A stretch of DNA of 64,000 nucleotides from Gudongella oleilytica. Its GTDB lineage: Bacteria > Bacillota > Clostridia > Tissierellales > Tissierellaceae. The stretch lies in contig NZ_CP035130.1 of NCBI RefSeq assembly GCF_004101785.1, positions 1,364,001 through 1,428,000 on the forward strand, given 5' to 3'. Below are positions 1 to 64,000 of this stretch, piece by piece. The stretch's first letter is position 1, and each line of letters opens with the position of its first letter. The notes below the pieces were generated by a model, which saw only the letters and a program-made list of their open reading frames with translations, had not been told where the DNA came from and did not search any database. Both the position numbers and the translations under genes were made by a program.

Positions 1-85
1 TTAAATGAAGCTGACTGCAGGAATCATTTATCAATCTTGCCGGAAGCTCCTCAACTCCTATTTCCAGGAGATACTTTCTATTCAT
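1..85 (-). CDS. glyS: Glycyl-tRNA synthetase beta subunit, N-terminal fragment
   Basis: Only the first 28 codons are inside the window; the gene runs off the left end. The translation begins [17 protein letters not shown], the typical start of bacterial GlyS, where the LEIGxEELPAR segment is highly conserved. Its ATG lies inside the end of glyQ, with an overlap of 8 bases, so the two subunits of the alpha2beta2 enzyme are very probably translationally coupled. Partial because of the window edge, not because it is broken. Confidence 0.9.
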
Positions 86-965
86 TTAATTCACCGTCCT
101 TCTTAAGCAATGGAAAACCCATTTCTTCTCTTTGCTGAATGTAGAGATTTGCAATACTCCTTGCAAGATTTCTAACCCTGCCAATGTAGGATGTCCTCTC
201 TGATACAGATATTGCGCCCCTTGCATCAAGAACATTGAAGGTATGGGAGCATTTTAGTACATAGTCATATGCTGGCAGCACCAGACCTTCTTCTATAATC
301 TTTCTGGCTTCATTCTCATAAGTATTGAACAAACCCTTCAAAACTTCAATATCACCCTTCTCGAAGCTATATACGGAATGCTCGTATTCCGCCTTTTTAA
401 AAATGTCTCCATAGGTAAAATCCTTGTTCCATCTTATGTCGAATACATTGTCAACGTCCTGCAGATACATGGCTATTCTTTCAAGTCCGTAGGTTATCTC
501 TCCTGATTCCAAATCACAATTGATCCCCCCGACTTGCTGGAAATAGGTGAATTGGGTTATTTCCATCCCATCAAGCCATACTTCCCAACCAAGTCCCCAT
601 GCGCCAAGAGTAGGAGCTTCCCAATTATCTTCGACAAATCTTATGTCATGTTTAAGGGGGTCGATACCTATAGCTCTCAGGCTGTCCAGGTAAAGATCCT
701 GGATATCATCAGGGGATGGTTTGAGGATAACCTGGAGTTGGTGGTGCTGATAGACTCTGTTTGGATTTTCCCCGTATCTGGCATCAGCAGGTCTTCTTGA
801 CGGCTCAACATATACCACCTTCCAAGGTTCCGGACCAAGTGCCCTAAGGAATGTGTGAGGGCTCATTGTCCCTGCTCCTTTTTCCACATCGTATGGCTCT
901 GCTATTATACAACCTTTTTCTCCCCAGTAATTAAGCAATTTCAGCATTAAATCCTGAAAATACAT
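78..965 (-). CDS. glyQ: Glycyl-tRNA synthetase alpha subunit
   Basis: GlyQ is the catalytic class II aminoacyl-tRNA synthetase subunit that activates glycine and charges tRNA(Gly) together with GlyS. The 295-residue product begins [19 protein letters not shown] and contains the [24 protein letters not shown] and [12 protein letters not shown] segments that are characteristic of the family. Length is normal. I chose the ATG at 965 because AGGAGG lies about 7 bases upstream; the frame stays open for 10 codons further upstream but without a binding site. A T-box leader precedes it and glyS overlaps its end. Confidence 0.97.
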
Positions 966-997
966 CTTAGCCCTCCTCAATATTTTTGAATACAAAA

Positions 998-1190
998 AAA
1001 CCTTGTCATCCCTATAGGGACGAAAGGTATCTTCCGCGGTTCCACCCTACTTAATACCGAAAGGTATTCTCTCAGTAAGCTTGCTCGGCAGTGCCTTTTG
1101 CTTGCATCTAAGGTACCCGGTTCCCACCTCTTCCGGATTCTCTTTGTCCTTACTCTGCAGCTACTCTCTGCGTCAATGCAATTGTTCAGT
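998..1190 (-). promoter_or_regulatory. T-box riboswitch leader of glyQS
   Basis: The untranslated leader of glyQ contains the T-box sequence GGTGGAACCGCGGAAG (minus strand, near 1031-1048), which pairs with the uncharged acceptor end of tRNA. It is followed by a terminator hairpin, CCTTTCGTCCC / GGGATGACAAGG, and a run of seven T just upstream of glyQ. This is a transcriptional T-box: uncharged tRNA(Gly) should stabilise the antiterminator. The specifier is expected to be a glycine codon, but I did not fold stem I well enough to place it. Confidence 0.92.
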
Positions 1191-1201
1191 TTATAAACAT
1201 T

Positions 1202-1230
1202 AATCTAACAAATTATGGCGTTTGTGTCAA
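1202..1230 (-). promoter_or_regulatory. Promoter of the glyQS T-box transcript
   Basis: Minus-strand -35 TTGACA (1225-1230), 17-base spacer, -10 TAGATT (1202-1207). It lies between the end of recO and the T-box leader, the place expected for the glyQS transcript. Confidence 0.7.
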
Positions 1231-1242
1231 GACGGTGCTTTT

Positions 1243-1980
1243 CTATAGCTTTTGTCCCCTTTGCAGCATTGTTTGGGATTTTAACTCCTTTAAATCGAGA
1301 TTGTATATAATGAACTGATATAGGATACTGTGTATCCTCAATAAAGCCTCAGTGCTTAGGTTCAGCTCATCCAGCTGATCAAACCTTGACAGTAGTATGT
1401 TGCCCATTGCCTCAAATAAAGCCTGATCTATAAGCACACCTGAGCCTTTTCTGCAGCTGTCGCAATATACGCCTCCTTCTATTATACTGAAATCCCAAAT
1501 TTCAGATGCAGTTCTCCCACATTTAAGACATTTAGACAACTGCGGCCTGTACCCGAGGATCGAGATCATTTTAAGTTCAAAAGCTACTGTCTGTAATATT
1601 GGCTTCATGGAACTGGACATATCGAACAAAGCTTTGTCCAGCATATTGAATATCTTCGAGGATGATTCCCCTTCAGGCACTGATCTTTCAACCAGTTCAA
1701 GGATGTAAAATCCGTATGTCAGCCTGTCTATGTCCTGGCGGATAGTAAAGTTTGAGCTTTCAAGCTCTGCAGATTCGATGTAGTAGAAGTTTTTCCCTTT
1801 TTTTAGCTCAAAATGACTTTTACTGAAAACCTCTGTTGCCGCCAAAATTTGGGATTTGGGCTTAAGGGCACCTTGAGCCATAATGCTGATCCTGCCAAGA
1901 TCCTCAGTGAATAATGTTACAATTTTACTGCTCTCCTTATATTTGATCCAGGATAGCACTATACCAAAGGTTTTTGCCAT
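1243..1980 (-). CDS. recO: DNA repair protein RecO
   Basis: RecO anneals single strands and loads RecA at gaps together with RecF and RecR. The 245-residue protein has the N-terminal OB-fold (roughly residues 1-80, with the TLFTEDLGRISIMAQGA stretch) and a helical C-terminal domain holding a four-cysteine zinc site, C151-x2-C154 and C173-x2-C176. Length is normal. It follows era by 21 bases, the common Firmicute order cdd-era-recO, and is probably in the same transcript. The glyQS promoter begins just behind it. Confidence 0.95.
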   Translation of the reverse strand: MAKTFGIVLSWIKYKESSKIVTLFTEDLGRISIMAQGALKPKSQILAATEVFSKSHFELKKGKNFYYIESAELESSNFTIRQDIDRLTYGFYILELVERSVPEGESSSKIFNMLDKALFDMSSSMKPILQTVAFELKMISILGYRPQLSKCLKCGRTASEIWDFSIIEGGVYCDSCRKGSGVLIDQALFEAMGNILLSRFDQLDELNLSTEALLRIHSILYQFIIYNLDLKELKSQTMLQRGQKL

Positions 1981-2001
1981 ATTTTCATCCCTTACATGCG
2001 C

Positions 2002-2886
2002 CTACTTGTACCCAAAATATTTTACCTTGTTTGCTCTCTCTCGCCAGTTTTTCTCTACTTTTACCCATATCTGCAGGTTAACTTTTGTATCCATTAGCCG
2101 CTCTATGTCTTCTCTGGCCTGTTGCCCAATCATTTTCAGCATTTTTCCCTGTTTGCCGATAACCATGCCCTTATGGGACTCCTTTTCACAATAAAGGTTT
2201 GCAAATACATCGAGAATGTCCTTATCCTCTCTCTCGACTATCTTGTCAATTTCCACATAAATTCCATGGGGTATCTCGTCCTCAAGATTTATCAACGCTT
2301 TTTCCCTGATTATTTCAGATATTATAAAGCGTTCTGGCTGATCTGTTATCATATCATCGGGAAAATACTGCGGCCCCTCCGGAAGCATATTTTTAAGGAC
2401 TTGGATGTACCTGTCAAGATTATCATTATTTAGGGCAGAAACTGGTATTATTCCCTTGAAAAGACCCATGGAATCATATTTGTCAACAAGCTTTGCAATA
2501 TCTTCCTTCGCAAGTTTATCGATCTTGTTGATCAATAAAACAATCGGTGTGGAAATAGCTCTTAATTCCCCCAGAATATAGCTGTCCAGCTTACCTGTCT
2601 CAAGACTATCGTCAACCATGAAGGTCACAATATCTACCTCTTCAAGTGTAGTTCTGGATATTTTGAGCATATAGTCACCAAGGATATTTTTTGGCATCTG
2701 AATGCCTGGAGTGTCCAGAAACACTATCTGAAAATCATCTCCGGTATAAACCATTTGTATTTTATTTCTCGTTGTTTGAGGTTTGTCTGAGATAATTGAA
2801 ATCTTCTCTCCAATTACCTGATTGAGCAATGTCGATTTGCCAACATTGGGTCTTCCAATGACTGTTACAAAACCTGATTTATACAT
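2002..2886 (-). CDS. era: GTPase Era
   Basis: Era is an essential GTPase that binds the 3' end of 16S rRNA during 30S assembly. The 294-residue protein has a P-loop GRPNVGKS at residues 10-17, the DTPG switch II motif, NKID for guanine recognition, and a C-terminal KH RNA-binding domain with the VIGKQGKMLKMIG loop. The ATG at 2886 (MYKSGFVTVIG) is preceded by AGAGGAGG; the frame stays open upstream into cdd but this start fits the family. It overlaps the end of cdd by 8 bases. Confidence 0.97.
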   Translation of the reverse strand: MYKSGFVTVIGRPNVGKSTLLNQVIGEKISIISDKPQTTRNKIQMVYTGDDFQIVFLDTPGIQMPKNILGDYMLKISRTTLEEVDIVTFMVDDSLETGKLDSYILGELRAISTPIVLLINKIDKLAKEDIAKLVDKYDSMGLFKGIIPVSALNNDNLDRYIQVLKNMLPEGPQYFPDDMITDQPERFIISEIIREKALINLEDEIPHGIYVEIDKIVEREDKDILDVFANLYCEKESHKGMVIGKQGKMLKMIGQQAREDIERLMDTKVNLQIWVKVEKNWRERANKVKYFGYK

Positions 2887-3295
2887 TATTTTCCTCCTCT
2901 GAATCAGGAAGAAGCTCCTCCGGGCCAAAGCTATGTGGAAGAAGCTCATCCAGACCGTACTCCAGAAAATCATCCTCTGTGTTTGCTATAAGGATCCTTG
3001 CATCCTTTCCGAACTCCCGTATTACTTGTCTGCACACTCCACAGGGATAGGTGTGGTGGGAATCTCCAACAACTGCAACCTTCCTGATCTTTTTATGGCC
3101 TTCAGAAACTGCCTTGAAAATTGCTGTCCTCTCTGCGCATATGGTTGGCGAATATGAAACTATTTCTATATTGCAGCCAGTAAATACGGTTCCATCCTCC
3201 ATCTCTACCGCAGCACCTACGTGAAAGCCTGAGTAGGGAACATACGCCATTTTCTTAGCTTCCAAGGCTTTTCTTATAAGCTTTTTATTGTCCAA
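2879..3295 (-). CDS. cdd: Cytidine deaminase
   Basis: Homotetrameric zinc enzyme that deaminates cytidine and deoxycytidine to uridine and deoxyuridine in pyrimidine salvage. The zinc ligands and catalytic glutamate are visible as CAERTA and PCGVCRQ, with the substrate-binding GCNIE and PYSGFHVGAA segments. I place the start at a TTG (3295) because GAGGTGAGAG sits five or so bases upstream; a TTG six codons earlier has no binding site. This gives 138 residues. The C-terminal tail is acidic and slightly longer than in the shortest family members. The gene overlaps era. Confidence 0.93.
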   Translation of the reverse strand: MDNKKLIRKALEAKKMAYVPYSGFHVGAAVEMEDGTVFTGCNIEIVSYSPTICAERTAIFKAVSEGHKKIRKVAVVGDSHHTYPCGVCRQVIREFGKDARILIANTEDDFLEYGLDELLPHSFGPEELLPDSEEENNV

Positions 3296-3305
3296 ATCTC
3301 TCACC

Positions 3306-4361
3306 TCATTCAATTATTACAGAAGAATTTCCACCAATGATCTGGATCCAAGTGATTCCCGGCTTCAACTGTATCTCGTTCCCTGAGCTGTCGAAATAGA
3401 AGGTTTTGCCGGATCTGCTTTTCTTACTCCAGGTGATTTCCTGCGACAGACCTCTTGATATGTATAACCCGCTTCCTTCTCCTTCAACCGCTATCCCTAA
3501 TCTGCCCTCATTATCCAGCACCTTAATATTTGTTTTCTGAATGATTATATTGTCCGCTTTAAGCTGGCTTCCGTCCGATTCGTCCACATGTGGCTTCCCA
3601 TCCTTGAATCTGAGGTAGGCCTCTGATTCATTGTTATACTCAAATCTGGTATTGTTGCTTTTGTTATAGATGATTTCTACATTATTGGCAGGTGAACCAG
3701 TCATTGGGACATCCTCACCCACGAAAATGAAGCCCTCGATTTCACTTTTATCTCTAAAGCCTTTATCCTTTTGTACCTTTCTTAATTCATCCATGCTTGT
3801 ATAAAGATTGTTTGGGGCTTTTTTGCTGCTTTCTCTCCAGAAAACCCTGGGTGAACTGGTTAGTCCGTCAATCTCAGCTACTTTAAGATTTCTTGCATCT
3901 GATTTTGCAGCTTCACTGCCTCCTACATGAACAAATATCGCATCAAACTCATAGGCTTTTGTCACCAAATAAGGTCTGGCGCTTCTCACAGGTCCGATCT
4001 GGCCCTCTGGATGATTTAATAAAAATAATCCCATATACCTTGTGAAGGTTCCTTCAACGGGATACTCATACACTATCTCAGCATATTTCAAGCCCGCCTG
4101 CCATCTTGCTGCTGGATGATTGTCAAATACTATTGCCATGATCCTGCCATTGACCACTTCCTCGGGACCATAAATTCCGCTTAAAGGAGATTGTATCCCC
4201 TCCGGGACTACTATTTCCGGCTCAGGCTCAGGCTCAGGTATCTCAACTGGTATCTCAGCAACAGGTTCTGGTTCCTGTGTTGGCTCAGGTGCTTTGGCAC
4301 ACCCTATCAGTGATGTGGTTATCAATATCAGGATAAAAGCGAAATAGCTGGTTTTCTTCAA
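3306..4361 (-). CDS. DUF3048 (YerB-type) lipoprotein
   Basis: A 351-residue predicted lipoprotein. Residues 1-21 form a signal peptide ending in the lipobox LIGC, so it should be anchored on the outer face of the membrane. A Pro/Glu-rich linker follows (about residues 25-55, PEPEPEPE), then the DUF3048 region with segments such as IVFDNHPAARWQAGL, GPVRSARPY and FVHVGGSEAA. The family (B. subtilis YerB) has no established biochemical function. The gene lies between dgkA-PAP2 and cdd and is probably co-transcribed with them. Confidence 0.85.
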   Translation of the reverse strand: MKKTSYFAFILILITTSLIGCAKAPEPTQEPEPVAEIPVEIPEPEPEPEIVVPEGIQSPLSGIYGPEEVVNGRIMAIVFDNHPAARWQAGLKYAEIVYEYPVEGTFTRYMGLFLLNHPEGQIGPVRSARPYLVTKAYEFDAIFVHVGGSEAAKSDARNLKVAEIDGLTSSPRVFWRESSKKAPNNLYTSMDELRKVQKDKGFRDKSEIEGFIFVGEDVPMTGSPANNVEIIYNKSNNTRFEYNNESEAYLRFKDGKPHVDESDGSQLKADNIIIQKTNIKVLDNEGRLGIAVEGEGSGLYISRGLSQEITWSKKSRSGKTFYFDSSGNEIQLKPGITWIQIIGGNSSVIIE

Positions 4362-4375
4362 ATTTTAATGTCCTC

Positions 4376-5080
4376 CTAACCGATGATTTGAAATATTAAA
4401 ATTCCTATTAAAGTACCCAGAAGTCCTCCTGTTATTACTTCAAAGGTACTGTGTATCTTCCCTTCAACTCTGCTTTCAGCTACTAAAAGAGCCAACCCGA
4501 ATGCCATAGTGATGATCAGCAGATTATCGCTGAGTGTGGATATGATCGTGGCTAAGCAAAACGATATAGCGGAATGCCCGCTGACAACTCCCCCCTGGAA
4601 GTGAGTGCCTTTTCCGGTATGGAATTTGGTTTTCAAGCCTATCGTGGCGAGAACGACCAGGATCACAGCCACAAATGTAAGGTGGATAGGGGAATTTTGT
4701 ATCTTTGTTATTACCTGCTCTTTGAATGGATTGAGTCTGTCAAAGAATATTAGATATCCTACCACCACAGCATTCAGGGATGCTATCAATACTGCTCCAG
4801 CAGATACGTCCTTTATAACTCTGGCTAGAGGATGGTAGTCCCTTGTTATCATATCCACCGTCTTTTCCAGAGCTGTGTTTATCATTTCAAGAACAACAAC
4901 AAGGACTACTGTCAGGAGTAAGATCATAAACTCAACTCTGGTCAAATTGAAAAAAGTACTTAGCAATATGACAGTAATAGCAGCTATGTAGTGGACCCGG
5001 AGACTTTTCTCCATTTTCATGGCTGCCATTATACCGGAAACTGCGTAGTTGAAGCTGTCAATGAATTCCTTCACCTTCAT
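4376..5080 (-). CDS. Fused undecaprenol/diacylglycerol kinase and PAP2-type phosphatase
   Basis: A 234-residue membrane protein with two parts. Residues 1-115 match the DgkA family of small integral membrane lipid kinases, with the EMINTALEKTVD signature; Gram-positive members phosphorylate undecaprenol. Residues 145-234 look like a PAP2 domain with the SGH motif (VVSGHSA) and SR-x5-H (SRVEGKIH); a clear first PAP2 motif K-x6-RP is not seen. A kinase and a phosphatase for lipid carriers in one chain suggests control of the undecaprenyl phosphate pool. It shares an ATGA junction with ybeY. Confidence 0.85.
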   Translation of the reverse strand: MKVKEFIDSFNYAVSGIMAAMKMEKSLRVHYIAAITVILLSTFFNLTRVEFMILLLTVVLVVVLEMINTALEKTVDMITRDYHPLARVIKDVSAGAVLIASLNAVVVGYLIFFDRLNPFKEQVITKIQNSPIHLTFVAVILVVLATIGLKTKFHTGKGTHFQGGVVSGHSAISFCLATIISTLSDNLLIITMAFGLALLVAESRVEGKIHSTFEVITGGLLGTLIGILIFQIIG

Positions 5081-5541
5081 GGCTCAACCTCCTGATCCTT
5101 GAAAATCCCCAGCTCTTTCATGGCTCTTTTCTCTTTTAACCTCATTTCTTTTCTCTCTTCAGCCTCCAGGTGGTCATATCCCATCAGGTGGAACATGCTG
5201 TGTACGGCAAGATAGGATATTTCCCGTTGCAGACTGTGTCCGAGGTCTTTGGCCTGCTGAAGGACCTTTTCTGTTGAGATAACAATATCTCCCAGCATCT
5301 TTTCCCCAATCCTGAACTCATCCTCAAATGGAAAGCTAAGAACGTCAGTTGGTTCATCTTTTCCTCTATACTCCCTGTTTAGTTCCCGGATCTCATCATT
5401 GGTGACAAAAGATACACTTATCTCCCAGTCGAGGCCATAGCCCTCTATATCCAAACAGACCACTGCTATTTTTTTTAGTAATTCTTCTGTCTTGTCGTCA
5501 ATATCTATCTGATTCTGTCTGTTATCAATATACAGTTCCAT
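5077..5541 (-). CDS. ybeY: Endoribonuclease YbeY (16S rRNA maturation)
   Basis: YbeY is a zinc-dependent endoribonuclease needed for 16S rRNA 3' end maturation and late 70S quality control. The 154-residue protein has the metal-binding HSMFHLMGYDH motif and the conserved LNREYRGKDEPTDVLSFPF segment. Length is normal. It sits in the usual phoH-ybeY-dgkA order. The adjacent yqfF (7TM-HD phosphodiesterase) gene found between phoH and ybeY in many Firmicutes is missing here. Confidence 0.96.
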   Translation of the reverse strand: MELYIDNRQNQIDIDDKTEELLKKIAVVCLDIEGYGLDWEISVSFVTNDEIRELNREYRGKDEPTDVLSFPFEDEFRIGEKMLGDIVISTEKVLQQAKDLGHSLQREISYLAVHSMFHLMGYDHLEAEERKEMRLKEKRAMKELGIFKDQEVEP

Positions 5542-5579
5542 ATTTATCCCCCTTGGGTCATTGAACTATTTTAGGTTTC

Positions 5580-6557
5580 TTAACCGTTATTCTCAACTGA
5601 CTCATAGGCCTCATAGGCGTTTATTATTCGCTGGACCAAAGGATGTCTTACTATGTCAGCGCTGGTCAAATTTATAAATTCGATTCCCTTTACGTCCTTT
5701 AGTATTTTCATTACCGTCTTTAATCCTGACTGTCTGCCCTTACCAAGATCGATTTGTGTTATATCTCCTGTAACACAAACTTTTGAGCCAAATCCAAGCC
5801 TCGTCAAAAACATCTTCATCTGCTCGTTGGTTGTATTTTGAGCTTCATCAAGTATTACATAGGCTGAATCAAGTGTTCTTCCTCTCATATACGCAAGGGG
5901 TGCTACCTCGATAAGGCCTTTTTCAAATAACCTTAGATAGGAATCAGCTCCAAGTATATCAAAGAGAGCATCATAAATCGGACGCAAATAAGGATCAACT
6001 TTCTCCTGAAGATCCCCTGGAAGAAATCCAAGGTTTTCACCAGCCTCAACCGCCGGTCTGGTAAGTATGATCCTGCTTACCTCTCTATTTTTAAATGCCT
6101 GTACTGCAATGGCCATCGCCAGATAGGTTTTCCCGGTACCGGCAGGTCCTATACCAAATACGATGTCATGTTTTCTAAGTGCATCCACATATCTCTTCTG
6201 TCCAAAGGTCTTTGGTTTTATAGTTTTCCCAGAAGCTGCAATACAAATGACATCATTCAGCAGCTCTCTAATATCAAAGTCTCCACCAGCCTTTGCCATT
6301 TCCATTAGATACTTGAGATCCTGGGGATCAAGCCTTCTCTGTCTTTCTATTATATACACCAGATTTTTCAAAAGACCTTCTGCCAGATTTAATTCTTCTG
6401 AGTACCCAAATAAGTCAAGAGAATCATCCTTTAACCTTACCTCCACGTTGAGCCCTTCCTTAATAAAAGATAGATTCTCATCCAGATTCCCCAGCAATTC
6501 CTTCATTACCTGGTGATCTCTTATTAAAATAGATCTTTCTTCCTTGTTTTGAACCAA
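5580..6557 (-). CDS. PhoH-like ATPase
   Basis: PhoH-family cytosolic ATPase, thought to act on RNA and commonly encoded beside ybeY. The 325-residue protein has Walker A GPAGTGKTYLA, Walker B VILDEAQN, and an N-terminal KH-like region that is usual for the family. The start is a TTG at 6557, supported by GGGAGG six to seven bases upstream. It heads the transcript phoH-ybeY-dgkA/PAP2-DUF3048-cdd-era-recO, with a candidate promoter directly upstream. Confidence 0.95.
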   Translation of the reverse strand: MVQNKEERSILIRDHQVMKELLGNLDENLSFIKEGLNVEVRLKDDSLDLFGYSEELNLAEGLLKNLVYIIERQRRLDPQDLKYLMEMAKAGGDFDIRELLNDVICIAASGKTIKPKTFGQKRYVDALRKHDIVFGIGPAGTGKTYLAMAIAVQAFKNREVSRIILTRPAVEAGENLGFLPGDLQEKVDPYLRPIYDALFDILGADSYLRLFEKGLIEVAPLAYMRGRTLDSAYVILDEAQNTTNEQMKMFLTRLGFGSKVCVTGDITQIDLGKGRQSGLKTVMKILKDVKGIEFINLTSADIVRHPLVQRIINAYEAYESVENNG

Positions 6558-6594
6558 GTGGTTACCTCCCGGATTAATTTGCTTTGCTACCTAA

Positions 6595-6623
6595 ATAATA
6601 CCACATAACCATGTGATTTTCCA
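6595..6623 (-). promoter_or_regulatory. Candidate promoter of the phoH operon
   Basis: Minus-strand -35 TGGAAA (6618-6623), 17-base spacer, -10 TATTAT (6595-6600), about 40 bases before the phoH start. Moderate match to the housekeeping consensus. Confidence 0.45.
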
Positions 6624-6642
6624 CAGTTTGTGTCTATGGTAA

Positions 6643-6676
6643 ACTTAAGAGGAGCCCTATTAAGAACTCCTCTTGT
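6643..6676 (-). terminator. Probable terminator of the nfeD-floA operon
   Basis: Minus-strand hairpin with 8-bp stem AAGAGGAG / CTCCTCTT (arms 6667-6674 and 6647-6654) just after the end of the small membrane-anchored gene. The following T tract is short (AAGTTT), so termination may be leaky. Confidence 0.55.
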
Positions 6677-6689
6677 TGTAAATAATCTT

Positions 6690-7166
6690 CTATCTTGTCA
6701 TTGATTTTGGTTTGTTCAAAATCTCATTGTAAATTATAGCCTTTAAAATATCCTTTTTTGGTTCTAACTTCATCTTTGAGTCAATATACTCAGTTTGAGG
6801 TCCTTCGTCTACTACAGCGGTCTGAAGTACAGGCTCATCCCTGACTGATTCCATCCTTTTTTGAGGTTCAGGAGCTTTTTGCTTCTGAGGTTCGCCAAAC
6901 TGGGATGCAGTTGAAGCTGCAGGCCTGTTCTGTTGTGGTTGAGTCTTCTTGCCCGGCTGACCCCCAAATTCCTTTTCTATTTGTTTTCTATATTCATCAA
7001 GAGACTTTCTTAAATCCTGCCCTTGTTTCCCTGTGCTTTTTTCCCTGTCTGTGTCCTGATTAAAGCTTCGTTGCCGTTTTTTTTGAACTTTCTTCTTATT
7101 TTTTGCATTTCCAATAACAAGATTTAAAAGCACCAAGAATATTAGAATGCTAATAGGGCTATCCAT
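6690..7166 (-). CDS. Unrecognised membrane-anchored hydrophilic protein
   Basis: I do not recognise a family. The 158-residue product starts with a hydrophobic stretch (about residues 4-20, ILIFLVLLNLVIG) that should anchor it, followed by a very basic patch (NKKKVQKKRQR) and a long, low-complexity Gln/Pro/Lys-rich region (about 30-125), which is probably disordered and cytoplasmic. The C-terminal 25 residues (KKDILKAIIYNEILNKPK) look like a short amphipathic helix or docking peptide. It is the last gene of nfeD-floA, 11 bases after floA, so a role with the flotillin membrane scaffold is an inference from position. Confidence 0.7.
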   Translation of the reverse strand: MDSPISILIFLVLLNLVIGNAKNKKKVQKKRQRSFNQDTDREKSTGKQGQDLRKSLDEYRKQIEKEFGGQPGKKTQPQQNRPAASTASQFGEPQKQKAPEPQKRMESVRDEPVLQTAVVDEGPQTEYIDSKMKLEPKKDILKAIIYNEILNKPKSMTR

Positions 7167-7177
7167 TTAATCACTCC

Positions 7178-8158
7178 CTATATTTGCTTCTTCTCATCAT
7201 CTGTCATCTTTGAGATAGAATTTCTCATATCAGTATCTGCAAGTATATTTTTCATATTATAGTAATCCATTACTCCCAGATTACCTTTTTTAAGGGCTTC
7301 TGCCAATGCTAAAGGAACCTGAGCCTCAGCCTCAACCAGCTTAGCTCTCATGGATTGTACCTCTGCGATCATTTCCTGTTCCTTAGCCACAGCCATTGCT
7401 CTTCTTTCCTCAGCCTTGGCCTGAGCAATCTTTTTATCGGCTTCTGCCTGCTCCATTTGCAGCTTAGCTCCGATATTTCTACCTACATCCACGTCAGCAA
7501 TATCGATAGATAATATTTCAAAGGCCGTACCTGAATCTAAGCCTTTTCCGAGTACAGTTTTTGATATGCTGTCAGGATTCTCAAGAACCATTTTATGAGT
7601 TTCGGAGCTACCAACAGTAGTAACTATACCTTCTCCAACTCTGGCTATGATAGTCTCTTCCCCAGCTCCTCCAACTAATCTTTCAATATTAGCCCTAACT
7701 GTGACCCTCGCCCGAGCAACTACCTCTATTCCGTCTTTTGCCACAGCAGCTATTTGAGGAGTTTCAATTACCTTTGGATTTACGCTCACCTGTACTGCTT
7801 CAAGCACGTTTCTGCCAGCCAGATCGATTGCAGCTGCCCTTTCAAATACCAAAGGGATGTTAGCTCTTTGAGCTGCTATCAATGCATCAACCAGTGTATT
7901 TACATTACCGCCTGCAAGGTAATGAGCTTCAAGTTCATCAATATTGATGTCCAGACCAGCTTTTGTGGCCTTGATCATAGGGCTGACTATCCTGTTTGGC
8001 ACTACTCTTCTTAGTCTCATACCTATCAAGGTTGAGATTTTTACCTTAACCCCTGAAAAGAATGCTGTGATCCACAAGCCAACAGGTACAAATGTGAAGA
8101 ACAGCATAACCAGAATAATTATTACCAATGCAATTCCCAATGTTAAAATAAGTTCCAT
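7178..8158 (-). CDS. floA: Flotillin-like protein FloA (YqfA)
   Basis: FloA forms membrane-associated assemblies (functional membrane microdomains) in Firmicutes. The 326-residue protein has an N-terminal membrane segment (about residues 4-30), an SPFH-type domain with [20 protein letters not shown], and a C-terminal Ala/Glu-rich coiled coil (about 230-290, [21 protein letters not shown]) typical of flotillins. Length is normal for YqfA. It starts one base after nfeD ends, the conserved nfeD-floA pairing. Confidence 0.95.
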
Positions 8159-8159
8159 C

Positions 8160-9455
8160 CTATACCCTCCTTACAAATATTTTAGCCCCTTCTACCCTTA
8201 TTACCTTGATCTGGGTACCCTTGGGGATAAAGCCTCCTTCAGACAATACATCATACTTTTCTCCTTCGATCGTCGCAAAGCCGGATGGGCGCAGCTCGGT
8301 TAATGATACACCTTCTTTGCCGATCATATTTGCTTCAGCTTCATTACTCAGGTAGCCTTTTTTACCCTCAAGACGGTTGTTCAGTATTATCTTGTTTAAT
8401 AGCTTACTTTTGAATCCCATCTTAACCATAACTATCGCTACCAATGCCGTTATTATAATTGAAATGCTTAAGGATAGAACCGCTGTTGACAAGTCCTGCA
8501 TGGCAAGAACTGTTCCCGCAATAACAAATATGAGTCCGCCTATCCCCGGAAGTCCAAATCCAGGTACTAATCCCTCGATAATAAGAAGGATGAGACCTAC
8601 GACAAATAGGATAAGTGAAGTCCAGTTTGAGTTCCCCGCAAGGATATTACCCCCGAAATAAAGTGCAAAGCCCATTATTGAAATGGTGCCTCCCAATCCA
8701 AATCCCGGTGTCAGAATCTCAATTACTAATCCCACAAATCCCAAAGTAAGAAGTATTGTGCTGATATACGGGTTTGAGATATACTTGGCGAGCTTTACCT
8801 GGAGGCCTTCATCAACAACCTCAATGTCTGAGGAATTGTATCCGAAGTGATCGAGCATTTCCCGGTAATCCTTGGTCAGGATATCAGCTACCCCGTACTC
8901 AATAGCCTCCTGAGCTGTAAGATTAACCAGCTTATCTGCACTTACAAGTCCCGGGATCTCAATATCCTTATCAGCCATAGCCTCAATAACCAATGAATCT
9001 CTCCCACGATATTGAGCTGTGTCTCTTAATACTCCTCGCCACATAGACAAAACTTTTTCAGTGTTCGGTATAGTTTCTGCTGAACCAATCACTGCGTTCT
9101 CAGCCATAACAACATGTTCGCTTGCTATGGTAATAAGAACTCCCGCAGATGCAGCCTTGTTGTTTACATAGGAGATCGTAGGGATGTTTGTATCAATAAT
9201 GACATCCTTTATCTTGATTGCCTCGTCAACCAGCCCACCATAGGTGTCGATCTCAAATATTATTGCTTCAGCTCCCTCTCTGTTCAAGTCGTCTACTACA
9301 TCTCTAACGAAGTTGTGAGTCGCTCTGTTGATTTCACCCTTGATTGGTACTACATAGACCTTCCCGGGTGTTTCCTGGGCTGATACGTTCAGGCTCGCAG
9401 CGAGAATTGCCACAATTGCCAAAAACAACACAATCCCAACTTTTCTGATCCTCAA
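8160..9455 (-). CDS. NfeD-family membrane-bound serine protease (YqeZ type)
   Basis: Long-form NfeD. After a signal peptide (first about 28 residues) comes a ClpP-like protease domain with the catalytic serine in [11 protein letters not shown] and a probable catalytic lysine in MADKDIE, then several membrane spans (about residues 225-335), and a C-terminal OB-fold NfeD domain (about 365-431). I place the start at TTG 9455, six bases after GGAGGTG, giving 431 residues. It is paired with floA, whose assemblies such proteins are thought to serve. The group II intron lies only about 60 bases upstream, so part of its promoter may lie in or beyond the intron. Confidence 0.93.
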
Positions 9456-9513
9456 TACGTTCACCTCCAATATGCACTACTTTCTTATGATACCCAAATC
9501 TTAGCTATAAATG

Positions 9514-9580
9514 ATCGAGTAGGGGAAAATTAATTCCCCTCTCACACCACCGTACGTGCCGTTCGGCATACGGCGGTTCA
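9514..9580 (-). ncRNA. Group II intron domains V and VI
   Basis: Domain V is a 34-base hairpin, GAACCGCCGTATGCC / GGCACGTACGGTGG, closed by a GAAC-type loop. It starts at the stop codon of the reverse transcriptase. Domain VI follows as a GAGGGG / CCCCT stem and ends in CTACTCGAT. This is the catalytic core and branch-point region of the ribozyme. Confidence 0.85.
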
Positions 9581-10831
9581 ATTCAAATAATAATCCAAAC
9601 AACTAATGAGACCTCGCTTTGCGAGGATTTCTTTTGATATTTTACGTAAACCTGTGGTTTTAGCCACTGCCTGGTAATGGTTGTTAAACCCTACCGACTG
9701 TCTTACCATCCATTCCGGAGCACCGAGTTTTCTTAAGCCCCACATTCTCTTCTGACTGGTTTTCCACTGCTTCCATATCACGATACGGATTCTTGTACGC
9801 AAGTGTCCATCTATTCGTATCATATTAGTCTTCATTTTACCTATTCGAAAGTAGTTTATCCAGCCTCTGATTACCCAATTGAGTCTCTTTATTCTATCGT
9901 CCATGCTGATTGACCATGAGCGTTTTGTGAGCTGCTTGAGTTTTCTCTTGAATTTAACTATGGAGTCCCGATGAGGCCTTGCCTCCCATTTACCATCCAT
10001 CTTCACAAAACCAAATCCTAAATATTTTAGCTTTGTTGGTTCTGTGGTTCTTGTCTTTTCTGCGTTGACTTTTAATCCGAGTTTTCTCTCTATCCATTTT
10101 GTTATGGTGTTCATAACTCTGTTGGAAGCTGCACTACTTCCTACTGCTATTACACAGTCATCTGCATATCTAACAAAATTAAGTCCTCTTGCTTCAAGCT
10201 CTTTGTCAAGCTCATTGAGCATGATGTTACTGAGTATTGGGGAGAGGTTTCCTCCCTGCGGGGTCCCCTCGTTGGTTTCTTCATATTTTCCTTTGTCCAT
10301 CACTCCTGCCTTTAGATATTTAGCTATGAGTGATTCTGTGTCAGGGTCTTGTATGATTTTGCCTACAAGGGTCATCAGCTTGTCTTGTGGTACATTATCA
10401 AAGAACTTCTCAAGGTCAATATCCACTATGTAGATATATCCGTCATTCAGATATTCCAATAGTTTGATGACTGCCTGTTGTGCTCGTCTACCCGGCCTGA
10501 AACCATAGCTGTATTCGCTGAAATGTGGCTCCACTATGGGTGTGATTACCTGCACTATTGCCTGTTCTATGATTCTGTCCATCACTGTGGGTATACCAAG
10601 TTTTCTTACTCCACCATTTGGCTTTGGTATTTCAACTCTTAGCACCGGCTGAGGTTTGTACTTTCTGTTACGAATACGTTCCTTGATGTCTTCCCAGTTT
10701 CCTTTCAGATATTCATCAATTTCGTCTACACTTATGTTGTCTATGCCTCCTGCTCCTTTGTTGGCTTTTACCTTCTTGTATGCAAGCAGCATATTCTCTC
10801 TTGATAATATCTGTTCCATTAGTTGTGACAT
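9578..10831 (-). CDS. ltrA: Group II intron reverse transcriptase/maturase
   Basis: A 417-residue intron-encoded protein that helps splicing and copies the intron into new sites. Reverse transcriptase blocks include GGIDNISVDE, the FRPGRRAQQA segment, GTPQGGNLSPILSN and the catalytic YADD box. A maturase domain X follows (about residues 285-345, LNWVIRGWINYFRIGKM). It has no C-terminal HNH endonuclease, as expected for class C. The frame is intact. The roughly 490 bases upstream to 11324 hold intron RNA domains I-III and no separate gene. Confidence 0.95.
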   Translation of the reverse strand: MSQLMEQILSRENMLLAYKKVKANKGAGGIDNISVDEIDEYLKGNWEDIKERIRNRKYKPQPVLRVEIPKPNGGVRKLGIPTVMDRIIEQAIVQVITPIVEPHFSEYSYGFRPGRRAQQAVIKLLEYLNDGYIYIVDIDLEKFFDNVPQDKLMTLVGKIIQDPDTESLIAKYLKAGVMDKGKYEETNEGTPQGGNLSPILSNIMLNELDKELEARGLNFVRYADDCVIAVGSSAASNRVMNTITKWIERKLGLKVNAEKTRTTEPTKLKYLGFGFVKMDGKWEARPHRDSIVKFKRKLKQLTKRSWSISMDDRIKRLNWVIRGWINYFRIGKMKTNMIRIDGHLRTRIRIVIWKQWKTSQKRMWGLRKLGAPEWMVRQSVGFNNHYQAVAKTTGLRKISKEILAKRGLISCLDYYLN

Positions 10832-11325
10832 GATTTGTCTCCTTTTCCTGTTTTGCTTTCATGCATATCAACCTTACCTCCTGTGAACCCTTCGCTCCGT
10901 TACGTCTTCGCTACTGAGATTCTCGTCAGGCCTATGCATTTACATCCGTAAGTCCATTTGACTTTGAATTGTTCAGTCCTTCCTTGTTTCCAAGTACTAT
11001 GACCTCTGCTGACTTCTCATGGTTCGTTATTACTACGGTTTTAGCCGCCCATGAGACCTCACGGGATAAGTCCTCTGTCTTTCCTCGTCTACCTGCCTGA
11101 TCTACCTGCATGGGTTACGATTGCCTTTTGGACTTCACTGCTTTTGGCCAGCTTATCCTCCATGCAAGCCTTGGTATCAGGTTTCTGTCCGTCAGGCTAC
11201 GATTTCGCTATTGCTTCCTCTCGCCCACACCTCACGATGTGAACCTTGCAAGTCGCTATAGGGTTCGTCGGCAACTACGCCCCTTGTGGACTTTCACCAC
11301 AGACAGAAGGCATGCCCGTCGTACC

Positions 11326-11352
11326 AAAAAAACCTGAGATTTACTCAGGTTT
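11326..11352 (-). terminator. Terminator of rpsU-yqeY, target of the intron
   Basis: Minus-strand hairpin AACCTGAG / CTCAGGTT (arms 11344-11351 and 11331-11338) overlapping the yqeY stop region, followed by a run of T. The group II intron begins within one or two bases of the T run. Confidence 0.88.
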
Positions 11353-11795
11353 TAGTTCAATATTTTTCTAACTGCTTGATTGATCATATTGCCATCGGCT
11401 CTACCCTTTACCTTTGGCATTACAGTTTTCATTATGGTCCCAATTTCCTTTAGGGAGGTAGCTCCAATTTCATCTATGGTTTCTCGAACTATTTGTTCAA
11501 CCTCTTCCTCAGAAAGCTGCTTGGGCAGGTACTCTAATAGTATGCTCATTTCTGCTTCAGTAAGATCTACAAGGTCCTGTCGGTTTCCCTTTCGGAATTC
11601 CTCTATTGCCATCTTTTTCTCCTTCAGCTGCTTTGATATGATTTCAAGGACTTCCTCGTCACCGAGCTCTATCCTCTCATCGACCTCGCGCTGTTTGATT
11701 GCAGCTCTCACCATTGTGACAGTATTTTTTCTTATAGTATCTTTGTTCCTCATGGAGGATTTGAATTCTTCCATTAGTTTATCTTTGAGTGACAT
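11352..11795 (-). CDS. yqeY: GatB/YqeY domain protein
   Basis: A 147-residue helical protein of the YqeY family, related to the tRNA-binding tail domain of GatB. The exact role is not established; a link to tRNA-dependent amidation or translation is inferred from the fold. Recognisable segments are MSLKDKLMEEFKSSMRNKD, KQREVDER, LPKQLSEEEVEQIV and GTIMKTVMPKVKGRADG. Length is normal. It lies 16 bases behind rpsU in the usual operon and ends in the terminator that the intron has occupied. Confidence 0.93.
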   Translation of the reverse strand: MSLKDKLMEEFKSSMRNKDTIRKNTVTMVRAAIKQREVDERIELGDEEVLEIISKQLKEKKMAIEEFRKGNRQDLVDLTEAEMSILLEYLPKQLSEEEVEQIVRETIDEIGATSLKEIGTIMKTVMPKVKGRADGNMINQAVRKILN

Positions 11796-11811
11796 AGGTT
11801 CACCTTCTCGA

Positions 11812-11994
11812 TTAGAACTTGGAATGCTTCTTTCTTCTTGCCGCCTCAGATTTTTTCTTCTTTCTTACGCTGGGTTTCTCATAGTGCTCACGCTTCCTGA
11901 CTTCCCCAATAACTCCTGACCTTGCACAGGATCTTTTAAACCTTTTCAGGGCATTGTCCAGAGATTCGTTTTCACCAACTTTGATTTCCGTCAT
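11812..11994 (-). CDS. rpsU: 30S ribosomal protein S21
   Basis: Small basic ribosomal protein of 60 residues located near the 3' end of 16S rRNA and involved in initiation. The sequence [21 protein letters not shown] and the basic tail [17 protein letters not shown] are diagnostic. It has a strong promoter about 70 bases upstream and is followed by yqeY. Confidence 0.97.
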
Positions 11995-12065
11995 CGTTTC
12001 TTCCCTCCCCTCTCAACTACAAGAGTGCAACAATACTGACTTAGCTATTGGATGCATACTTAATA

Positions 12066-12094
12066 ATTATACAATATATCCTTTCGCTTTTCAA
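12066..12094 (-). promoter_or_regulatory. Promoter of rpsU-yqeY
   Basis: Minus-strand -35 TTGAAA (12089-12094), 17-base spacer, -10 TATAAT (12066-12071). It lies directly behind the hinT stop codon, giving rpsU-yqeY its own transcription. Confidence 0.78.
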
Positions 12095-12100
12095 CTGTTT

Positions 12101-12439
12101 TTAACCGGGTGGCCACAACATTTCTCTTCCACCCAGGACATGGAAATGAATGTGTCCCACAGTCTGACCTCCGTCGCTTCCGCAGTTGTTTACAACTCTG
12201 TAGCCGTTCACAATTCCCTGTTCGGATGCAAGGCTCGGAATAAGTCTCATGATATGTGCTATCAGCCCATCATGAGCTTCATTTACCTGGTCAAGTGAAT
12301 GGATGTGAAGCTTGGGAACGACAAGAAAATGCACTGGGGCCTGGGGATTTATATCCCTGAAGGCCATTACTAATTCATCCTCATATATCAACTGACTGGG
12401 TATATCCTTACTTGCTATGCTGCAAAACAAGCAATCCAT
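12101..12439 (-). CDS. HIT-family nucleotide hydrolase (HinT-like)
   Basis: A 112-residue protein of the histidine triad superfamily, which hydrolyses purine nucleoside phosphoramidates and AMP-lysine type substrates. The triad is HIHFHVLGG near the C-terminus; the N-terminus CLFCSIASKDIPS and FRDINPQAPVHFLVVPK are family hallmarks. It follows mtaB by 12 bases and is probably the last gene of prmA-rsmE-mtaB-hinT. Confidence 0.94.
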   Translation of the reverse strand: MDCLFCSIASKDIPSQLIYEDELVMAFRDINPQAPVHFLVVPKLHIHSLDQVNEAHDGLIAHIMRLIPSLASEQGIVNGYRVVNNCGSDGGQTVGHIHFHVLGGREMLWPPG

Positions 12440-12451
12440 ATTAACACCCCC

Positions 12452-13750
12452 TTAAAGAAGAGTTCCCTCCATAGTCAAATCATCACCTATCAGTGTCCTT
12501 GTTCTAATAATATCACCAATCAGGTCTGTTTGTGAAGGAGTTTTTACTCTGATGTAATTAGTTGTATAGCCTTCATAAAACCCTTTACCACTATTCCCAT
12601 CCTCATAGAGCACTGACATTGTTTTGCCATCGAATTCCCTGTGGAATCTGGCAGCAAGCTTGGCACCTAAACCGATAAGCTGCTCGCTTCTCCTGTTTTT
12701 TATATCGCCCTGCACCTGATCCTTCATGATCGCTGCAGGCGTCCCCTTTCTTGGTGAATACTTGAAAACATGTATCCTGGAAAACCCAATTTCTTCCACA
12801 AAACTCATTGTTTCTGAAAATTCCTCTTCAGTTTCACCAGGGAATCCAACTATAATATCAGTAGTCAAGCCTGCATCAGGCATGTAGTTTCTTATCAGTT
12901 CTGCCTTTTCCCTGAATTCTTGCGTGTCGTAGCGTCTATTCATCCTTTTGAGAACTGAATCAGAGCCACTTTGCAGTGACAGGTGAAAATGGTCACATAC
13001 CTTTCCACTTTCAACTATGCTTTTCATAAAGTCCTTATCGATCAATCCAGGCTCTACAGAACTTAAGCGTATCCTCTCTATTCCTTCAATTCTGCTTATC
13101 TTTGAAATAACGTCGCTTAAGGATCCCTTCTTTAAGTCTTTGCCATAGGAGGCAACATGGATACCCGTAAGAACGATCTCCTTGAAACCAGCCTCAGCGA
13201 GCCTCATTGCCTCTTCTTCGATATCTTCATATTCTCTGCTTCTTATAGGTCCTCTTGCATATGGTATAATGCAATAGCTGCAAAATTGGTTACAGCCATC
13301 CTGTATCTTCAGGAAAGCCCTTGTTCTTGATTTGATCTCCTCAATACGTATCTTTTCAAATGATTTATATGTCTTAACAGGTCTTACGATGTTGATTTTC
13401 TCTTTATTTGTTGATGCCCTTTCGCATAGCTCCACGACCATATCACGTTCGCTCGTTCCGATCACAACATCTACACCTTCAATTTCTTGTACCTCGTCCG
13501 GAGAAACCTGTGAGTAGCAACCTACCACAGCAACCACTGAATCGGGGTTAAGCTTTTTGGATTTTCTAATGAATTGTCTTGATTTTCTGTCAGACAGGTT
13601 TGTAACTGTACACGTATTTATAACATAAACATCTGCTAATGAATCCTCTTCAACAATCTCATACCCATTCTTGTTGAACAGTTCTTCCATCGCTTCTGTT
13701 TCATACTGATTGACCTTACAGCCAAGTGTATGAAATGCTACTTTTTTCAT
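12452..13750 (-). CDS. mtaB: tRNA t6A37 methylthiotransferase MtaB
   Basis: Radical SAM enzyme that methylthiolates t6A37 to ms2t6A in ANN-decoding tRNAs. The 432-residue protein has an N-terminal MTTase domain with three conserved cysteines (TLGCKVNQYE, NTCTVTN, VGCYSQ) for the auxiliary cluster, the radical SAM CNQFCSYC motif, and a C-terminal TRAM domain. It is MtaB rather than MiaB or RimO by the N-terminal signature and the genomic position between rsmE and hinT. It shares an ATGA junction with rsmE. Confidence 0.95.
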   Translation of the reverse strand: MKKVAFHTLGCKVNQYETEAMEELFNKNGYEIVEEDSLADVYVINTCTVTNLSDRKSRQFIRKSKKLNPDSVVAVVGCYSQVSPDEVQEIEGVDVVIGTSERDMVVELCERASTNKEKINIVRPVKTYKSFEKIRIEEIKSRTRAFLKIQDGCNQFCSYCIIPYARGPIRSREYEDIEEEAMRLAEAGFKEIVLTGIHVASYGKDLKKGSLSDVISKISRIEGIERIRLSSVEPGLIDKDFMKSIVESGKVCDHFHLSLQSGSDSVLKRMNRRYDTQEFREKAELIRNYMPDAGLTTDIIVGFPGETEEEFSETMSFVEEIGFSRIHVFKYSPRKGTPAAIMKDQVQGDIKNRRSEQLIGLGAKLAARFHREFDGKTMSVLYEDGNSGKGFYEGYTTNYIRVKTPSQTDLIGDIIRTRTLIGDDLTMEGTLL

Positions 13751-14493
13751 TGAATCACTCCTAAATCCCCAAGCTCATAAAGTAAAATGCTCGCAACAAC
13801 CAAGCCCGCAGTTTCCGTTCGAAGTATCCTTCTTCCCAGGGTTACAGTATGGGCACCGGCTTTTTTCAACTCCATTATCTCATCTTCCTCAAAGCCGCCT
13901 TCAGGACCAATTATAATGCAGATTTCTTCACTACCCTTAGCGTCCTCGATAAAACCTCTGAGAGTATTTGTTCTCTCCAGTTCATAGGGAACAAGGACCT
14001 TCTTGTCTTTCACAAAGCTTAGCATTTCGCTGAAACTAAGAATTCTGCCTAATTTTGGTATAGAATCCCTCATAGACTGCTTAGATGCTTCCTCAATTAT
14101 CGTACTCCATCTATCCAGCTTCTTCGACTCCTTAGAAACCTCCTTGATCTTAACGACACTTCTTTCAGTGGCAACAGGATAAAATGAGCTTACTCCAACC
14201 TCAGTGCACTTTTGGAGTATAGTCTCCATCTTTGCTGCTTTTGGAAGTCCCTGGAATAGGGTCAGCTTAATAGGAGGTTCATTGAGCTTGCCCATCTTTT
14301 CTACTATTCGAGCGGATACCTTCTCCCTGGATACCTCATCAAGAATACAAAGCATTACCTGACTTTCAGTGACCAGTTGAATCATCTCACCCTCTTTGAG
14401 CCTGATTACATCTCTTATATGTCTTGCGTCCTGTCCTTTTACAATGGCTTTATCATCAATGATTTCTTCTTTGGAAATAAAAAATCTATGCAC
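13747..14493 (-). CDS. rsmE: 16S rRNA m3U1498 methyltransferase RsmE
   Basis: SPOUT-class methyltransferase that makes m3U1498 in 16S rRNA. The 248-residue protein has the PUA-like N-terminus (MHRFFISKEEI, GQDARHIRDVIRL) and the trefoil-knot SAM site, including IGPEGGFEEDEI and LGRRILRTETA. Length is normal. It lies 5 bases behind prmA, a common pairing. Confidence 0.96.
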   Translation of the reverse strand: MHRFFISKEEIIDDKAIVKGQDARHIRDVIRLKEGEMIQLVTESQVMLCILDEVSREKVSARIVEKMGKLNEPPIKLTLFQGLPKAAKMETILQKCTEVGVSSFYPVATERSVVKIKEVSKESKKLDRWSTIIEEASKQSMRDSIPKLGRILSFSEMLSFVKDKKVLVPYELERTNTLRGFIEDAKGSEEICIIIGPEGGFEEDEIMELKKAGAHTVTLGRRILRTETAGLVVASILLYELGDLGVIQ

Positions 14494-14498
14494 TCAGA

Positions 14499-15413
14499 TC
14501 ACCTCTTTGCAACAACAGCACACCAACCGTTGAGGCTCCTCGAATCCAGTATGGAATACCCTGACTTGACCAGGGCATCTTCGACTAAATGAAGCTTTTC
14601 GTCGATTATCCCAGATGCTATTATGAGCCCGTTATCCTTCAGGAAGCTTTTTAGTTGAGGTACAAGTCCTGCGACAATCTCAGCTATTATGTTTGCTACA
14701 ATTATATCAGCTTTCTCATCCACCATGTCCAGCAGATTACCGTGGATAGCCTCCGCCTTGTCCTCCACTTGGTTTATTTGAAAGTTTTCTTTACTGATCT
14801 TAACGCACATTGGATCCAGATCGATTCCAAGAACTCTTTCTGCACCAAGCTTTGCTGCAACTACTGACAATATCCCGCTGCCACAACCTACGTCAAAAAC
14901 AGTTGTCCCAGGGCTAACATACCTCTCGAGAGCCTCTGTGCACATTGCAGTTGTCTCATGAGAGCCTGTTCCAAAGGCCATACCCGGATCAAGCTGTATG
15001 ACGATATCACCGGCTTCAGGTTCAAATGTTTCCCAGCTTGGCTTAATAACTATGCTCTTACCGATCCTGGTTGTCTTGTAATATTTCTTCCAATTCTCAG
15101 CCCAATCACTCTCATCCACCTCAGACAGAAGGATTTCTCCCAATCCTTGAGCTTCGATCAGTTCAATTATTTTCCCGGTTATTGCTGCAATGTCCTCTTC
15201 CTCTGAAAAATAAGCCTTAAGTACTATCCCTTCTTCATCAATTTTTATGAGCTGTGGGTCAATAAAATCCCAATCCTCTTCCCTTTTCGAAAGTGCTGTT
15301 ATATCCCGCGGGTCCTCTATAGCCAGTCCATTTGCCCCATTTTCGTAAAGAATATGACTTACTATATCTTCATTTTCCTGTTTTGTTTTTATTTTGACCT
15401 CTATCCAATTCAA
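14499..15413 (-). CDS. prmA: Ribosomal protein L11 methyltransferase
   Basis: SAM-dependent enzyme that trimethylates lysines and the N-terminus of L11. The 304-residue protein has the SAM motif VFDVGCGSGILS followed by GIDLDP and the VANIIAEI motif. I place the start at TTG 15413 (NWIEVKI, matching the family N-terminus), with AAAGG upstream. An upstream in-frame TTG at 15443 is excluded because it falls within the predicted -10 box. Confidence 0.94.
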   Translation of the reverse strand: MNWIEVKIKTKQENEDIVSHILYENGANGLAIEDPRDITALSKREEDWDFIDPQLIKIDEEGIVLKAYFSEEEDIAAITGKIIELIEAQGLGEILLSEVDESDWAENWKKYYKTTRIGKSIVIKPSWETFEPEAGDIVIQLDPGMAFGTGSHETTAMCTEALERYVSPGTTVFDVGCGSGILSVVAAKLGAERVLGIDLDPMCVKISKENFQINQVEDKAEAIHGNLLDMVDEKADIIVANIIAEIVAGLVPQLKSFLKDNGLIIASGIIDEKLHLVEDALVKSGYSILDSRSLNGWCAVVAKR

Positions 15414-15442
15414 AAGATCACATCCTTTAATTTTCTCAGACA

Positions 15443-15471
15443 ATTATATATCATTATGATGGAATTTTCTA
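15443..15471 (-). promoter_or_regulatory. Promoter of prmA-rsmE-mtaB-hinT
   Basis: Minus-strand -35 TAGAAA (15466-15471), 17-base spacer, -10 TATAAT (15443-15448), directly behind the dnaJ terminator. Confidence 0.6.
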
Positions 15472-15510
15472 CAAAAGAAAACCTTATCCATCTCTTTGAG
15501 AGGGATAAGG
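15470..15510 (-). terminator. Terminator of the hrcA-grpE-dnaK-dnaJ operon
   Basis: Minus-strand hairpin CCTTATCC / GGATAAGG (arms 15503-15510 and 15482-15489) with inner pairing of CTCTC and GAGA, followed by TTTTCTTTT. It lies just after dnaJ. Confidence 0.85.
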
Positions 15511-15516
15511 CTTGTA

Positions 15517-16638
15517 TTACTTTAATACATCCTTTACTTTGTCAAAAAACTTCTTCTTAGGCGGAGAACTGTACTGCTCACCCATTTCTTTTGAAAATTG
15601 GATCAAAAGCTCCCTTTGCTTGTCGTTAAGATCTTTTGGAATGGTTACATCAACTGTCAGGAAAAGATCTCCCCTTCCAAGACCTCTGACGTTTGGTACT
15701 CCCTGATTTTTAAGCCTGAAGATAGTCCCGGGCTGAGTGCCTTCGGGAATAGTATAATCCTGATACCCATCCAGGATCGGAACCTTGATTTCCGTTCCCA
15801 GAACTGCCTGAGTGTAGGATATTGGGATTGTAACGAACACATCGTTGCCTTCACGTTTAAATACCGGATCTTCTTTTACTGTAACATAGATGTGAAGATC
15901 TCCAGGTGGCCCACCCTTTTCACCATGGTGGCCTTCTCCACGTACTGAGATTATTGAATCACTGTCAACTCCAGCAGGGATCTTAACATTTATCTTTCTT
16001 GTTTTGATTTCCTTCCCGCTTCCTTTACAGGTCTCGCAGGGCTCATCGATAACATGACCCGATCCTCCGCACTGATCACAGGTGCCTACCTGCATAAATT
16101 GTCCAAAAGGAGTCCTTTGTGCATACCTTACTTCTCCTGATCCATGGCATTTGCTACAGGTCTTTTTTTCAGTTCCCGGCTTTGCCCCCGAACCCTCACA
16201 GGTAGAGCAGGTCTCAAATCTTCTGGTCTGGATCTCCTTCTCGACTCCAAACACAGCCTCCTTAAACTCTATGACAATGCTTTGTTTTACATCTCCACCC
16301 CTCACCGGGCCTGATCGTCTCGAAGCTGAACCTCTTGAAAATCCTCCTCCAAATATGTCGAATATATCGTCAAATATATCTCCAAATCCTCCAAAGCCAG
16401 CTCCACCTGATGCCTGAGGATCAACTCCTGCATGTCCAAACCTGTCATATCTGGATCTTTTTTCCTCATCACTCAGAATTTCATAAGCTGAATTGACCTC
16501 TTTGAATTTTTGCTCAGCCTCTGGATCATTGGGATTGAGGTCGGGGTGATACTTCTTTGCCAGTCTTCTGTAGGCTTTTTTAATTTCATCTTGTCCTGCA
16601 TCCTTGCTCACCTCAAGGATATCATAGTAATCCCTCAC
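15517..16638 (-). CDS. dnaJ: Chaperone DnaJ
   Basis: Hsp40 co-chaperone that stimulates the DnaK ATPase and delivers substrates. The 373-residue protein is a full type I DnaJ: J-domain with HPD (KYHPDLNP), a Gly/Phe-rich region (about 75-120), four zinc-finger repeats of the CxxCxGxG type ([32 protein letters not shown]) and the C-terminal substrate domains. It is the last gene of the heat-shock operon. Confidence 0.98.
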
Positions 16639-16668
16639 TGTCTCACACCAGCCTCCATATCAATCGTT

Positions 16669-16695
16669 CAAAGCCAAGCCCTGGGCTTGGCTTTG
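16669..16695 (-). repeat. Perfect 13-bp inverted repeat between dnaK and dnaJ
   Basis: CAAAGCCAAGCCC and its reverse complement are separated by a single base, so RNA from either strand could form a very stable hairpin. On the minus strand it lies directly behind the dnaK stop codon and is not followed by a T run. It may stabilise or process the mRNA, or attenuate dnaJ, rather than act as a strong terminator. Confidence 0.8.
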
Positions 16696-16701
16696 TAATA
16701 A

Positions 16702-18519
16702 TTATTCCTCGTCAACTACCTCATAATCAGCATCAACAACATCTTCATTGGAGCTTCCACCTTCAGGTGACTGCGTTTGACCCTGCGCCTGCTCGTACAG
16801 TTTTTGTGAAATTGCATGGAATTCGTGTGTCAGTTCATCAGTTTTGGTCTTTATCAGCTCATAATCGTCTCCCTCAAGTGCTTTCTTAAGTGAGTCCAGT
16901 TTTTCAACTACTTTGCCCTTTTCTGCATCGGAAATCTTACCTTCGAGATCCTTTAATGTCTTTTCGGTCTGATATACGATTGAATCGCCATTATTTCTTA
17001 ATTCGATGTTCTCTTTTTTCTTCTTGTCTTCTTCTGCGTATCTCTCTGCTTCTTTTATCTTTTGATTTATCTCATCCTCTGACAGCTTGGTTGAAGCAGT
17101 TATAGTGATCCTTTGTTCTTTTCCTGTTCCAAGATCCTTAGCGCTGACGTTAACTATACCGTTTGCGTCTATGTCAAAGGTAACTTCGATCTGAGGTATA
17201 CCTCTTGGTGCCGGTGGGATGCCTGTAAGCTGGAATTTCCCCAAGGTCACGTTATCAGCTGCCATTTGTCTCTCTCCCTGCAGAACATGAATATCTACTG
17301 ATGTCTGACTGTCAGCTGCGGTAGTAAACACCTGTGATTTTTTTGTGGGTATCGTTGTGTTTCTCTCGATAAGCCTTGTGGTTACTCCACCCAGAGTCTC
17401 GATTCCCAGAGAAAGCGGAGTTACGTCCAACAACAGAAGATCCTTGACTTCTCCACTTAAAACTCCACCTTGGATTGCAGCCCCTATTGCAACGCTTTCA
17501 TCCGGATTTATGTCTTTTTGAGGCTCCTTGCCTATAAGCTTTCTAACTGCGTCCTGTACAGCGGGTATCCTTGTTGATCCACCTACAAGAAGAACCTTTT
17601 CTACGTCAGAAGCGGTAATTCCAGCATCCTGGAGAGCCTGTTTCACTGGCTCGATTGTCTTTGCAACCAGATCTGCTGTTAGTTCATCAAATTTAGCTCT
17701 TGTTATGTCCATATTAAGGTGCAAAGGTCCTGCACTGGTGGCTGTGATGAATGGAAGATTTATATTTGATGATTTTGTTGTAGAAAGCTCCTTCTTCGCT
17801 TTTTCAGCAGCTTCCTTGAGCCTCTGCAGTGCCATCCTGTCGGCCTTAAGATCCACTCCACTTTCTCTTTTAAACTGCTCTGCTATATAATCGATCAGCC
17901 TTTCGTCGAAGTCGTCCCCGCCGAGGTGGTTGTTTCCTCTTGTAGCCAATACCTCAAATACACCATCCCCAAGCTCAAGTATGGAAACGTCGAAGGTTCC
18001 GCCTCCAAGGTCAAATACCATTATCTTGTGTTGACCATGCTCCTTGTCAAGTCCATATGCCAGTGCTGCTGCAGTAGGCTCGTTGATTATCCTTTTTACA
18101 TTCAGGCCTGCAATTTTGCCTGCATCCTTTGTTGCCTGTCTCTGACTGTCAGTAAAGTAAGCTGGAACAGTGATTACGGCATCTGTAACAGTTTCACCCA
18201 AATAGCTTTCTGCGTCAGCTTTGATCTTTTGAAGTATCATAGCTGAAATCTCTTCAGGGCTATAACTCTTGCCGTCTATATTTACCTTGTGGTCACTTCC
18301 CATTTGTCTTTTGATCGATTGGATCGTTCTTTCAGGATTAGTGATTGCTTGTCTCTTGGCAGTTTCACCTACCAATCTTTCCCCATCTTTTGTGAAAGCA
18401 ACTATGGAAGGCGTTGTTCTGTTACCCTCTATATTAGGAATTATTATTGCCTCTCCACCCTCCATAACGGCAACTGCTGAGTTGGTGGTACCTAAGTCGA
18501 TTCCTATTATTTTTCCCAT
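16702..18519 (-). CDS. dnaK: Chaperone DnaK (Hsp70)
   Basis: ATP-dependent Hsp70. The 605-residue protein has the N-terminal nucleotide domain ([17 protein letters not shown], the [14 protein letters not shown] phosphate loop, [10 protein letters not shown]), the substrate-binding domain ([32 protein letters not shown]) and a helical lid ending in an acidic tail ([16 protein letters not shown]). It lacks the roughly 25-residue insert of Gram-negative DnaK, as is usual in Firmicutes. Encoded after grpE. Confidence 0.99.
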
Positions 18520-18534
18520 TTTATTTCCTCCTTA

Positions 18535-19122
18535 TTATTTAGATACGATTACCATCGCTGGTCTGATTACCTTGTCCTTAAAAATATAGCCCTTCTGAAG
18601 TACCTCAATCACTGTTTCGGAATCAATGTCAGATTCCACAACTGAGACCGCATGGTGAAGATTCGGGTCAAACTTTTCACCAAGCGCAGGGATCTCCTGT
18701 ACGGAATTGCTTGAGAGCAAATCCAGGAGCTGCTTTTCTATCATTTCGACTCCCTGATAGAATCCGTTGGTTTTATCTTCACAGGTTAAAATTGCCCTTT
18801 GAAAGTTATCAACTACCGGAAGTAAATCTAATATGACCGCTTCCACTCCATAGCTTACAGACTGTTCTCTTTCCCTGTCTGACCTTTTCTTATAGTTTTG
18901 AAAATCAGCTTGAAGTCTGGCAAGCTTATTTTCCAGGTCGGCAATCTCGTTTTCCTTTATCTCGAGAAGCGCTTCAAAGTCTTTCTTTTTCACTTCCTCC
19001 CCCATTTCTTCAGTATATTCGGCTTTTTCCTCATCGGCTTTTTCCTCATCGGTATTTCCCTCATTGGTATTTTCCTCATTGGATAGCTCTGTTTCATTAG
19101 TTTCAAACTCTTTATCCGTCAT
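18535..19122 (-). CDS. grpE: Nucleotide exchange factor GrpE
   Basis: GrpE releases ADP from DnaK. The 195-residue protein has an acidic low-complexity N-terminus (residues 1-45), a long coiled-coil helix (about 45-95, with LARLQADFQNYKKRSDRE) and a C-terminal beta domain (GEKFDPNLHHAVSVV, VLQKGYIFKDKVIRPAMVIVS). Part of the N-terminus is encoded by a 15-base tandem repeat. Confidence 0.97.
   Translation of the reverse strand: MTDKEFETNETELSNEENTNEGNTDEEKADEEKAEYTEEMGEEVKKKDFEALLEIKENEIADLENKLARLQADFQNYKKRSDREREQSVSYGVEAVILDLLPVVDNFQRAILTCEDKTNGFYQGVEMIEKQLLDLLSSNSVQEIPALGEKFDPNLHHAVSVVESDIDSETVIEVLQKGYIFKDKVIRPAMVIVSK
19021..19080 (-). repeat. Four 15-bp tandem repeats inside grpE
   Basis: Four adjacent 15-base units (19021-19035, 19036-19050, 19051-19065, 19066-19080), the first two identical and the others differing at a few bases. 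They encode a pentapeptide repeat of the form (N/D)E(E/G)(N/K)(T/A). Unit length is a multiple of three, so gain or loss of copies would keep grpE in frame. Confidence 0.85.
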
Positions 19123-19127
19123 CTATA

Positions 19128-20177
19128 TCACCTCTTGCCTGTTGTGTTGTGATTGTTTAAAATCTCAGAAATATTATCTGAGAATATCTTAAGTGTAGCA
19201 ATCAGCTTAGCATAATCCATCCGTGTAGGACCTATTATTCCGATTCTCCCGATTGTTTCGCCATTAAGCTTATAAGTCGTAGTTATTATGCTGCAATCCT
19301 TGAGTGGAGCATATACATTTTCTTGCCCTATTCTCACATCTATGTCGCTGGATAAAGCACTCTCGGCCATAATCTCAATAAGCTTATCCTTATCCTCGAT
19401 TGTTGAAATAATCGACCTTACTTTATCTATATCCTTGTACTCAGGATAGTTCAACAGTTGAGTCAGACCATCTGCATATAGATCGGTGGTCTCTATGTGA
19501 TCAACTGATTTGCCAATGAACGGCAGCAACCTCTGAAGCTCCTCCTTGTATTGTCTAAACTCATCGAATATTTCAATTGCAAGTTCTCTGTTTATTGCAT
19601 GGAATGTCCTGTTCTTAAGCCTGTCATTGAGGATATTTGAGATTTCAGATATTTGATGTTCCGGGATACTCTTGGTGAGTTTAAAAACTGCATTTTTGAC
19701 TACTCCCGACTCGTTCACCAGTATCAACAGGATTTGAGTTTCACCGATTGGCAATAGCTGGATGTGCTTTATTTTGGTTTCTTTTAGCTGTGGAGATATG
19801 GCCAAAGATGTATATCTTGTGATTCTTGACAAAATTCTGGCAGCATTCTGGATCAATTGATCCATCTCTTTGCTTTCCTTTACCAGGGCTTTCCTGATTT
19901 CTGTCTTCCATTTCTTATCAAGGTCAACGTCATTTTGTCGGATAAGGGAATCAACATACAGTCTATATGCCTTATCAGAAGGAACTCTTCCGGAAGATGT
20001 ATGAGTTTTATTAAGAAATCCGAGTTCTTCAAGGTCGCTCATTTCATTTCTGATGGTTGCCGGGCTTACCCCCAAATCATAGTATTTGGAAATCGTCCTG
20101 GAGCCTATTGGCTCAGCTGATGAAATATAGCTGTCAATTATTGCGTAAAGTACTTTAAATTTTCGTTCATCCAACAT
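19128..20177 (-). CDS. hrcA: Heat-inducible transcription repressor HrcA
   Basis: HrcA binds CIRCE and represses the class I heat-shock genes; GroEL normally keeps it active. The 349-residue protein has an N-terminal winged helix (MLDERKFKVLYAIIDSYI, GSRTISKYYDLGVSPATIRNEM) followed by the GAF-like and dimerisation parts (TSSGRVPSDKAYRLYVD, IGIIGPTRMDY). The ATG at 20177 follows GGGTGGGA; an upstream extension lacks support. A CIRCE element lies 32 bases upstream. Confidence 0.97.
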   Translation of the reverse strand: MLDERKFKVLYAIIDSYISSAEPIGSRTISKYYDLGVSPATIRNEMSDLEELGFLNKTHTSSGRVPSDKAYRLYVDSLIRQNDVDLDKKWKTEIRKALVKESKEMDQLIQNAARILSRITRYTSLAISPQLKETKIKHIQLLPIGETQILLILVNESGVVKNAVFKLTKSIPEHQISEISNILNDRLKNRTFHAINRELAIEIFDEFRQYKEELQRLLPFIGKSVDHIETTDLYADGLTQLLNYPEYKDIDKVRSIISTIEDKDKLIEIMAESALSSDIDVRIGQENVYAPLKDCSIITTTYKLNGETIGRIGIIGPTRMDYAKLIATLKIFSDNISEILNNHNTTGKR

Positions 20178-20209
20178 ATATCCCACCCCTTGCTTTACTT
20201 GGATGATTG

Positions 20210-20236
20210 TTAGCACTCATAGATGTAGAGTGCTAA
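20210..20236 (-). promoter_or_regulatory. CIRCE operator (HrcA binding site)
   Basis: Perfect inverted repeat TTAGCACTC, nine-base spacer, GAGTGCTAA (arms 20210-20218 and 20228-20236). It sits between the promoter and hrcA, so the whole hrcA-grpE-dnaK-dnaJ operon should be HrcA-repressed. Confidence 0.98.
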
Positions 20237-20248
20237 TCCTATTAATAA

Positions 20249-20275
20249 ATTATCATCCCTGCACGGCTTTGTCAA
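20249..20275 (-). promoter_or_regulatory. Promoter of the hrcA operon
   Basis: Minus-strand -35 TTGACA (20270-20275) and -10 GATAAT (20249-20254) with a 15-base spacer; an alternative -10 TAATTT gives 17. It lies directly upstream of CIRCE. Confidence 0.75.
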
Positions 20276-20286
20276 TACTTTTTGTC

Positions 20287-21420
20287 CTATGGCAGAAAAT
20301 CGATTTCCACAATATTACTAAGGTCCATCCCCCTTTTGGTAAGTCTTAGATGTGTATTGGATTTGGTCAGAAGTCCTCCTCTCCTATGCTTATCTATAAC
20401 TGCCCCGAATCTTTTCTTCGCATCAAAGCCAAATCTATTCTCGAACTCAACATAATCAATTCCCTCATTCATTCTAAGCCCCAGGATTATGTACTCTGAA
20501 GCTCTTGTTTCAGAATCAAGGTTTTCCTCGTCCTCCACAGGCATTTCACACCCTTCAATCTTTTTAAAGTACTCTGCAAAGCTCGAAGTGTTCCAAAATC
20601 TCTTTGACCCTATGTTTGAATGGGCTGACAATCCTGCTCCGATGTAGGGCTTAAGCCTCCAGTAACCGATATTATGCCTGCACTCCATTCCTTCCCTTGA
20701 GAGATTCGATATCTCGTACTGGTGATACTTTTCCATTGAAAGCAGTCTTATCCCTTGGTGATACATCTCTCTTTCAAGGTCTTCGTCCGGTAGTTTTACG
20801 AAACCCTCATCAAGCCACCTTTTCATCAAGGTACCATCCTCAATTATCAGGCCGTACATTGAAATGTGGGATAAGCCAAGTTCTGAAGCTGTCTTAAGGT
20901 CATTGAGGAATGATTCAAGCGTTTGACCTGGTTGTCCAAATATAAAATCTCCATTTATATTATTGAATCCCGAATCCTTCAGTATCTTTACTGTGTTAAT
21001 CGCATTCTCTCCTGTATGGGCCCTTCCAAGACAACCCAGTAAGCGATCATCAAAACTTTGTATTCCCATGCTTATTCTATTTATCCCTAAGTAATTATAG
21101 GATTCAGCTTTGTATTTATCTACCGTGCCCGGGTTGACCTCTATGGTTATTTCTGCATTTTTTGCCACAGCAAAGCAATCATAGACTGTTTTTATTATAT
21201 TGCCTATGTGCTCAGATTCTATAGCTGAAGGTGTTCCCCCTCCTATGAATATGGTATCAATATTATAGTCTCTAAGGATATGAGCTTTAATTTGCAGCTC
21301 CTTCAGTAAAGATGAAACATATCTCCCCACGGTATCATTCAATGGTACTGATGTAAAATCACAGTAGCTGCACTTACTTAAGCAAAAGGGAATGTGTATA
21401 TAGATGCCGGCATTTTCCAT
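20287..21420 (-). CDS. hemW: Radical SAM heme chaperone HemW-like protein
   Basis: HemW-family radical SAM protein, related to coproporphyrinogen III dehydrogenase HemN; HemW binds heme and is thought to insert it into respiratory proteins. The 377-residue protein has CLSKCSYCDF (three cluster cysteines), the FIGGGTPSA motif and RISMGIQSFDD, plus a C-terminal HemN-type domain. The start at 21420 (MENAGIYIHIPFC) follows GGAGAG. It lies 49 bases behind lepA, the usual order. Confidence 0.93.
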   Translation of the reverse strand: MENAGIYIHIPFCLSKCSYCDFTSVPLNDTVGRYVSSLLKELQIKAHILRDYNIDTIFIGGGTPSAIESEHIGNIIKTVYDCFAVAKNAEITIEVNPGTVDKYKAESYNYLGINRISMGIQSFDDRLLGCLGRAHTGENAINTVKILKDSGFNNINGDFIFGQPGQTLESFLNDLKTASELGLSHISMYGLIIEDGTLMKRWLDEGFVKLPDEDLEREMYHQGIRLLSMEKYHQYEISNLSREGMECRHNIGYWRLKPYIGAGLSAHSNIGSKRFWNTSSFAEYFKKIEGCEMPVEDEENLDSETRASEYIILGLRMNEGIDYVEFENRFGFDAKKRFGAVIDKHRRGGLLTKSNTHLRLTKRGMDLSNIVEIDFLP

Positions 21421-21469
21421 TGATATCTCTCCAATCAAAAATGCACACATCGTGTGCACTTTTTGTCTT

Positions 21470-23281
21470 TTACTTTCTTTCGTCGTATTTCAGCACAGTT
21501 AGAAAAGCCTCCTGAGGAACCTCAACTGATCCTATCTGGCGCATTCTCTTCTTACCTTCCTTTTGCTTTTCGAGAAGCTTTCTCTTCCTGGATATGTCTC
21601 CTCCATAGCATTTTGCAAGAACGTCTTTTCTAAGTGCCCTTATAGTCTCTCTGGCGATTATCTTGGAGCCGATTGCAGCCTGAATCGGTACAGCAAACTG
21701 ATGCCTTGGGATAACATCGACAAGCCTCTCGGCTATATTTCGCCCTCTTTCATATGCTTTCTCTTCGTGGACTATCAGTGAAAAGGCATCGACCAGCTCA
21801 CTGTTGATGAGAATATCCATTTTAACCAATTCACTCTTCTTATAGCCTTTCAGCTCGTAGCCGAAGGAGGCATAACCTCTTGTCTTGGATTTGAGAGCAT
21901 CGAAAAAGTCATAAATTACTTCATTTAATGGAAGCTCATAGTGCAGCACGACTCTTTTCTCCTCGAGATACTCCATATTCAGATAGCTTCCTCTTTTATT
22001 TTGACACAGCTCCATTATTGCTCCTACATACTCAGTGGGAGTCATTATGGAGGCGCTGACTATAGGCTCTTCCATATATTCTATCTCGGCAGCCGGAGGG
22101 AGGTTTGATGGGTTTTGGATTTCAAGAAAATCCCCATTTTTCTTGGTTACTCTGTAAATAACACTTGGTGCTGTTGTTATTATATTGAGGTCAAACTCTC
22201 TTTCAAGCCTCTCCTGAATTATCTCCATATGGAGCAGTCCAAGAAAGCCGCATCTGAATCCAAAGCCTAAAGCTACTGATGTCTCTGGTTCAAACACCAA
22301 CGCCGCATCGTTCACCTGAAGCTTTTCAAGTGCGTCTCTGACTGTGTTAAAGTCTTCTCCCTCTGCAGGATAAATACCGCAATAAACCATCGGAATAACC
22401 TTCTTATAGCCTGGGAGCGGCTGAGAAGCAGGCCTTGAGTCATCTGTGATCGTGTCACCAACTCTGGCTTCCTTTACGTTTTTTATACTGGCTGTCAGAT
22501 AACCTACCTCTCCCGCCTGAAGGCTTTCCATTGGAATGTGTTTACTTGTGTTTATGCCTACCTCAGTAACCTCAAAGGACTTTCCTGTATTCATCATCCT
22601 TATCATCATACCTGGCTTAACTACACCATCGAATACCCGTATGTAGCATGTTACTCCCTTATAGCTGTCATAATAGCTATCGAATATCAGGGCTTTCAAA
22701 GGGGCATTCTCATCCCCGGATGGCGAAGGCACCTTCTTAACTATTGCATCTAACACCTGATCAATGTTAAGTCCGTCCTTGGCTGAGATTTGGGGAGCAT
22801 CATGCCCCTCTATACCGATGATATCCTCAATTTCCCTGATTGCCTCTTCAGGTCTTGCACTCGGTAAATCAATTTTATTGATTACAGGTACTATTTCAAG
22901 ATCCTGCTCGATCGCAAGGTATACATTGGCAAGAGTCTGTGCCTCCACACCCTGTGTTGCATCAACTACAAGTACTGCACCCTCGCATGCAGCCAAAGAT
23001 CTTGATACCTCATAGTTGAAATCTACATGTCCAGGTGTGTCGATTAGGTTTAGTATGTACTCCTGTCCATCACTGGCCTTATGGACCAGCCTGACAGCCT
23101 TTAGCTTGATTGTGATTCCCCTCTCTCTCTCCAGATCCATTTTATCCAGAACCTGAGACTGCATCTCTCTGGATGTCAGCATCCCTGTCATTTCGATAAG
23201 ACGATCCGCCAAAGTGGACTTACCATGGTCTATATGAGCAATGATTGAAAAATTTCTTATCTTCTCTTTTTTACTGTTCAT
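21470..23281 (-). CDS. lepA: Elongation factor 4 (LepA)
   Basis: Ribosome-associated GTPase (EF4). The 603-residue protein has the P-loop AHIDHGKST, the DTPGHVDF and NKIDLP motifs, domains II-V of the EF-G type, and the LepA-specific C-terminus ([29 protein letters not shown]). Of two close ATGs I chose 23281, seven bases after AGGAGG; the other is one base after it. Confidence 0.98.
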
Positions 23282-23331
23282 TAACATTCCTCCTGAAGCT
23301 ATCGATAAAAATCCTCCCTGATAAAGGGAGG

Positions 23332-23874
23332 CTATTTAATCTTTCCAAATCTTTCGTCTAGGGGAAAGTACCTGAAATCGGTTACACCTTTGACTGTGTC
23401 AAGAGATATGGTGCCGAAATACCTACTGTCCTTACTCGCTCCCTCTTCTCTGTTGTCACCCAGCACGAAAACCTCACCCTCAGGAACTACCCAAATGCTT
23501 TCATTGTATATGTGGGTGTATGGGTCTCCCTGAAGATAGTCCTCATGGAGAAGCTCTCCGTTCAGATAGACCTTTCCGTCCTCGATTTCGATCGTATCAC
23601 CAGAAATACCGACCACTCTTTTTATATAGTCTTTATCGGGGCTGTCTGGAGCCTCCAATACTATTATGTCTCCTCTGTTTGGTCCATTGAAATATAGTGG
23701 TACCTTTAAAGCAAAAAGCCTGTCCCTTTCATGAAGTGTTGGGTACATTGAATTTCCAAGAACATAAGTCGTATTAAACACAAAGGTCTTTATTACCAAA
23801 GCTATCACGATAGCAGCAATGATGCTTCTGATCCATTCAATAGCCTCACTTTTCTTTTTAACTTCTTCTTCCAT
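23332..23874 (-). CDS. lepB: Signal peptidase I
   Basis: Membrane-bound S26 protease that removes signal peptides from exported proteins. The 180-residue protein has one N-terminal membrane span (about residues 12-33), the catalytic serine in GNSMYPTL, the catalytic lysine in DYIKRVVG and the box [16 protein letters not shown]. The ATG at 23874 follows AAAGGAG; the frame is open for 13 codons upstream without support. It occupies the place between lepA and rpsT where many spore formers have gpr and spoIIP. Confidence 0.94.
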
Positions 23875-23940
23875 GTTGATACTCCTTTCAGACCTGAAGT
23901 CCCCAGGCCTCAACCGATGAATCTTAAGTGCTACAGAAAT

Positions 23941-23968
23941 ATTATACCACTAAAAGCTCTGAAATCAA
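23941..23968 (-). promoter_or_regulatory. Promoter of lepB-lepA-hemW
   Basis: Minus-strand -35 TTGATT (23963-23968), 16-base spacer, -10 TATAAT (23941-23946), about 65 bases before lepB. Confidence 0.65.
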
Positions 23969-24084
23969 TTAAAAGTATGTCTTGCTGACAAGACTGGCAT
24001 TTGTGTGGTATCATTATTGTATAAGGATTTATCCTAAAAGCATGGGAGAATGCATTGCGTGTGGGTATTTACTATTATTTTTTA

Positions 24085-24113
24085 TTGCTTTTTAAATTAC
24101 TCCGTGGTACAAT
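24085..24113 (+). promoter_or_regulatory. Promoter of rpsT
   Basis: Plus-strand -35 TTGCTT (24085-24090), 17-base spacer, -10 TACAAT (24108-24113), about 30 bases before the rpsT start. The region between 23875 and 24143 holds divergent promoters and no gene. Confidence 0.6.
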
Positions 24114-24143
24114 ATCCTTTGTTAGATTAGAGGAGGTGAAATT

Positions 24144-24407
24144 GTGGCGAATATCAAATCTGCTGAGAAAAGAATCCTGGTAACCAGGAAGAGAACTGCA
24201 CTTAATAAAAGTAGAAAATCAGAGATTAAGACATATATCAAAAAATTTGACAGCGCTGTAGCTAAAGGTGAGTACGAAGAGGCGAGAGCATTGTTGAAGG
24301 TCATCGACAAGAAGCTTAAGAAGGCGGCTCACAAAAACGTCATACACATGAATGCAGCATCAAGGAAGGTTAGTAGGCTTACTAAAGCTTTAAACAAGGC
24401 TATGTAA
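24144..24407 (+). CDS. rpsT: 30S ribosomal protein S20
   Basis: S20 is a primary 16S rRNA binding protein. The 87-residue basic, helical protein starts with GTG (ANIKSAEKRILVTRKRT), directly behind AGGAGGTG, and has the C-terminal HKNVIHMNAASRKVSRLTKA segment. It is one of only three genes on the plus strand and has its own promoter and terminator. Confidence 0.97.
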   Translation: MANIKSAEKRILVTRKRTALNKSRKSEIKTYIKKFDSAVAKGEYEEARALLKVIDKKLKKAAHKNVIHMNAASRKVSRLTKALNKAM

Positions 24408-24412
24408 ATAAA

Positions 24413-24440
24413 ACTTCGGGACTCGCCGAAGTTTTTTTAT
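24413..24440. terminator. Bidirectional terminator between rpsT and holA
   Basis: Hairpin ACTTCGG / CCGAAGT (24413-24432) followed by TTTTTTTA on the plus strand; the minus strand reads into TTTTAT. It ends both convergent transcripts. Confidence 0.88.
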
Positions 24441-25462
24441 TTTTTGTCTGTAATTGAAACAAGCAGCATCTCTATCTCAAGCTTTGGGTCGACCGGAAGT
24501 GTCTTAAACCTCTTGTCTGTTCTAAGTATCATTTCCAATATATCTTCCAGGTATCCTTCACTGAATTTTTGTGCCTGAGTGCTAATCCTTGTGAATTCAT
24601 AGGGTTTGATCTGTAGTTTGCTCTGGATCTCCGATTCCGAATAGCCCTTCTTCCTGTAGGAAGTATATGCCAGGATCAATCTGAACTGCCTGGAAATCAT
24701 GAATAATAGTCTTTGGACAGGCTCATTCATCAGCTGTATCTCATGAAAAAGTTCAAGAGCCTTGCCTGTATCCTTCCTCCCCAATGCTTCGAGAAGGTCA
24801 AAAATATTTTTATCAAGACTTCTGGTCATTACCCTGTCTATATCATCCCTGCTGATCTGATTGGAAGATGTATATGCGGCCACTTTATTGAGCTCATTCT
24901 CAAGATCATAAAGATTGGTCGTATTGTTCCTGTTCAAGTAACCAGACAACTGCAAAAGATAGGATAGGTCAGATTGGGAAATATCCTTCCCTTCGGATGC
25001 GATCGACTGTCTAGCCCACGATTGAAGCTGGTTGGAGTTCAGTTTTACGAACTCCATTGTATAGCCTCTTTTTTCAAGCTGTTTATATATCCTGGTATTT
25101 TTCTTAAGACCGTTTTCTGAGTCAACCAGAAGTAATAGTTGATGGTCTCCAAGCTTAAGAAAATAATTCAAAAGTGTATCATCCTTTGATTCCTTTTCAA
25201 GAAAGAATGATGGATTTTTTAGAACGGTAATCCTTTTTGCTGCAAGAAATGGAAGCGTTTCACATGAAGCTTCCAAATCCTCCACACCTGCTGTTTTCCC
25301 GTCCAGATAAGCCAGGTTTATAGTCTGCTGCTGAGGTGTAAGCAGACTTGTTACTATATCAGCAGCTGCTTTTTCTACAAGGTATGTCTCTTCTCCAAAA
25401 ATATAACAAATGGGCTTGCTTGCTGCTTCCCTGACCATACTGCTAACACTTAATTTATCCAT
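24437..25462 (-). CDS. holA: DNA polymerase III delta subunit
   Basis: Clamp-loader subunit that opens the beta clamp. The 341-residue protein has the HolA N-terminus (KPICYIFGEETYLVEKA), the degenerate AAA+ fold with no P-loop, LLLVDSENGLKKNTRIYK, and the C-terminal collar domain (LLFMISRQFRLILAY). It overlaps comEC by 13 bases, the usual comEC-holA order. Confidence 0.95.
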   Translation of the reverse strand: MDKLSVSSMVREAASKPICYIFGEETYLVEKAAADIVTSLLTPQQQTINLAYLDGKTAGVEDLEASCETLPFLAAKRITVLKNPSFFLEKESKDDTLLNYFLKLGDHQLLLLVDSENGLKKNTRIYKQLEKRGYTMEFVKLNSNQLQSWARQSIASEGKDISQSDLSYLLQLSGYLNRNNTTNLYDLENELNKVAAYTSSNQISRDDIDRVMTRSLDKNIFDLLEALGRKDTGKALELFHEIQLMNEPVQRLLFMISRQFRLILAYTSYRKKGYSESEIQSKLQIKPYEFTRISTQAQKFSEGYLEDILEMILRTDKRFKTLPVDPKLEIEMLLVSITDKK

Positions 25463-27849
25463 TGCATTTCACCCTGTCTCCTTATGTAGTCTATCACAAG
25501 ATAGTGTGAGGTTATTAAATACAAAGCCATAAACATCAGTTCAATGTAATATTCTCTGATTGCTTCTGCTAGTGAGGGTCTTATTCTCTCATAATCAAAC
25601 GGGATCACTTCGAGGTTATTTCTTGATATAAGTACCTTTATCATACCCATTTCATCTGTCCTGTGCACTTCAGAGCCAATCTCCCTGAGCCTATCAATGA
25701 CCTGGGGGTTGGGGTGACCGTACAGATTGTTTCTCCCTACAGATATTATACTATATTCAGGCTTTACTTTATCCAGAAATTGGCGCGAGCTCGATGTAAG
25801 GCTGCCATGATGCGGCACTTTAAGCACATCAACATCTATATCATATGATGAACCAATCTTTTTTTCTGCAATTTCTTCAATATCACCTGTAAATAATACT
25901 CGCCTTCCAAGATATTCCAGCAGAAATACCAGTGAATTTTCATTCTCATTCAAGTACCTGTATTCATTATTTTCAGGCCACAACACCTTAAGTACTATAC
26001 CATCTCCCAAATCGGCCTCGATTTCATTGTGCAGTTCATATATTGGAACGTTTCTTTGTTCCGCTTTCTCATGAAGCTCTTTATTAAACACTCCATTTGT
26101 GTAGACTGCCCCTATACTTAATTGGTCAATTACAGGAAGAATACCTCTATAATGGTCCTCATGATTATGTGATACAAATACAGCTTCAAGCCTTGACACC
26201 CCATTTTTCAATAGATAGGGGAGAGTGATCCTTGAACCGATATCCTGGTCATCTAATCTTGAACCTCCTCCATCGATCATATAATTCCCAAATGGCCCTT
26301 TTATTAATGCACTGTCTCCCTGACCTACGTCAATAAAATGAATCTCAAGCTCTTTATTTGTAGTCGTTTCTAAAAACTGTGCAATCGAAATTGTAAGCAG
26401 TCCGACAAAAATTGCCTTCTTGATGCTTAAATCCAAACGTTCGACGGTCCGCCAATTAAAAAATACTGCCAGAATAGTTAGATATATGACAAATCCCGCA
26501 ATCCCTGGCGTTGGAAGTATGATCTGATCCAATGGGATACGTTGGATCAGAATGGCTGCATTTCTTTGAAGGTCGAGCAGAAATTCAAGGATCGGCAACA
26601 GCCAGCTTACCATAAGTGAAGCTATACCCAGGACAAGGCAACCTGAAGCCAGAGGTACAATAATTATATTTGAGAGTAAGGTCAGCAGAGGGAAACTATT
26701 GAACCAATAGGCCTGTATGGGAGCGATCCCAAGGTTTGCCGCTATTGTTGCAGAAACTGGATCGATAATCCTGCCATTTAGCGGATATATCAGGGTCTTT
26801 ATCCTGTCTGACAGAAGGATAATTGCAGCTGTGGCACCAAAGGAAAGCTGAAATCCGGAATTAAATATCCAAAGTGGATTGTACAATTGAAGCAAAGACA
26901 TGCAACCGGCAAGGAGATTAAAGCGATCTACAGGTCTATTTATTAGCTTTGAAAGGTAAAGCATTGAAAACAGGGCAATACCTCTTGAAGCTGATGGTGG
27001 AAATCCTATTGAATAGCCATAGACAAATAGGATAGCAACTGAAAAAATGATATTAAGCCATCTCTTGACCCCTAGTCTGGAAAGGACCCATATAAGAGAT
27101 CCTGCAATTATTCCGATGTGTAATCCTGAAACCGCAAGCAGGTGAGATATCCCCAGATTTCTGTACAAATTGAGATCTTCTTCATCAAGATAGGAGCTGT
27201 TGCCAAGAACCATTCCCTTCATCAATCTGGAATTTTCATCTCTGAGGCCAGTATCATAAACACTCGAAATATACTCCGCAACATTTTTTCTTAACCAGTA
27301 TCCAATAGCTTCAGATCTTCCCTCAAGGATTATTGTAGATCTGTCTCCATCGATTATATGGCTTATACCTTCAGTAAGAAGGTGAAGCCTGTAATTGAAA
27401 AAAAGTGGATTAGTGTTAGGCAGAGGTTTCTTTGCAATCCCCTTTATCTTCAATCGGTCTCCGATCTCGTGAGATTTACCTTCATTATAATACCTTAACA
27501 AGACCTTCCCCTCTGTTTTTATACCCTCAATCTGTTCAAGATCGATAACATATCTTGTTGAGGATGATCCGGAGGATATTTCTTCAACAGTTCCGACGAA
27601 TGTATACTGCCTTGCATCAGAGAGTTCAATGATCTCTGAAAGTCTCTCGCTTGTTATAAATGCTCCCAATACCGCGAAGAGTATTAAGAGCCCAGAAACT
27701 CTTATTTTGTTATTAATAAATCCCAATGCAATCCAGACTAAAGCAGTTGTTCCCAAAAGTAAAAGGAAACTGTGGTCGACATCAATATAATATGCAGAGA
27801 TTATACCTGTCATTATTCCGACAGCAGGTATTATCATAGGTCGTTTCAT
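25450..27849 (-). CDS. comEC: DNA uptake channel ComEC/Rec2
   Basis: Polytopic membrane protein that forms the channel for single-stranded DNA in transformation. The 799-residue protein has an N-terminal DUF4131/OB part with membrane spans, the central competence domain (LLAVSGLHIGIIAG, GFPPSASRG) and a C-terminal metallo-beta-lactamase domain (about residues 520-760) with SHNHEDHYRG and HHGSLTSSS. Intact and of full length, which suggests that natural competence, or at least DNA uptake, has been kept. comEA lies elsewhere in this window, at the head of the selenocysteine operon. Confidence 0.96.
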   Translation of the reverse strand: MKRPMIIPAVGIMTGIISAYYIDVDHSFLLLLGTTALVWIALGFINNKIRVSGLLILFAVLGAFITSERLSEIIELSDARQYTFVGTVEEISSGSSSTRYVIDLEQIEGIKTEGKVLLRYYNEGKSHEIGDRLKIKGIAKKPLPNTNPLFFNYRLHLLTEGISHIIDGDRSTIILEGRSEAIGYWLRKNVAEYISSVYDTGLRDENSRLMKGMVLGNSSYLDEEDLNLYRNLGISHLLAVSGLHIGIIAGSLIWVLSRLGVKRWLNIIFSVAILFVYGYSIGFPPSASRGIALFSMLYLSKLINRPVDRFNLLAGCMSLLQLYNPLWIFNSGFQLSFGATAAIILLSDRIKTLIYPLNGRIIDPVSATIAANLGIAPIQAYWFNSFPLLTLLSNIIIVPLASGCLVLGIASLMVSWLLPILEFLLDLQRNAAILIQRIPLDQIILPTPGIAGFVIYLTILAVFFNWRTVERLDLSIKKAIFVGLLTISIAQFLETTTNKELEIHFIDVGQGDSALIKGPFGNYMIDGGGSRLDDQDIGSRITLPYLLKNGVSRLEAVFVSHNHEDHYRGILPVIDQLSIGAVYTNGVFNKELHEKAEQRNVPIYELHNEIEADLGDGIVLKVLWPENNEYRYLNENENSLVFLLEYLGRRVLFTGDIEEIAEKKIGSSYDIDVDVLKVPHHGSLTSSSRQFLDKVKPEYSIISVGRNNLYGHPNPQVIDRLREIGSEVHRTDEMGMIKVLISRNNLEVIPFDYERIRPSLAEAIREYYIELMFMALYLITSHYLVIDYIRRQGEMQWIN

Positions 27850-27997
27850 ATGTATCCTCTCTGTACTTTATATTTATCCTTTAATAGGATATAATGAAGA
27901 TATTAAAAATTAGGTGATTATTAGAATCTATTATATCACAGACTATAGCTTTGATGAATGAAAATGTTGAAGAATGAATACTTGGGAGGAATCCAAC

Positions 27998-29209
27998 TTG
28001 ACCAGAAGATTGTATTGGGAGAATCCGTATCTTTTTGAGACTGACGCTAAGATAGAAAGAATTGACAACAATGAGGAAGGCTTTCAGGTTACCCTGGATC
28101 GTTCCATTTTTTACCCTGATATGTCGGGTGGTCAGCCTGGCGATGATGGAACAATAAATAGTGTCAATGTAATTAGGACATATGAGGATGGCGACAACCT
28201 GGTCCATGTTGTCAGGGAAAGATTAGCACTGGGAAAAGCTAATCTCAGAATAAGTGGTGAACGAAGGATGGACCTAATGCAGCAACACTCGGGGCAACAC
28301 CTTTTATCAGGTGTTCTTTTCAGATTGTTCGGTGCTGAAACCATTGGATTTCATTTGGGTGAGGAGTATACTACAATAGATTTGAACGTCCCTGATGTTT
28401 CTGAGGATGAATTAACCAGAGCTGAGCAGCTGTGCAATAAGATCATCCAGTCAAATTTCAGGATCAAATCCTATGTGGTTTCCTCAGATGAAGTCAGGCT
28501 TCTTCCTGTGAGAAAAAGACCAAGTGTTGATAAAAATATAAGGGTCGTTGAGATTGACGGATTTGATTACTCCCCCTGTGGAGGGACACATGTTGCTGCA
28601 ACAGGCGAGTTGGGGCTGTTAAAAGTAATCAGAAGTGAAAAATATAAGGGCAACACAAGAATATATTTTTTGACTGGGAAAAGAGCCGTAGATGATTACA
28701 TCAATAAGTTCAACTCTGTAAGGGACATAAGTGCTGTTCTATCGACAGGTGATACTCAGGTCTTTGAAAGATTCAGCGCTATTTACAACGAGCGAAACTC
28801 ACTTTTGAAGGATATGAAGGAGTTAAAGGAGAAGCTTTTATCCCTGGAGGGTGAGAATCTATTGCGTGGCACGAAGCTGCATGGTGAAGGAAGAATAATC
28901 TGTAAGATGTTTGACAACAAGGATTTCAAAGAAGTCAGCTACATGGGTAATTGGCTTACAAATACCAACGAAAGACTGGTACTTATATTCGGGATCGAAG
29001 GTAGCAGTATCAGCCAATTTATGATCAGTAAGAGCAAGGACGTAGAGCTGGAGCTAAACGATATCTACAAGGAACTCTCCTCCCTGTATCAGATAAAAGG
29101 CGGCGGAAATAGCAATACAGTTCAAGGATCGATCTCCTCAAGCCACCTGAATGGGCTGTTGGAAAGATGTCTCGAACTGGTTATGAAAGCTATGGACCAA
29201 AAAAAATAG
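27998..29209 (+). CDS. AlaX-like alanyl-tRNA editing protein with DHHA1 domain
   Basis: Free-standing relative of the alanyl-tRNA synthetase editing domain; such proteins hydrolyse Ser-tRNA(Ala) or Gly-tRNA(Ala) in trans. The roughly 403-residue protein has DMSGGQPGDDG, the zinc-binding QQHSGQHLLS and CGGTH motifs, a coiled coil (about 260-300) and a C-terminal DHHA1-type region (IKGGGNSNTVQGS). I chose TTG 27998, eight bases after GGGAGG; an ATG at 27974 has no binding site. It is convergent to selC and shares its terminator. Confidence 0.88.
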   Translation: MTRRLYWENPYLFETDAKIERIDNNEEGFQVTLDRSIFYPDMSGGQPGDDGTINSVNVIRTYEDGDNLVHVVRERLALGKANLRISGERRMDLMQQHSGQHLLSGVLFRLFGAETIGFHLGEEYTTIDLNVPDVSEDELTRAEQLCNKIIQSNFRIKSYVVSSDEVRLLPVRKRPSVDKNIRVVEIDGFDYSPCGGTHVAATGELGLLKVIRSEKYKGNTRIYFLTGKRAVDDYINKFNSVRDISAVLSTGDTQVFERFSAIYNERNSLLKDMKELKEKLLSLEGENLLRGTKLHGEGRIICKMFDNKDFKEVSYMGNWLTNTNERLVLIFGIEGSSISQFMISKSKDVELELNDIYKELSSLYQIKGGGNSNTVQGSISSSHLNGLLERCLELVMKAMDQKK

Positions 29210-29230
29210 CGCCTTAACCGGCGCTTTTTT
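29201..29230. terminator. Bidirectional terminator between alaX and selC
   Basis: Hairpin GCGCC / GGCGC (29209-29224) with a TTAACC loop, followed by six T on the plus strand. On the minus strand it is followed by TATTTTTTTT. It ends the alaX transcript and the selenocysteine operon. Confidence 0.9.
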
Positions 29231-29235
29231 ACTTT

Positions 29236-29332
29236 TGGCGGGAGTATGTGGGAATCGAACCCACCCAAGAGGCTCCTAACCCCTCGCGCTGGTTTTGAAG
29301 ACCAGAGAGCCCACCAGAACTCCTCTACCCCC
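29236..29332 (-). tRNA. selC: tRNA-Sec (anticodon TCA)
   Basis: A 97-base tRNA with encoded CCA. The anticodon arm is CTGGT-CTTCAAA-ACCAG with anticodon TCA that reads UGA. It has a six-pair D stem (GAGTTC / GGGCTC), a long variable arm and a GTGGG-TTCGATT-CCCAC T arm, all features of bacterial tRNA(Sec). The acceptor stem pairs GGGGGTA with TACTCCC, with a mismatch at the eighth pair. It lies 47 bases behind the response regulator, as the last element of the operon. Confidence 0.95.
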
Positions 29333-29379
29333 ATTGGCTACAAAAGCCATTATACAGTATTCGAATCCAAACATCAATA

Positions 29380-30069
29380 TTATTTTTCTCTGAAAAAGTA
29401 GCCTACTCCCCATTTCGTTATTATATATTCCGAGATTTTTGGGTCTTTTTCAAGCTTTTCCCGTATTCTCCTTATATGGACATCCACCGTTCTCAGGTCA
29501 CCATAATATGCATAGCCCCATACTCTTTCCAGGAGCTCTTCCCTTGTATATACCTTTCCTGGGGTTGATGCCAGAACGTATAGAAGATCAAACTCTTTAC
29601 CGGTAAGGCTAATATTCTTATCTTTACAAGTTACTTTTCTGCCTACTGTGTTTATCCTGATATCTCTTATCTCGATCACATTGCCATCACTTTCCTGAAG
29701 CTTGTTTGAATATCTCCTTAGGACAGCCTTTATCCGTGCTTTGAGTTCAAGGATGTTAAAGGGCTTCACAAGGTAATCGTCTGCACCATATTCAAGTGCC
29801 AGGATCTTCTTTATATCCTCATCAACATTAGTTATAAATATCAGTGGAACAGCAGAAATAGTTCTCAAATTCTGGCAAAACAGGAGTCCGTTGCTATCAG
29901 GAAGCTCGATCTCAGTGAGAACCATATCATAATTCTTCCTGTTCAACAGTTCCATTGCAGCAGCTGCACTTCCTGCATGTTCTATCACATATTCATCTTG
30001 CTCGAGAGAATATCTCAAACCTTTGACAAAGGACTTATCTGTATCTACAATCAACACTCTTCCGCTCAT
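29380..30069 (-). CDS. OmpR-family response regulator with a Glu in place of the phosphoacceptor Asp
   Basis: A 229-residue DNA-binding regulator: receiver domain (residues 1-120) and an intact C-terminal winged helix (about 130-229, LTGKEFDLLYVLASTPGKVYTREELLERVWG). Normal receivers read (V/L)LDxxLP at the phosphorylation site; here it is LTEIELP, with Glu53 at the acceptor position. The acidic pocket reads VDTD rather than VDDD. Thr80 and Lys102 (YLVKPF) are conserved. It may be constitutively active or phosphorylation-independent. No histidine kinase is nearby. I chose the second ATG (30069) because AGGGGTG is too close to the first. It lies between selB and selC. Confidence 0.93.
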   Translation of the reverse strand: MSGRVLIVDTDKSFVKGLRYSLEQDEYVIEHAGSAAAAMELLNRKNYDMVLTEIELPDSNGLLFCQNLRTISAVPLIFITNVDEDIKKILALEYGADDYLVKPFNILELKARIKAVLRRYSNKLQESDGNVIEIRDIRINTVGRKVTCKDKNISLTGKEFDLLYVLASTPGKVYTREELLERVWGYAYYGDLRTVDVHIRRIREKLEKDPKISEYIITKWGVGYFFREK

Positions 30070-30083
30070 CATTTCACCCCTGG

Positions 30084-31994
30084 CTACTTAAACAGTACCC
30101 TGTTTTCTCCGGACCGTCTTGTTATCTTGATTTGATCAAAATACTCCAGCAATCCGATTGCTACTTTGCGATTTGTATTTAATATATCCCTGTATCCACC
30201 TACAGTAATATTCCCTGCCTCTGCCATAAGATCATATAATGACGATTTAGCCTTTTCCAAGCTTGACGGCAAAAGAAAAAGATCATCAGACAATTTCACC
30301 AGTTCGCCTGAGCCAATGAGATACATAATCATTTCTTCAGTTTCTCCATTAGTACCCAAAGTGGTCACCTGTAAATCCTCACGCTTGGGAGGCATGAATG
30401 GAGCTTTTTCAAAGCTATCCAATATCCATTTTTTAAGTGCCAGCTGTTTGTCATTAAGTTCAGGTTCAAACCCTGAAAGAGCGACAAGATCCTTTAGTTG
30501 TTTGATTCTTCCACCGGTAATCAAATGATCAAGTATCTCTTCAGCCAGTCTTGGTTTAGCTTTTGACAGAAACCTGCTTCTAAGCTCTTCTTTCGCCATT
30601 CCGTTTCTTATCGGGAACTTTTTATGGAAGTCCTCGAGCTCACCAATGATTTGATCCTCTAATAAATCCAATACTTTTTTGTGGACAGGATAAATGTCTT
30701 TGCTTAGTCTAAAAATTATTACCTTCCCATTTCCCTCAAGCTTTTTTATCTCCTCTTCCAGATTTTCTTCAAGCATTGAGGCCGTTTTGGATATTTCCTT
30801 CAATGAGTGGTAGCTCCTACTGTTTTCTTCGACTATATGCTCCACAATTTCACTGAAATTCCCTTGATCCTTGATCGCCAGTTCTTCCAGGCTTTTCTCA
30901 TCGAACCTTTTTCTCTTCACTGGATTTGGCTCGAGAACCTCACCTCCTCCAACTGTGAACATTGGGGAATAAAATCTGAGGATGAACCTGTCACCCATTT
31001 TTGCAACTGTCTCCTCCTCAAGCCTGAGCTGAGCGTATGTCTCATCCCCAGGGTCAAGTACTTCTCTGTCAAGAAGCACTACTCTGCAGAGTATTTCATC
31101 TGTTCCAAGATAGAGCTTTAATCTGGTCCTATTCTCCAATCCCTTGCTTAAGGATCTCAATAGCTTAATTTTTACATCAAGCATCATGGTGGATCTCATT
31201 GAATTGACTGGGGCGACAATGCTGCCTCGGTCTATCTGAGATTTTTTTACGCCCGCAAGATTAAGAGCAACTCTTTGTCCCCCATATGCTACTGACGCAT
31301 CCTGATCGTGTACCTGAATTGATCTTATCCTTGCTATGGTATCACCTGGATAGACCTGTATCTCATCTCCTACCTTAAGGCTCCCCGCAAGAAGGGTACC
31401 TGTGACCACTGTCCCGAAGCCTGAAATTGTAAATACCCTGTCCACCGGTAGCCTTGGCATGTCATCGAGGCTTTTATCCTCGAGTGATTCCGATAGTTTT
31501 AATATTTCTTCTATAACATTACTAATTCCTATTTTTTCTGTTGAGGATACTGGTATTATAGAGGCTCCCTCAAGGAAGGTACCCTTTACTTCATCCTTGA
31601 TCTCCTCCTCCACCAGCTGTAGCCATTCGTCATCAACCAAATCAGATTTGGTAATTACAACAAACCCGCTCTTCACGCCGACAAGGTCAAGAATTGCAAG
31701 ATGTTCAGCCGTTTGTGGCATAATACCCTCATCTGCTGCTACTACCAACAATACAATATCTATTCCTATTACACCTGCTAACATATTCCTAATGAATTTC
31801 TCATGGCCGGGTACATCAATTATCCCCGCTCTTTGCCCTCCGGGAAGATCAAAGTAGGTAAATCCCAGCTCTATTGATATTCCTCTTTCCTGCTCCTCTT
31901 TAAGGCGATCAGTATTCCTGCCTGTCAAAGCCTTGATTAATGTCGTTTTACCATGGTCTATGTGACCAGCAGTGCCTATGATCAAGTGCTTCAT
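30084..31994 (-). CDS. selB: Selenocysteine-specific elongation factor SelB
   Basis: SelB carries Sec-tRNA(Sec) to the ribosome and binds the SECIS hairpin. The 636-residue protein has an EF-Tu-like part with [32 protein letters not shown] and TKSD, beta-barrel domains II and III, and C-terminal winged-helix repeats (about residues 380-636) for mRNA binding. Full length. Its start overlaps the selA stop codon by one base (TAATG), so the two are translationally coupled. Confidence 0.97.
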
Positions 31995-33412
31995 TACCTA
32001 CACTCCTTAAGCTTACTAGCTGCAAACAGGAGGGCTTTATTGATAATATCAAGCTCATCCTCCTGAATTGTCCTTGGGTCCAGCAAAACCTTTTCTTTGC
32101 TTATTCGTGATATGACAGGCACTTCATAGCCTCTTAAGCCTTTCTCAAGAATTACAGCACTGCCTGCCAAGGGTTCTAAAGCAACGCACTTTGTTGGTAT
32201 CCTTTCCATTGGTAGAGAACCGCCACCTACCTCTGAAAAATCATCCTCCAAACTTATGGCTACTGGAAGATCACTTATGGATGATCTGAGTAAATCCATT
32301 AGGTCTTGAGCTTTCTCAGAGATTTCAGCATAACTCATTGTAAGCATTCTAAGTGTCGGTATCCTTTTAATTGCAGTTTCCTCATCCAGATAAAGCCTCA
32401 TTGTAGCCTCGAGTGCAGATATTGTAAATTTGTCCACTCTTAGGGCGCGGGTAAGGGGATTTTTTTTCATTCTATCGATGTACTCCTTCCTTCCGACAAT
32501 TACTCCTGCCTGAGGACCTCCCAATAGCTTGTCTCCGCTAAAGGTCACTACATCTACTCCCTTTCTTATACAGGATGATACTGTGGGCTCGTAAGAAAGT
32601 CCGAATTTTGAAAGATCTACAAGCACGCCGCTTCCCAAATCTTCGATCACAGGAATTCCATACTTCTCCTTTAACGGCAGCAGCTCCTCGCTGTCAACTG
32701 AAGAGGTAAAGCCCATTATTCTGTAATTTGATGTATGGACTTTCAGAATAGCAGCCGTGTTTTCAGTTATGGCAGCCTCGTAGTCCCATAAATGCGTTTT
32801 ATTGGTTGTTCCAACCTCAATTAGCTTAGCCCCGCTTTGCTCCATTACCGCAGGGATCCTGAAGGCTCCTCCAATCTCTATCAGCTCGCCACGGGAAACT
32901 ATAACTTCCTTTCCTTTTGCCATAGTTGAGAGAACAAGCATGACTGCAGCCGCATTGTTGTTGACGACTAGGGCAGCTTCCCCACCAACGATTTTAGCGG
33001 CAATCTGTTCAAGATGATCATACCTTGAACCTCTGGTGCCTTTGTCTAGGTCATATTCCAGGTTGGAATATGATATTGCTGTCCTTAAAACCTGCTCCAT
33101 TATTTGTCTATCGATAAGTGATCTGCCAAGGTTTGTATGGATTACCACACCTGTGGCATTAACAACTGTTCTTAAGCTGTAGTGCAGTTTCATTTCAATT
33201 CTTGAGGAAATTGATGATTCAAGTTTTTCAAGCTGTTCCTCAATCCAGGACCTGTTTTCACCATTTTTTATACCTTCTCTCAGCTCATCAGCTTCCTCTC
33301 TGACGGCTTCAAGAACAACAGCCCGCGGAGAAGAGTTCAGGTACTCTTTAACTATTTCATATTCAAGTATCTCGTCGACCTTGGGAATCAATGTATATAA
33401 ATTGGTTTCCAA
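31994..33412 (-). CDS. selA: L-seryl-tRNA(Sec) selenium transferase
   Basis: PLP enzyme that converts Ser-tRNA(Sec) to Sec-tRNA(Sec) using selenophosphate. The 472-residue protein has the SelA N-terminal domain (IPKVDEIL), NATGVVIHTNLGRS, and the PLP lysine K295 in FSGDKLLGGPQAG. The start is a TTG at 33412, behind GGGGTGA. Length is normal. It lies 18 bases behind selD. Confidence 0.97.
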   Translation of the reverse strand: METNLYTLIPKVDEILEYEIVKEYLNSSPRAVVLEAVREEADELREGIKNGENRSWIEEQLEKLESSISSRIEMKLHYSLRTVVNATGVVIHTNLGRSLIDRQIMEQVLRTAISYSNLEYDLDKGTRGSRYDHLEQIAAKIVGGEAALVVNNNAAAVMLVLSTMAKGKEVIVSRGELIEIGGAFRIPAVMEQSGAKLIEVGTTNKTHLWDYEAAITENTAAILKVHTSNYRIMGFTSSVDSEELLPLKEKYGIPVIEDLGSGVLVDLSKFGLSYEPTVSSCIRKGVDVVTFSGDKLLGGPQAGVIVGRKEYIDRMKKNPLTRALRVDKFTISALEATMRLYLDEETAIKRIPTLRMLTMSYAEISEKAQDLMDLLRSSISDLPVAISLEDDFSEVGGGSLPMERIPTKCVALEPLAGSAVILEKGLRGYEVPVISRISKEKVLLDPRTIQEDELDIINKALLFAASKLKECR

Positions 33413-33430
33413 TTCTCAGTCACCCCTTCT

Positions 33431-34468
33431 CTATTCTACTTTAAGATGTGTTCCGGTAAAATTTTCTACTCTTCCGATTATCCCATGAGGAATTTCTGAA
33501 TCCTTCAAATTATCCATAATGATCCCAGCGGTTTTTGGCGAAGCTGAAATAAGCAATCCTCCTGAGGTCTGGGGGTCAAACAGGATATCCTCAAGATACC
33601 TGGGAACACTTGCAGCCACCTCGACCTTGTTGCCTATGTGGCTTCTGTTGTTGTATGCTCCGGCAGGAATCAACCCCATCTCTGCATAATCTCTGGCTTC
33701 TTCAATATAAGGCACCTTCTTCGATTCAATAATTATTGTCGTGTTGCTTCCCTCAGCCATTTCGAGGCAATGACCCAACAGCCCAAAACCTGTTATATCG
33801 GTTACGCTGTTTACTTCGCTGAGGCCTTTGAAGGCTTCCATCCCTTCCCTATTGAGAGTTGTCATTACTTTGACGGCTTTATCATAGGATTCTTCGCTTG
33901 CTAACTCACCCTTTATTGCCGTGTTTATTATACCAAGCCCCAGGGGTTTGGTAAGCACGAGTACATCACCTGGCCTGGATGAACTGTTTTTTTTGATGCT
34001 TTCAGGATGTACAAAGCCTGTAACTGATAGTCCATATTTTGGTTCATCATCTGAAACAGAATGTCCCCCAACAAGTATAGCCCCTGACTCTGTTACCTTA
34101 TCATATCCGCCCCGCAGTATCTCAGAAAGCACTGAAGGCTCCAGACATTCAGGAAAACAAACTATATTAAGTGCCAGCCTGGGTTCTCCCCCCATCGCAT
34201 AAACATCACTCAGGGAATTCGCGGCTGCTATTAGTCCAAAGGTATATGGATCATCGACCACTGGAGTAAAAAAGTCCAGGGTTTGTATCATTGCCAGATC
34301 ATCGTTGATCCTATACACTGCTGCATCGTCGGAGGTGTCGATTCCAACCAACAGGTTCTCATCATTTGTCTTTGGTAGATTGCACAGGACCTGTGCAAGT
34401 ATATCGGGTCCGATTTTGGCCGCTCACCCAGAGCTTTTCGTCAATTGGGTCAATCTTATTTCTTCCAT
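33431..34468 (-). CDS. selD: Selenophosphate synthetase, itself a selenoprotein (in-frame UGA)
   Basis: SelD makes selenophosphate from selenide and ATP. Starting from the ATG at 34468, which has GGAGG upstream, the reading frame is open through the whole gene except for one TGA (34424-34426), at codon 15. The context is KSSG-U-AAKIGPD; this is exactly the catalytic position, Cys or Sec, of the family. The product is then 345 residues, normal for SelD, and continues with [14 protein letters not shown] and the ATP-binding [10 protein letters not shown] segment. A SECIS-like hairpin follows the TGA. Automatic gene callers would start the gene about 40 codons late (TTG at 34351) and lose the active site. 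Confidence 0.95.
34380..34426 (-). promoter_or_regulatory. Sec UGA codon and bacterial SECIS-like hairpin in selD
   Basis: The TGA is at 34424-34426. Twenty-five bases later on the mRNA, a perfect 8-bp stem TTGCACAG / CTGTGCAA (34380-34398) closes on GUC. The apical sequence CAGGUCCUG resembles the GCAGGUCUGC tip of the E. coli fdhF SECIS, which SelB binds. Spacing is compatible with bacterial SECIS elements. Confidence 0.85.
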
Positions 34469-34479
34469 ATTTGTTCCTC

Positions 34480-35079
34480 CTAGTCAACTGTGATCAGGTC
34501 CTTTATGTCGTTGAATTTAGCATCTCCAATACCTGATACGTTCCTTATATCATCTATACTCTCAAACCTACTACTTTTCCTGTACTCAATTATCCTGTCG
34601 GCTATAACCGATCCAATTCCAGGCAGGCTGTCGAGCTCCTCCTTGCTGCAGGTATTAATGTTTATCAAGCCATTATCGCTTCCTGTATTTATGGCTTCTA
34701 TGTTCTGGGAAACTTCCTCTCCGATCGCTGGTATATATATCTTATCCTCATCTTTAAGTTTTTTCGCAAGATTTATACGGTCAATGTCAGCTGACTTTGT
34801 CAAGCCACCTGCAAGATCAACTGCATCCTTTACCCGATCGCCGCTTATAAGCTCATATATTCCCGGGTAATACACCTGCCCGCTGATATGAACCATTATT
34901 AGCGAAGGCTCCTCCGATTCTTCTTTTTCATCATATTTAACAGATGTTTCAGACTGAATCAAAGCCAGTGGTTGTGTTGGCTGGTTTTTTCTTATATACC
35001 CTCCAATTCCAAAATAAGCCAACAAAATGATGGCTATACTCAGTATAGCTATTTGCTCCTTCTTTGTAAAGAAATCCAT
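34480..35079 (-). CDS. comEA: Competence DNA-binding protein ComEA
   Basis: Membrane-anchored receptor for double-stranded DNA in transformation. The 199-residue protein has an N-terminal membrane span (about residues 8-28), an SLBB domain (about 60-115, HISGQVYYPGIYELISGDRVKDAV) and a C-terminal helix-hairpin-helix pair (INTCSKEELDSLPGIGSVIADRIIEYR). The start at 35079 lies six bases after AGGAGG; the frame is open upstream but without a site. It is the first gene of the selenocysteine operon, 11 bases before selD, while comEC lies 7 kb away. Confidence 0.93.
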   Translation of the reverse strand: MDFFTKKEQIAILSIAIILLAYFGIGGYIRKNQPTQPLALIQSETSVKYDEKEESEEPSLIMVHISGQVYYPGIYELISGDRVKDAVDLAGGLTKSADIDRINLAKKLKDEDKIYIPAIGEEVSQNIEAINTGSDNGLININTCSKEELDSLPGIGSVIADRIIEYRKSSRFESIDDIRNVSGIGDAKFNDIKDLITVD

Positions 35080-35133
35080 ATCCATCCTCCTGTCAAACCC
35101 TTTAGTGATTACTAATGTCATGAATAATTATTT

Positions 35134-35162
35134 ATCTTATCACCGTTAAGTTTTTTTGTAAA
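35134..35162 (-). promoter_or_regulatory. Candidate promoter of comEA-selDAB-regulator-selC
   Basis: Minus-strand -35 TTTACA (35157-35162), 17-base spacer, -10 TAAGAT (35134-35139), about 55 bases before comEA. It overlaps the divergent dacF promoter, so the two may compete or share regulation. Confidence 0.55.
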
Positions 35163-35174
35163 ATCTGATATAAT
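35146..35174 (+). promoter_or_regulatory. Candidate promoter of dacF
   Basis: Plus-strand -10 TATAAT (35169-35174) with a weak -35 TTAAGT (35146-35151) at 17 bases. It overlaps the opposite promoter of the selenocysteine operon. Confidence 0.5.
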
Positions 35175-35214
35175 CTATTATTGTAAAATACAAAAATCAA
35201 CGGTGGTGTACATA

Positions 35215-36483
35215 ATGAAGAAACTTGTGATCATGATTTTAGTGTTAGCATCTCTCCTTAACACATATACAGTATTCGCTGAAAATATAAGCCTTTCCGC
35301 TCCCAGCTCGATACTCATTGATTTCGATACAGGAAAGATCTTATATGATAATAATAGCAGTATGAAGCTATATCCCGCAAGTACAACAAAGATGATGACG
35401 GCTATTTTAGCAGTGGAAAAGGGAAATCTTCAGGATATCGTAACAGTAGACCAGGAGGTCGTAAGCCTGACAAAGGGAAGCCATATAGCACTCGAGCCTG
35501 GCGAACAGCTTACACTTGAGCAGCTGCTTTATGCAATGATGCTGCCCTCTGCAAATGATGCTGCCCTTGCAATTGCAAAGCATATTGGAGGAAGCGTGGA
35601 TAATTTTGTCAGAATGATGAACGAAAGGGCAAGAGAATTGGGGGCGACCGATACAAATTTCGTAAACCCAAACGGTCTTCATAATGATGAACATATTTCA
35701 ACGGCTCATGATCTGGCGTTGATCGGCAGAAGAGCTATGGAGCTTGAGACTATAAGAAGCATAGTGAGTACCGTTACATATGAGATACCCCCTACAAATA
35801 AGAAGGCCGAGACAAGATATATCAAGATAACTAATAAGCTCCTATACAGTACAGAGAAAATAGATGTGAATGGTGTGCTTGTTAATGCAAAGTATGAAGG
35901 TGCTTCCGGAATCAAAACGGGTTATACCTCTGAGGCTATGAATTGTCTTGTATCTTATGCTGAAAGAAACGATCAAAGGCTTGTAGCTGCCGTACTTAAA
36001 GCAGAAGGAAATGGCAGCTATTCAGATACACATAAGCTTTTGAACTACGGATTCTCGAATTTCCAGAATAAAGCTATAGCCAATTTTAACGAGTATATTG
36101 ACAACATTCCCGTTTCACAAGGCGTTGTCCCATTTGTTGCAGGTATTCTTGACAGGGATGTTATCTACCCCGTTTCGGGTAGTGATGCTTTTATGGTCGA
36201 AAAAAAGATAAATCCCGTTGCAGATCTGAGGGCGCCTGTTGAGAAGGGACAAATCATCGGTACGGTAGATTATGTTTTAAATGGGAAGATCATAGGTGGA
36301 GGAAATGTAATAGCCACATCGGATGTGGAGATCGATCCTATGACTAAGCTCCATAACAGAATTCTGAGCAAATGGTATCTTTTTGTATTTGGTCTATTGA
36401 TACTTCTTAGAGCTTATGCATTGAACAGGAAGAAATCGAGAAAAAAATCCAGGAGAAGAACTCCTTCAACAATACGTTTCTAA
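35215..36483 (+). CDS. D-alanyl-D-alanine carboxypeptidase (DacF type)
   Basis: Low-molecular-mass penicillin-binding protein that trims the terminal D-Ala of peptidoglycan stem peptides. The 422-residue protein has a signal peptide (1-22), the three active-site motifs S56-x2-K59 (ASTTKM), S112-A-N114 and K234-T-G236, a PBP5-type C-terminal domain and a final membrane span (about 386-402) with a very basic tail (KKSRKKSRRR). The start at 35215 follows GGTGGTG. In spore formers the dacF gene is followed by spoIIA; here a terminator and ridA follow. Confidence 0.92.
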   Translation: MKKLVIMILVLASLLNTYTVFAENISLSAPSSILIDFDTGKILYDNNSSMKLYPASTTKMMTAILAVEKGNLQDIVTVDQEVVSLTKGSHIALEPGEQLTLEQLLYAMMLPSANDAALAIAKHIGGSVDNFVRMMNERARELGATDTNFVNPNGLHNDEHISTAHDLALIGRRAMELETIRSIVSTVTYEIPPTNKKAETRYIKITNKLLYSTEKIDVNGVLVNAKYEGASGIKTGYTSEAMNCLVSYAERNDQRLVAAVLKAEGNGSYSDTHKLLNYGFSNFQNKAIANFNEYIDNIPVSQGVVPFVAGILDRDVIYPVSGSDAFMVEKKINPVADLRAPVEKGQIIGTVDYVLNGKIIGGGNVIATSDVEIDPMTKLHNRILSKWYLFVFGLLILLRAYALNRKKSRKKSRRRTPSTIRF

Positions 36484-36520
36484 AAAAATCACTTGAGAAT
36501 AAACTCTCAAGTGATTTTAT
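36482..36520. terminator. Bidirectional terminator between dacF and ridA
   Basis: Hairpin ATCACTTGAG / CTCAAGTGAT (36488-36515) with TTTTAT on the plus side and seven T on the minus side. It ends both convergent transcripts. Confidence 0.88.
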
Positions 36521-36521
36521 A

Positions 36522-36905
36522 TTATGCTATAGCCGCAACTGCCTCAATTTCTATTACTCCATCCTTTGGAAGTCTGGCTACCTCCACAAGGCTTCTTGCA
36601 GGCTTGTGGTTGGCGAAGAACTCAGCGTACACCTCATTGATCTTGCCAAAGTCGTTCATATCCTTTACAAATACTGTGACCTTTACAACATCCTCAAGTG
36701 TTGCGCCTGAAGCAGCCAATACGGCCTTAACATTCTCCAAAGCAACTCTGGTTGCAGTTTGAATGTCATCTTGCACCAATTGTCCTGTTTTGGGATCAAG
36801 AGGAAGCTGCCCTGACGTGAAAACAAATTGACCTGCCTTTATGCCTTGCGAATAAGGACCTACTGCTGCTGGGGCTTTTTCTGTTGCCAAATACTCAATT
36901 TTCAT
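36522..36905 (-). CDS. ridA: Enamine/imine deaminase RidA
   Basis: RidA hydrolyses reactive 2-aminoacrylate and related imines formed by PLP enzymes. The 127-residue protein has the family segments [29 protein letters not shown] and the arginine-containing [23 protein letters not shown]. Trimeric in the family. It is the last gene of the obgE operon, 3 bases behind rsfS. Confidence 0.96.
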
Positions 36906-36908
36906 CTG

Positions 36909-37259
36909 TTAATCCTCCTTAGGCTTTCTTGCGAATTCAGACCACAATCTTTCAAGATTGTAGTACTCCCTTTCTTCTCTATGAAAAATGTGTACCACCA
37001 CATCATCATAATCCAAAACTATCCACCTTGCACTTCTGTACCCTTCCTTGGTACCCAAGGTTTCAAATCCTTCCAATGACATTTTCTCATCGATTTCATC
37101 TGCAATAGACAAGACCTGACTTGAGGAGTTGCCACTTGCTATTACAAAATACTCAGCTATCGTAGTAAGCTTTCCAACCTCCAGAACTTCCATATCCAGC
37201 CCTTTCTTGTCATCAACAGCCTTTTTGATTATTTCAAGCTTTTTAGTGATTTCTGTCAT
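36909..37259 (-). CDS. rsfS: Ribosomal silencing factor RsfS
   Basis: RsfS binds L14 and blocks subunit joining when nutrients are scarce. The 116-residue protein has DMEVLEVGKLTTIAEYFVIASGNSSSQV and the conserved WIVLDYDDVVVHIFHREEREYYNLERLW segment. It keeps the usual neighbourhood nadD-yqeK-LCP-rsfS. Confidence 0.96.
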   Translation of the reverse strand: MTEITKKLEIIKKAVDDKKGLDMEVLEVGKLTTIAEYFVIASGNSSSQVLSIADEIDEKMSLEGFETLGTKEGYRSARWIVLDYDDVVVHIFHREEREYYNLERLWSEFARKPKED

Positions 37260-37288
37260 TATTCCACTCTCCTTTCATTAATAACAAT

Positions 37289-38158
37289 CTATTGATTATT
37301 TGTTTCTATCATACTTTGTATGATCTCAGCCGTTTTCTCTTCAGAATGGATGTAGTAAGAAACCCCATCAATAGTCTTCGGAGAGCCGGGTAAAGTCTCG
37401 CTGATCAAATTGCTCAGGTCATATTTAAATATGGATATCCCGTATAATGCAAGCTTAGTCAGTGGAATGTCTGTGTTTACCCCACTATTGTATATTCCAT
37501 ATAGCCCCGGTATTTTTAGTACGATACCTGGCTTGGCCGATTGAGCTATCAATTCCTTCAGGAATGACTGCTGGGCTTCAATTCTTCCCAAATCAGCATT
37601 TTTATAGCCTTTTCTGTATCTTAAATACTGAAGGGCTTTGTCACCATCAAGAATCTGTTCTCCTGCCTTAAGATCGATTTTCAAAGGTGGATCTGCGACC
37701 GGATCGGAATAAGACATATCCATGGGGACGTTGAACCTGACTCCTCCAATCAAATCGACATATTCCGATACTACCTGATAGTCAACCACCACATAATGAT
37801 CTATATCTATCCCAAGAAGATTCTCAACGGTTTTTACAGTCAATTCAGGCCCGCCATACGCGAAGCTGTGGTTGATCTTCTCTTTGTTTTTTCTACCTTC
37901 TATGGGTGTTCTCGTGTCCCGTGGTATGGACAAGATGGAAATTTCACCAGTCCCTCTGTCCACATTAAAGAGCATGATAGTATCTGACCTTACGCCTTTG
38001 CTCTCAGCAAAGCTCTTTGAGTCGATGCCCATCATTAAGAATGTCATGTTTTTGCTCGTGCCCTCTGTGATTAAGCCGACCGCAAAAAACAGTAGTGTAA
38101 ATACCGTAAAAAATAACGCAAAATACTTAATAAAAAGCTTCATGTTTTGATTTTTCAT
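37289..38158 (-). CDS. LytR-CpsA-Psr family protein
   Basis: LCP proteins transfer teichoic acids or other glycopolymers from lipid carriers to peptidoglycan. The 289-residue protein has a short cytoplasmic N-terminus, one membrane span (about residues 9-28) and an extracellular LCP domain with SDTIMLFNVD, SIPRDTRTPI, KINHSFAYGG and the RYRKGYKNADLGRIEAQQ motif. The start at 38158 follows GGAG. It directly follows nadD-yqeK, as in many Clostridia. Confidence 0.93.
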   Translation of the reverse strand: MKNQNMKLFIKYFALFFTVFTLLFFAVGLITEGTSKNMTFLMMGIDSKSFAESKGVRSDTIMLFNVDRGTGEISILSIPRDTRTPIEGRKNKEKINHSFAYGGPELTVKTVENLLGIDIDHYVVVDYQVVSEYVDLIGGVRFNVPMDMSYSDPVADPPLKIDLKAGEQILDGDKALQYLRYRKGYKNADLGRIEAQQSFLKELIAQSAKPGIVLKIPGLYGIYNSGVNTDIPLTKLALYGISIFKYDLSNLISETLPGSPKTIDGVSYYIHSEEKTAEIIQSMIETNNQ

Positions 38159-39328
38159 CTATATCTCCAAATTTTTCTCCATAATCAGGTAATCTCTCGA
38201 CTCAACCGTCGAACTGTGAACTTTTTTGCCAGCCCTGTTCAAATGCTCGATCGTACTCTCTAAAGCTGCTATCACAGCCTCATTAAGGTCTATCATTGAT
38301 AGTTTCCGTATTTCATCCACTCCAGGGAAGCTCCTTCCTGGTTCGATAAAGTCTGCAAGATATATTACTTTATCCAATACTGTCATATCAGGACGCCCTG
38401 TAGTGTGGTACCTGATGGCATCCAGTATTTCAGTATCCCCTATTCCGATTTCCTTTTCAGAAATATATGCCCCAATAGCTCCATGTAATAAATCCGTACT
38501 TCCCAGAGTTTCATTGTCAAATATTATACCAGAATCATTTGCCATCATCAACATACTGGCGTGATCCATAGGCTTAGCCAAATCGTGCAGCAATGCTGCA
38601 ATATAAGCCTTGTCACTGTCAGCACCATAGCGTACTGCAAGCTCTACCGCCTTTTTTGCAACTCCCATGGTATGACGAAATCTTTTTTCTCCAAGTCTTT
38701 CCCTGACGATACCCTCAATAGCAGTCAAATCAAACTCCAACTCGATGGATATACTCCTAACTTCTTCAACGATACTATCAGGGACCATGTATTTTATCGA
38801 TTTTCTTAATCCGAGTCTCTTTCTTATCTCAGTCGATGATATATCCAGCATTGGACCTTTGCTTAAAACGAATGACAGACCAAACTCATCTCTTATGGAT
38901 TTTATTTGTCTTTCCACCTCGAGCTTGTCTCCACCTCGATTATAGACAACAAATTTAACCCTGTCCTTAAGGAGCCATGGATCCTTCCAGGTGTTCAATT
39001 GGTACAATGTATCCGTCCCAATGATGTAAAAAAGACTTTCACCCGGGTATAATTTCTCAAGCTCAAATACTGTGTCTACAGTGTAGGTTTTCCCCTGTCT
39101 GTCCGCTTCTATAGACAAAACCTCAAAGGCTATATTATCGGCAACAGCTTTTTTGACCAGCTCGAATCTTGTTCTGGCAGGTGTTATCCTGTCAGGCTTG
39201 TGAGGGGGATCACCGGTTGGGATAAATAGAATTTTTGACAACCCAAACTCCTCCCTGATATATTCACTTATCAATAGATGCCCGATGTGGATAGGATCAA
39301 ATGTTCCTCCCATTACCCCTATGGCCAT
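38159..39328 (-). CDS. nadD: Fused nicotinate-nucleotide adenylyltransferase and YqeK-type HD hydrolase
   Basis: One 389-residue frame carries two enzymes. Residues 1-197 are NadD: FDPIHIGH nucleotide-binding motif and ISSTEIR (163-169); it adenylates nicotinate mononucleotide for NAD synthesis. Residues about 205-389 are a YqeK HD-domain hydrolase, with H219, the HD pair at 248-249 (LLHDLAK) and IRYHTTGRPDMTVLDKVIYLADFIEP; YqeK proteins cleave diadenosine tetraphosphate symmetrically. No stop or internal start signal is seen at the junction (about 198-205). In Bacilli these are separate genes in the same order. Confidence 0.94.
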   Translation of the reverse strand: MAIGVMGGTFDPIHIGHLLISEYIREEFGLSKILFIPTGDPPHKPDRITPARTRFELVKKAVADNIAFEVLSIEADRQGKTYTVDTVFELEKLYPGESLFYIIGTDTLYQLNTWKDPWLLKDRVKFVVYNRGGDKLEVERQIKSIRDEFGLSFVLSKGPMLDISSTEIRKRLGLRKSIKYMVPDSIVEEVRSISIELEFDLTAIEGIVRERLGEKRFRHTMGVAKKAVELAVRYGADSDKAYIAALLHDLAKPMDHASMLMMANDSGIIFDNETLGSTDLLHGAIGAYISEKEIGIGDTEILDAIRYHTTGRPDMTVLDKVIYLADFIEPGRSFPGVDEIRKLSMIDLNEAVIAALESTIEHLNRAGKKVHSSTVESRDYLIMEKNLEI

Positions 39329-39362
39329 TTAAACCCTCCTCCCCCTATTGGGAGCTAAATTA

Positions 39363-39656
39363 TTATCTGGGAAGAATAATTTCAGGTTTGTCCTCTGATT
39401 GTCTGTAGAGAACAAACTTTCTTCCTATACTCTGAACAAATTCTGCATTCAACTCCTCAGACAGCTGTGAAGCTACCTCTGAAGGATCAAGCGTTGAATT
39501 TTTCAATACGTTTATTTTAACTATCTCTCTTGCCTTTAATGCATCATCCACTTGTCGAATGAAATTTTCCGTCAATCCATTCTTACCCAACTGAAATATC
39601 GGGTCTATGGTATTGGCTATGCCTTTCAGGTAGCTTCTTTGTTTTCCTGTTATCAT
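39363..39656 (-). CDS. yhbY: YhbY-family RNA-binding protein (CRM domain)
   Basis: A 97-residue CRM-domain protein associated with pre-50S particles. The sequence MITGKQRSYLKGIANTIDPIFQLGKNGLT and the conserved ALKAREIVKINVLKN are diagnostic. It lies 15 bases behind obgE, as usual. Confidence 0.95.
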   Translation of the reverse strand: MITGKQRSYLKGIANTIDPIFQLGKNGLTENFIRQVDDALKAREIVKINVLKNSTLDPSEVASQLSEELNAEFVQSIGRKFVLYRQSEDKPEIILPR

Positions 39657-39671
39657 TGCTTCACTCCTCGT

Positions 39672-40943
39672 TTATTCATAAAATTCGAACTCATAACCAC
39701 AAATGAAGACCGATTCTCCTTCGGTTATGCCAAGAGCTTTAAGCTCATCTACTATTCCCTTTTTCCTCAGCATCTCTTGGAAGTATTTGAGAGACTCATT
39801 ATCGTCCATATAAGTCGACTGAAGCAGCCTTTCCATAAAGCCTCCCTCAACAATATAGTCTCCCTCTTCCTTACGGACAATTATTTCATCATTTATATCT
39901 TCATATTCTTCCTCAAGCAACTCATCATATGTCTCATAAACGATCTCCGTTTTTTCAAGAAGATCCCAAATTGAGTAAAGAAGTTCTCTTATCCCAGATT
40001 GGGACGCAGCAGATATCTCGTGTACTTCTATCCCCTTAGGTTCAAACTCCTCTTTGATCTTGACTATCCAATCCTTTGCACCTGGAATATCAGTCTTATT
40101 TGCTGCAATGATTTGAGGCTTGTCCATGAGTTTCTCATTGTATTGAGAAAGCTCCTGGTTAATCTTATAAAAATCATCTATAGGATCTCTACCCTCACTT
40201 CCGGAAGCATCCAAAACATGAACAAGCACCCTTGTCCTTTCTATGTGCCTTAGAAAATCATGACCAAGTCCCGCACCCTTTGAAGCTCCTTCAATCAAGC
40301 CGGGTATATCTGCAATCACAAAGCTCTTTTCATCAGCGATCCTTACTACGCCAAGATTGGGCTTCAGGGTTGTAAAGTGATAATTTGCAATCTTAGGCCT
40401 TGCTGCAGATACTATAGAAAGAAGCGTAGATTTACCCACATTAGGGAACCCAATAAGCCCGACATCAGCTAACAGCTTCAGTTCCAGAATTATATGTCTT
40501 TCCTGCCCTTTCCTGCCTGCTTCAGCAAAACCCGGTGCTTGTCTTGTAGCTGTGGCAAATCTGGCATTGCCTCTTCCACCCTTACCACCTTTTGCAATCA
40601 CAAACTCCTGCCCTGGATATTTAAGGTCCACTATTACCTTCCCGGTCTCTTCATCCTTAATAAGTGTTCCAACGGGTACTTTAAGGATTATGTCCTCACC
40701 ATCTGCTCCGAATTGCTTTTTTGCCCGCCCATCTTCTCCATTTTGTCCTGTGTATGACCTCTTATATCTGAAGTCCATGAGCGTCCTGATACCTTCATCG
40801 GCATGAAGGATGATTGAGCCCCCTTTACCTCCGTCTCCACCGTATGGCCCACCAGCAGGCTCATATTTCTCTCTTCTCCAGGCGACAACTCCGTTGCCCC
40901 CTTTTCCAGCCTTAACAAATATTTTAGCTACATCAATAAACAT
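39672..40943 (-). CDS. obgE: GTPase Obg
   Basis: Obg is an essential GTPase linked to 50S assembly and stress signalling. The 423-residue protein has the Gly-rich Obg fold (residues 1-158, KAGKGGNGVVAWRREKY), the G domain with GFPNVGKSTLLS and DIPGLIEGA, and the C-terminal OCT domain (about 345-423). The start at 40943 (MFIDVAKIFVKAG) fits the family; earlier ATGs in frame are within 15 bases and lack a binding site. It follows the rpmA terminator. Confidence 0.96.
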   Translation of the reverse strand: MFIDVAKIFVKAGKGGNGVVAWRREKYEPAGGPYGGDGGKGGSIILHADEGIRTLMDFRYKRSYTGQNGEDGRAKKQFGADGEDIILKVPVGTLIKDEETGKVIVDLKYPGQEFVIAKGGKGGRGNARFATATRQAPGFAEAGRKGQERHIILELKLLADVGLIGFPNVGKSTLLSIVSAARPKIANYHFTTLKPNLGVVRIADEKSFVIADIPGLIEGASKGAGLGHDFLRHIERTRVLVHVLDASGSEGRDPIDDFYKINQELSQYNEKLMDKPQIIAANKTDIPGAKDWIVKIKEEFEPKGIEVHEISAASQSGIRELLYSIWDLLEKTEIVYETYDELLEEEYEDINDEIIVRKEEGDYIVEGGFMERLLQSTYMDDNESLKYFQEMLRKKGIVDELKALGITEGESVFICGYEFEFYE

Positions 40944-40992
40944 CGTCATCATCCTCATTCAACATAGTTTTCCATTACAAACTTATACTCGC

Positions 40993-41021
40993 AAAAAATA
41001 AAGCTTACCTGACGGTAAGCT
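40993..41021 (-). terminator. Terminator of rplU-prp-rpmA
   Basis: Minus-strand hairpin AGCTTACC / GGTAAGCT (arms 41014-41021 and 41002-41009) followed by TTATTTTTT, just behind the rpmA stop. Confidence 0.88.
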
Positions 41022-41027
41022 CAATTT

Positions 41028-41318
41028 CTATGCTAATTCTTCTTTAGGATAGACGCTGACTTGTTTTTTGTCGCGGCCTTTTCTTTCAAACTTGACAACT
41101 CCGTCGACGGTTGCGAAGAGAGTATCATCTCCACCTATACCGACATTATTGCCGGGATGGATTTTGGTTCCTCTCTGTCTGACCAGGATATTTCCCGCTA
41201 GGACAAATTGCCCGTCTCCTCTTTTTACGCCAAGTCTTTTAGATTCACTATCTCTACCGTTTTTAGAACTACCTACTCCCTTTTTGGAAGCAAACAGCTG
41301 TAAATTCAATTTAAACAC
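41028..41318 (-). CDS. rpmA: 50S ribosomal protein L27, with Prp-cleaved N-terminus
   Basis: L27 reaches into the peptidyl transferase centre. From a GTG at 41318, with GGAGGTG six bases upstream, the 96-residue precursor begins [15 protein letters not shown]. The LQLFA-SKKG sequence is the known Firmicute cleavage site for the protease Prp, which exposes the functional N-terminus SKKG. The prp gene overlaps it by 8 bases. The rest ([16 protein letters not shown]) is normal L27. Confidence 0.97.
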
Positions 41319-41673
41319 GAGTTCCACCTCCCCTATATTCGATGGTGATATATTTAGGGTAACTTTCTTTTATGGTTTCCAAGCCTATTGCCAGAGTATT
41401 CAAAACTACTTGAACATCTCTATTGGTCGGTTCTTCAATAACCTTTTTGTCTACCAGCACCTTCATATAGCCCTTTTCATCGTCTATATCGATCTGAAGC
41501 TGATGTAAGCTAACTCCAGCAACCTCGGTGAGGCTGTTTAGTGCAGTATAACTCAGTATGGATACGGCAGCGCATATTATGTCTTCACCGTGTGGAGCAT
41601 AATCTGCATGTCCGTTGATTTCAAATCCAATTCTTTGGTTAAAGGGTCCATTGAAAATACTTGCCTTGATCAT
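41311..41673 (-). CDS. prp: Ribosomal-processing cysteine protease Prp
   Basis: Prp removes the N-terminal extension of L27. The 120-residue protein has the conserved [18 protein letters not shown] segment, with catalytic His22 and Cys34. It is placed between rplU and rpmA, as in nearly all Firmicutes with extended L27, and lies 2 bases behind rplU. Confidence 0.95.
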
Positions 41674-41675
41674 AA

Positions 41676-41987
41676 TTAGCCTATGATCGTGTCGATTTGA
41701 ACCTTAGTAAAAGGTTGGCGATGTCCTTGCTTCTTTCTGATGTTTTTCTTAGCCTTATACTTGTAGACAATGATCTTCTTTGCTTTCCCCTGACCAAGAA
41801 CTGTTCCTTCAACTTTGGCTCCGTCTACATACGGTTTTCCGGGAACCAAACCAGCATCTCCTGACACCAATAGTACTCTGTCAAAGCTTACTGCCTGACC
41901 TTCGTCAGCATTCAACTTTTCTACATAAACTATATCGCCTTCTTGAACCTTGTATTGTTTTCCGCCTGTTTCAATAATCGCGTACAT
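41676..41987 (-). CDS. rplU: 50S ribosomal protein L21
   Basis: L21 binds 23S rRNA. The 103-residue protein starts [18 protein letters not shown] and ends in the basic [20 protein letters not shown] segment. The ATG at 41987 follows GAGGAGGTG; an in-frame GTG at 41999 lies inside that binding site and is not a start. It has its own promoter and structured leader. Confidence 0.97.
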
Positions 41988-41999
41988 TACTTGCTGCAC

Positions 42000-42066
42000 C
42001 TCCTCTAACCTAGTCTCGCCAATGTCAGGTGACTATGCTTTGAACCCACATTGAGCGGCTTTACAC
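42000..42066 (-). promoter_or_regulatory. Candidate L21 leader (ribosomal protein autoregulation)
   Basis: The roughly 65-base untranslated leader of rplU forms a closing stem AGGTG / CACCT around GTAAAGCCGC and an internal pairing of GCTCAATGTGGG. Firmicute rplU transcripts carry a known L21 leader at this position, so I assign it by position and shape. The fold was not computed. Confidence 0.6.
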
Positions 42067-42072
42067 CTGAAT

Positions 42073-42101
42073 AGTTTAACAGATACCGAAAACTATGTCA
42101 A
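42073..42101 (-). promoter_or_regulatory. Promoter of rplU-prp-rpmA
   Basis: Minus-strand -35 TTGACA (42096-42101), 17-base spacer, -10 TAAACT (42073-42078). The -35 box overlaps the stop codon of the RNase G gene. Confidence 0.75.
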
Positions 42102-43333
42102 GCTTCATTTTTCCTTATTTTCCCCTTACCTCCGCAGGTAGGGCAAGTTATTGAAACCTTGTTGTCCAGTGTTGGTCGATTCTTCTTTCTAACCACCTCA
42201 ACAAGTCCCAGCTTTGTTACATCCACTACAATCGGTTTATTTCTGTCACCCTTGAATGCAGAGATTAACTTCTCTACAACTATCTCCATATCAGAGTGAC
42301 TCTTCATATCTATGAAATCCACTATTATTATACCACCAATATCACGAAGTCTCAACTGACGCGCTATTTCAGCCGCTGCCTCGATATTTGTTCTTAAAAC
42401 TGTGTCCTCGAGAGTAAAATTCCCCACATACTTACCTGTGTTTACATCGATTGCAGTGAGAGCCTCAGTCTCATCGATTACGATAAAGCCACCACTCTTA
42501 AGCTGTACTCTTCTTGCCAGAGCTTCCTTCATGTCGATTTGAATGTTCATATTGTAATCCATATTAAAATCAGGATCAAATATTATCTTTCCCTCCATAT
42601 CATATTGTGAAAGATCTTTGTTGTTATATAGCTTATTTTGGATACTCCTGTCATTGACAACTATTTCAGTATTTGGGTACTTGTAATAATCCCGGATTAT
42701 CTGTGACAGCAGGTCCAGCTCGCTATATATGAGCTTTGGAGTTGGGAGATAGTTCTTCTCCTGCTCAATAATTTTATAAAGTTTATATAGTTGCTCATAT
42801 TCACCCTTTAAAAGCTCGGCTTCAGTATTCTCGGATACGGTCCTGAATATCATTCCCATGTCATCCTTCACAATCATCTTCCCAAGCTCCTTTAGTCTTG
42901 AGCTTTCGCTAATGTCTTTTATTTTGTTTGAAATATTTACCCTCGATGAGAAAGGAGTAAGTACCATGTATCTTCCAGGAATACTAATATGTCTTGTTAC
43001 CTTAGGGCCTTTGTTTCCAAGAGGCTCCTTGATCACCTGAACGATTATATCTTCGCCTCTGGTTATAATATCGTCGATAGAAGGCTTATCCTTTAGACCT
43101 AAATGATCTTTCTCAAGTGCATCCTTGATATGCAGATATGCATTCTTTCCTATGCCAATATCAACGAATGCTGCCTCCATTCCCTGTAGAACATTTTCAA
43201 CCCTTCCCCTGTAGACATTCCCTAGTATCCCCTGACTTTGCATGTCGTCTTTAAAGTACTCTACAAGCCTGCCGTCCTCTACTATGCATATTCTTAGGGA
43301 TCCATCGGAGGTATCGATGTAAATGACGTTCAT
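42098..43333 (-). CDS. rng: Ribonuclease E/G family protein, short form
   Basis: Single-strand-specific endoribonuclease for mRNA decay and rRNA maturation. The 411-residue protein has the S1 domain (about 35-125, GNVYRGRVENVLQGMEAAFVDIG) and the catalytic DNase I-like region with AIDVNTGKY and IIVDFIDM, carrying the metal-binding aspartates. It ends directly behind the zinc-link C397-P-T-C400. RNase E and G normally continue with a small domain of about 60-100 residues that completes the oligomer interface; that part is absent. The stop overlaps the rplU promoter. Confidence 0.92.
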   Translation of the reverse strand: MNVIYIDTSDGSLRICIVEDGRLVEYFKDDMQSQGILGNVYRGRVENVLQGMEAAFVDIGIGKNAYLHIKDALEKDHLGLKDKPSIDDIITRGEDIIVQVIKEPLGNKGPKVTRHISIPGRYMVLTPFSSRVNISNKIKDISESSRLKELGKMIVKDDMGMIFRTVSENTEAELLKGEYEQLYKLYKIIEQEKNYLPTPKLIYSELDLLSQIIRDYYKYPNTEIVVNDRSIQNKLYNNKDLSQYDMEGKIIFDPDFNMDYNMNIQIDMKEALARRVQLKSGGFIVIDETEALTAIDVNTGKYVGNFTLEDTVLRTNIEAAAEIARQLRLRDIGGIIIVDFIDMKSHSDMEIVVEKLISAFKGDRNKPIVVDVTKLGLVEVVRKKNRPTLDNKVSITCPTCGGKGKIRKNEA

Positions 43334-43348
43334 TTCCTCACTTCCTGA

Positions 43349-44050
43349 CTAAATTGGTTTTTCTATCTTACCATCCTTTTCGACGAAAGCATCAAGTCTT
43401 TTTATTTGAGTCATTTCAAGGTCAATTCCAAGACTGAGATGCGTTTCCAGTGCCTCTGCCAAATCAGAAGGTTTCAAATTGCCCTCTTCACCAGTTTTAA
43501 GCAAAGCACCCAATACAGCAAAGCCATCCTGGTCAAAATCTTTGAATTGAAGGTTCCCAATAAGCGGTTTTATGTCCACCCGGACTGATATTTTATTTTT
43601 CCCCCTTTTTTTCTTTTTATCGATGAATACGGAATCTAAATCATCCCAACCTTTGAGTTTATCTGCTAAAGTAGTCCTGTCTGCTTCATTTTTTACCCAA
43701 AGTCGGATCTCATAGTGTGACCACCTTATAAGTGATGTAAGTGATGCTGTGCCTTCACTCACTACCGCCTCTGTCACTTTTATACCTTCAGGTAAAACTG
43801 TGTTAAGACTTACCATTACCTTCTCAGGTCTAATATCTTCTGCAAACTCTATCTCCATATATTCAGCAGTACTTTCTATTCCCAGTGACAATGGGTTTCC
43901 AATTGAGAATTTTGGGTGCGGGTTAAAGCCTTCAGTGAATTTTACAGGAATACCCGACCTCGAGAAAGATCTGGTAAAAAGCCTTACCAGGTCAAGGTGT
44001 GACAGAAATTTTAGGTAACCTGTCTTTGTGAATCTTACGCGGATTATCAA
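43349..44050 (-). CDS. DUF2344 (TIGR03936) radical SAM-linked protein
   Basis: A 233-residue protein of unknown function. The N-terminus RVRFTKTGYLKFLSHLDLVRLFTRSFSRSGIPVKFTEGFNPHP is the signature of this family, which is almost always encoded beside the large radical SAM protein upstream and is sometimes fused to it. It shares an ATGA junction with that gene and precedes rng. Function unknown; a shared RNA or ribosome modification task is only an inference from context. Confidence 0.88.
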   Translation of the reverse strand: MIIRVRFTKTGYLKFLSHLDLVRLFTRSFSRSGIPVKFTEGFNPHPKFSIGNPLSLGIESTAEYMEIEFAEDIRPEKVMVSLNTVLPEGIKVTEAVVSEGTASLTSLIRWSHYEIRLWVKNEADRTTLADKLKGWDDLDSVFIDKKKKRGKNKISVRVDIKPLIGNLQFKDFDQDGFAVLGALLKTGEEGNLKPSDLAEALETHLSLGIDLEMTQIKRLDAFVEKDGKIEKPI

Positions 44051-45894
44051 TTAAACACCCCCCACATTGCACAATCAGATATTCCACAGCCCGTACAACC
44101 TAGTCTGCAGTCTCTGGTTGTGTCTCCTTCCAAAGCCTTTTTATACTCCCTTAAGAGGTAGCTCTTGGAAGGTCCCGGACTTATGAAATCCCAAGGGAAA
44201 ATCTCATCGAGGCTTCTTTGTCTGTTAGCATAGAAGCTCCCGTCAATGCCTGCAGCTTCGAATGCAGCTAACCATATATCGTACTTAAGGTGCTCTGACC
44301 ATCCGTCAAATCTGCAGCCATTCTCCCAGGCTTTAAGAATAGCATTGCTGACTTTTCTGTCTCCCCTTGCCACTACAGCCTCAAGATATGAGGTTTTTGG
44401 ATCATGGTAATTAAAAGTTACCTTATTGTCTCTTATGCTATCCTTTACCAGTTTTATCCTGGATCTGAACTCCTCTTCTGTTGCCTGCCCATGCCACTGA
44501 AATGGTGTAAACGGCTTTGGCACAAAGCAAGATGCACTGGCTGTCACCTGGAAATTACCAATCCGCTCTTCCTTTGGTCGATTGAAGAAAAGGTCCTTTA
44601 CCAAATATGTAAGCCTCTTTATCCCCATTACATCCTCATCGGTTTCTGTTGGAAGTCCTATCATAAAATATAGCTTTACTCTTGACCAGCCCTCTTTAAA
44701 TGCCATAGTGACTGCAGTCTCAAGATCTTCTTCACTTACTCCCTTGTTTATTACATCTCTAAGCCTTTGGCTTCCTGCTTCAGGAGCAAACGTAAGCCCA
44801 GATTTCCTTACCTTTTCTATCTCCTTCAATACTTCCATGCTAACGGAGTTTAACCGAAGTGAAGGCAAAGACACTCCTACCTTCTTATCTGAGTGCTTCT
44901 CAAGCAGACTTGAAACAAGCATTTGCAGTTGAGAATAATCGCAGGAGCTGAGCGAGGAAAGCGATATGGTTTCGTAGCCAGTTGACTCTACAAGCTTTTC
45001 TGATAGTTCCAATAAACGATCAACGGATTTTTCACGAATCGGTCTGTAAATCATTCCCGCCTGGCAGAATCTGCAGCCATGCGTACACCCTCTGAAGATC
45101 TCCATTGATATCCTGTCATGAACTGTTTCCAGATATGGAACTATCATGCTTTCCGGTGAAAACATAGTGTCCAGGTCTCTTATCATCCGCTTTTCTATGA
45201 TTTCCGGAATATCGTCTATCAGCTTCATTCTTCCGCGTACTGTACCATCGTCATTATATATCTCTGTGTAGAGTGAAGGTACGTAAACACCCTCGATCCT
45301 TCTTGCAGCATCAACGAGGAATGCTTTTCTTCCAAAGCCTTCTTTTTTATGCTCTTTATACAAATCCAATAGTTCCAGAGTTACTTCTTCTCCTTCTCCA
45401 ATCACAAATATATCTATGAACTGCCAAAGAGGTTCTGGATTGTACGCACAAGGACCACCTGCTACGACTATAGTATCGCCTTCCTTCCTATCTCTTGAGA
45501 GTATAGGAATACCGGAAAGATCCAGTATATTGAGTATGTTTGTGTAGCTCATCTCATATTGAAGAGTAAATCCCAGAAAATCAAAGTTTCTTACCTCCTC
45601 CTTGCTTTCCAGAGTAAAAAGAGGCAGTTTTTCTGACCTCATTTGCTCTTCCATATCGACCCATGGTGCAAATACTCTCTCACAAACCATATCAGCTTCT
45701 TTGTTTATGAGGTTGTAAAGTATGTGCATGCCAAGATGTGACATACCCACCTCGTAGACATCCGGGAAGGAGAAAACAAACTTCACAGCCGCTTTGCTCA
45801 GGTCTTTTTTTATTGAATTTTGTTCCATACCAATATACCTGGCAGGCTTCTCCACCTTCATTAAAACTTTATCCAGCTTATATTTATCTATCAT
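44047..45894 (-). CDS. TIGR03960-family radical SAM protein
   Basis: A 615-residue radical SAM protein. The N-terminal part (about 1-220) resembles a B12-binding-like fold (FSFPDVYEVGMSHLGMHILYNLIN, VAGGPCAYNPEP); the central part has the cluster motif CTHGCRFCQAG; the C-terminus has a cysteine-rich end (DCRLGCTGCGISDCAMWG) that may hold an additional cluster. Substrate unknown. I chose ATG 45894, five bases after AAAGGTGA, over a GTG three codons earlier. It forms a conserved unit with DUF2344 and rng. Confidence 0.9.
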   Translation of the reverse strand: MIDKYKLDKVLMKVEKPARYIGMEQNSIKKDLSKAAVKFVFSFPDVYEVGMSHLGMHILYNLINKEADMVCERVFAPWVDMEEQMRSEKLPLFTLESKEEVRNFDFLGFTLQYEMSYTNILNILDLSGIPILSRDRKEGDTIVVAGGPCAYNPEPLWQFIDIFVIGEGEEVTLELLDLYKEHKKEGFGRKAFLVDAARRIEGVYVPSLYTEIYNDDGTVRGRMKLIDDIPEIIEKRMIRDLDTMFSPESMIVPYLETVHDRISMEIFRGCTHGCRFCQAGMIYRPIREKSVDRLLELSEKLVESTGYETISLSSLSSCDYSQLQMLVSSLLEKHSDKKVGVSLPSLRLNSVSMEVLKEIEKVRKSGLTFAPEAGSQRLRDVINKGVSEEDLETAVTMAFKEGWSRVKLYFMIGLPTETDEDVMGIKRLTYLVKDLFFNRPKEERIGNFQVTASASCFVPKPFTPFQWHGQATEEEFRSRIKLVKDSIRDNKVTFNYHDPKTSYLEAVVARGDRKVSNAILKAWENGCRFDGWSEHLKYDIWLAAFEAAGIDGSFYANRQRSLDEIFPWDFISPGPSKSYLLREYKKALEGDTTRDCRLGCTGCGISDCAMWGVFN

Positions 45895-45925
45895 CTGATT
45901 CACCTTTCATCAATTCTTCAATATA

Positions 45926-45953
45926 ATATTACCATTGCTTAAGTATATATCAA
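45926..45953 (-). promoter_or_regulatory. Candidate promoter of the radical SAM-DUF2344-rng operon
   Basis: Minus-strand -35 TTGATA (45948-45953), 16-base spacer, -10 TAATAT (45926-45931), directly behind the min operon terminator. Confidence 0.5.
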
Positions 45954-45978
45954 AGACATTCCTATTCACCTTCCCGCA

Positions 45979-46008
45979 TAAAAAGCTCTAACCAAGGTTA
46001 GAGCTTTT
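45979..46008 (-). terminator. Terminator of the mre-PBP2-min operon
   Basis: Perfect 10-bp stem AGCTCTAACC / GGTTAGAGCT (45984-46005) with a two-base centre, followed by TTTTATG on the minus strand, just behind minE. Confidence 0.88.
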
Positions 46009-46010
46009 TT

Positions 46011-46292
46011 CTACTTCTTTTTCTCCTTAACTTTCACTATCGGGATGTTTGCCACCAACGCTGATACAGGTGATGAATTCCCATCCTTTTTCATTTTGGT
46101 CATCTTTATATCGATCTCAGCCTCATCTATTTCAGCATACTGGGAAATAACTTTGACTATATCAGTCTTTATCATTTCCAGAAATCTAGGAGACAAATCG
46201 GCTCGGTCATGTACCAACACAAGCTTTAGTCTTTCTTTAGCGACATTTTTGCTTTTTTCCTGTTTTTTGGTAAACATTTTGAAAAAATCCAA
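46011..46292 (-). CDS. minE: Cell division topological factor MinE
   Basis: MinE displaces MinD from the membrane and drives Min oscillation. The 93-residue protein has the N-terminal membrane and MinD-contact helix (MDFFKMFTKKQEKSKNVAKERLKLVLVHDRADLSP) and the C-terminal topological specificity domain (DEAEIDIKMTKMK). Its presence shows an oscillating MinCDE system, instead of the DivIVA-type of Bacillus. Confidence 0.94.
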   Translation of the reverse strand: MDFFKMFTKKQEKSKNVAKERLKLVLVHDRADLSPRFLEMIKTDIVKVISQYAEIDEAEIDIKMTKMKKDGNSSPVSALVANIPIVKVKEKKK

Positions 46293-46304
46293 GCCAATCC
46301 CCCC

Positions 46305-47117
46305 TTATTTACCGAATATAAGTTTAAGTACCTTACTGAACTTGCTTTCGTCGTTTGCTTCCAGGTTCAGCAGTTCTACCTCTTCACCAGTGATCCTTCT
46401 TACAATGTTCCTGTAAGCTTTCCCTGAAATGGCTTTATCATCCATAACGACCGGTTCGCCCTTGTTGGTGGATATTACTATCGATTCATCATCTGGAACT
46501 ATTCCTAAAAGATCTATGGCAAGAATATCCAATATATCGTCGATGCTCATCATGTCTCCACGTTTTACCATGTCGGTCCTTATCCTGTTAATTATAAGGG
46601 TTGGATCGTGAAGCTCCTTTGCTTCCAGTATCCCGATTACCCTATCCGCATCTCTTACTGCTGATATTTCGGGAGTTGTTACTATTACTGCTCTGTCAGC
46701 ACCAGCTATAGAGTATTGGAAGCCTTGCTCAATTCCGGCTGGAGAATCTATAATTATATAATCATAATTCTTCTTAAGCTCGTTAACAAGCTCAACCATT
46801 TGCTCCGGCTTTACTGCAGTCTTGTCCTTAGTTTGTGCTGCCGGCAGCAGGAACAGTTTTTCATGTCTCTTGTCCTTTATCAACGCTTGCTTTAGTCTGC
46901 AGTTCTTCTCAACAACATCCACGATATCGTAAACTATCCTGTTTTCAAGCCCCATTACTACGTCGAGATTTCTAAGCCCAATATCAGCATCAAGAACTAC
47001 TACTGAATAGCCCAACATTGCCAAACCTGTACCTAAGTTGGCACTGGTAGTTGTTTTCCCAACGCCTCCTTTCCCGGAAGTTACAACAATTGCTGTACCC
47101 ATTTTTTCGTTGTCCAT
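46305..47117 (-). CDS. minD: Septum site-determining ATPase MinD
   Basis: Deviant Walker-A ATPase that recruits MinC to the membrane. The 270-residue protein has GKGGVGKTTTSANLG, DADIGLRNLDVVMGLENR, DSPAGIEQGF and a C-terminal amphipathic membrane helix (SKFSKVLKLIFGK). It sits between minC and minE. Confidence 0.98.
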   Translation of the reverse strand: MDNEKMGTAIVVTSGKGGVGKTTTSANLGTGLAMLGYSVVVLDADIGLRNLDVVMGLENRIVYDIVDVVEKNCRLKQALIKDKRHEKLFLLPAAQTKDKTAVKPEQMVELVNELKKNYDYIIIDSPAGIEQGFQYSIAGADRAVIVTTPEISAVRDADRVIGILEAKELHDPTLIINRIRTDMVKRGDMMSIDDILDILAIDLLGIVPDDESIVISTNKGEPVVMDDKAISGKAYRNIVRRITGEEVELLNLEANDESKFSKVLKLIFGK

Positions 47118-47132
47118 TTATTTTCCTCCCTT

Positions 47133-47771
47133 TTATTTGTTTGGCAAGTAAGGCTCTATTACCACCTCACCATCAACAATCCTTGCAATCTCAGGATACT
47201 TATACTGAGTGTCATCCTCAGGTGGTCTTACTATAAGATCTGCTATTCTCAGCTGAGTAGGAAGTAAGCTGTATGCGGCTACGACAGCCTTAGTGTTTCC
47301 GCCTACACCTGCATGTGCCAGCCCTTTAAGCGATCCAAGAACAACTATATTCCCCTTAGCTTTAAGTTGCGCTCCAGGATTGACGTCTCCTATTACTACT
47401 ATATTACCGTTGAAGGCAATCTCCTGTCCTGATCGAAGAGTTCCATGAACAAATTTTGAGAGACCCTCCTCTGCTTCAAATACATTTATCTTCGCAGGCT
47501 CCGTTTTTTCTTCCTCAGCTACAGGCACTGAAATGCCGGGAATGTCTACTTTGAAATCATATTTGTACTTTAAAATAAGCATAAGCTCCAGCCTGTTTTC
47601 CGGAGAAAGTTCATCTCCTCTTACCTCAATCAGCTTTCCACCCTTGAAAAATTCACCAGCTTTCATGATCTTTTCATGAATCGCTGTAGTCAAGGATTCA
47701 AGATCATTTCCTCTTACTTCAATATACATTCCGTCTGCCATTCCCTTGATTGTAACTAGATCGTTCTTCAT
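47133..47771 (-). CDS. minC: Septum site-determining protein MinC
   Basis: Inhibitor of FtsZ ring formation. The 212-residue protein has the N-terminal FtsZ-binding domain (about 1-95) and the C-terminal beta-helix with VHGTLRSGQEIAFNGNIVVIGDVNPGAQLKAKGNIVVLGSL, which binds MinD. Length is normal. Confidence 0.96.
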   Translation of the reverse strand: MKNDLVTIKGMADGMYIEVRGNDLESLTTAIHEKIMKAGEFFKGGKLIEVRGDELSPENRLELMLILKYKYDFKVDIPGISVPVAEEEKTEPAKINVFEAEEGLSKFVHGTLRSGQEIAFNGNIVVIGDVNPGAQLKAKGNIVVLGSLKGLAHAGVGGNTKAVVAAYSLLPTQLRIADLIVRPPEDDTQYKYPEIARIVDGEVVIEPYLPNK

Positions 47772-47850
47772 TGGTTACCTCCGTCAAAACATCCTTGTCA
47801 CTATTTTACTAGTTATTGATTAAAAAATCTATAGCTGCAGCAATTATGTT

Positions 47851-50800
47851 TCAGTCAAGTATTAGTTCTCCTTCGATAGGCAATGAGGTCTGGACCTCAG
47901 GTGTATTCAGTCCCAAATACTGAGCTATGATATCCCTTACCATCGGAGCAGCGTAGCCACCACTTCCGCCCTGGAAAATGACTGTAGCCACTGCTATTTC
48001 AGGCTCATCGAACGGTGCAAACCCCACAAACCACGCAAAGTCATCATAGGTATCACCTGTGGAAGGATTTATTCCACTTCTTTCGGCAGTTCCTGTTTTT
48101 ACACCAACTTCTATTGGAAAACCTGAGAACACTCTTCTTGCAGTACCATCCTCAGCAACCATTTGCATACCTTTTTTTACATGGTCAAGATTTTCATAGT
48201 TGTTAAGCTCTATGAGTGAACCCTCAGCTCTGTGTTCATAAAGTACAGCAGAGTTGCTATAATCTCTAATGGATTCAATAAGCGTTACCTTATTTAGATA
48301 ACCTCCATTTGCTATTGTAGCAATATAGTTTGCCATTTGGATAGGCGTGTATGCACTCTGGCCCTGGCCTATAGTTACATTCAAGGTATCAGCTATGTTC
48401 CACCCAGCCTGATTTAAGTAGGTGTACTTTATTTTATCTGCGAGTCCTTCTCGTTCGCCTGGCAATCTTAGCTCAGGCTCTATGCCCATCTCAGTCAGTC
48501 TTCTGACAACCTCTCCTCTGGTCATGGGAGTTTCCATATCTGTCCAGGAAATTATTTCATTTATAACTGTATCGATGTCCTCCGCAGTCAAATCTTTGTC
48601 TTCCATTATATAGCCAGAAATCGTTCTTTGCAGCATTTGCTTTAACAAGTACTTCGTAGTTATAATTTTTCTCTGTGGGTCAGGTACTCCTCCTGAAACC
48701 TCTGCAGGAACATTGATCTCTACTCCGGTTTTATCATTCAAACCAAGCTTCTTGGATGTTTCTACAATATCTTCTATCTCAAGCTTTACTCCGATATTTT
48801 GGCCGGTTCGTTGATTTCTTCCCAATGCCAGAGTGTAGAAATAATAGTTGCAGGAGTCCCTTAATGCCTCATAAAAGTTTTCATACCCATGAGTTCCTCC
48901 GGTTGATGTGTAAATAAGGCAATGGAAGTTTTTATTTCCTACTGTAACATATCCCATATCTCTTATTCTAAGGAGTGGGTTTAAACCCTTCTCCAACGCT
49001 GCCAATCCTGTTACCATTTTGAATGTTGATCCAGGTTGAATTGCTGTCTGGGTCGCAATATTATAAAGAGGCCTTGGTGCAAGTGGATCTTCTGTATCTT
49101 CGGGGAATAGACTCAACCAGTCAGGATTGCTTATACCTGTAGAAAACAGATTTGGATCGTAAGCAGGGTAGCTGGCCATAGCTAAGGTTTCTCCGGTTTT
49201 TACATCTATTACTACAACTGCACCTGAAGTAGCATTGATGTAAGGCCTGTTCTTTCTTCTTTGGATCCCGAATGTATAATTTCCCCATTTGCTCTCGTAA
49301 GTTCCGCCTTTACTCAACTGATCAAGGGTCTTTTTAAGAGCCTCTTCGGCCACCTGCTGAAGCTTGAGATCAAGTGTCAAATATAGAGTATTCCCAGGTA
49401 TAGGCTTGATCTCCTCCAAGACATTGGTGGTATTTCCAATTACGTCAACCTCTACTTTTTTGACGCCGCTCTGTCCTCGCAGATGCAGTTCAAAGCTTTC
49501 TTCAATACCTGTTTTGCCAATCAGAGTGCCTGGAGAATAGCCTTCGTTTCTAATATACTTCTCTATCTCATTAGGCTGACTGATTTTCCCAATATAACCC
49601 AATACGTGTGCAGCAGTAGAACCCTCCGGGTAAAATCGGACAGGTTCTATGGAAACCTTGATACCAGGAGCTTGCGAAAGTTCTTCCTCAATTTTAGCTA
49701 CTGTAGAATCCTTGATTCCATAAGCTACGTTTATAGGTTGATAAGCAAGGTATCCTTGAATGGTCAACTGATTTAACAACCCCAGTACTGCGATGGTCTC
49801 ATATTTGCTAAGGTTCTCCGGGATATTGTTCTTTTGTTTGAGCTCCTTAAATATATCCTCGAGTTCCGAAGTTCGATCTGCGCGAACTCCAGAATACCAA
49901 TTGTTCAAATTATTTATATGGACGTATTCGATCTCGCCACTCACTGATATTCTTGGATTAACTCCATCTGATATCAGTTTTGCTTGGGCTTGGTATATTA
50001 TTTTAGGATCTGTTATGAACTTCTCGAGTACTCCGCTTTCTGCTGCCTCGTTTATGAGAACCCGGACTGGCTGAGGAGATATGATGGAACTCTCACCTGA
50101 AATGCTTAAGAGGACGTCCTCGCGATCTTCATTAATTTGCAGGTTTACAGCTGAATCTATGCCCTCAGCCTTAAGCATATCTATCAGTATCTGTGCGGGG
50201 ACCAACCTTTCACCGGTTTCATCACCTGTTGTTATGATTTTTTGGAGAAATGACTCGAGTGATACCTCAGTGAATAAATTGATGAAGTCTTGTTTTGCAG
50301 TTGTATTCATCGTCACAAATGGAAATTGCTTCATAAGTGCTATTTTTTGATTTAAATAATCAGTTTGAAATGACAACGAGTATGGCTTTAGAATAACTCC
50401 GGATTCTAAGCCTTTCTCCTCCAATAATCCAAAAGCAAGCTCTCTGGCTATTGGGTGGTCGATCATCTTCCTTACCAGAGTTCTGTCACTTTCAAGAATC
50501 TGCACAACCTTGACAATAGAACCATCATCCGGCGAATCGTAGCTTAGACCTTCTGTCGATATTCCTCTGTCTGCAATTGCATCAAGACCTCTCTTATACA
50601 TGCTGAGTTGAAAATGCTCCTGATAAGGCTTCTGTAGCTGCTTTCCCATAAGTTCAATCAAAAGACCGTTTTCTATCAAAGCAGTTATAACTGTATCCTC
50701 TGGCGAAAGCTCATTTGCCATATAAAGGTCGATGCTGCTATATTCGAAAATATTCAATTGAATTGGATAATCATTGTTATAGGGAACCCCATCTTCCTCC

Positions 50801-51111
50801 AAAAAACGGACTAACCTTATAAGATAGCTGTTTCTAAGCTCCTTGTCCTTTATGTTAAGCTCATCCTTAAGTAGCTGTACTGTAAAGCTGGGAATATTAC
50901 CGGCTAAAAGTCTGCCATATCTATCCCTTATTTCTCCTCTTGGAGCTGTAGTGAATACCTCCTTGACTCTCTTATTATCACTCAAGTCGCGGTAGTAATC
51001 TCCTTGAGCAAGTGTCAATGTAGCGAGCTTAAAAATTAAAGCCAGCATTATAAGAACAAGCAGGGCTATCATTAAATTATATCGGTTGAATATTTTTTCA
51101 CTAAGCTTCAT
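47851..51111 (-). CDS. mrdA: Penicillin-binding protein 2 (rod-shape transpeptidase), very long form
   Basis: Class B PBP that crosslinks peptidoglycan in the elongasome with MreBCD. The 1086-residue protein has one N-terminal membrane span (about 13-35), the APRGEIRDRYGRLLA segment, and a transpeptidase domain with S695-x2-K698 (GSTFKMV), S753-C-N755 and KTGTAE near residue 1020. Between about 100 and 435 is a stretch that I do not recognise, and another of about 80 residues (roughly 810-890) interrupts the transpeptidase. Typical PBP2 has 600-700 residues. It follows mreD by 4 bases. Confidence 0.93.
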   Translation of the reverse strand: MKLSEKIFNRYNLMIALLVLIMLALIFKLATLTLAQGDYYRDLSDNKRVKEVFTTAPRGEIRDRYGRLLAGNIPSFTVQLLKDELNIKDKELRNSYLIRLVRFLEEDGVPYNNDYPIQLNIFEYSSIDLYMANELSPEDTVITALIENGLLIELMGKQLQKPYQEHFQLSMYKRGLDAIADRGISTEGLSYDSPDDGSIVKVVQILESDRTLVRKMIDHPIARELAFGLLEEKGLESGVILKPYSLSFQTDYLNQKIALMKQFPFVTMNTTAKQDFINLFTEVSLESFLQKIITTGDETGERLVPAQILIDMLKAEGIDSAVNLQINEDREDVLLSISGESSIISPQPVRVLINEAAESGVLEKFITDPKIIYQAQAKLISDGVNPRISVSGEIEYVHINNLNNWYSGVRADRTSELEDIFKELKQKNNIPENLSKYETIAVLGLLNQLTIQGYLAYQPINVAYGIKDSTVAKIEEELSQAPGIKVSIEPVRFYPEGSTAAHVLGYIGKISQPNEIEKYIRNEGYSPGTLIGKTGIEESFELHLRGQSGVKKVEVDVIGNTTNVLEEIKPIPGNTLYLTLDLKLQQVAEEALKKTLDQLSKGGTYESKWGNYTFGIQRRKNRPYINATSGAVVVIDVKTGETLAMASYPAYDPNLFSTGISNPDWLSLFPEDTEDPLAPRPLYNIATQTAIQPGSTFKMVTGLAALEKGLNPLLRIRDMGYVTVGNKNFHCLIYTSTGGTHGYENFYEALRDSCNYYFYTLALGRNQRTGQNIGVKLEIEDIVETSKKLGLNDKTGVEINVPAEVSGGVPDPQRKIITTKYLLKQMLQRTISGYIMEDKDLTAEDIDTVINEIISWTDMETPMTRGEVVRRLTEMGIEPELRLPGEREGLADKIKYTYLNQAGWNIADTLNVTIGQGQSAYTPIQMANYIATIANGGYLNKVTLIESIRDYSNSAVLYEHRAEGSLIELNNYENLDHVKKGMQMVAEDGTARRVFSGFPIEVGVKTGTAERSGINPSTGDTYDDFAWFVGFAPFDEPEIAVATVIFQGGSGGYAAPMVRDIIAQYLGLNTPEVQTSLPIEGELILD

Positions 51112-51115
51112 TTGA

Positions 51116-51616
51116 TCACCTTTTATTAAACCTTATCTGCGGTCTGGAAAAAATCTTTCTGAAAAGCATATATATCAGTAAGGCAGCTATTCCATTAAGA
51201 ATAAGTTCAAAAGAAAGTATACTTTTTACTGCATATTCAAGCGTAACATTTCGGGAAGCAAAATACATAAACATAGCAAACAGAGCATTGTAGAAAACGG
51301 TGCCCAACAATGTAAAGATTACCGGATTAACTGCATTTTCCTTTGCAAATGAATCCGCAGCTATGCCAGTAACATATCCAATTATAAATAGAATCAAGGA
51401 GCTTATTCCTATCGTCATGGAGAACATTACATCCATTATGAGTCCGGAAATAAGTCCCACTACCCCCCCATATATCCTTCCTCTGGAAAGTGCGATAACA
51501 ACAACTATTGCCAAGGCTGTATTAGGACTGGCACCCAACACTTTAAAACCTGGAAGTATCACGGACTGGAGTATGATATTCAGTATCAAGGTCATACCGA
51601 CCAAAAATGTTGTCAA
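51116..51616 (-). CDS. mreD: Rod shape-determining protein MreD
   Basis: Integral membrane partner of MreC and PBP2 in cell elongation. The 166-residue protein is mostly hydrophobic, with five or six predicted membrane spans, and has the SPNTALAIVVVIALSRGRIYGGVVGLISGLIMDVMF segment characteristic of the family. It shares an ATGA-type overlap of 4 bases with mreC. Confidence 0.93.
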   Translation of the reverse strand: MTTFLVGMTLILNIILQSVILPGFKVLGASPNTALAIVVVIALSRGRIYGGVVGLISGLIMDVMFSMTIGISSLILFIIGYVTGIAADSFAKENAVNPVIFTLLGTVFYNALFAMFMYFASRNVTLEYAVKSILSFELILNGIAALLIYMLFRKIFSRPQIRFNKR

Positions 51617-52467
51617 TAGGATCCCTCTTCCTGATTGTTGATTATAAATACATTGTAAAGCTTTTTAAAATCAAGTGCAGGCTCAATTACGAGTCTTTTT
51701 GTAAGCTCCTCCTGATCCCCAATGATCTCAGATACCTCTCCAATGTAAATATCCTTTGTGTATATCCCTCCAAGTCCAGAGGTGTAAAGCTGGTCTCCTT
51801 CAATTACATCTGCTGTGTAATCAAATAGATATCCCTCAAGTAGTCCATCCACACTTCCTGAGACGATCCCACCATCCTGTGTCCTTATTATTTTAAAAGA
51901 TGTGCTGTTAAGCTCATCTATCAGTGACACTACCTTTGACCAATTGTCACCAGTATCCACTATCCTCCCAACAAGACACTCGATGTACACATCCTTTTCT
52001 ATCTCTATACCCTGGACAACAGTATCTCCTTTTGATATCCCATCTTTACTGCCTTTATCTATTATGAATTGATCAAACCAGTTTCCTGGTTCCTTAGCAA
52101 TGATCCTTGCTTTAATTAAATCATAGGGTGTATTCTCAGTAAGCATCTGTTCCCGTTTTAAGTAGTCAGCCTTACCAATGATATTTTGAAGATCCCTGTT
52201 TTCGCTTTCCAGCTGCTTTATCCTTGCGTGTAGGACCTCATTCTCTTCTTTGGCATCAAAAACATCTCCGATTGAGGTGAAAAATCCACTCACCCTGTTT
52301 TGAACATCTGAAGAAAAGCTTATAACAGGACGCAAAAGCTTCCCGATCAGATTTTCCGAACGAGATATGTTGAGTCTTTCCCTTGCCGTATATCCAATTA
52401 TTACAATAAGAATGATAGCAACTGCAGCCACTATCATTCTTTCTTTGTATTTTTTTAAAAAATACAT
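51613..52467 (-). CDS. mreC: Rod shape-determining protein MreC
   Basis: Bitopic protein linking MreB to periplasmic synthases. The 284-residue protein has one N-terminal membrane span (about 9-27), a coiled coil (about 70-105, EENEVLHARIKQLESENRDLQ) and the beta-barrel domain (PGNWFDQFIIDKGSKDGISKGDTVV, DQLYTSGLGGIYTKDIYIGEV). Normal length. Confidence 0.96.
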   Translation of the reverse strand: MYFLKKYKERMIVAAVAIILIVIIGYTARERLNISRSENLIGKLLRPVISFSSDVQNRVSGFFTSIGDVFDAKEENEVLHARIKQLESENRDLQNIIGKADYLKREQMLTENTPYDLIKARIIAKEPGNWFDQFIIDKGSKDGISKGDTVVQGIEIEKDVYIECLVGRIVDTGDNWSKVVSLIDELNSTSFKIIRTQDGGIVSGSVDGLLEGYLFDYTADVIEGDQLYTSGLGGIYTKDIYIGEVSEIIGDQEELTKRLVIEPALDFKKLYNVFIINNQEEGSY

Positions 52468-52481
52468 GCCAAATCCCTACC

Positions 52482-53507
52482 CTATCTGCGATATTTGGTT
52501 GAGGTCTTTTTCAATATCTCTATACTTTCAAGTGCCTTTCCTGTTCCCAAAGCCACACAATCCAGAGGACTATCTGCAACTCTTACAGGAATTCCGGTTT
52601 CTATAGTCACAAGCTTATCCAGATTGTGAAGCAACGCTCCCCCCCCTGTCAGGACTATCCCCATCTCCATAACGTCAGAGGAAAGCTCGGGAGGAGTCTT
52701 CTCCAAGGTGGACTTTATTGCATCTATAATATTGTTCACAGGCTCCTTTAGAGCCTCATTTATCTCTCTTGAAGATATTGAGATCGTTTTTGGAAGTCCG
52801 CTCACAAGATCTCTTCCTCTGATGTCCATTGCACCAAGTTCATTGCTGTCCATAGCCGACCCAATTTCAATTTTGACTTCCTCAGCAGTTCTCTCGCCTA
52901 TCATAAGACTGTATTCCTTCTTAACATAGTTCACGATATAATTATCCAGTTCATCTCCGCCTACTCTTATAGACTTACTGGTTACTATCCCTCCAAGCGA
53001 AATTACTGCAACCTCTGTTGTTCCCCCTCCAATATCTACTACCATACTGCCTGTGGGCTCCTGAACAGGAAGTCCTGCTCCTATAGCAGCAGCCATTGGC
53101 TCTTCAATCAGGAATGCATCTTTAGCACCAGCTTGAATTGTAGCCTCTTCAACAGCTCTCTTCTCAACTTCGGTAACTCCACTAGGTACGCATACGACTA
53201 CCCTTGGCTGGAACAAGGATTTTTTTTGTGTTGCTTTTCTGATGAAATACTTCAGCATTTCCTGCGTTACATCAAAATCTGCTATCACACCATCCTTTAA
53301 AGGTCTAATGGCAACTATGTTTCCAGGGGTCCTGCCTATCATTTTTTTTGCTTCTTCTCCTACGGCCAGTACCTGCTTGCTGAATTTATCAATGGCAACA
53401 ACCGAAGGTTCTCTGATTATGATACCTTTGCCCTTAATAAAAACCAACGTGTTTGCTGTACCTAAATCTATTCCCATATCCTTTGTGAAAGCATTTGTTA
53501 GCACCAT
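52482..53507 (-). CDS. mreB: Actin homologue MreB
   Basis: Cytoskeletal ATPase that guides sidewall synthesis. The 341-residue protein has the phosphate-1 loop [15 protein letters not shown], phosphate-2 [16 protein letters not shown], and the adenosine motif [15 protein letters not shown]. Together with MreCD and PBP2 it indicates rod-shaped cells. It lies 15 bases behind radC. Confidence 0.98.
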
Positions 53508-53522
53508 TTCCGTCCTCCATGT

Positions 53523-54230
53523 TTACATTAAATTTTTCTCTTTCATGCTCAAATAAGTTCCATTTCCAACAATCAAGTGGTCCAAAACCTTGATACCCAT
53601 AAGATTCCCACCCTCGACGAGTCTTTTCGTAATGTTGATATCCTCAACGCTGGGTGTGGTGTCACCGCTGGGGTGATTATGTACCAGGATCACGGAGTTG
53701 CCATTGTTTTTTATTGCTGCTTTAAATACATCACGGGGATGCACTATTGATGCATTAAGAGTTCCTATCGATATATTTTCAATACAAATTATCTGGTTTT
53801 TTGTATCGAGTATTACAGTCCTGAAATGCTCCTTATAAAGGCTGCTCATTTCGTCCATCAAAACCTCAGCAACTATTTCAGGTGATGTAACCCTTACCTT
53901 ATCATAATAACCAATACGCTTTATCCTCCTGCCTAGCTCTATAGCTGCGATTATCTGTGCTGCCTTGCATTCCCCAATGCCTTTTATCTTTGTCAGATCA
54001 TTAATAGATGCATCCATCAGATGCCTTATCCCTCTATTATCCATCCCAAGAAGTCTCGTTGAAACCTCTATTGCAGTTTCCGAACCGGTTCCGGTCCTTA
54101 TTATCACTGCTAATAGCTCCGCATTGGACAGTGCATCTGGTCCATGAGCCAATAATTTTTCCCTAGGTCTTTCACTTTTGGGCAGGTCCTTTATCGTGTA
54201 GCCTTTATCCCTTATGTCATTCTTCTGCAT
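53523..54230 (-). CDS. radC: RadC-family JAB/MPN domain protein
   Basis: A 235-residue protein with an N-terminal helix-hairpin-helix region (SNAELLAVIIRTGTGSETAIE, LTKIKGIGECKAAQI) and a C-terminal JAB metalloprotein domain with VHNHPSGDTTPS and a DHLIVG end. Its historic link to DNA repair is disputed and the substrate is unknown. The gene keeps its usual place between maf and mreB. Confidence 0.94.
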   Translation of the reverse strand: MQKNDIRDKGYTIKDLPKSERPREKLLAHGPDALSNAELLAVIIRTGTGSETAIEVSTRLLGMDNRGIRHLMDASINDLTKIKGIGECKAAQIIAAIELGRRIKRIGYYDKVRVTSPEIVAEVLMDEMSSLYKEHFRTVILDTKNQIICIENISIGTLNASIVHPRDVFKAAIKNNGNSVILVHNHPSGDTTPSVEDINITKRLVEGGNLMGIKVLDHLIVGNGTYLSMKEKNLM

Positions 54231-54246
54231 TTTGCCGCATCATCCT

Positions 54247-54825
54247 TTACAAAAATTTTGTGTCGAAATATTTTTCAAGACATGACTCAAGCTTCGTCAA
54301 TGGCAGTCCAACCACATTGAAGTAACAGCCTTCAATTTTCTCCACAAGGAGAGCTCCTTTGCCCTGGATGCCATAAGCACCTGCTTTATCTAAAACCTCT
54401 CCAGTGGCAATATATGAGTTGATTCTGTCATTTTCAAGGTTTCTGAAGGTAACTATCGTTTTTTCATATTCGACTACCTTTGAGCCTTTTGAGGAGTCAA
54501 TTATTGCAATCCCGGTAATTACTTCGTGGCTTCTTCCACTCAATGCTTTAAGCATCTCAAAAGCTTCCCCATTATTCCTTGGTTTTCCCATTATCGACCC
54601 ATCGAGAACAACAATAGTATCCGCAGCTATGATCAAGCTGTCTTCAAATATGTTGGAAGCCATTAATGCTTTCTGGAGAGCAAGTGACATTGCTATACTT
54701 TCCGGCTTTTCAGTGGTAGAGCTCATTTCAGGTATATCACTTGACCAAATTGTCGGGGTTAATCCAAGCTGAGCAAATAACTCTTTCCTTCTGGGAGATC
54801 CTGATGCGAGAACGATTTTCTTCAT
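54247..54825 (-). CDS. maf: Maf-family nucleotide pyrophosphatase
   Basis: Hydrolyses dTTP, UTP and modified pyrimidine nucleotides; overexpression blocks septation in B. subtilis. The 192-residue protein begins KKIVLASGSPRRKELFAQLGL and has ADTIVVLDG and the GAYGIQGKGALLVEKIEGCYFNVVGLPL end. It overlaps the Gx transporter gene by 4 bases. Confidence 0.95.
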   Translation of the reverse strand: MKKIVLASGSPRRKELFAQLGLTPTIWSSDIPEMSSTTEKPESIAMSLALQKALMASNIFEDSLIIAADTIVVLDGSIMGKPRNNGEAFEMLKALSGRSHEVITGIAIIDSSKGSKVVEYEKTIVTFRNLENDRINSYIATGEVLDKAGAYGIQGKGALLVEKIEGCYFNVVGLPLTKLESCLEKYFDTKFL

Positions 54826-55352
54826 GAGTTCACCTGCTTTTGAAATAATACTCTGAAATTCTTTTTTAGATTATCGACGATATAAATTGAGGACAAGCCT
54901 ACAAAATAACCGGTGAAAAGGCTTATTATCAATAAGAATGGCAAATATGAGTATATCCTCGGGTTGCTTAGCATAATTACTGCTACTGTCACTTGTGCAA
55001 AGTTGTGAGAAGCTGCTCCTATTATGCTTACGCCAATAAGACTGAAAAATCGGGATAAATATCTATGAAAAAGATACATCATTATACAGCTTAACATAGC
55101 ACCCGATATGCTGTATAAAAATGAAGATATGCTTCCTGTCACGAGCATAAGTACAGTGCTCTTAAGCATCCCCACTTTTATTCCGTCCTTAAACCCAAAT
55201 ACTATCAAGGTGACCAAAACAACCATATTAGACAAACCTAAACGGGCTCCAGGCATACTTATTGGCAACGGTATAGCAGATTCAATTACACTGAGAGCAA
55301 GTCCAACTGATACCAGCAAGGATATAAATATCATCTTGTTTGTTTTTTTCAT
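54822..55352 (-). CDS. Gx transporter family protein (Hpre_diP_synt_I type)
   Basis: A 176-residue membrane protein with five or six hydrophobic helices and an ECF-S-like glycine-rich fold (MPGARLGLSNMVVLVTLIVFGFKDGIKVGMLK). The family was once named heptaprenyl diphosphate synthase component I, but the sequence looks like a small-molecule binding or transport subunit. It is widely paired with a NusG-II protein, as here (12 bases upstream). The substrate is not known; a flavin- or quinone-related role is a guess from its common contexts. Confidence 0.85.
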   Translation of the reverse strand: MKKTNKMIFISLLVSVGLALSVIESAIPLPISMPGARLGLSNMVVLVTLIVFGFKDGIKVGMLKSTVLMLVTGSISSFLYSISGAMLSCIMMYLFHRYLSRFFSLIGVSIIGAASHNFAQVTVAVIMLSNPRIYSYLPFLLIISLFTGYFVGLSSIYIVDNLKKNFRVLFQKQVNS

Positions 55353-55364
55353 CTGATCCCCACT

Positions 55365-55754
55365 CTAGTAATTCATTATATCAATTTCATCTGCAGATGT
55401 CGTCCCTTTGATCTCAATTACGAGATGGTTTGGAAGACATACAATGGTTTCACCGATCCTGGAGATATATCCTTGTTTGACGTCTATCTTGTCAGGACAA
55501 TCGGCCTCTATAACTCTGACCCGCTCGTCCCCTAACTCAATAAGATTGTAGCCGTACTTTGTTTCGACTGGAATTGTACTGCCAGCCAACTGAGGATCAA
55601 AAATAACTTTTTTGATTTCCTCGCCATCCACCTGAATGCTTACATACTTATCTCTGCCTGAAAAGGCATACCTGTTGATGTAGGCAAACGAGGAAATGCT
55701 TATCAATATAATCAGCAGTATAAGCAGCTTGTCGCCCTTGGTCAAATCAATCAT
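55365..55754 (-). CDS. NusG domain II-containing membrane-anchored protein
   Basis: A 129-residue protein with an N-terminal membrane span (about 8-26) and an extracellular NusG domain II-like fold (IQVDGEEIKKVIFDPQLAGSTIPVETKYGYNLIELGDERVRVIEADCPDKIDVKQGYISRIGETIVCLPNHLVIEI is the region, in shorter family blocks DCPDK and CLPNHLVI). It contains two cysteines typical of the family. It leads the maf-radC-mre-min cluster and is paired with the Gx transporter. Function unknown. Confidence 0.85.
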   Translation of the reverse strand: MIDLTKGDKLLILLIILISISSFAYINRYAFSGRDKYVSIQVDGEEIKKVIFDPQLAGSTIPVETKYGYNLIELGDERVRVIEADCPDKIDVKQGYISRIGETIVCLPNHLVIEIKGTTSADEIDIMNY

Positions 55755-55788
55755 CCCTCATTTATCTGGTCATAATACCACATAGTAT

Positions 55789-55817
55789 AGTTTATCATTT
55801 ATGATTTCTATTTACAA
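55789..55817 (-). promoter_or_regulatory. Candidate promoter of the NusG-II to minE cluster
   Basis: Minus-strand -35 TTGTAA (55812-55817), 17-base spacer, -10 TAAACT (55789-55794), between the rnfB terminator and the NusG-II gene. A second possible -10, TATTAT, lies about 20 bases downstream. Confidence 0.5.
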
Positions 55818-55828
55818 GTTGCCCGGAA

Positions 55829-55856
55829 ATAAAAAGGAGCCCCCGAAGGGGCTGCC
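55829..55856 (-). terminator. Terminator of the rnf operon
   Basis: Minus-strand hairpin AGCCCC / GGGGCT (55838-55853) with a TTCG-type loop followed by CCTTTTTATTT, immediately behind the rnfB stop. Confidence 0.92.
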
Positions 55857-56693
55857 TTAGCTTGCAAATTTCTGTACAAAATCCTCGCTTACGATAGATA
55901 CATTATCAATGGCATTTGTAGGACACTTCTCCACACAAACCATGCAATTGATGCATTTGTCGTAATTTATCCTTGCGAGATTGTTCTCGAAGCTGAATGC
56001 ATCTGTTGGGCAATTCTTAACACATATCTGGCATGCTATACAACCTGTTGAACAATAGCTTCTTACAAGCTTACCAGGATCCTGGCTCTTGCATTTTACC
56101 ACAGCATTATTAGTATACGGTACCAATTCGATTATATTCTTGGGGCAGATTTCAACGCACTTGTTGCAGGCTGTACAATTTTCTCTATTAATAACGGCAA
56201 TGTCATTTATCATCCTGATTGCATTAAACTCACAAACATCGAAGCATGAACCGCAACCAACACAACCGTATGTACATTCTTTCTTGCCACCAGCCAAAGT
56301 GGATTGTATCCTGCAGTCTTGAAGACCCTGATACTCATATTTGTTTTTTGCCTTGTCACAATCTCCCTGACAAAGGACTACAGCTACTTTTTTCTCAAAT
56401 GATGCTGCATTTACACCGAGTATCTCAGCAACGTGGTTGGCCACCTTCTGTCCGCCAATTGAGCAAGCATTTGTTGGTGCTCTGCCTTCCGCCAATGCAT
56501 TGGCAAGTCCAGCGCAACCTGGATACCCACAGGCACCGCAGTTTGCTCCAGGTAAAGCACCTAATAGTTCTTCAACCTTAGGATCTACCTTAACTGCAAA
56601 TACCTTTGAAGCTATTGAAAGCAGAACACCAAAAAGAAGTCCCAAACCACCAAGCACAATAATAGGATTTAGTATTTCACTCATCTCTGCCAC
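55857..56693 (-). CDS. rnfB: Rnf complex subunit RnfB
   Basis: Iron-sulfur subunit that accepts electrons from ferredoxin. The 278-residue protein has an N-terminal membrane span, the cluster motif CGACGYPGCAGLANALAEG, and further ferredoxin-type clusters: CVGCGSCFDVCEFNA, CTACNKCVEICPKN, CIACQICVKNCPTDA and CINCMVCVEKCPTNA. It is the last gene of rnfCDGEAB and is followed by a strong terminator. Confidence 0.97.
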   Translation of the reverse strand: MAEMSEILNPIIVLGGLGLLFGVLLSIASKVFAVKVDPKVEELLGALPGANCGACGYPGCAGLANALAEGRAPTNACSIGGQKVANHVAEILGVNAASFEKKVAVVLCQGDCDKAKNKYEYQGLQDCRIQSTLAGGKKECTYGCVGCGSCFDVCEFNAIRMINDIAVINRENCTACNKCVEICPKNIIELVPYTNNAVVKCKSQDPGKLVRSYCSTGCIACQICVKNCPTDAFSFENNLARINYDKCINCMVCVEKCPTNAIDNVSIVSEDFVQKFAS

Positions 56694-56696
56694 CTC

Positions 56697-57269
56697 CTAA
56701 ACTAGTCCGGCAAAGCCTGAGAAGGCTATGGACATTAAACCAGCAGCGATAAGGGTAATTGGGAATCCCACAAGTGCCTCAGGGATATCTGCAATTTCCA
56801 TCTTTTCTCTCAAGGATGCTACCAAGACCAATGCAAGGAAAAATCCTAAAGCTGCAGTTGCGGCACTTACAGTAGTCTGAATAAGGTTGTATCCTTCCTG
56901 GATATTAAGGATAGCAACACCCAGTACAATACAGTTTGTGGTTATTAGCGGAAGATATACTCCCATAGCACTATAGAGTGTAGGACTCATCTTCTTTAAT
57001 GCAAGTTCTACAAACTGAACCAAGGATGCTATGACCAGGATGAATACTATTGTCTGAAGATACCCCAGGCCGAATACATCTAATACAGCTTTTTGAATTA
57101 TATAAGTAATCACAGACGCAAAGGTAGTAACGAAGGTTACTGCCAGGCCCATGCCTGTAGCAGTCTCCATTTTGTTGGAGACACCGAGGAAGGGGCAGAT
57201 CCCAAGGAATCTTGCGAATACGTAGTTGTTGACGAATATGTTTGATATTATCAATGCGAATAGACCCAC
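56697..57269 (-). CDS. rnfA: Rnf complex subunit RnfA
   Basis: Integral membrane subunit of the ion-pumping Rnf complex. The 190-residue protein has six predicted membrane helices and conserved segments NNYVFARFLGICPFLGVS and LPLITTNCIVLGVAILN, including the cysteines that form the intramembrane cluster with RnfE. It lies 3 bases from rnfB. Confidence 0.96.
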   Translation of the reverse strand: MGLFALIISNIFVNNYVFARFLGICPFLGVSNKMETATGMGLAVTFVTTFASVITYIIQKAVLDVFGLGYLQTIVFILVIASLVQFVELALKKMSPTLYSAMGVYLPLITTNCIVLGVAILNIQEGYNLIQTTVSAATAALGFFLALVLVASLREKMEIADIPEALVGFPITLIAAGLMSIAFSGFAGLV

Positions 57270-57285
57270 TTTTCATCCCCCTCTC

Positions 57286-57894
57286 TTATTCAGCAAATCT
57301 CTTTTTAATAAAGGTGTTATACAGTGCTATCAGAATGCCCAAGAGTATGAAGGCTCCTGGAGGTGCAACAAATATGGCTGCAGGTTGGAAGCTTTCACCG
57401 AACAGAGAAATACCCCAAATGCTCCCTGCACCAATTATTTCTCTTATGGCCCCAAGTAACGATATAGCAACTGCATAACCCAGACCCATTGAAAGACCAT
57501 CTATTGCTGACTTAAATACACCGTTTTTTGATGCAAAGGACTCTGCTCTTGCAAGGATCAAACAGTTTACTACAATCAATGGAAGGAATATCCCAAGAGC
57601 TTGGTATAGTGGCTGCATATAGGCTTTCATAAACATCTCTGTCATGGTTACAAATGTTGCTATTACTACTATGAATATCGGGATTCTTATTTTATCAGGT
57701 GTGAATTTCCTGATGATTGATATTACAATGTTAGATAATGTGAGTACTGCGATTACAGCAACAGACATACCTATACTATTTTTGAATGAGTTAGAAACAG
57801 CCAGAACTGAGCACATACCAATCAACTGAACAAAAATCGGATTCTCCTTGACCAGACCATTTCTAATTATCGACGATATTTTCAAAGTCTGCAC
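57286..57894 (-). CDS. rnfE: Rnf complex subunit RnfE
   Basis: Homologous partner of RnfA with inverted topology. The 202-residue protein has about six membrane helices and the segments ENPIFVQLIGMCSVLAVSNSF and LPLIVVNCLILARAESFASKNG; the Cys residues of MCSVLAV and NCLIL match the intramembrane cluster sites. It lies 6 bases behind rnfG. Confidence 0.96.
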   Translation of the reverse strand: MQTLKISSIIRNGLVKENPIFVQLIGMCSVLAVSNSFKNSIGMSVAVIAVLTLSNIVISIIRKFTPDKIRIPIFIVVIATFVTMTEMFMKAYMQPLYQALGIFLPLIVVNCLILARAESFASKNGVFKSAIDGLSMGLGYAVAISLLGAIREIIGAGSIWGISLFGESFQPAAIFVAPPGAFILLGILIALYNTFIKKRFAE

Positions 57895-57900
57895 CTCCTT

Positions 57901-58479
57901 CTAATTGTTCAGAAAGCTGTTAAAAGCTTCAATCGCACCGTTTACCCCAGCCATAACACCATTAGTTGATACAGTAGCTCCCGAGAGTGCCATGACTTCA
58001 TTATTAGCCGTTGGAGACCCTACAGCTGCTAAACCAGATGTAAAATCCTTCCCCGCGAATGAAGCCGCAAATGCTGGTTCATCAACTATTCTGGAACCAA
58101 GACCTGGAGTCTCTGACTGTTGCATTACCTTGATGCCAGCTATTGTACTGTCAATGTTGATCCCTATCTGAGTTATTATATCTCCGCCATATCCGCCAGA
58201 TTTTGTTTTCATTGCATAGCCAATGGTTTCTCCGTCTTTCTTAGCTTCCATAACCTCAGTTACAAATGAGTTACTTGCAGTTATTTCAGCAAGTAGAGCC
58301 TCATCAATAGGTAGGAAGTCATCAGCCTCTGAAAATATTTCCAACAGAGCTCCAAAGCTCTCCTGTCTCTCCCTTTCAGCTATAACAGGAGCAGTAACAG
58401 AGTTTACACCTGCCAACACTCCGCCTGCAATTGCAGCAACCAATAACAAAACTAATCCTAATTTAATCGTTTCGTTCAT
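57901..58479 (-). CDS. rnfG: Rnf complex subunit RnfG
   Basis: Membrane-anchored flavoprotein with FMN attached to a threonine. The 192-residue protein has an N-terminal span (about 8-28) and an FMN-binding domain with ETPGLGSRI and the covalent attachment motif SGATVSTNGV. Length is normal. It begins directly behind rnfD. Confidence 0.96.
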   Translation of the reverse strand: MNETIKLGLVLLLVAAIAGGVLAGVNSVTAPVIAERERQESFGALLEIFSEADDFLPIDEALLAEITASNSFVTEVMEAKKDGETIGYAMKTKSGGYGGDIITQIGINIDSTIAGIKVMQQSETPGLGSRIVDEPAFAASFAGKDFTSGLAAVGSPTANNEVMALSGATVSTNGVMAGVNGAIEAFNSFLNN

Positions 58480-59448
58480 CTATTTTACCTCCCCAAAAAC
58501 CTTAGGCTTTGTGTACTTCTCAATTAATGGAGCGGCAACGTTCATAATAAGTATTGAATAGCTGACTCCTTCCGGAAGTCCTCCCTTGACTCTGATAAGA
58601 GCCGTCAGGATCCCACAGCCCAACGCAAATATTATTTTACCAAGTGGAGTGACAGGCGAAGACGAATAGTCTGTTGCCATAAAGAAGGCACCAAGAATAA
58701 GCCCTCCACCAAGAACATGATAAAGGAGATTTCCTGAATCAACTCCAAGTACCAATAGCAAAGCACATGTGGTACCTATGTAAATAACAGGTATTTTCCA
58801 GTCTATGACATTTCTTATGATCAGGTAAGCAGCACCTATAAGCAACAGGATCGCAGAGGTTTCTCCAATAACTCCTCCAATATCTCCAAAAATCATCCTC
58901 TGAATTGCAGGCAATGTTCCTGATCCACTCTTCAGGATTTGAAGAGGTGTAGCAGCACTTATCCCATCCGGAGTAATATAAGCAGTCATTATTCCCGGCC
59001 AGGAAGCCACCAGGGCTGCTCTTGCTCCGAGAGCTGGATTCATGAAGTTTTGTCCAATTCCTCCGAAAAATTCCTTAACTATTATGATTGCAAATCCCGC
59101 GCCAAACACTGCGACCCACCATGGTGTTCCGGCAGGCAGATTCAGCGCAAGGAGGACTCCAGTTACAACAGCACTTAAGTCTCCAATCCTTATGGCTTTC
59201 TTGAACATCTTTTGTATCAAGGCCTCAAAGCCTACAGCAGCAATAACGGTTACTAATATCAACTTCAATGCATTGAAACCAAAAAAGTAAACACTGCCTA
59301 TCATGGCTGGTAACAATGCGATAAGTACATCCATCATGGTCCTTCTGACTGATTCATCAGACCTGACGTGTGGAGACTGGGATACAATCAAAAGATCATC
59401 CAATATGACAGGGCCGTTTTGATTTGGACCCATTACTTTCTCATCCAT
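58480..59448 (-). CDS. rnfD: Rnf complex subunit RnfD
   Basis: Membrane flavoprotein related to NqrB. The 322-residue protein has 8-9 membrane helices, the SPHVRSDESVRRTMMDVLIALLPA start, the NPALGARAALVASWPG segment and an FMN-attachment site in ISAATPL. It lies 16 bases behind rnfC. Confidence 0.96.
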   Translation of the reverse strand: MDEKVMGPNQNGPVILDDLLIVSQSPHVRSDESVRRTMMDVLIALLPAMIGSVYFFGFNALKLILVTVIAAVGFEALIQKMFKKAIRIGDLSAVVTGVLLALNLPAGTPWWVAVFGAGFAIIIVKEFFGGIGQNFMNPALGARAALVASWPGIMTAYITPDGISAATPLQILKSGSGTLPAIQRMIFGDIGGVIGETSAILLLIGAAYLIIRNVIDWKIPVIYIGTTCALLLVLGVDSGNLLYHVLGGGLILGAFFMATDYSSSPVTPLGKIIFALGCGILTALIRVKGGLPEGVSYSILIMNVAAPLIEKYTKPKVFGEVK

Positions 59449-59464
59449 TCATCTTCCTCCTAAC

Positions 59465-60790
59465 CTATGATTTTTTTCTCTTGGCAATTATTTCTTTTTT
59501 GATATTCTTAATCGATTCAGCCAGTGGCCTCTTTGCAGGACAAATGAATGAGCACGCTCCACATTCAACGCATGACAAAGCAAAGTACTTGTCTGCCATT
59601 TCAGAGTTGTTCTTTAATGAATACGCACTGATGAACAACGGCTGAAGCCCTGAAGGACAAACTTCTATACACTTCCCACACTTAATGCATGGAAGTACAG
59701 GCTCTTCTTTTACTTCTTCTGCAGGGATAACCAATATTCCTCCTGAGCCCTTTATTACTGGAGCATCAAGAGTAAACTGTGCTATTCCCATCATGGGTCC
59801 GCCGGAAATGACTTTCCCGGGCTTAGCTGAAAATCCGCCACATTGTCTAATCAGTTCACCAAATGGTGTCCCTATTCTTGCTAGTACGTTCTTTGGCTCT
59901 ACGATTCCCTTACCTGTTACAGTCACTACTCTTTCGTATAAGGGCTTCCCGTACAGAACTGCTTCCGCTATCGCCTTTGATGTGGAAACGTTTGAAACAA
60001 CGCATCCAACGTCCATAGGAAGACCACCTGTCGGTACCTTTCTGCCAGTTACCGCATCGATTATCCTCTTCTCATCTCCTTGAGGATATTTGGTTTTTAG
60101 TGCCACTACCTGGATTCCATCAGCTGGATCGACTGCCTTCTTCAAAGCTTCGATTGCATCCGGTTTATTATCTTCTACTGCTATGTAAGCTTTTTCAACG
60201 TTTAGAGCTTTTTTTACTGCCTTCAGTCCCAGGACTACAAGTTCAGGCTGCTCAAGCATTACTCTGTGGTCACTTGTCAAATATGGTTCGCACTCAGCGC
60301 CATTAAGGATCAAAGTATCTATTGGCTTATCCTTAGGAGGAGAGAATTTTACATGCGCCGGGAAGCTTGCACCACCCATGCCTGTAATACCCTTGTCCTT
60401 AATGATTGCAATTATTTCCTCCGCTGTAAGCTCATCAAGATTTTTCTGTGTTCCAAAATCATCCATTTCTTCTGTGCCATCGTTTTCAATAACGACACAT
60501 TTTACCTTCATTCCTGTAGGAGTATACATCATCTTTATCTCCTTGACGTTACCAGCTATACTGGCATGGATGCTTCCCGAAACAAAAGCGCTTGATTCCC
60601 CGATCTTTTGACCAATCTTTACCCTGTCACCAACATTTACTATCGGTTCACATGGTGCACCGGTATGCTGATGCAAAGGTATATAAGCGAGTTGAGGGCT
60701 ATCAGCAACTATTATTGACTTCTTCTCGGTTAATTCCTTGAACTCGGGCACATGAACTCCACCCTTGAAAGTCAACTTTCCTTGGCTCAT
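59465..60790 (-). CDS. rnfC: Rnf complex subunit RnfC
   Basis: NADH-reactive peripheral subunit. The 441-residue protein has an N-terminal sandwich-hybrid domain, the Gly-rich nucleotide region (about 130-160, GITGMGGASFPAHVKF), GAECEPYLTSDHRVM, an SLBB domain and two ferredoxin-type clusters (CIKCGKCIEVCP, CVECGACSFICP). It is the first gene of the operon, behind GAGGTGG and a TATAAT promoter. Confidence 0.97.
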   Translation of the reverse strand: MSQGKLTFKGGVHVPEFKELTEKKSIIVADSPQLAYIPLHQHTGAPCEPIVNVGDRVKIGQKIGESSAFVSGSIHASIAGNVKEIKMMYTPTGMKVKCVVIENDGTEEMDDFGTQKNLDELTAEEIIAIIKDKGITGMGGASFPAHVKFSPPKDKPIDTLILNGAECEPYLTSDHRVMLEQPELVVLGLKAVKKALNVEKAYIAVEDNKPDAIEALKKAVDPADGIQVVALKTKYPQGDEKRIIDAVTGRKVPTGGLPMDVGCVVSNVSTSKAIAEAVLYGKPLYERVVTVTGKGIVEPKNVLARIGTPFGELIRQCGGFSAKPGKVISGGPMMGIAQFTLDAPVIKGSGGILVIPAEEVKEEPVLPCIKCGKCIEVCPSGLQPLFISAYSLKNNSEMADKYFALSCVECGACSFICPAKRPLAESIKNIKKEIIAKRKKS

Positions 60791-60866
60791 TCCTATTCCA
60801 CCTCTTTACTTGATATAATTTTAGCAATTTATGCCAAATTTTCACACACAAATCACTGCTATGAAC

Positions 60867-60895
60867 ATTATAGCATTAATTAGTTTGAATGTATA
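60867..60895 (-). promoter_or_regulatory. Promoter of rnfCDGEAB
   Basis: Minus-strand -10 TATAAT (60867-60872) and -35 TATACA (60890-60895) with a 17-base spacer, about 80 bases before rnfC. The gene-free stretch 60791-61122 holds this promoter, the tRNA-Leu gene and the tRNA promoter. Confidence 0.6.
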
Positions 60896-60954
60896 TAAAT
60901 ATGGGTATCTTAATTGTCTTTGATTTGGGAAAAATAAATGAAACGGGTAGGTGC

Positions 60955-61041
60955 TGGTGCGAGTGATGGGACTTGAACCCATACGCCAATACTGGCACAT
61001 GCCCCTCAAACATGCCTGTCTGCCTATTCCAGCACACTCGC
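60955..61041 (-). tRNA. tRNA-Leu (anticodon GAG)
   Basis: An 87-base class II tRNA with encoded CCA. The acceptor stem is GCGAGTG / CACTCGC, the anticodon arm CATGT-TTGAGGG-GCATG with anticodon GAG, and it has a long variable arm and the T arm ATGGG-TTCAAGT-CCCAT. Reads CUC and CUU leucine codons. Confidence 0.97.
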
Positions 61042-61091
61042 ACAACATTTGCAGACTGATGTGTCAGTCCGCAGAGGATTATTACTCATCA

Positions 61092-61120
61092 ATTATAATA
61101 CTTTTTAGGCACAATTTCAA
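61092..61120 (-). promoter_or_regulatory. Promoter of tRNA-Leu
   Basis: Minus-strand -35 TTGAAA (61115-61120), 17-base spacer, -10 TATAAT (61092-61097). Between it and the tRNA lies a hairpin GACTGA / TCAGTC (about 61053-61068) in the 5' leader. Confidence 0.78.
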
Positions 61121-61122
61121 CT

Positions 61123-62790
61123 TTAATCTGTTGAAAATGTTAGAAAACATTTCTCTAATCCATTATAGAGATTATAGAAATTAGGTTCCAGCGGACCTGC
61201 TATCTGATTGTCCACCATCAAGGATCTGTTGAGGAAAAACAAGCTGCCTACAGGGATATCGTCTGCAAAGGCTCTTTGGAGTCTTGAAAAATTATCGAAC
61301 TTAGCTGTTTCATCCCAGCTTGAATAACTTGAATCAAAGTAGCTTCCAAATCCCTCAGTCTGGTCAACATTATTATCAATCCATCCAACAGCATTTAATA
61401 AGGATGAGAATTCCGGGACGGCTGATACACTGAACCCTACCAGGGCAATTTTATAATCCCCGTTTTGAAGCATCCTTAAGAATGCTTGGTCCATTGTCTC
61501 ACCTTTAAGTGGTTCGGGATGGACAATATTGATTCCTATTCCCACGTCTTCCAGATCTTCACTAATCCTTTCGGCGATCACCTTTCTTGTTTTGCTCTCG
61601 GGATTTACCAAAAGGTCAAGTGTCAACTCCTCCTGGTCAATAATATCCCTAACACGTCCCGTTACCATATCTATCTCATATCTCCCTGATTCTGACAATT
61701 CTTGTCTCATTCTTTCAACACTGAATCCGAGCTGTGCTGTCGAGGGGTCAAAAAGATATGACTGAGGGTGAATCGGAGAATCAGATTGCGTGCCATGCTG
61801 CAGCAACACCTTATTTATAATATCCTGGCGGTCGATACCCAGCATTATAGCCCGCTTCAGATAGCCGCTTTCCATAAGGTTAAATGGCTCGCTATTATAA
61901 TTGAAAGCCAGCAGCTCAATTTCATCAGATACGTACTCTAAAAACCTTATCCTTTCAATATGCTCATATTTATCCCAATCAGAGCCTATGCTTCGTGCCA
62001 TACTTAGCTTTCCGGTCTCGAAAGCAGTTAAAATCAGCTCCTCATCCTCAAATATTTTACCGGATATTCTTGAAATCTGAGGCTCTCCCCCCCAATAGTC
62101 AGCAAATGAGTCAAGCACAACCTCCTTGTATTTTATATATTCCCTGAATTTGAAGGGGCCAGTCCCTACAGGTTCAAATCCATCTCTGAGCAACACAGAG
62201 CTGCCTGTAGATGCGGGGACTATGGGAAATGTAAGAAGATCCTTCCAATTGGATAAAGGTTCCTTAAACTCCACTTCGATGCTTCTTTCTGAGAGCTTCC
62301 TGAGCTTCATGAAGCCTGGATCTACTGGGCTACGTACAGTATTTTCAAGGAGCTTGTAAAGATAGCCTTCAGAATTTGCTGATATCAATGCATTGAAGGT
62401 GTGAACCACGTCATCTGCATCAAAGGTTTCACCGTTATGCCATTTTACATCCTCTCTCAGATATAATTCAACCCTCTTGCCGTCATCGCTAAGCAAATAG
62501 GAAGTTGCCAATCTTGGTATAGGCTGTATATTACTGTCATAATCAAAGAGACCCTCAAATATAAGCTTATTGAAGTAAAAATAGTCAATGTTATCGACCA
62601 GAAGGGGATTTAAATCATTGAATCCTGTCAATGGCAACCCAATTTCCCCGTTCTCTACAATGATGTACTCTACACCAGTATCTTCATTGGGGGTAGTTGT
62701 CTCTAAGATATCCAGGCCACATCCTGACAATATTATGCTAAAGCAGATAAGCAAAATCAAATAAACAATCCTTGTATTAACTCTTTTCAT
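61123..62790 (-). CDS. ABC-type solute-binding lipoprotein, family 5
   Basis: A 555-residue predicted lipoprotein (signal peptide ending in the lipobox LSGC) of the SBP_bac_5 family that binds oligopeptides, nickel or similar ligands outside the cell. Family segments are GLFDYDSNIQPIPRLATSYLLSDDGKRVELYLREDVKWHNGETFDADDVVHTFNAL and RAIMLGIDRQDIINKVLLQHG in shorter blocks such as VKWHNGETFDADDV and AIMLGIDRQDI. No permease or ATPase gene is near, so its partner must be elsewhere or it works alone. I chose ATG 62790, five bases after AGGAAGG. It overlaps the end of coaE. Confidence 0.88.
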   Translation of the reverse strand: MKRVNTRIVYLILLICFSIILSGCGLDILETTTPNEDTGVEYIIVENGEIGLPLTGFNDLNPLLVDNIDYFYFNKLIFEGLFDYDSNIQPIPRLATSYLLSDDGKRVELYLREDVKWHNGETFDADDVVHTFNALISANSEGYLYKLLENTVRSPVDPGFMKLRKLSERSIEVEFKEPLSNWKDLLTFPIVPASTGSSVLLRDGFEPVGTGPFKFREYIKYKEVVLDSFADYWGGEPQISRISGKIFEDEELILTAFETGKLSMARSIGSDWDKYEHIERIRFLEYVSDEIELLAFNYNSEPFNLMESGYLKRAIMLGIDRQDIINKVLLQHGTQSDSPIHPQSYLFDPSTAQLGFSVERMRQELSESGRYEIDMVTGRVRDIIDQEELTLDLLVNPESKTRKVIAERISEDLEDVGIGINIVHPEPLKGETMDQAFLRMLQNGDYKIALVGFSVSAVPEFSSLLNAVGWIDNNVDQTEGFGSYFDSSYSSWDETAKFDNFSRLQRAFADDIPVGSLFFLNRSLMVDNQIAGPLEPNFYNLYNGLEKCFLTFSTD

Positions 62791-63460
62791 CATTACCTTC
62801 CTCGAATTCAGAATCCAGATCTTCAATGCATCTATTACCGCTGATCCTCAGTTCCATTTCATTCAATAATTGATGAATCTGATCTTCAAGATGCTCCTTT
62901 GATCCCATATTATCTATGATTATATCGGATAAGTCTTTTTTAAGATCTATGTCCATTTGCGACTCAACTCTCTTAATTGCTTCAGTTTCATCCAGCAGGT
63001 TTCTCTTTCTCAGTCTAGCCAATTGAGCGTTCCTACTTGCATAAACGAGCCAAATCTCATCAAAATAGACGCCCTCTTCCTCCATGTTTCCTTTTACTTC
63101 GAACAATAAGGGTATATCAATAAATACTATCTCCTGATCACTGTTGATACACAATCTCCTTACTATTTCCTCCGAAATAAGCGGGTGCAGCAACGAGTCA
63201 AGCTTATTCCTAAGCTTATTGTCTGAAAATATTATATCCCCCAGCAATTTTCTGTCTATTTCACCTGAAGGGTTTATAACCATAGGAAATTCTTGAGCAA
63301 CTAAGCTACTCCCCTTTTTCCCTGGCTCCAGGATGTATCTTGCTATCTCATCTGCATCGATAACCATGTAACCAAACTTCCTGATGATTGACGAGACTGT
63401 GGATTTCCCTGTAGCAATACCTCCAGTCAAGCCAATTACATATGGCTTATTTCGTGTCAT
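62777..63460 (-). CDS. coaE: Dephospho-CoA kinase
   Basis: Last step of coenzyme A synthesis, phosphorylating dephospho-CoA. The 227-residue protein has the P-loop GLTGGIATGKST, DADEIARYILEPG and the IDIPLLFE motif. The ATG at 63460 follows GAAGGAG at about 10 bases. The C-terminal tail (about 15 residues, DLDSEFEEGNDEKS) is acidic and longer than in the shortest family members. It overlaps polA by 14 bases, the common polA-coaE pairing. Confidence 0.95.
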   Translation of the reverse strand: MTRNKPYVIGLTGGIATGKSTVSSIIRKFGYMVIDADEIARYILEPGKKGSSLVAQEFPMVINPSGEIDRKLLGDIIFSDNKLRNKLDSLLHPLISEEIVRRLCINSDQEIVFIDIPLLFEVKGNMEEEGVYFDEIWLVYASRNAQLARLRKRNLLDETEAIKRVESQMDIDLKKDLSDIIIDNMGSKEHLEDQIHQLLNEMELRISGNRCIEDLDSEFEEGNDEKS

Positions 63461-64000
63461 ACCAGCTGTCTCCTTCCATAACATCCACCTTCAATGGTAC
63501 CCTAAGATCAATAGCATTCTCCATTATCTCCTTCATCATATCTTTCACATATTCAAGTTCATCAATAGCTGCTTCAATAATAAGCTCGTCGTGTATTGTA
63601 AGAATTAGCCTGGACTTAAGGCCTTCACTTTTTAATCTGTCATATATCTTTACCATAGCAAGCTTTATAATGTCAGCAGCGCTTCCCTGAATAGGCATGT
63701 TCATAGCTACTCTTTCCCCAAAGGATCTTATGTTGAAATTGCTGGATTCGAGCTCAGGTATATACCTTCTCCTGTTAAGCAATGTTTCCACATAGCCTTT
63801 TTCTTTGCCCATCTCTACAGATCTGTCCATATATTCCTTAACTAGCTTGTAATTGTCAAAATAGTTATCTATATAGGTTCTTGCTTCCTTTCGAGTGGTC
63901 CCCAGGTCTCTGGAAAGGCTGAAATCCGATATCCCATAGATTATGCTAAAGTTTACAGCTTTGGCTTTATAACGGAGTTCAGGAGTAATTTCTTCCAAGG
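63447..64000 (-). CDS. polA: DNA polymerase I, C-terminal fragment
   Basis: The last 184 or so codons of polA; the rest is beyond the right end of the window. Polymerase motif B is visible as RYKAKAVNFSIIYG, which carries the O-helix, and motif C as LTIHDELIIEA with the catalytic aspartate. Other palm and thumb segments are MNMPIQGSAADIIKLAMV. No defect is seen in the part present. Confidence 0.96.
   Translation of the reverse strand, partial: LEEITPELRYKAKAVNFSIIYGISDFSLSRDLGTTRKEARTYIDNYFDNYKLVKEYMDRSVEMGKEKGYVETLLNRRRYIPELESSNFNIRSFGERVAMNMPIQGSAADIIKLAMVKIYDRLKSEGLKSRLILTIHDELIIEAAIDELEYVKDMMKEIMENAIDLRVPLKVDVMEGDSWYDTK

Follow-up and report, generated by a model that had tools for sequence, protein, structure and literature searches.

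In Gudongella oleilytica, the gene of an OmpR/PhoB-type response regulator follows selB in a row of selenium genes, with no kinase gene beside it and with glutamate in its receiver where the phosphorylated aspartate is expected. This raises the question of what sets the activity of such a protein, and whether the glutamate or the selenium genes play a part in it. A 2025 review describes the activation and inactivation of bacterial pseudo-receivers as a mystery and names Glu, conformational bias and dimer bias as possible sources of constitutive activity (PMC12632262). The locus was analysed in a stretch of 64,000 nucleotides (contig NZ_CP035130.1, positions 1,364,001 to 1,428,000), hereafter the window, and compared with its counterparts in related genomes. 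The same gene occurs at the same locus with and without a kinase across 19 families of a single order, so that erosion of the receiver can be placed relative to kinase loss. The regulator is therefore a good natural case for studying the rewiring of such switches.

The regulator and its phosphorylation pocket

The regulator gene (29380–30072, minus strand) is an intact open reading frame of 230 amino acids. It begins with ATG-ATG, preceded by AGGGGTG, which resembles a ribosome-binding site (read by eye). In the preliminary description, residues were numbered from the second methionine (Glu53, Thr80, Lys102); numbered from the first, as done here, they are Glu54, Thr81 and Lys103. Pfam Response_reg and Trans_reg_C matched with 87.1 and 103.8 bits, both above the curated cut-offs, and the combination of receiver and winged helix assigns the protein to the OmpR/PhoB family. 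The predicted fold was confident in both domains (mean pLDDT 88.5) and weak at the linker. A fold search returned KdpE, MtrA and PrrA as top matches over the full length, and further matches included RitR (5u8m, 5u8k) and the atypical orphan regulator 2hqr, which we take to be HP1043. The best-scoring solved sequence was MtrA with 159.9 bits, practically equal to RegX3 with 159.6 bits, so these scores do not single out MtrA as the orthologue.

Alignments to the solved MtrA, RegX3 and KdpE place E54 in the acceptor column ('vlteielp' versus 'vlldlmlp'), and codon 54 reads GAG (29911–29913, minus strand), which confirms the replacement of Asp by Glu described earlier. Glutamate at this position is common to the other three genomes of the genus, and the acceptor Asp is present in all seven paralogues fetched from the same genome (an eighth OmpR-type match lies outside this count). 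Thr81 and Lys103 are retained, as had been stated. The motif VDTD, previously taken for the acidic pocket, does occur (with D10, T11 and D12), but is itself a loss: by column comparison, the second metal-binding aspartate (DD2) is replaced by Thr11 (codon ACA, 30040–30042, minus strand). The second Asp of this pair is a direct metal ligand in receivers, and the residue after the conserved threonine (T+1) is Ala or Gly in 74% of them (PMC12632262). In the window protein T+1 is Asn82, while the switch residue Tyr100 is kept.

The canonical set of five residues (DD, D, T, K) is thus incomplete at two places, DD2 being Thr and the acceptor Glu. A protein recognised as a receiver in which key catalytic residues are missing corresponds to the definition of an aspartate-less pseudo-receiver (PMC12632262). 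As a metal ligand and the acceptor are lost and the gate is filled, phosphorylation of this receiver is unlikely.

Gene order at the window locus

The gene row reads comEA-like, selD, selA, selB, regulator, tRNA-Sec, all on the minus strand. At its head lies a comEA-like gene with SLBB and helix-hairpin-helix domains (34480–35121), followed by selD (33431–34468), selA (31994–33412) and selB (30084–31994); comEA-like, selA and selB were assigned by open reading frame and Pfam. For selD, 34468 is the putative start, and an in-frame TGA in the N-terminal part (34426–34424, context SSG-TGA-AAKIG) is presumably read as Sec, so SelD is probably itself a selenoprotein. The regulator gene follows selB with a gap of 11 nt, and tRNA-Sec (29240–29332, tRNA match) lies immediately downstream of it. 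In kinase-bearing relatives this last gap is filled by a kinase gene, often together with a lipoprotein gene; at the window locus both are missing, and the order regulator-kinase-lipoprotein is not found. Between the regulator stop codon and tRNA-Sec, a promoter-like element TTGATG-N17-TATAAT (29349–29377, minus strand) was recognised by eye from the consensus, and tRNA-Sec may have its own transcription start there.

An alanyl-tRNA-editing-like gene with a tRNA_SAD domain (27974–29209, plus strand) converges on tRNA-Sec, and does so in other g1 and g8 genomes as well. Elsewhere in the window, group II intron RNA matches were found at 9514–11241 (minus strand). The window genome also contains a sigma-factor-like stretch broken by stop codons (G000:C1:30789-31231).

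Search for the missing kinase

No kinase gene adjoins the window regulator. Judged by coordinates, each of the eight strongest kinase matches in the window genome (E 4e-26 or better) has as its neighbour an OmpR-type gene other than this one; two weaker kinase-like matches (730447 and 2313536; 57 and 52 bits) fall outside this comparison. The description of the regulator as an orphan is therefore borne out.

A search for a displaced copy of the sel-linked kinase found none, either in the window genome or in 10 further genomes without the kinase (families f1, f17 and f12 with two genomes each, f15 with four). With a query kinase from another genome, the best match in the window genome reached 188 bits. 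Among the 10 others, the best match was 173–221 bits in five, and five had none at E<=1e-50. With the query's own genome left aside, genuine sel-linked kinases scored 431–559 bits in three genomes that have them, against 172–203 bits for the secondary matches of kinase-bearing genomes, so the matches in kinase-less genomes look like paralogues. Nothing beyond this paralogue level was found as a cognate histidine kinase of the window regulator, which could be served by a kinase of another, unrelated kind.

Survey of the locus across the order

The order search matched 147 genomes. Twenty-five were kept out of the table, namely 24 weak matches (E about 6e-57 to 4e-61, nearly all f12) and G071 (1.9e-70), although the latter is probably a true orthologue. 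The 125 genomes tabulated span 19 sampled families and include three that were absent from the match list (G087, G124 and G126); these, together with G086 and G069, were fetched via their selB. Setting apart L197 (a paralogue with its own kinase and a canonical pocket) and L194 (a partial row) left 123 genomes in three groups.

Group 1 comprises 40 genomes from 14 families, in which the regulator is immediately followed by a histidine kinase match. Every one of them has selB in front and the pocket D-D-E/D/T/A/K at the seven positions compared, these columns having been chosen after the alignment had been seen. A lipoprotein match follows in 31 of them. The stretches of 21 genomes contain tRNA-Sec, at a distance of 1476–3364 nt behind the regulator. 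The order selB, regulator, histidine kinase, together with a canonical pocket, thus holds for 14 of the 19 families, and stretches that extend far enough also show selA and selD upstream of selB; a Germane-type lipoprotein gene and then tRNA-Sec often follow the kinase. The single kinase scanned contained HisKA, HATPase_c and HAMP domains, and the Germane domain was confirmed in its neighbour lipoprotein and in one protein of an outside locus, L009. Upstream, the comEA-like gene lies next to dacF in all 24 stretches examined, 11 of them from kinase-bearing genomes.

Group 2 comprises 60 genomes without a kinase match: 24 of f1 (the window's family), 20 of f17, 15 of f12 and one of f5. The regulator stands behind selB in all 60, and no lipoprotein match was found in any. 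In 28 of the 31 genomes where tRNA-Sec was found, it lies 50–175 nt behind the regulator. No member of the group has Asp at both DD2 and the acceptor. The acceptor residue is Asp in 34, Glu in 20, Asn in three, Gly in two and Ser in one, and 33 of the 34 rows with Asp have no acidic DD2. The exception, G073, is the only genome of the group with acids at DD1 and DD2 (Glu) and with the acceptor Asp; its T+1 is Asn. Alanine at T+1 is missing in 59 of the 60 rows (Glu in 29, Lys in eight, Asn in six, Asp in five), and the DD2 column holds 13 different residues.

Group 3 consists of 23 genomes of f15, also without a kinase. Here the acid pocket is kept in 17 of the 20 rows with a resolved N-terminus (three of the 23 are unresolved), and Ala at T+1 in 18 of 23. 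This family is the main counter-case, having lost the kinase with the pocket mostly intact; either the pocket takes time to erode, or phosphate reaches it from another donor in this family.

As the case against its reading, the preliminary description had named homologues with a normal aspartate and a cognate kinase. A canonical pocket beside a cognate-looking kinase is what all 40 kinase-bearing relatives show, which makes kinase loss, and not a special selenium device, the best explanation of the glutamate. The search it proposed for the same glutamate in the sel operons of relatives found it in 20 of the 60 kinase-less genomes outside f15.

Kinase loss and the acceptor position

Trees of SelA plus SelB and of the regulator were calculated with quick, unmixed models and contain several long rows; the regulator tree was used for grouping only. 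On the SelA plus SelB tree, f1 and f17 are sister groups, and the best tree requires four changes of kinase state. A single shared kinase loss for f1, f17, f5 and f12, with f15 apart, is not rejected (p-AU 0.409; 0.906 without two long rows), so the rows of group 2 are not independent. Just three to four independent pairs exist, too few for significance, and paired tests are underpowered. In kinase-less rows the acceptor D54 was replaced at least 10 times, six times by Glu, twice by Asn and once each by Gly and Ser; one of these 10 changes, to Glu, falls in f15.

These observations are probably best explained by a response regulator that was orphaned of its kinase, whose pocket has eroded and which is active without phosphorylation. 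In the window lineage both the kinase and the lipoprotein are gone and tRNA-Sec stands directly behind the regulator. The pocket is eroded at the DD2 aspartate, the acceptor aspartate and the gate residue T+1, with most of the alpha4-beta5-alpha5 face, the Y-T switch residues and the winged helix held by purifying selection. The protein may then dimerise via the 4-5-5 face and bind DNA without phosphorylation, its output being set by the amount made and not by a sensor, as the start of the gene 11 nt behind selB would suggest. E54 would be tolerated, possibly mildly favoured, and may help to hold the active state in the window protein, but would not be the cause of the family's activity. The earlier proposal of a regulator that is independent of phosphorylation gains support in this form, as far as sequences can tell.

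Alternatively, E54 could mimic the phosphorylated state and lock the regulator on, the glutamate having been fixed by selection after kinase loss to keep the phosphorylated output. Six of the 10 acceptor changes lead to Glu, compared to 26% Glu among aspartate-less receivers (PMC4395418), the Y-T coupling residues and the lysine are kept in the window protein, and the D52E variant of CmrR from Clostridioides difficile is more potent (PMC12548384). Against this, 34 of the 60 group 2 genomes keep Asp, 33 of them without an acidic DD2, and the other replacements include Gly, Asn and Ser. Forms with Gly54 and Met81, in which no acidic mimic is possible, are still under purifying selection (receiver dN/dS 0.075 and DNA-binding domain 0.017 for the pair L142/L143). 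Furthermore, the E53A exchange in CmrT lowers toxicity just slightly (PMC12548384), and ChxR still bound DNA after its Glu had been changed (PMC4395418). We consider the phosphomimic unlikely for the window protein. As a general mechanism it is unsupported, with D, G, N and S in the same column of sister sequences, and the idea that Glu is the source of permanent activity does not extend to the family.

Conservation and selection

Column counts were made on 79 tree rows (33 kinase-bearing, 42 kinase-less, four f15). Mean column divergence between the kinase-bearing and the kinase-less rows, in segments whose limits were set after the alignment had been seen, was highest in the pocket and the beta3-alpha3 loop (0.49 each), followed by the linker (0.41), helices 2 and 3 (0.31) and helix 1 (0.19). 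On the 4-5-5 face it was 0.23 for alpha4, 0.12 for beta5 and 0.05 for alpha5, and in the DNA-binding domain 0.13–0.20. The kinase docks at helix 1 of the receiver, and this helix was not outstanding. Kinase-less sequences were more variable in all 14 segments compared. Alanine at T+1 is present in 33 of 33 kinase-bearing rows and replaced, mostly by Glu, in 41 of 42 kinase-less ones. The kinase-less rows keep D98 and D99 (42/42) and Y100 (41/42), and helix 4 carries one fixed change on the 4-5-5 face, from Gly92 (33/33 kinase-bearing) to Ala (42/42 kinase-less). Judged by these alignments, erosion reaches beyond the pocket but spares most of the dimer face, of the Y-T switch and of the winged helix, and in this sense it is selective.

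Across nine kinase-less pairs, two of which share row L131, receiver dN/dS was 0.019–0.110, somewhat higher than in the five kinase-bearing pairs with finite dS (0.018–0.046); the values are approximate, as dS was high in some pairs. For the DNA-binding domain, the eight kinase-less pairs with finite dS gave 0.012–0.059. The statement that this domain is intact thus holds, with Trans_reg_C above its cut-off and the domain conserved under purifying selection. Given these ratios and the intact frame, a pseudogene is unsupported.

The strong change of the pocket and the beta3-alpha3 loop could also reflect a new input other than phosphate, such as a ligand, a partner protein or redox, perhaps the selenium or redox state of the cell, acting on a remodelled pocket. 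The bulky or charged residues at T+1 are in line with this, and ligand- and redox-gated pseudo-receivers are known (PMC12632262). A conserved binding site would, however, be expected to have constant residues, and no constant new pocket is seen, DD2 alone varying among 13 residues in 60 rows. Direct reading of the window protein found no candidate redox cysteine, neither one in the linker as in RitR nor one close to DD+19 as in Hp1021. We regard such an input as distinctly unlikely.

A regulator of little function, on its way out of the locus, would be another reading of the pocket losses. Among 20 stretches downstream of selB, most of them chosen for a missing or weak match in the order search, 12 have selB and lack the regulator; in six of the 12, selB is followed by tRNA-Sec in the same orientation. 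As the regulator is gone while selB remains in several lineages, it is dispensable there. Extreme pockets such as LPT/D/T/Y also exist. The low dN/dS of both domains and the conservation of the 4-5-5 face and the DNA-binding domain nevertheless make decay highly improbable where the gene is present, and they agree with an eroded regulator that would still dimerise and bind DNA.

Relation to the selenium genes

The link of the regulator to selenium use, as proposed in the preliminary description, consists of gene order, and elsewhere comEA precedes the same regulator with no sel genes detected. A comparison of 72 loci from outside the order, in Lachnospiraceae and other Clostridia (L008–L080 except L030), showed canonical residues throughout, a comEA-like match in 68 and no match to selA, selB or selD; of seven such loci checked, six have a kinase behind the regulator. 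Downstream in L009 lie a Germane lipoprotein gene and, after it, a ComEC-like reading frame (by eye). Within f15, the regulator of G168 and G176 stands behind comEA with no selB, and G176 still has tRNA-Sec 64 nt behind the regulator. As relatives keep the regulator-kinase pair with comEA alone, the targets need not be selenium genes. The adjacency to selB in 60 of 60 group 2 genomes, five of which were fetched via selB and 55 via the regulator, is also explicable by co-deletion.

Comparison of the comEA/dacF intergenic stretches identified no binding site for the regulator. The pattern RNAGGAWWW-N10-13-RNNGAAT, which we take to be a sigma-H-type promoter consensus, was present toward comEA-sel in 17 of 23 such stretches (including L002, L003 and L228–L247), with 0.12 expected from shuffles, the pattern having been chosen after the sequences were seen. 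It is absent from the window stretch (35112–35213) and from those of G222, G234, G238, G206 and G021, and occurs in two of 64 comEA upstream regions from outside the order. A SigH-family match was found in all 10 genomes searched, in five of them over the cut-off.

An extension of the preferred explanation would make the regulator dosage-driven, the amount of Sec machinery setting its output, with feedback on comEA-sel and other Sec genes, and would take the series of loci as a natural record of the birth of pseudo-receivers. We hold this extension to be rather doubtful. A predicted sel-linked regulator, LysR_Se, has been described (PMC5322559), which resembles the window regulator in being a transcription factor beside sel genes. 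It belongs to the LysR family, whereas the window regulator is of the OmpR family by Pfam. Neither the literature search nor a term search of two selenium papers turned up an OmpR-type regulator, or the kinase of one, described as a neighbour of sel genes.

Comparison with known systems

The pseudo-receiver as a kind, and substitutions of this type, are already known from CmrT of C. difficile; the sel-operon setting and the series of loci (kinase present with an invariant pocket, kinase absent with a drifting pocket, gene absent) appear to be new. CmrT resembles the window regulator in its DGD pocket, E53, T80, K102 and OmpR-type DNA-binding domain, and its authors inferred constitutive activity (PMC12548384). 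Its gene is accompanied by those of a kinase and a second, canonical regulator (cmrRST), whereas the window gene stands alone behind selB, and CmrT has no Pro at D+4, which the window regulator keeps (PMC12548384). A further difference is that some orthologues of the window regulator have a kinase gene beside them.

ChxR, HP1043 and RitR are regulators independent of phosphorylation and, like the window regulator, orphans with a degenerate receiver and an OmpR/PhoB fold (PMC12632262, PMC4395418). RitR uses a linker cysteine that the window regulator does not have (PMC12632262), and the three are not known to be linked to sel genes. The window regulator differs from all three in having canonical orthologues with an adjacent kinase in the same locus. 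The actinobacterial lipoprotein LpqB bears a Germane-type domain. The order regulator-kinase-lipoprotein of the kinase-bearing relatives is also that of MtrA-MtrB-LpqB in Actinobacteria (PMC5487470), in contrast to the window lineage, in which kinase and lipoprotein are lost.

Further observations on neighbouring genes

In two of the 125 genomes (G225, locus L142, and G223, locus L194), a LysR-type gene, recognised by eye, lies about 210–236 nt behind the regulator. They belong to the genus with the most dead pocket (Met81), and the gene was not found in the genus-mate G224; it could be LysR_Se. A small universal-stress/KdpD-like protein with the motif VCVTQQ-TC or similar is encoded downstream of the regulator in L133, L148, L173, L176, L183 and L188 (by eye) and recurs across several families. 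On a contig labelled 'Bacillota bacterium' (L030:1-4138), where no tRNA was found, a SelA-like C-terminal piece (29% identity) is followed by a regulator with DPD and Glu, and further downstream by PlsY-like and ComEC-like reading frames (by eye). This regulator is possibly an independent pseudo-receiver.
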